A stretch of DNA of 12,332 bases from Alphaproteobacteria bacterium (GTDB lineage: Bacteria; Pseudomonadota; Alphaproteobacteria; UBA828), in the NCBI GenBank assembly GCA_029937205.1, contig JAPYQV010000014.1, positions 3,888 to 16,219 on the forward strand. The letters are read 5' to 3'. The stretch's first letter is position 1, and the number at the start of each line of letters is the position of its first letter. This document shows positions 1 through 12,332 of the stretch, one piece after another. The translations under genes were made by a program, and so were the position numbers. The notes below the pieces were generated by a model. The model searched no databases and was not told the origin of the DNA. It was given only the letters and a program-made list of their open reading frames with translations.

Positions 1-1
1 A

Positions 2-1351
2 GATAGAGACGAGCGGGAGGAAAACGCGATCGGCATCGATAGCAATTCCCTGGCTGCGCGTGACGCCAATACCATTGCGCAAATTCAGACATTGCGTTTC
101 AACCCGCTTGCGGCAACTGGCGGCAGCGGCTCCTATCTGCTCGAGGAAGACGGCCGGCGGGTGCTTGACCTCTCCGCCTCGGCCACTGCCGCCAGCCTCG
201 GTTATGGCCATCCGGCAGTGGTCGATGCCATCACCAAAGCGGCAAGCGATATGGCCGGCGCCAGCCTGTTGATGATCCCGAATGAGCCGGCGACGGCACT
301 TGCCGAGAGCCTGTTGGCGGCAACGCCGGGCACAGGCGAGCGCCGCGTCTGGTTCGGCCACTCGGGTTCGGATGCCAATGATGCTGCCATGCGTGTGGCT
401 TCGGCAGCTACCGGGCGCGGCCGCTTTATCTCCTTTATCGGCTCCTATCACGGCTGTCTCGCCGGCTCCATGAGCATTTCGGGCCACACCGCCATGACCC
501 ACAGCCTGCCGCGCCCGGGCCTGGTTCTGTTGCCCTATCCGGACGCCTACCGGGCGAAATTCTCAGCCGACGATGTACTCGCCCTGCTCGACTATCAATT
601 CGAGACAACCTGTCCGCCCGAGCAGGTGGCGGCGATATTTATCGAGCCGATTCTCTCCGATGGCGGACTCATCGTGCCGCCTGACGGTTTTCTAAAAGCG
701 CTGCAAGAGCGCTGCCGCAAGCACGGCATTCTCGTGGTGCTGGACGAGGTCAAGGTTGGGCTCGGGCGTTCGGGCAAACTACACGCCTACCAACATGACG
801 GTCTCGAACCCGACATGATCGTGTTCGGCAAGGGTCTCGGCGGCGGATTGCCGATTTCGGCGATCATCGGCCCGGCCGCCATTCTGGATCACGCGCCGGC
901 ATTCGCCATGCAAACCACGGCGGGCAATCCGGTCTGCACGGCGGCTGGCCAGGCGGTGCTCGACACCATCATTGGCGAAAATCTAGCGGCCCATGCAGCG
1001 GCCATGGGTGCAAAGCTGAGCGCCGGATTTGCCGAGCTGGCGGAGCGTCACGAAATCATTGGCGATGTGCGCGGGCGTGGCCTCGCGCTCGGCGTGGACC
1101 TGGTTACCTCGCGTGAGACGCGTGCGCCGGTGGCCGCGGTGACAACCGCAAAAGTGATCTACCGCGCCTATGAATTGGGCGCAAATTTTCTCTATGTGGG
1201 CCTCGCCGCCAATGTGCTGGAAATCACGCCGCCGCTTAATGTGAGCGCGGCGGAGATTGAAGAAGGGCTCGATATTATCGATCGCGCATTGGCCGATGTT
1301 GCGCGCGGAATCGTCTCGGACGCAAGCGTCCAGGCATTCATGAATTGGTGA
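2..1351 (+). CDS. Class III (PLP-dependent) aminotransferase, 5' end outside or ambiguous
   Basis: This enzyme would move an amino group from an amine or omega-amino acid to a keto acid, using PLP in the cytoplasm. Numbering residues from the TTG at 92, visible features are a family-type N-terminus (RFNPLAATGGSGSYLLEEDG), the phosphate-binding stretch GHSGSDANDAAM (about 88-99), SYHG, the PLP-ring aspartate D218 in LDEVKVGLGRSG, and the Schiff-base lysine K247 in VFGKGLGGG (codon 830-832). The frame is open to the left edge and the upstream translation (NSLAARDANTIAQIQT) also looks like family N-terminus, so the TTG at 92, which has no ribosome site, is probably internal. No ATG or GTG lies in frame upstream within the window. 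It precedes the ABC importer by 225 bp on the same strand, so a link to the imported substrate is plausible but unproven. The substrate is unknown; GABA, putrescine or beta-alanine-type amines are typical for the family. Confidence 0.9.
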   Translation, partial: DRDEREENAIGIDSNSLAARDANTIAQIQTLRFNPLAATGGSGSYLLEEDGRRVLDLSASATAASLGYGHPAVVDAITKAASDMAGASLLMIPNEPATALAESLLAATPGTGERRVWFGHSGSDANDAAMRVASAATGRGRFISFIGSYHGCLAGSMSISGHTAMTHSLPRPGLVLLPYPDAYRAKFSADDVLALLDYQFETTCPPEQVAAIFIEPILSDGGLIVPPDGFLKALQERCRKHGILVVLDEVKVGLGRSGKLHAYQHDGLEPDMIVFGKGLGGGLPISAIIGPAAILDHAPAFAMQTTAGNPVCTAAGQAVLDTIIGENLAAHAAAMGAKLSAGFAELAERHEIIGDVRGRGLALGVDLVTSRETRAPVAAVTTAKVIYRAYELGANFLYVGLAANVLEITPPLNVSAAEIEEGLDIIDRALADVARGIVSDASVQAFMNW

Positions 1352-1576
1352 AGAGAAAGACGACAGAGGATACCTATTCTTGATTACAGAAATCAGCGTG
1401 TGCAAAGCGGGCATTTATGCTTCAATCCGCGGCAGAACTCAGGCGACCGCTGCAGGAAAGAGAATTTGTGCCACACGCATGAAAACAAAAGACTGAAAAG
1501 GTCCGCACCTTAAACCAAGCGCAAAGCCGAAATAAGTCATTGGAACAACAAATCAACGAAGCCACAGGAGGCTAAA

Positions 1577-2773
1577 ATGGAGAACGAAAAACTACTCAAA
1601 CAAATGGTCAATCATGACCCGATACGGGGCGCCGGAATGACCCGACGTAACGTGCTGAAGGGCATGGGCGCGGGTGCCGCTGTACTGGGCGCCGGGATGA
1701 CATTGCCCAAGCATTTGGCCGCAGCCGAGCGCGACCTGGCCATGCTCACCTGGGACGGCTATGTCGATCCGCGCGTGCTCGACGGCTTTACCGACCAGTA
1801 CGGCTCGGACATAAAATACGAATTGCACACATCCGATCCGGATTCGGTCAACAAGCTGCGTGCCGGCCAAACCGAGATTTGGGACATTATCAATCTCAAC
1901 AATCCCTGGGCGCGCGAGATCATGTGGCCGGATAATCTCATCGTTGAGCTCGACCGGGCGCGCTTCGAGCCCTATTTCGACAAGATGCTGCCGATGTTCA
2001 AGCCACCCTACAAATGGGCCATGAGCGTGGACGGACAGCACTTGCTCGGCGTCTGCCAACGCGTGGATACATTCGATTTCGTCGTCAACACCGACGTCAT
2101 TTCGGCTTCCATGGCGACCAACGAAGGCTGGGATATGTTCAACAATCCCGACATGAAGGGCCGCTACGGCATTCTCGCCTACGACAATTGGAACATCATG
2201 CACATGTGCATGGGCGCCGGTCTCCATCCCTTCAAGATGAAAACCGATGCGCAAGTGGCTAAATTCGAGGAAACCGCACGGGCCTGGATTAATGGCGCCA
2301 AAATGATTTCTGACGATTTCGTCGGCATCAATTTGGCCTTGATCAACGGCGAAATCGATTTGTATTTCGGCGGCGGCACCTACACCGTCTCGGCGGCACG
2401 CTTGGATGGCCTCGACAATCTCTATGCCATCACGCCAGAGAGCGGACCTGCCGACGGCAAGGGCGGCATCAACTGGATTGAATTGAATTCGGTGGTCAAC
2501 AATCCGAATCTCCATTCCCAGGCGTTCGATTGGATGGAGTATATTTTGCAACCGGATACATCTTACTATGTCGGCACCGCCGGCGGCTTCCTGCTGCCGG
2601 TCGGCCAATTGTCCGATCCGGAAGTGCTGGCCAAATTCTCCAAGGAAGAGCTCAATTCCTTCCAGTGGGATGAATTCGATTACCGCATCGAGCATGCGGT
2701 CGAATATGACGTGGTGCCTGACTATAACCGGCTCTACGACATCTACACGGCGGCGCTGCGGGAAAAAACTTAA
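1577..2773 (+). CDS. Periplasmic substrate-binding protein of a polyamine-type (PotD/PotF-like) ABC importer
   Basis: This 398-aa protein should capture a small cationic or amide solute in the periplasm and deliver it to the permeases encoded downstream. Residues 22-50 form a twin-arginine signal: TRRNVLKG (R23, R24), a glycine/alanine-rich hydrophobic stretch, and an AAA site near 48-50. The mature start (AMLTWDGYVDPRVLDGFTDQYG) matches the opening strand of PotD/PotF-type proteins, and later GVCQRVDTFDFVVNTDV occupies the place of the usual GVPYMWGT...YN segment. That pocket-side segment is divergent, so the ligand may not be a plain polyamine. The ATG at 1577 is chosen because a perfect AGGAGG (1566-1571) lies 5 bases upstream; M21 is less well placed. 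The 225-bp leader (1352-1576) shows no convincing promoter, terminator or riboswitch. Family certain, ligand unknown. Confidence 0.9.
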   Translation: MENEKLLKQMVNHDPIRGAGMTRRNVLKGMGAGAAVLGAGMTLPKHLAAAERDLAMLTWDGYVDPRVLDGFTDQYGSDIKYELHTSDPDSVNKLRAGQTEIWDIINLNNPWAREIMWPDNLIVELDRARFEPYFDKMLPMFKPPYKWAMSVDGQHLLGVCQRVDTFDFVVNTDVISASMATNEGWDMFNNPDMKGRYGILAYDNWNIMHMCMGAGLHPFKMKTDAQVAKFEETARAWINGAKMISDDFVGINLALINGEIDLYFGGGTYTVSAARLDGLDNLYAITPESGPADGKGGINWIELNSVVNNPNLHSQAFDWMEYILQPDTSYYVGTAGGFLLPVGQLSDPEVLAKFSKEELNSFQWDEFDYRIEHAVEYDVVPDYNRLYDIYTAALREKT

Positions 2774-2811
2774 CTTCCGAAGGCCAAGAGTTGGTGATTG
2801 GAATAAAGTGA

Positions 2812-2844
2812 TGAGCCGCGCGGATATAATGTCCGCGCGGCTCA
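2812..2844 (+). repeat. Perfect 13-bp intercistronic hairpin between the binding-protein and ATPase genes
   Basis: TGAGCCGCGCGGA (2812-2824) and TCCGCGCGGCTCA (2832-2844) are exact reverse complements separated by a 7-base loop (TATAATG). The stem is very GC-rich, but no T-run follows on either strand, so it is not a canonical intrinsic terminator. It starts 38 bp after the binding-protein stop. Hairpins here in import operons commonly protect the upstream mRNA or partly attenuate transcription so that the binding protein is made in excess; that role is inferred. The TATAAT in the loop looks like a -10 box but has no convincing -35 partner. Confidence 0.85.
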
Positions 2845-2943
2845 ATTCCCCGCATCAATTGAATAATTTAATAATATACTGCGCGGATGTGCCGGTCGTC
2901 TTGGCCATCCGCAATCATGACATCATGATCGGGAGCTGAGCAC

Positions 2944-4011
2944 ATGGGCGACGTCGCCCCTATTCTTGAAATTAAAAATATCACAAAGCAATTCGGCAAA
3001 CTTTTAGCCGTCAACAATGTGTCGCTTGACGTCATCGACGGCGAATTCTTCACCATTGTCGGACCCTCTGGCAGCGGCAAGACAACATTGCTGCGCATGT
3101 TGGCGGGATTGGAAAAACCAAGTGGCGGCGATATCATATTGCGCGGCAACCGGGTCAATGATGTGCCAGCCAACAAGCGTCCCACCTGCATGGTGTTTCA
3201 GTCCCTGGCGCTGTTTAACCACCGCACTGTCGGACAAAACATCGAATTTTCGCTCAAGATGCGCGGCGTCTCGCGCGCCGATCGGCGCATCCGCGCCACG
3301 GAATTGATGAAAATCGTGCGCCTGCCGGAAGATTATTACGGCAAAGGCGTTACCAAATGCTCCGGCGGCGAACGCCAACGTGTGGCCCTCGCCCGCGCGC
3401 TTGCTTCCGACCCGGACATCATGTTCTTCGACGAGCCGCTCTCCGCTATCGACTACCAACTGCGCAAACATCTCGAAGTGGAATTGAAGGACCTGCACCG
3501 GGAAACCGGCAAGACCTTCATGTACATCACCCATTCGCTCGAGGAAGCGATGGTGATGAGCGACCGCATCGGCATCATGCAGGCCGGCCATTTGATCCAG
3601 GTTGGCACGCCCGACGAAATTTATACCCGCCCGCTCAACAAATTCGTTTCCGAGTTCATGGGCGAGGTTAATACGCTGAGTATACGGCGCACGTCGCCAG
3701 GCAAATTTGAGTGCGACGAGCTCGGCGCACAGTTCGCGGGACCGGCGGATACCGGTGGTTCGGAAACCGGCTATCTTGTCATCCGCCCAGAATCCATGCG
3801 CTTTCTAAGCGACCCGTCGGAAGCGGAAAATCATGTCAAAGGCACGCTCTTCAACGAGTATGCCATGGGCTCCCGGGTGCAGTATCACGTGCGCGCCGGC
3901 GGCTATATGCTGGTGGTGGAAAAGCTTCGCGAACAAGCCTATCAAGGCAGCATCGATGACGACGTGCTCGTTGGCTGGGACGTCAAGGACAGTGTTTTGG
4001 TAAGCGACTGA
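2944..4011 (+). CDS. ABC transporter ATP-binding protein (PotA-like)
   Basis: This 355-aa cytoplasmic ATPase powers the importer. In order: Walker A GPSGSGKTT (40-48), a Q-loop in VFQSLALF, signature CSGGERQRVALARAL (from 139), Walker B IMFFDEP (D163, E164), D-loop SAID, and H-loop histidine H197 in YITHS. Residues from about 240 to 355 form the regulatory TOBE-like domain usual for the MalK/PotA/FbpC group. The signature reads CSGGE in place of the common LSGGQ. The ATG has GGGAG (2931-2935) 8 bases upstream. Its TGA is followed by a single base and then the ATG of the first permease, so the two are probably translationally coupled. Family certain; substrate follows the operon and is not shown by this subunit. 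Confidence 0.93.
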   Translation: MGDVAPILEIKNITKQFGKLLAVNNVSLDVIDGEFFTIVGPSGSGKTTLLRMLAGLEKPSGGDIILRGNRVNDVPANKRPTCMVFQSLALFNHRTVGQNIEFSLKMRGVSRADRRIRATELMKIVRLPEDYYGKGVTKCSGGERQRVALARALASDPDIMFFDEPLSAIDYQLRKHLEVELKDLHRETGKTFMYITHSLEEAMVMSDRIGIMQAGHLIQVGTPDEIYTRPLNKFVSEFMGEVNTLSIRRTSPGKFECDELGAQFAGPADTGGSETGYLVIRPESMRFLSDPSEAENHVKGTLFNEYAMGSRVQYHVRAGGYMLVVEKLREQAYQGSIDDDVLVGWDVKDSVLVSD

Positions 4012-4012
4012 G

Positions 4013-4930
4013 ATGGCGACGATTATAGACAAATCACCACCGCCAGCGCTGCCGCAACCCACCACTCTGCAATCTATCGGCCTGTGGCTGCGCCAGCCCG
4101 GCTTCCTCACCGCGACTCCGATCCTCCTGTTGTTTCTGGCCGGCTTTGTTGGCCCGCTGGTTATCGTGCTCGGCTTCAGCTTCCTGCCCGAACGCACCTT
4201 CGGCTTTCATGGCGAATGGACGGTTGATAATTACGTCCACATCCTCACAGAGAGTTATTACATCTCCTTCGTGTGGTCGTTCGGCCTCGCCACGGCGACG
4301 GTGACGTGCTGCCTGTTGATCTCCTATCCGGTGTCGTATGGCCTGGCCAAAGTATTTGGCCGTTGGACAGCGCCGATTATGCTGCTCCTGGTGATTCCGC
4401 TCTTCGTCTCCGAAAATGTGCGCCTGTTCGGTTGGTATTTGCTGCTCCTGAAGGGCGGCGGCATTTTCGCCGGAACCACCAATTATCTGTTTGGCCTCGA
4501 TACCGGGACGCTGCTCTATTCAAACGGCACCACTCTGATGGGCATGGTCTATGTCTATTTGCCCTACACCTTGTTCCCGACCACCCTCGGCCTTTCTCTG
4601 GTGCCCAAGGACCAGGTTGACGCCGCCGGCGACCTCGGCGCCAATCGCTGGCAGGTCTTCCGCGAGGTCGAACTGCCGATCGCCATGCCCGGTATCCTGA
4701 TCGGCTCGCTGTTGACATTCGTGCTCGCCGTCGGCGCCATTTCGGAGGCCAAGGTGCTCGGCGGCGCCAATACCGTCGTCATCTCCCATGCCATCCAGCA
4801 TGAATTTACCTATGCGCAGAACTGGCCGTTGGGTTCCTCGATATCGATGTTTGCCATCGCCATCACCGGCATTCTGGTGATTTATGTGATGGGTCGCCTC
4901 GACCTCGACAGATTGTTGGGGAGGCGCTGA
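4013..4930 (+). CDS. ABC transporter permease, PotB-like (first permease)
   Basis: This 305-aa inner-membrane protein forms half of the import channel. About six hydrophobic segments can be seen (roughly residues 31-57, 86-112, 119-145, 172-196, 226-250 and 274-294). The cytoplasmic EAA coupling loop that docks on the ATPase reads DAAGDLGANRWQVFREVELP from residue 203. It starts one base after the ATPase stop with no good ribosome site, consistent with coupled translation, and ends two bases before the second permease. Length and layout fit the PotB/HisM-type family. What passes through it cannot be deduced. Confidence 0.92.
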   Translation: MATIIDKSPPPALPQPTTLQSIGLWLRQPGFLTATPILLLFLAGFVGPLVIVLGFSFLPERTFGFHGEWTVDNYVHILTESYYISFVWSFGLATATVTCCLLISYPVSYGLAKVFGRWTAPIMLLLVIPLFVSENVRLFGWYLLLLKGGGIFAGTTNYLFGLDTGTLLYSNGTTLMGMVYVYLPYTLFPTTLGLSLVPKDQVDAAGDLGANRWQVFREVELPIAMPGILIGSLLTFVLAVGAISEAKVLGGANTVVISHAIQHEFTYAQNWPLGSSISMFAIAITGILVIYVMGRLDLDRLLGRR

Positions 4931-4932
4931 CC

Positions 4933-5742
4933 ATGGAGAGCCGAAGCAAATGCTGGACCCATGCGCTGATCGGCGTTTGGACCGGAGTCGTATTACTGTT
5001 TTTCTTTGTTCCCATCGCCGCGGTCATCATTTCGTCGTTCGGAAAGTCGCGCTATTTCCGCTTCCCGGTCAAATCTTGGAGCATGAAATGGTACGACCAA
5101 ACGATCAACGCCAATTTGACCGAAAACCTTCACCTGACTTCGCTTTATGTCGCTGGCTGCGTCGCCGCGATTGCCTTGGTGCTGGGCTTTTTCGGCGCCC
5201 TCGCCTTCGCCCGTTATGATTGGAAGGGGCGCATTTTCTATCAGCGCCTGATCATGCTGCCGATCTTCTTTCCCCAGGCCGTGCTCGGCCTCGCCCTTCT
5301 CCTATGGTTCACCTATATCGGCGTGCTGCCGACCTGGGAGGCGGCCGTCTTTGCCCATCTGGTGTGGATTGCGCCGATCGTCACACTGGTTATCTCGATC
5401 CAGGTTTACGGCTTCGATGTCAGCCAGGAAGAGGCGGCATATGATCTCGGCGCCAACCGTTGGCAGGTTTTCTGCGAAGTCACCATGCCGGCGCTGGCGC
5501 CCGGACTCTTTTCCGGCGGGCTCTTCGCCTTCCTGCTGTCATGGGGCAATTTCTCGCTCTCAACCTACACAACAGGTGCCGACAGCACCGTGACAGAATG
5601 GCTCTACACCAAGATGAGCAGCGGCTACACGCCGATGATTCCGACCATGGGCGCGTTCTCTGTTTATGGCTCCGTGATCATTCTCTTCATGGGCTATATT
5701 TTCCTCATCACGCAGCGGAAACGGGCGGCAAAACGCGCCTGA
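4933..5742 (+). CDS. ABC transporter permease, PotC-like (second permease)
   Basis: This 269-aa inner-membrane protein completes the permease pair. About six hydrophobic segments lie near residues 11-36, 68-93, 104-128, 136-158, 188-212 and 237-260. The EAA loop EEAAYDLGANRWQVFCEVTMP (from residue 166) parallels that of the first permease, as expected for a PotB/PotC heterodimer. A GGGGAGG ribosome site (4918-4924) lies inside the end of the preceding gene, 8 bases before the ATG. The next gene begins 80 bp further on, on the same strand, with no terminator between, so the importer is probably co-transcribed with the dimethylformamidase-like genes. Confidence 0.92.
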   Translation: MESRSKCWTHALIGVWTGVVLLFFFVPIAAVIISSFGKSRYFRFPVKSWSMKWYDQTINANLTENLHLTSLYVAGCVAAIALVLGFFGALAFARYDWKGRIFYQRLIMLPIFFPQAVLGLALLLWFTYIGVLPTWEAAVFAHLVWIAPIVTLVISIQVYGFDVSQEEAAYDLGANRWQVFCEVTMPALAPGLFSGGLFAFLLSWGNFSLSTYTTGADSTVTEWLYTKMSSGYTPMIPTMGAFSVYGSVIILFMGYIFLITQRKRAAKRA

Positions 5743-5822
5743 GGAGTCTGGTAGTATCCGGGTTATTTCTAATGCTATGCTGATCGGCGAAATAAGCCGT
5801 AAAAGAAACGGGAGACGAAAAT

Positions 5823-6113
5823 ATGCCTAGCGAAGCAGAAAGCCGCGCGATTGAGGAATTCCGCAAGACACCCATCGGCCACCACAGCACCGATTTGCAA
5901 GTGATTCTCAATGAGCTTCGCGCGCTGCCCATGGAAGACAAACATTGCCTGGTTTGCACCAAGGCCAACCGGGAATGGCAACTGGCCAAAACCACCGGCG
6001 TCCGCGGCAAGCCGATCAAAATGCTGAGCAAGAAATTCACAAATCTCGAAGACGCCGAATGGTACGTATTCAAGCAGCGCTGGAAGCAGCTCAGAGGCGA
6101 GACCCTGCGTTAG
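5823..6113 (+). CDS. Small subunit of a dimethylformamidase-like amidohydrolase (DmfA1-like, short form)
   Basis: This 96-aa charged soluble protein has no signal peptide or membrane segment. The central and C-terminal parts (TPIGHHSTDLQVILNELRAL, then ANREWQLAKTTG, then a helix KKFTNLEDAEWYVFKQRWKQLR) follow the layout I recall for the light chain of N,N-dimethylformamidase, which packs against the large subunit. The gene lies 76 bp before the large-subunit gene, the order known for dmfA1-dmfA2. Known light chains are about 130 aa, so some 35 N-terminal residues are absent. An in-frame stop at 5793-5795 rules out an upstream extension. The ATG has GGGAGA 8 bases upstream. It has two cysteines (C42, C45) in a CLVC pair. 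Assignment rests on gene context and recalled similarity, not a search. Confidence 0.7.
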   Translation: MPSEAESRAIEEFRKTPIGHHSTDLQVILNELRALPMEDKHCLVCTKANREWQLAKTTGVRGKPIKMLSKKFTNLEDAEWYVFKQRWKQLRGETLR

Positions 6114-6146
6114 CGCTTTTTCCGACCACATTACAAATATAACGGT

Positions 6147-6162
6147 GCCCCCCAGGCGGGGC
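6147..6162 (+). other. Short GC-rich inverted repeat between the two enzyme-subunit genes
   Basis: GCCCC (6147-6151) and GGGGC (6158-6162) can pair around a 6-base loop in the 76-bp gap between the subunit genes. It could tune the subunit ratio, but a 5-bp stem in GC-rich DNA can easily arise by chance. Confidence 0.3.
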
Positions 6163-6173
6163 CTGCAATCGTC

Positions 6174-6179
6174 AGGGGA
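6174..6179 (+). promoter_or_regulatory. Ribosome binding site that fixes the large-subunit start
   Basis: AGGGGA lies 10 bases before the ATG at 6190, which is followed by a second ATG at 6193. The alternative GTG at 6145 has no such site upstream, so 6190 is preferred. Confidence 0.6.
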
Positions 6180-6189
6180 CGAAATCACT

Positions 6190-8442
6190 ATGATGAAAAT
6201 CACCGGCTATGCCGACAAAATCAGCGCTGCGCCCGGAGAGACTATTAAGTTCATGGTCAATTCCGAGGCCGGCAAGCGCTACCGTGCCGATATCGTCCGC
6301 GTCATTTGCGGCGATGAAAACCCGGATGGCCCGGGCTATCAGGAAAAAGTCGTCAAGACCGCCACCAACGGCACTTATAAGAGCCGCAAACAAGTAATCC
6401 ATGCCGGCTCGTTTGTTGAAATCGGCGCCAGCGACATGCTCGACGGCCTCGAGAGCTTCACCATGCAGGCCTTCATCTGGCCGACCACGCCGACCATCGG
6501 CACCCAGGCCATTATTTCCAAGTGGCGCGACAGCGACAAGTGCGGCGCGGCGCTGATCATCACCAAGGAAAACGGCTCAATCGCGCTCTGCCTCGGCAAT
6601 GGCAAAGGCAAGGTCGAAACCGTCCACACCGGCAAGCCCCTGGTCGCGCATGAATGGTATTTCGTCGCCGCCAGCTACGACGCCAAGACCAAGGCAATCA
6701 CCTTGGTGCAAGAGCCCTTGCATGGTTATGCGACAAAGAGCGACCGCGCCGTGGTGCGGCGGAAATCCACCGTCGGCAAAGTACCCGGCCACAATATGCC
6801 GCTCATCATGGGCGGCTATTTTAAGACAATCGACAAGGGCCGCACGGTTTGCGGCGGCCATTACAATGGCAAGATCGACAGCCCGCGCATCGCCAACCGT
6901 GTATTGAGCGCGACGGAAATGGAAGCCCTGAAAACCTGGCCGGTCAATACCGAGCTGACCAATTCAGTCATCGGCGCGTGGGACTTCAGCGCCGACATCC
7001 CGGGTCTGACCGTCTGCGACCTGTCCGCCAACCTGCTGCACGGCGAGATCGTCAATCTGCCGGCGCGCGCCATGACCGGCTGGAACTGGACCGGCGAGGA
7101 GATGAACTGGACCAACGCGCCGGATCAATATGGCGCCATTCATTTCCATGACGACGACATTTACGATGCCGGCTGGGAAGTGGATTTCGAACTGACCATT
7201 CCGAAAGGCCTGAAAAGCGGCGTCTACGCGGCCCGCTTGCGCGCCGGCGACCATGAAGACCATATCCCCTTCGCGGTACGCGCGCCGCGCGGCAAGCCGA
7301 CCGCCAAAGTGCTCTATCTCATGCCGAGCGCGAGCTACCAGGCTTATGCCAACGAACATATGAATACTGATTCTCCGATTGGTCAGCTCCTCGCCGGGCG
7401 CCTGATACAGCTCGACAAATTTAATATTTTTCTTAACGAGCACCGCGAATATGGCGGCTCGTGCTACGACGTGCATTCCGACGGTTCGGGCATCTGCTAT
7501 TCCTCACGCCTGCGCCCAATCCTCAACATGCGGCCCAAGCACCGCATGTGGATCGGCGCCACGGAATCGACGCTCTGGCAGTTCAACGCCGATACCCATA
7601 TCACCGATTGGCTTGAGGCCATGAACATCGACTATGACGTGATCAGCGATGAGGACCTGCATTATGAAGGGCTCTCGGCGATCGAGGATTACAGCGTCGT
7701 GGTCAGCAGCACCCATCCGGAATATCACTCGGTCGAAATGTGGGACGCCATGGACGCCTATCAGCGGCGCGGCGGACGGTTGATGTATCTCGGCGCCAAT
7801 GGCTGGTATTGGCGCATCCAATATCACAGCGATGTGCCGGGCGTGATCGAAGTCAGGCGCAACGAGGACGGCATCCGCACTTGGGAAGCGCGCACGGGCG
7901 AATATTATTTCAGCTTCTCCGGCGAATATGGCGGCCTTTGGCGGCGTAATGGACGCGCGCCCCAGAAGCTTCTCGGGGTCGGCTTTACCGCCCAGGGCTT
8001 CGATATCTCGTCCTATTACTTGCGCAATCCCGACAGCCACAAAGCGAAGGTCAAATTCATCTTCGAGGGCATCGGCAAGGACGAGAAAATCGGCGATTTT
8101 GGTCTCATTGGCAATGGTGCCGCCGGCCTCGAACTCGACCGCGCCGACCGCGCCCTCGGCACCCCGCCCGATGCATACGTCGTCGCCTCTTCCGTCGACC
8201 ACACCGACATCTACCTCGTGGTGTGCGAGGAAATGCTGGTCTCGACACCAGGCGTCGGCGGCCACGAGAACGAGTTGGTGCGGGCCGATATCACTTTTCA
8301 TGAGACGCAAAATGGCGGCGCCGTGTGGTCGACCGGATCGATTGCCTGGGCCGGCAGCCTGGCTCATAACAACTACAAGAACAACATCTCACGCATGACC
8401 AAAAACGTGCTCAAACGCTTCATCAATCCGAAGCCGTTCTAA
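6190..8442 (+). CDS. Large (catalytic) subunit of a dimethylformamidase-like iron amidohydrolase (DmfA2-like)
   Basis: The family hydrolyses N-substituted formamides to formate plus amine with a mononuclear iron held by two tyrosines and a glutamate. At 750 aa it matches the family's roughly 760 aa. A LamG/concanavalin-like domain spans about residues 75-270 (SFTMQAFIWPTT, IISKW, HEWYFVAASYD). A glutaminase-like catalytic domain follows from about 370. From memory of the Paracoccus enzyme (Y399, Y440, E521, with H519, N547 and E657 nearby), the counterparts here would be Y386 in SYQAYAN, Y426 in SCYDVHS, H509 and E511 in THPEYHS, N537 in YLGANGWYWR, and E648 in AAGLELDR. The spacing fits with small gaps only, so the active site appears complete. 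No signal peptide is present, so it is cytoplasmic. It is the last gene of the block, ahead of a terminator. Family placement is firm; dimethylformamide itself as substrate is doubtful given the polyamine-type importer. Confidence 0.85.
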   Translation: MMKITGYADKISAAPGETIKFMVNSEAGKRYRADIVRVICGDENPDGPGYQEKVVKTATNGTYKSRKQVIHAGSFVEIGASDMLDGLESFTMQAFIWPTTPTIGTQAIISKWRDSDKCGAALIITKENGSIALCLGNGKGKVETVHTGKPLVAHEWYFVAASYDAKTKAITLVQEPLHGYATKSDRAVVRRKSTVGKVPGHNMPLIMGGYFKTIDKGRTVCGGHYNGKIDSPRIANRVLSATEMEALKTWPVNTELTNSVIGAWDFSADIPGLTVCDLSANLLHGEIVNLPARAMTGWNWTGEEMNWTNAPDQYGAIHFHDDDIYDAGWEVDFELTIPKGLKSGVYAARLRAGDHEDHIPFAVRAPRGKPTAKVLYLMPSASYQAYANEHMNTDSPIGQLLAGRLIQLDKFNIFLNEHREYGGSCYDVHSDGSGICYSSRLRPILNMRPKHRMWIGATESTLWQFNADTHITDWLEAMNIDYDVISDEDLHYEGLSAIEDYSVVVSSTHPEYHSVEMWDAMDAYQRRGGRLMYLGANGWYWRIQYHSDVPGVIEVRRNEDGIRTWEARTGEYYFSFSGEYGGLWRRNGRAPQKLLGVGFTAQGFDISSYYLRNPDSHKAKVKFIFEGIGKDEKIGDFGLIGNGAAGLELDRADRALGTPPDAYVVASSVDHTDIYLVVCEEMLVSTPGVGGHENELVRADITFHETQNGGAVWSTGSIAWAGSLAHNNYKNNISRMTKNVLKRFINPKPF

Positions 8443-8467
8443 GAAAGCACGATATCGAGGGGAGATG

Positions 8468-8496
8468 AGGCCGGCCGGCAAGCCGGCCTATTTTTT
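8468..8496 (+). terminator. Intrinsic terminator of the importer/amidohydrolase block
   Basis: AGGCCGGC (8468-8475) pairs exactly with GCCGGCCT (8482-8489) around a 6-base loop and is followed by TTTTTT (8491-8496). It begins 25 bp after the large-subunit stop. The T-run exists only in the + direction. Confidence 0.88.
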
Positions 8497-8574
8497 GTGT
8501 GGCCCTCAATCGCCGGGCGCGCGCATCCGCGCGCTTGGCTACCTCGTATTAACTCGGGCGGGCAGTCGCCCTTG

Positions 8575-8597
8575 CCGGAATGCCGGCCGCATTCCGG
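8575..8597 (-). other. Perfect 9-bp hairpin downstream of the GntR gene
   Basis: CCGGAATGC (8575-8583) and GCATTCCGG (8589-8597) pair around a 5-base loop, 24 bp beyond the stop of the regulator gene on the - strand. No T-run follows in that direction. It may be a transcript 3'-end structure or a factor-dependent stop, lying in the 179-bp convergent gap. Confidence 0.5.
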
Positions 8598-8621
8598 TGG
8601 GTGGTGCCGTTTACAATAATT

Positions 8622-9341
8622 TTATGAATCGCCGGCGCGGGTGCGGTATTGGGCGAACTCTCGCAGGACGAAATCGAAATGGGCGTCCATGGCTTCGGCG
8701 GCCGCCTTTGGCTGATGATTACGGATCGCTTCAAAAATGCGGACGTGGAGTTCGAACATGCCGTCGCGGTAATGATCGCTTGCCATCAGCCGTGAGGCCA
8801 GGAGGCGCGAGGCCTTGGCCAGCGCGCCATGCAGCGTCGCCATCAAATGGGTCAGGACGGTGTTGCCGGCCGCCTTGGCGATGGCGCAATGAAAGCGCAC
8901 ATCGGCGTCGTCTCCGGTGCCGCCAGCAGCCACATCGCGCTCTATTTCGGCGAAAATCGTGGCCAAATCCGCAATATCCGCTGGGCTGGCATATTCGGCC
9001 GCGAGATAGGCCGAGTGATGTTCGAGCACGCGGCGCAGGTCGAGGAGTTCATTGACGCGGTCAAAATCCGTGCCGATCAGGCGCTCGAAGGAATTGCTCA
9101 GGCCGTCGGTGGAAGCGGCGCGGACAAAGAGGCCGCGGCGCGGGCGAACTTCGATCAGCCCCTCGCCTTCCAAACGCTTGACCGCCTCGCGCAGCGCCGG
9201 GCGGCTGATGGCCAGTCGCGCGGCCAGGGCTCGCTCGCTCGGCAGACGCTCGCCGGGCGCCCATTTGCCGCCGGCTATGCCTTCGCGCAGACGCTCAAAA
9301 GTGGCCTCGCCAAGACTGCCGCGTAATGGTTGCACATCCAT
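8622..9341 (-). CDS. GntR-family transcriptional regulator, FadR subfamily with FCD ligand domain
   Basis: This 239-aa protein is a DNA-binding regulator, usually a repressor released by a small carboxylate or related ligand. The N-terminal winged helix-turn-helix covers about residues 8-73 (GERLPSERALAARLAISRPALREAVKRLEGEGLIEVRPRRGLFV). The C-terminal all-helical FCD domain carries the expected metal and ligand residues D147 and H151 (DVRFH), H199 (FELHV) and H221 (DAHF). The ATG at 9341 is chosen because AAGGAG sits 6 bases upstream; a TTG at 9362 has no support. It lies 89 bp downstream of the CocE-like hydrolase gene on the same strand. A FadR-type palindrome at 9363-9375 overlaps its predicted promoter, implying autoregulation. 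A second copy in the divergent gap suggests control of the neighbouring genes. The ligand is unknown. Confidence 0.92.
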   Translation of the reverse strand: MDVQPLRGSLGEATFERLREGIAGGKWAPGERLPSERALAARLAISRPALREAVKRLEGEGLIEVRPRRGLFVRAASTDGLSNSFERLIGTDFDRVNELLDLRRVLEHHSAYLAAEYASPADIADLATIFAEIERDVAAGGTGDDADVRFHCAIAKAAGNTVLTHLMATLHGALAKASRLLASRLMASDHYRDGMFELHVRIFEAIRNHQPKAAAEAMDAHFDFVLREFAQYRTRAGDS

Positions 9342-9347
9342 GACCCG

Positions 9348-9353
9348 CTCCTT
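9348..9353 (-). promoter_or_regulatory. Ribosome binding site of the GntR gene
   Basis: On the - strand AAGGAG lies 6 bases before the ATG at 9341 and selects that start over the TTG at 9362, which lies upstream of this site. Confidence 0.7.
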
Positions 9354-9362
9354 TGACCGCAA

Positions 9363-9375
9363 CTGGTCTGACCAG
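9363..9375. promoter_or_regulatory. FadR-type operator, copy 1 (in front of gntR)
   Basis: CTGGT-CTG-ACCAG is a perfect inverted repeat with a 3-base centre. It has the TGGT-N3-ACCA form established for FadR-family GntR regulators. It lies 21 bp upstream of the gntR ATG, just ahead of the ribosome site, and overlaps the predicted -10 box, as expected for autorepression. The same arms and spacing recur at 11372-11384. Binding by this particular regulator is inferred. Confidence 0.78.
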
Positions 9376-9402
9376 GGTACGGCGGCAAGGTTCGCCCGTC
9401 AA
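9374..9402 (-). promoter_or_regulatory. Candidate promoter of the GntR gene
   Basis: Reading the - strand, TTGACG (9402-9397) is followed after exactly 17 bases by TACCCT (9379-9374). The -35 matches five of six consensus bases; the -10 only three. Its -10 overlaps the operator. It would let the regulator be made independently of the upstream hydrolase gene. Confidence 0.5.
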
Positions 9403-9430
9403 GCGTTGCCACAGATACGCCCGGAGACGC

Positions 9431-11161
9431 TCAGGCCGCGGGCACGATCGGCAGGATTATGTGCGACGGGTGCTCCGAATCGTGGAAAATCCGCTGGGTC
9501 GCCACCCGGCCGTCGAAATAACCGCCATAGGGTTTCTTGCGGAACTGATTGAGATGGCGCTCGTAGGTCGGGAAATTGCTGCTCGCCACTTCGATACGGA
9601 TGCGGTGGCCCTTGGCAAAGCGGATCGCCGTGCTGCCGACGCGGAAATTGTATTCATAGATCTCGCCGGGCTTGATGGCGCTCGGTTTTTCGCTGCTCTC
9701 GCGGTGGCTCGCGCGCTGGATGGAATCGACGATATTGATCGCCCGGCCATCCGGATACACATCCACGAGCTTGACCGTGAAATCCGTATCATTCGCGGTC
9801 GAAGCGGCATAGAGCGTGACATCGACCGGACCGATCACCGCCACATCCTGGGCCAGCCGCGCGGTTGAGAAGACCAGCACATCATTGCGCGTCTCCACCG
9901 GGCGCTGATCCATCGGCCCCATGGGGGCAAGGGCGGCGATACAGCAGCTGCGCCCGCCCAGGCTCGGCACCGGATAATTGGGATCCGATACATAGATATC
10001 GTGGGGCTCGCTTTCCGGCAATTTGCGGTTGAGCCCGCCGTCGCCATTCAGCGAATTGGCACGCCCGCCGCTATGCATATAGAACTTGGTGAAATTGGTA
10101 TTCTTGAACGGCCATTCATCGGACTGGCGCCACTTGTTGGCCCCCATGACGAAGACCGAAACCTTGGGCTCCTGCATGATGCCGCTGTCTTCGCCGCGCA
10201 GCCAATGATCGAACCAGCGCATCATTAAATCGTCGGTGTGATTGCGCGCTTCGCGGCCGAAATCCATCTCGCCCATGGCCTGGGTCCAGGGCATATGATA
10301 CCATGGGCCGATAACTAGCTTTTGCCCGGCCCGCGCCTCTTCCGTCTTGGCAGCTTCGCGAAGGCCTTGGAAATTGCGGATATTGCCCTCGACAAAAATA
10401 TCGTACCAGCCGCCAATATGCAGCGCCGGCACATCGATCTCGCCGTAGCGGTCCGAGGTTTGCCACTTTTTCCAATAGGCGTCATACGTCGGGTGCTTCA
10501 GCCACTCGTAATAGAAGCTGTTGAACTTTTTGGGCAAATCCGGGTGATTGGTAATCGGCAGATGATCGTATGAATCGCAGATACCGGTCAGGCGCTGGAT
10601 CGCCGGGCGGACATCAGCGGGCTTGCCCTTGCGAAACACTTCGTTGATCGAGAGATAGGCCGCCCAGCCCTGCACGAAGGCCTGTTGCAAGACGCCGTTC
10701 TTATAGGTCCAATCGTCATAGAGACCGTCCGAGGTTAGCGCCGGCACCATGGTGGTAAAGCCCTTGGGCCGCTCGGTGGCGGAGAGCAATTGCGTATAGC
10801 CGGGATAGGAAAAGCCGTAGGTGCCGACCTTGCCGCTCGATTTTTTCAGCTTGACGCAGGCCTTGATGGTATCGACGCCGTCATTGGCTTCGTGATGAAA
10901 GGGCTCGAACTCGCCGCCCGAGGCGCCGCGCCCGCGGACGTCCTGGGAGACCACGATATAGCCCTGCCGGGCATACCATTCGGGATGCATCAGGGCCTGA
11001 AATTCGGCGCAGGTCTTGTCGTACGGTAAACGCAGCAGGAGAACCGGATATTCGCCGCTTTCCTTCGGTGTATAGACGTCGGCCTGGAGCTCGACACCAT
11101 CGCGCATTTTCATCGCGACGCCGGTTTCGACCTCAACCTCGTGCAAATCCCTCTTCGCCAT
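9431..11161 (-). CDS. CocE/NonD-family serine hydrolase (X-Pro dipeptidyl-peptidase S15-like)
   Basis: This 576-aa alpha/beta hydrolase cleaves an ester or amide through a Ser-Asp-His triad. Visible are the oxyanion/core strand region QDVRGRGASGGEF (about 73-85), the nucleophile S118 in YGFSYPGYTQL, the acid D254 in IGGWYDIF, and H289 in IGPWYHMPW. These positions are close to those of the cocaine esterase CocE (about S117, D259, H287 from memory). The C-terminal part (about 345-576) fits the jelly-roll domain of the S15 family. There is no signal peptide, so it is probably cytoplasmic. GAGGGG lies 8 bases before the ATG. It is followed on the same strand by the GntR gene. The substrate (acylated amine, N-acyl amino acid, ester or dipeptide) cannot be told; the S15/CocE name covers acylases, esterases and peptidases. 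Confidence 0.88.
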   Translation of the reverse strand: MAKRDLHEVEVETGVAMKMRDGVELQADVYTPKESGEYPVLLLRLPYDKTCAEFQALMHPEWYARQGYIVVSQDVRGRGASGGEFEPFHHEANDGVDTIKACVKLKKSSGKVGTYGFSYPGYTQLLSATERPKGFTTMVPALTSDGLYDDWTYKNGVLQQAFVQGWAAYLSINEVFRKGKPADVRPAIQRLTGICDSYDHLPITNHPDLPKKFNSFYYEWLKHPTYDAYWKKWQTSDRYGEIDVPALHIGGWYDIFVEGNIRNFQGLREAAKTEEARAGQKLVIGPWYHMPWTQAMGEMDFGREARNHTDDLMMRWFDHWLRGEDSGIMQEPKVSVFVMGANKWRQSDEWPFKNTNFTKFYMHSGGRANSLNGDGGLNRKLPESEPHDIYVSDPNYPVPSLGGRSCCIAALAPMGPMDQRPVETRNDVLVFSTARLAQDVAVIGPVDVTLYAASTANDTDFTVKLVDVYPDGRAINIVDSIQRASHRESSEKPSAIKPGEIYEYNFRVGSTAIRFAKGHRIRIEVASSNFPTYERHLNQFRKKPYGGYFDGRVATQRIFHDSEHPSHIILPIVPAA

Positions 11162-11270
11162 GCCGTCTACCCCTCAACAAGTTGATATATTGTGCAATTC
11201 GAAAATTGGCATTGTTTTGTAATAACGCCCTGCCACAACACCTGGACAGGAAACCCATTCCACAACCGGA

Positions 11271-11298
11271 TTGGTAGAATATATCCGAACACTTTAAT
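11271..11298 (+). promoter_or_regulatory. Weak candidate promoter for the DUF3830-like operon
   Basis: TTGGTA (11271-11276, four of six bases) and TTTAAT (11293-11298, five of six) are separated by 16 bases in the AT-rich part of the divergent gap. Transcription would start near 11305, so the operator would lie some 65-80 bp downstream and act as a roadblock. Confidence 0.28.
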
Positions 11299-11371
11299 AA
11301 TCGGAAAAATTCGCGCGCCAGGGCATTACTTCGGGCCGGCGAAAAACCCTCCCGAGGTCAAGATATGAAAT

Positions 11372-11384
11372 CTGGTATGACCAG
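11372..11384. promoter_or_regulatory. FadR-type operator, copy 2 (divergent gap)
   Basis: CTGGT-ATG-ACCAG is a perfect inverted repeat with outer AAA/TTT arms. It has the same arms and spacing as copy 1 at 9363-9375, with a different central triplet. It lies 114 bp before the DUF3830-like start and 210 bp before the hydrolase start. The T-run that follows (11385-11390) could make it read as a tiny terminator, but the second copy without T-run and the lack of any upstream + strand gene favour an operator. Confidence 0.75.
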
Positions 11385-11484
11385 TTTTTTGTGGCCGGCG
11401 CATTGTTTGGCGCAACCTTCTGTGATATCGAACGGGCGATTTATCCGCCGGGCCGGCGAATAGGCGCAGGCTGGCGCGAACCGG

Positions 11485-11490
11485 AAGGAG
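11485..11490 (+). promoter_or_regulatory. Ribosome binding site that fixes the DUF3830-like start
   Basis: AAGGAG lies 8 bases before the ATG at 11499, favouring it over an in-frame GTG at 11391 that would add 36 unsupported residues and sit against the operator. Confidence 0.7.
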
Positions 11491-11498
11491 ACCGCGAC

Positions 11499-11882
11499 AT
11501 GGCGCGCAGCATTACGATGCAAATCAACGGCAAGAAAGTTGTGGCGGAACTGCTCGACAAAAAGGCGCCCCATGTGGCGGCCGCCTTCGCCGACAGTCTG
11601 CCGTGTAAATCCTTCTCGACCCATGCCAAATTCGCCGGCGAGGAACTGATCGTCATGATGCCGTTCTACTGCAATCCGGAGAACGAAATCCTGAACGTGA
11701 AGCCGGGCGATATCGGCTTCTACCCGGGGCGCCAGACAATCTGCATTTTCTACGGCGACACCCAACCATTCGGCAAAGTGAGCGTATTCGCCAAGATCAC
11801 CCAAGGCCTCGAACACCTCAAACCGGCCGGGCAAAAAATTCTGGCCAAAGGCCCGATCCCGACCACGCTCACACTGAACTGA
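11499..11882 (+). CDS. DUF3830 / cyclophilin-like fold protein
   Basis: This 127-aa cytoplasmic protein has no signal peptide or membrane segment. Features typical of the DUF3830/TM1367-like cyclophilin-fold group are a first strand (SITMQINGKKVVAELLDKKAP, with AP at 23-24), LPCKS, an acidic ENE (61-63), and the hallmark VKPGDIGFYPG followed by ICIFYGDTQP (about 68-90). The biochemical role of this family is not established. Members often neighbour amide- or nitrogen-compound catabolism genes, as here, which hints at a ligand-binding or small-molecule role. The next gene starts 12 bp after its stop, so they form an operon. Its leader carries the FadR-type operator, so the GntR protein is its likely regulator. 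Confidence 0.72.
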   Translation: MARSITMQINGKKVVAELLDKKAPHVAAAFADSLPCKSFSTHAKFAGEELIVMMPFYCNPENEILNVKPGDIGFYPGRQTICIFYGDTQPFGKVSVFAKITQGLEHLKPAGQKILAKGPIPTTLTLN

Positions 11883-11894
11883 GGGAGCAGAAAA

Positions 11895-12332
11895 ATGGCT
11901 GCGAAGAAAAAATCTACGGCGAAGAAAGCCGCGTCGACAAAAGTGAAAAAAGCCGCCCCGACAAAAGCCAAGAAGACCCCCTCCACCAAGGCCATGCTGG
12001 CGCGCCTGGAAGGATTCAGCCGCCGCAACTGGGCCAAGGAACCGGGCGATGTAACGAATTTGCGCAAGCACAAACTGCCGCCCATGGGCAATTTCCCCGG
12101 CGTGTTCTATGCCAATTTCAACACCTTCTGGCTCGGCGAGAACATCCAGGTGGTGCGCCAATTGGCGCTCGACGGCGATATGGATGTGAAGGAGCTGAAC
12201 CGCATGGCGGCGGCGCTGTTAAATCGCCATGCCGGGCGGCTGGCCAAATGGAAGCTTACCAACACGGTCAAGCTGGTAAAGGAACTGGCCGGGTTTTTCG
12301 AGGGCAACGGTCCGCGCAGCCATGGTCAGGTC
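11895..12332 (+). CDS. Unrecognised protein with histone-like lysine-rich N-terminus (3' end outside window)
   Basis: The ATG at 11895, with GAGGGAG (11881-11887) 7 bases upstream, opens a frame that stays open for 146 codons to the right edge. Residues 1-33 are almost only Lys, Ala, Thr, Ser and Pro, with 12 lysines in the first 32 residues, like the tails of bacterial histone-H1-like or HU-extended proteins. From about residue 34 the sequence is an ordinary folded-looking domain (GFSRRNWAKEPGDVTNLRKHKLPPMG, then NFNTFWLGENIQVVRQLAL, then basic helical segments around LLNRHAGRLAKWKLTNTVKLVKEL). I do not recognise this domain. The tail suggests nucleic-acid or polyanion contact, which is inference. 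It is probably co-transcribed with the DUF3830-like gene. Confidence 0.75.
   Translation, partial: MAAKKKSTAKKAASTKVKKAAPTKAKKTPSTKAMLARLEGFSRRNWAKEPGDVTNLRKHKLPPMGNFPGVFYANFNTFWLGENIQVVRQLALDGDMDVKELNRMAAALLNRHAGRLAKWKLTNTVKLVKELAGFFEGNGPRSHGQV

What the first reader, a model, noticed from the sequence alone, without database searches (positions are those of the whole stretch)
1577..8442. Dimethylformamidase-like iron amidohydrolase with its own polyamine-type importer and a nearby aminotransferase
The sequence shows a contiguous same-strand set: class III aminotransferase, full PotD/A/B/C-like importer, small and large amidohydrolase subunits, then a terminator. Known dimethylformamidases act on a small neutral amide that needs no such importer. 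The arrangement suggests uptake of a larger N-acyl or N-formyl amine, amide cleavage by the Tyr2-Glu iron site, and transamination of the freed amine. This would be a pathway, and a substrate for the family, that I do not know to be described.
Basis: partly seen in the sequence, partly recalled or inferred. Interest (0 to 1): 0.75.

Follow-up and report, generated by a model that had tools for sequence, protein, structure and literature searches.

The report
Importer-linked DMFase-family amidase with racemase
Uncultured marine bacteria carry a conserved set of genes that appears to import an unknown amine-bearing amide, interconvert its mirror-image forms with a racemase (not an aminotransferase, as first read) and cut it with an iron enzyme related to dimethylformamidase; in other bacteria the small part of that kind of enzyme is fused to an importer protein.

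Summary
The gene set is real: PotD/A/B/C-like importer, small subunit, large subunit and terminator on one strand. The large subunit keeps all DMFase iron ligands; the small ORF is a true DMFase small-subunit relative. Importer-amidase linkage holds in all 6 genomes of the genus and reaches other genera, but is not a rule of the family (8 of 42 copies in a class-wide sample).

Two corrections. (1) The 'aminotransferase' is closest to amino acid amide racemase (6gio, 642 bits); 11 of 15 loci with its relatives elsewhere hold an amide-type hydrolase beside it. A genuine omega-type aminotransferase lies just upstream of the window. (2) A divergent second mgsABC/GS-like module follows the window while the genome also holds a canonical copy, so the freed amine is probably glutamylated and probably not methylamine.

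In other bacteria a DMFase small-subunit domain is fused to a Liv-type importer permease (470 proteins at E<=1e-3, 120 seen); in all 4 fusion loci read the large subunit follows. This supports transport coupling. Substrate unknown; no activity tested. New variant of a known kind.

The parts
2..1351 (+). RAC: class III PLP enzyme, amino-acid-amide-racemase-like; 5' end lost at a 10-N assembly gap
   Evidence: PF00202; best PDB 6gio amino acid amide racemase 642 bits
1577..2773 (+). PotD-like periplasmic binding protein with twin-arginine motif
   Evidence: profile best PDB matches are polyamine-binding proteins, E 3e-12; TAT_signal just under cut-off
2944..4011 (+). PotA-like importer ATPase
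   Evidence: PF00005, TOBE_2; PotA model 294 bits against cut-off 482
4013..4930 (+). PotB-like permease
   Evidence: PF00528; PotB model 138 bits against cut-off 348
4933..5742 (+). PotC-like permease
   Evidence: PF00528; PotC model 118 bits against cut-off 326
5823..6113 (+). small subunit, DMFase alpha-type (96 aa)
   Evidence: profile hits 6lvb_B at E 1.6e-15; hhalign 99.9%; AF2/Foldseek top hit 6lvb_B
6190..8442 (+). large subunit, DMFase beta-type iron amidohydrolase (750 aa; longer GTG ORF from 6145)
   Evidence: PF20254 323 bits; 6lvb 627 bits; Y399, Y440, H519, E521, N547 equivalents kept
8468..8496 (+). intrinsic-terminator-like hairpin with T tail
   Evidence: consensus scan, sequence
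8622..9362 (-). FadR/GntR-type regulator, divergent from the CocE-free operon end
   Evidence: PF00392 and PF07729; kept beside the locus in L029, L056, L059, L065
9431..11161 (-). CocE/NonD-family hydrolase
   Evidence: TIGR00976 480 bits; kept beside the locus in L029, L056, L059, L065
11391..11882 (+). DUF3830 protein
   Evidence: PF12903
11895..12332 (+). unknown protein; runs off the contig; by comparison with L056 it continues at the start of contig C270, where MgsA-, MgsB-, MgsC- and GS-like genes follow
   Evidence: no Pfam or NCBIfam match

Best explanation
An operon for uptake and breakdown of an amine-bearing, probably chiral amide. (1) The exported PotD-like protein and the PotA/B/C-like importer bring the amide in [genes shown; substrate inferred]. 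(2) The RAC enzyme interconverts mirror-image forms of an alpha-amino amide or lactam so that both can be used [inferred from its relatives and gene partners]. (3) The two-subunit iron amidohydrolase of the DMFase family hydrolyses the amide bond at a Tyr2-Glu iron site with a helper His [residues shown; activity inferred]. (4) The released amine is joined to glutamate by the GS-like ligase and the MgsABC-like synthase encoded just past the window, a route parallel to but separate from the methylamine N-methylglutamate pathway [genes shown; reaction inferred]. (5) The upstream omega-type aminotransferase and SDR process what remains [inferred]. A FadR-type regulator probably controls it [inferred].
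For: Active-site residues kept in 105 of 105 large subunits; small subunit identified three ways. Operon kept in 6 of 6 genomes of the genus, RAC in 5 of 6. Binding proteins of at least 78% identity in 13 of 60 genomes, all at this locus as far as the contigs reach. RAC closest to 6gio and beside amide-type hydrolases of four other families in 11 of 15 loci elsewhere. Mgs/GS-like module beside the locus in this genome and others, while a closer match to the methylamine genes sits on contig C332. Pot-type importer plus amidase recurs in a distant clade on two plasmids. Permease fused to a small-subunit domain, followed by a large subunit, in 4 of 4 fusion loci read.
Against: RAC is absent from the locus in G005 and from the g6 loci, so deracemisation is not essential to the core. 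Importer near the large subunit in only 8 of 42 copies of the class sample, and 5 of the 18 members of the window's own clade have no Pot genes on the contig. L129 and L132 show RAC without an amide hydrolase. The fusions involve Liv-type, not Pot-type, importers. The four 5m4x PDB entries among RAC's best matches are deposited as 'Aminotransferase class-III'. No activity was measured.
Confidence: 0.5

Rival explanations
1. One reading: an N-acyl or N-formyl (poly)amine is imported, deacylated by the iron enzyme, and the freed amine is transaminated by the neighbouring class III enzyme.
For: Pot-type importer; binding protein closest to polyamine-binding proteins; a real omega-type aminotransferase upstream; GS-like gene whose best NCBIfam model is gamma-glutamylputrescine synthetase, 212 bits against a cut-off of 650.
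Against: The gene named is racemase-like. All importer parts fall under the curated polyamine cut-offs. In the printed alignment the place of PotD E171 is N (PotD ligand residues recalled).
Confidence: 0.17
2. A scavenging system for small formamides (DMF, N-methylformamide) whose amine enters the N-methylglutamate pathway.
For: DMFase is the closest solved enzyme; MgsABC/GS-like genes next door; an MttB-family gene between PotC and the small subunit in L016 and L125.
Against: The genome has a separate, closer MgsABC/GmaS set; the GS-like gene matches plain glutamine synthetases (174 bits) better than methylamine ligases (124 and 115 bits); gate residue changed; the characterised pAMI2 operon has no importer in the 11 kb read.
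Confidence: 0.12
3. An N-acyl (beta-)amino acid acylase like 8huy, with RAC as a beta- or alpha-amino acid racemase or epimerase.
For: 8huy is a solved relative of the large subunit (512 bits); isoleucine 2-epimerases are next among RAC's matches (279 bits).
Against: DMFase scores higher (627 bits); RAC's best matches are amide and lactam racemases by wide margins.
Confidence: 0.13
4. The importer, racemase and amidase are neighbours without a shared function.
For: Importer linkage is not general in the family; RAC is missing from some loci.
Against: Order kept at 80-95% protein identity across the genus and, with rearrangement, across genera; independent recurrence on plasmids and permease fusions.
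Confidence: 0.04

Closest known systems
N,N-dimethylformamidase DmfA1/DmfA2 (PDB 6lvb; PMC7686228; Paracoccus pAMI2)
   Same: Small and large subunit in the same order, same iron ligands and helper His, same folds by sequence and model
   Different: V at the F693 gate; Pot importer, racemase and glutamylation genes around it; pAMI2 operon has none of these in the 11 kb read; substrate not known to be DMF
N-acetyl-(R)-beta-phenylalanine acylase (PDB 8huy)
   Same: Same large-subunit family; shows that bulkier acylated substrates occur in it
   Different: Less similar (512 against 627 bits)
Amino acid amide racemase 6gio / ACL racemase 2zuk
   Same: RAC aligns over 434 residues at 642 and 483 bits; PLP-lysine motif GKGLGGGLP shared in the printed alignment (role of the lysine recalled)
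   Different: Known from biotechnology as one half of an engineered racemase-amidase cascade (PMC7431475, passages); here in an operon with an importer and an unrelated amidase
PotABCD polyamine importers
   Same: Same component set
   Different: All parts score below the curated equivalog cut-offs; ligand site only partly kept
N-methylglutamate pathway mgsABC-gmaS (Paracoccus pAMI6; PMC4543880)
   Same: Same gene order MgsA-B-C-ligase
   Different: Only 31/33/54/28% identical, while another set in the same genome is 52/55/72/59%

Membership tests
DMFase structural family | DMFA2 C-terminal domain in the large subunit | tested here: met
   PF20254 323 bits, cut-off 27
DMFase structural family | Tyr, Tyr, Glu iron ligands and essential His | tested here: met
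   identical in 105 of 105 aligned large subunits, window included
DMFase structural family | separate small subunit of the DMFase alpha fold | tested here: met
DMFase (enzyme acting on DMF) | F693-type narrowing of the pocket | tested here: not met
   V at that column in the window; F in 37 of 105
DMFase (enzyme acting on DMF) | hydrolysis of DMF | not testable with these tools
   needs purified enzyme
PotABCD polyamine importer | curated polyamine models reached | tested here: not met
   all four parts below the equivalog cut-offs
PotABCD polyamine importer | PotD ligand residues | tested here: inconclusive
   W, Y, W and two acidic places kept, the place of E171 is N (PotD residue list recalled)
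Amino acid amide / ACL racemase | specific similarity to named racemases above aminotransferases | tested here: met
   642 and 483 bits against 6gio and 2zuk; 279 for epimerases; 239 for the first entry named only aminotransferase apart from the 5m4x group (501-505 bits), which is deposited as 'Aminotransferase class-III' and which I recall as ACL racemase
Amino acid amide / ACL racemase | racemisation of amino amides | not testable with these tools
   needs purified enzyme
N-methylglutamate pathway | MgsABC and GmaS orthologues | tested here: not met
   linked set is the more distant of two in the genome; GS-like under TIGR03105 cut-off in the L056 orthologue

The most novel reading that the evidence does not exclude
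DMFase-family amidohydrolases are transport-coupled enzymes: the small subunit doubles as a docking module for ABC importers (fused outright to Liv-type permeases in many bacteria), and in this marine lineage the coupled enzyme works with an amino-acid-amide racemase, a natural counterpart of the engineered racemase-plus-amidase cascade, feeding an unrecognised gamma-glutamyl / N-alkylglutamate route for an amine other than methylamine.
Probability: 0.3. Interest if true: 0.8.

Novelty: new variant of a known kind. Interest (0 to 1): 0.6.

Why it matters
Within what I saw, this iron amidohydrolase family is characterised on an industrial solvent and as one acylase; its natural substrates are open. 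A conserved importer, a racemase with a predictable substrate class and a paralogous glutamylation module narrow the search to a small, testable set of amides and amines, in a lineage whose genomes carry 1 to 9 family copies each. The permease/small-subunit fusion gives a concrete handle on how an importer might hand its cargo to an enzyme.

Tried and rejected
Ordinary aminotransferase for the class III gene in the window: rejected on PDB scores. Canonical N-methylglutamate pathway for the linked module: disfavoured by the second, closer copy in the same genome. Importer as a general feature of the family: rejected, 8 of 42 in the class sample. Homarine or trigonelline breakdown as the pathway: an idea only; paper searches gave nothing I used. 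The AlphaFold model of the binding protein was weak (mean pLDDT 67) and was not used. Rfam: no match at gathering threshold in the window. Literature on the 8huy enzyme: none found. One search's 'LivM' labels were partly caused by the small-subunit domain fused to my query and were replaced. The strain name DMFA1 is the only hint that that locus concerns DMF.
Full report
WHAT IS THERE. The window is contig C427, bases 3888-16219, of a 3.38-Mb draft genome. Named close relatives are marine MAGs: a Rhodospirillaceae bacterium, MarineAlpha10_Bin2 and an uncultured alphaproteobacterium, with large subunits 94, 90 and 87% identical. On the + strand lie a class III PLP gene (2-1351), a PotD-like binding protein, PotA-, PotB- and PotC-like genes 1-2 bp apart, a 96-aa ORF, the DMFA2 large subunit and a terminator-like hairpin at 8468. 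On the other strand follow a FadR-type regulator and a CocE/NonD hydrolase; then, on the + strand, DUF3830 and an unknown protein that runs off the contig end. Upstream, across a 10-N gap, are an omega-type aminotransferase (AT2) and an SDR, and on the other strand an Amidohydro_2 protein and an FGase fragment.

THE AMIDASE. The large subunit matches Paracoccus DMFase at 627 bits and N-acetyl-(R)-beta-phenylalanine acylase at 512 bits. I read parts 1 and 2 of 3 of PMC7686228: iron ligands Y399, Y440 and E521; H519 essential; F693 from the neighbouring subunit narrows the pocket; DMF, NMF, NEF and formamide are hydrolysed. In my alignment of 105 large subunits Y399, Y440, H519 and E521 are identical in 105 of 105; N547 is N in 77 and D in 28; the F693 column is F in 37 and V in 21, the window among the latter. 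The 96-aa ORF has no Pfam match and no significant single-sequence PDB match (best E 1.3), but a 36-sequence profile hits the DMFase small subunit at E 1.6e-15, profile-profile comparison with a set holding DmfA1 gives 99.9%, and the AF2 model (mean pLDDT 95) finds 6lvb_B first, E 3e-5.

THE 'AMINOTRANSFERASE'. Of 71 PDB sequences at E<=1e-40 (60 shown) the first is amino acid amide racemase 6gio (642 bits). Then come the 5m4x entries (501-505 bits), deposited as 'Aminotransferase class-III' and recalled by me, not by a call, as ACL racemase; ACL racemase 2zuk and 3dxw (483); isoleucine 2-epimerases (279); and then, at 239 bits, the first other entry named only an aminotransferase. Of 15 loci with RAC relatives outside the genus operon (11 from relatives, 4 plasmids), 11 have an amide-type hydrolase gene next to it: LamB/YcsF in L130, L131, L133; amidase PF01425 in L136, L137, L139; isochorismatase family in L134, L142; FGase with GS and isochorismatase family in L140, L141, L143. 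L128 is part of the split Pot operon of G007, L135 has GS adjacent, L129 and L132 have neither. Isochorismatase-family and FGase proteins are amide-type hydrolases by family only. PMC7431475 (passages) describes ACL racemase plus amidase as an engineered deracemisation cascade; here the pairing looks natural.

CONSERVATION. PF20254 occurs in all 21 relatives of the same family and order and in 8 of 38 others, one of them under the cut-off. In the genus, importer, small and large subunit are kept in 6 of 6 genomes, AT2 in 6 of 6, RAC in 5 of 6 (absent in G005), at 80-95% protein identity. Outside the genus, four g6 loci keep PotA-B-C with small and large (large 67-68%, importer parts 71-82%; the binding protein is on three of the four contigs) without RAC or AT2. 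Binding proteins of at least 78% identity occur in 13 of 60 genomes; 9 are on a contig with the large subunit, one with the small subunit at the contig end, and three contigs end inside the operon. Relatives of 47-58% occur in five further genomes, and the loci read for them (L120-L124) hold no large subunit. In a FastTree of 141 large subunits the window falls in an 18-member clade with support 0.999; 11 have Pot genes on the contig, 5 do not, 2 contigs are too short to tell.

NOT A FAMILY RULE. An importer permease lies on the same strand within 6.5 kb in 32 of 82 copies of the window's family and order, in 8 of 42 copies from the 190-genome class sample, and in 8 of 14 plasmid loci that I chose for variety. 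Flank bins of 0-3 kb hold a permease in 34 of 129 (family and order), 4 of 80 (class) and 7 of 27 (plasmids); bins of 3-6 kb in 23 of 111, 7 of 72 and 4 of 26; bins of 6-9 kb in 3 of 25 and 1 of 22. A small subunit lies upstream in 61 of 82, 22 of 42 and 13 of 14. The copies are related, so these are not independent counts. Importers differ in type: Pot, Liv, Rbs, PAAT, Opp, or AmiS/UreI channels. The pAMI2 DMFase operon has none in the 11 kb read. PMC4543880 (passages) says that a related pAMI5 locus was not found to be linked to DMF use; it has a dioxygenase and an AmiS/UreI gene.

TRANSPORT COUPLING. In Agrobacterium sp. 13-2099-1-2 the second Liv-type permease, next to the large subunit, is 552 aa long and ends in a DMFase small-subunit domain: residues 442-549 align with DmfA1 at 36% identity, E 4e-17 in a small set. 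A protein search scored on that domain, with candidate length set by the whole protein, gave 470 hits at E<=1e-3 among 799 candidates; all 120 listed carry PF26354 and PF02653, mostly 542-560 aa; the other 350 I did not see. The held Pfam copy lacks PF26354, so I do not know its name. I then read three more loci: in Aminobacter MDW-2, Ensifer adhaerens M8 and the unnamed G022 one frame carries both permease and small-subunit domain, and a large subunit follows, so 4 of 4 fusion loci read; Ensifer also has a separate small subunit in between, and Aminobacter a second large subunit. No fusion was found in the window's family and order or in the 43 class loci. I know of no paper on it: 13 papers in the library hold 'dimethylformamidase' (listing only), and one search listed five papers without the word.

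THE GLUTAMYLATION MODULE. The window's last ORF continues, judged by L056, at the start of contig C270, which then encodes MgsA-, MgsB-, MgsC- and GS-like genes. The same module lies beside the operon in L056, L059 and L065, and MgsA-C without the ligase in L025. In g6 genomes SoxB- and GS-like genes, in two cases with parts of MgsABC, lie divergently beside the binding protein (L015, L125, L126, L127). It also occurs in g2 members of the same clade (L021 without ligase, L023) and in a distant clade (L061, L068). Against the pAMI6 genes, which PMC4543880 calls mgsABC-gmaS, the genome's C332 set is 52/55/72/59% identical and the linked C270 set 31/33/54/28%. The L056 GS-like protein matches plain glutamine synthetases at 174 bits and methylamine ligases at 124 and 115. 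Because the methylamine route is already covered, the linked set more likely serves another amine; this is inference.

INDEPENDENT RECURRENCE. Pseudorhizobium flavum plasmid 2 carries GS, an S58-family peptidase, a Pot-type importer, small, large, GntR, D-amino acid dehydrogenase and alanine racemase. Rhodobacteraceae M382 has aldehyde dehydrogenase, the same kind of peptidase, Pot-type importer, small, large and GntR. Burkholderia vietnamiensis G4 has a PAAT importer, small, large, GntR, D-amino acid dehydrogenase and alanine racemase. With Rhizobium CB3171 they form a separate clade of four (support 1.0) whose gate residue is D. PMC6061476 (passages) reports spermidine/putrescine-type binding proteins induced during growth on caprolactam, a precedent for Pot-type importers near amide breakdown.

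JUDGEMENT. The best reading is an imported, probably chiral amine-bearing amide that is deracemised and hydrolysed, with the amine glutamylated. The substrate is unknown and no activity was tested.

Noticed in passing
window 8480-8615: A dispersed repeat of about 120 bp follows the terminator: 45 matches in this genome and 25, 46, 41, 10 and 0 in the five other genus genomes (capped scoring); no Rfam match in the window; folds as DNA with z -2.35.
   Followed up: partly
L107:6431-6973: The Halalkalicoccus DMFase-type small subunit is annotated 'inner-membrane translocator', probably because the same domain is fused to permeases elsewhere.
   Followed up: partly
L109:4760-6520: A flotillin gene stands directly before small and large subunit plus a Liv importer in Aminobacter niigataensis DMFA1. 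The SAR11 flotillin-associated rhodopsin cluster lists a flotillin, an inner membrane translocator, an N,N-dimethylformamidase and a PxpA-like protein (PMC10308929, section 14), so it may hold a related amide module.
   Followed up: partly
L035-L050 (Liv clade), e.g. L036:7633-8874: A Ring_hydroxyl_A oxygenase follows the large subunit in this clade (cluster 5, 14 of 92 loci; Pfam on L036), similar to the pAMI5 locus.
   Followed up: no
L016:11532-13058, L125:8428-9960: An MttB-family (trimethylamine methyltransferase) gene lies between PotC and the small subunit in two g6 loci.
   Followed up: no
L155: Three large-subunit copies in tandem with one small subunit in genome G183.
   Followed up: no
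L193:2223-4279: Ensifer adhaerens M8 has both a permease-fused small-subunit domain and a separate small subunit before one large subunit.
   Followed up: partly
alignment of large subunits, F693 column: The gate residue tracks gene context: V, I or L in the nine members of the window's clade that I printed with that column present, D in the four plasmid loci L108, L110, L112, L119, F in pAMI2 DMFase and in L043/L111.
   Followed up: partly
L106:6096-6359: PLSDB labels part of an IS3-family transposase on pAMI2 as AAK-1 beta-lactamase; it looks like an annotation artefact.
   Followed up: no
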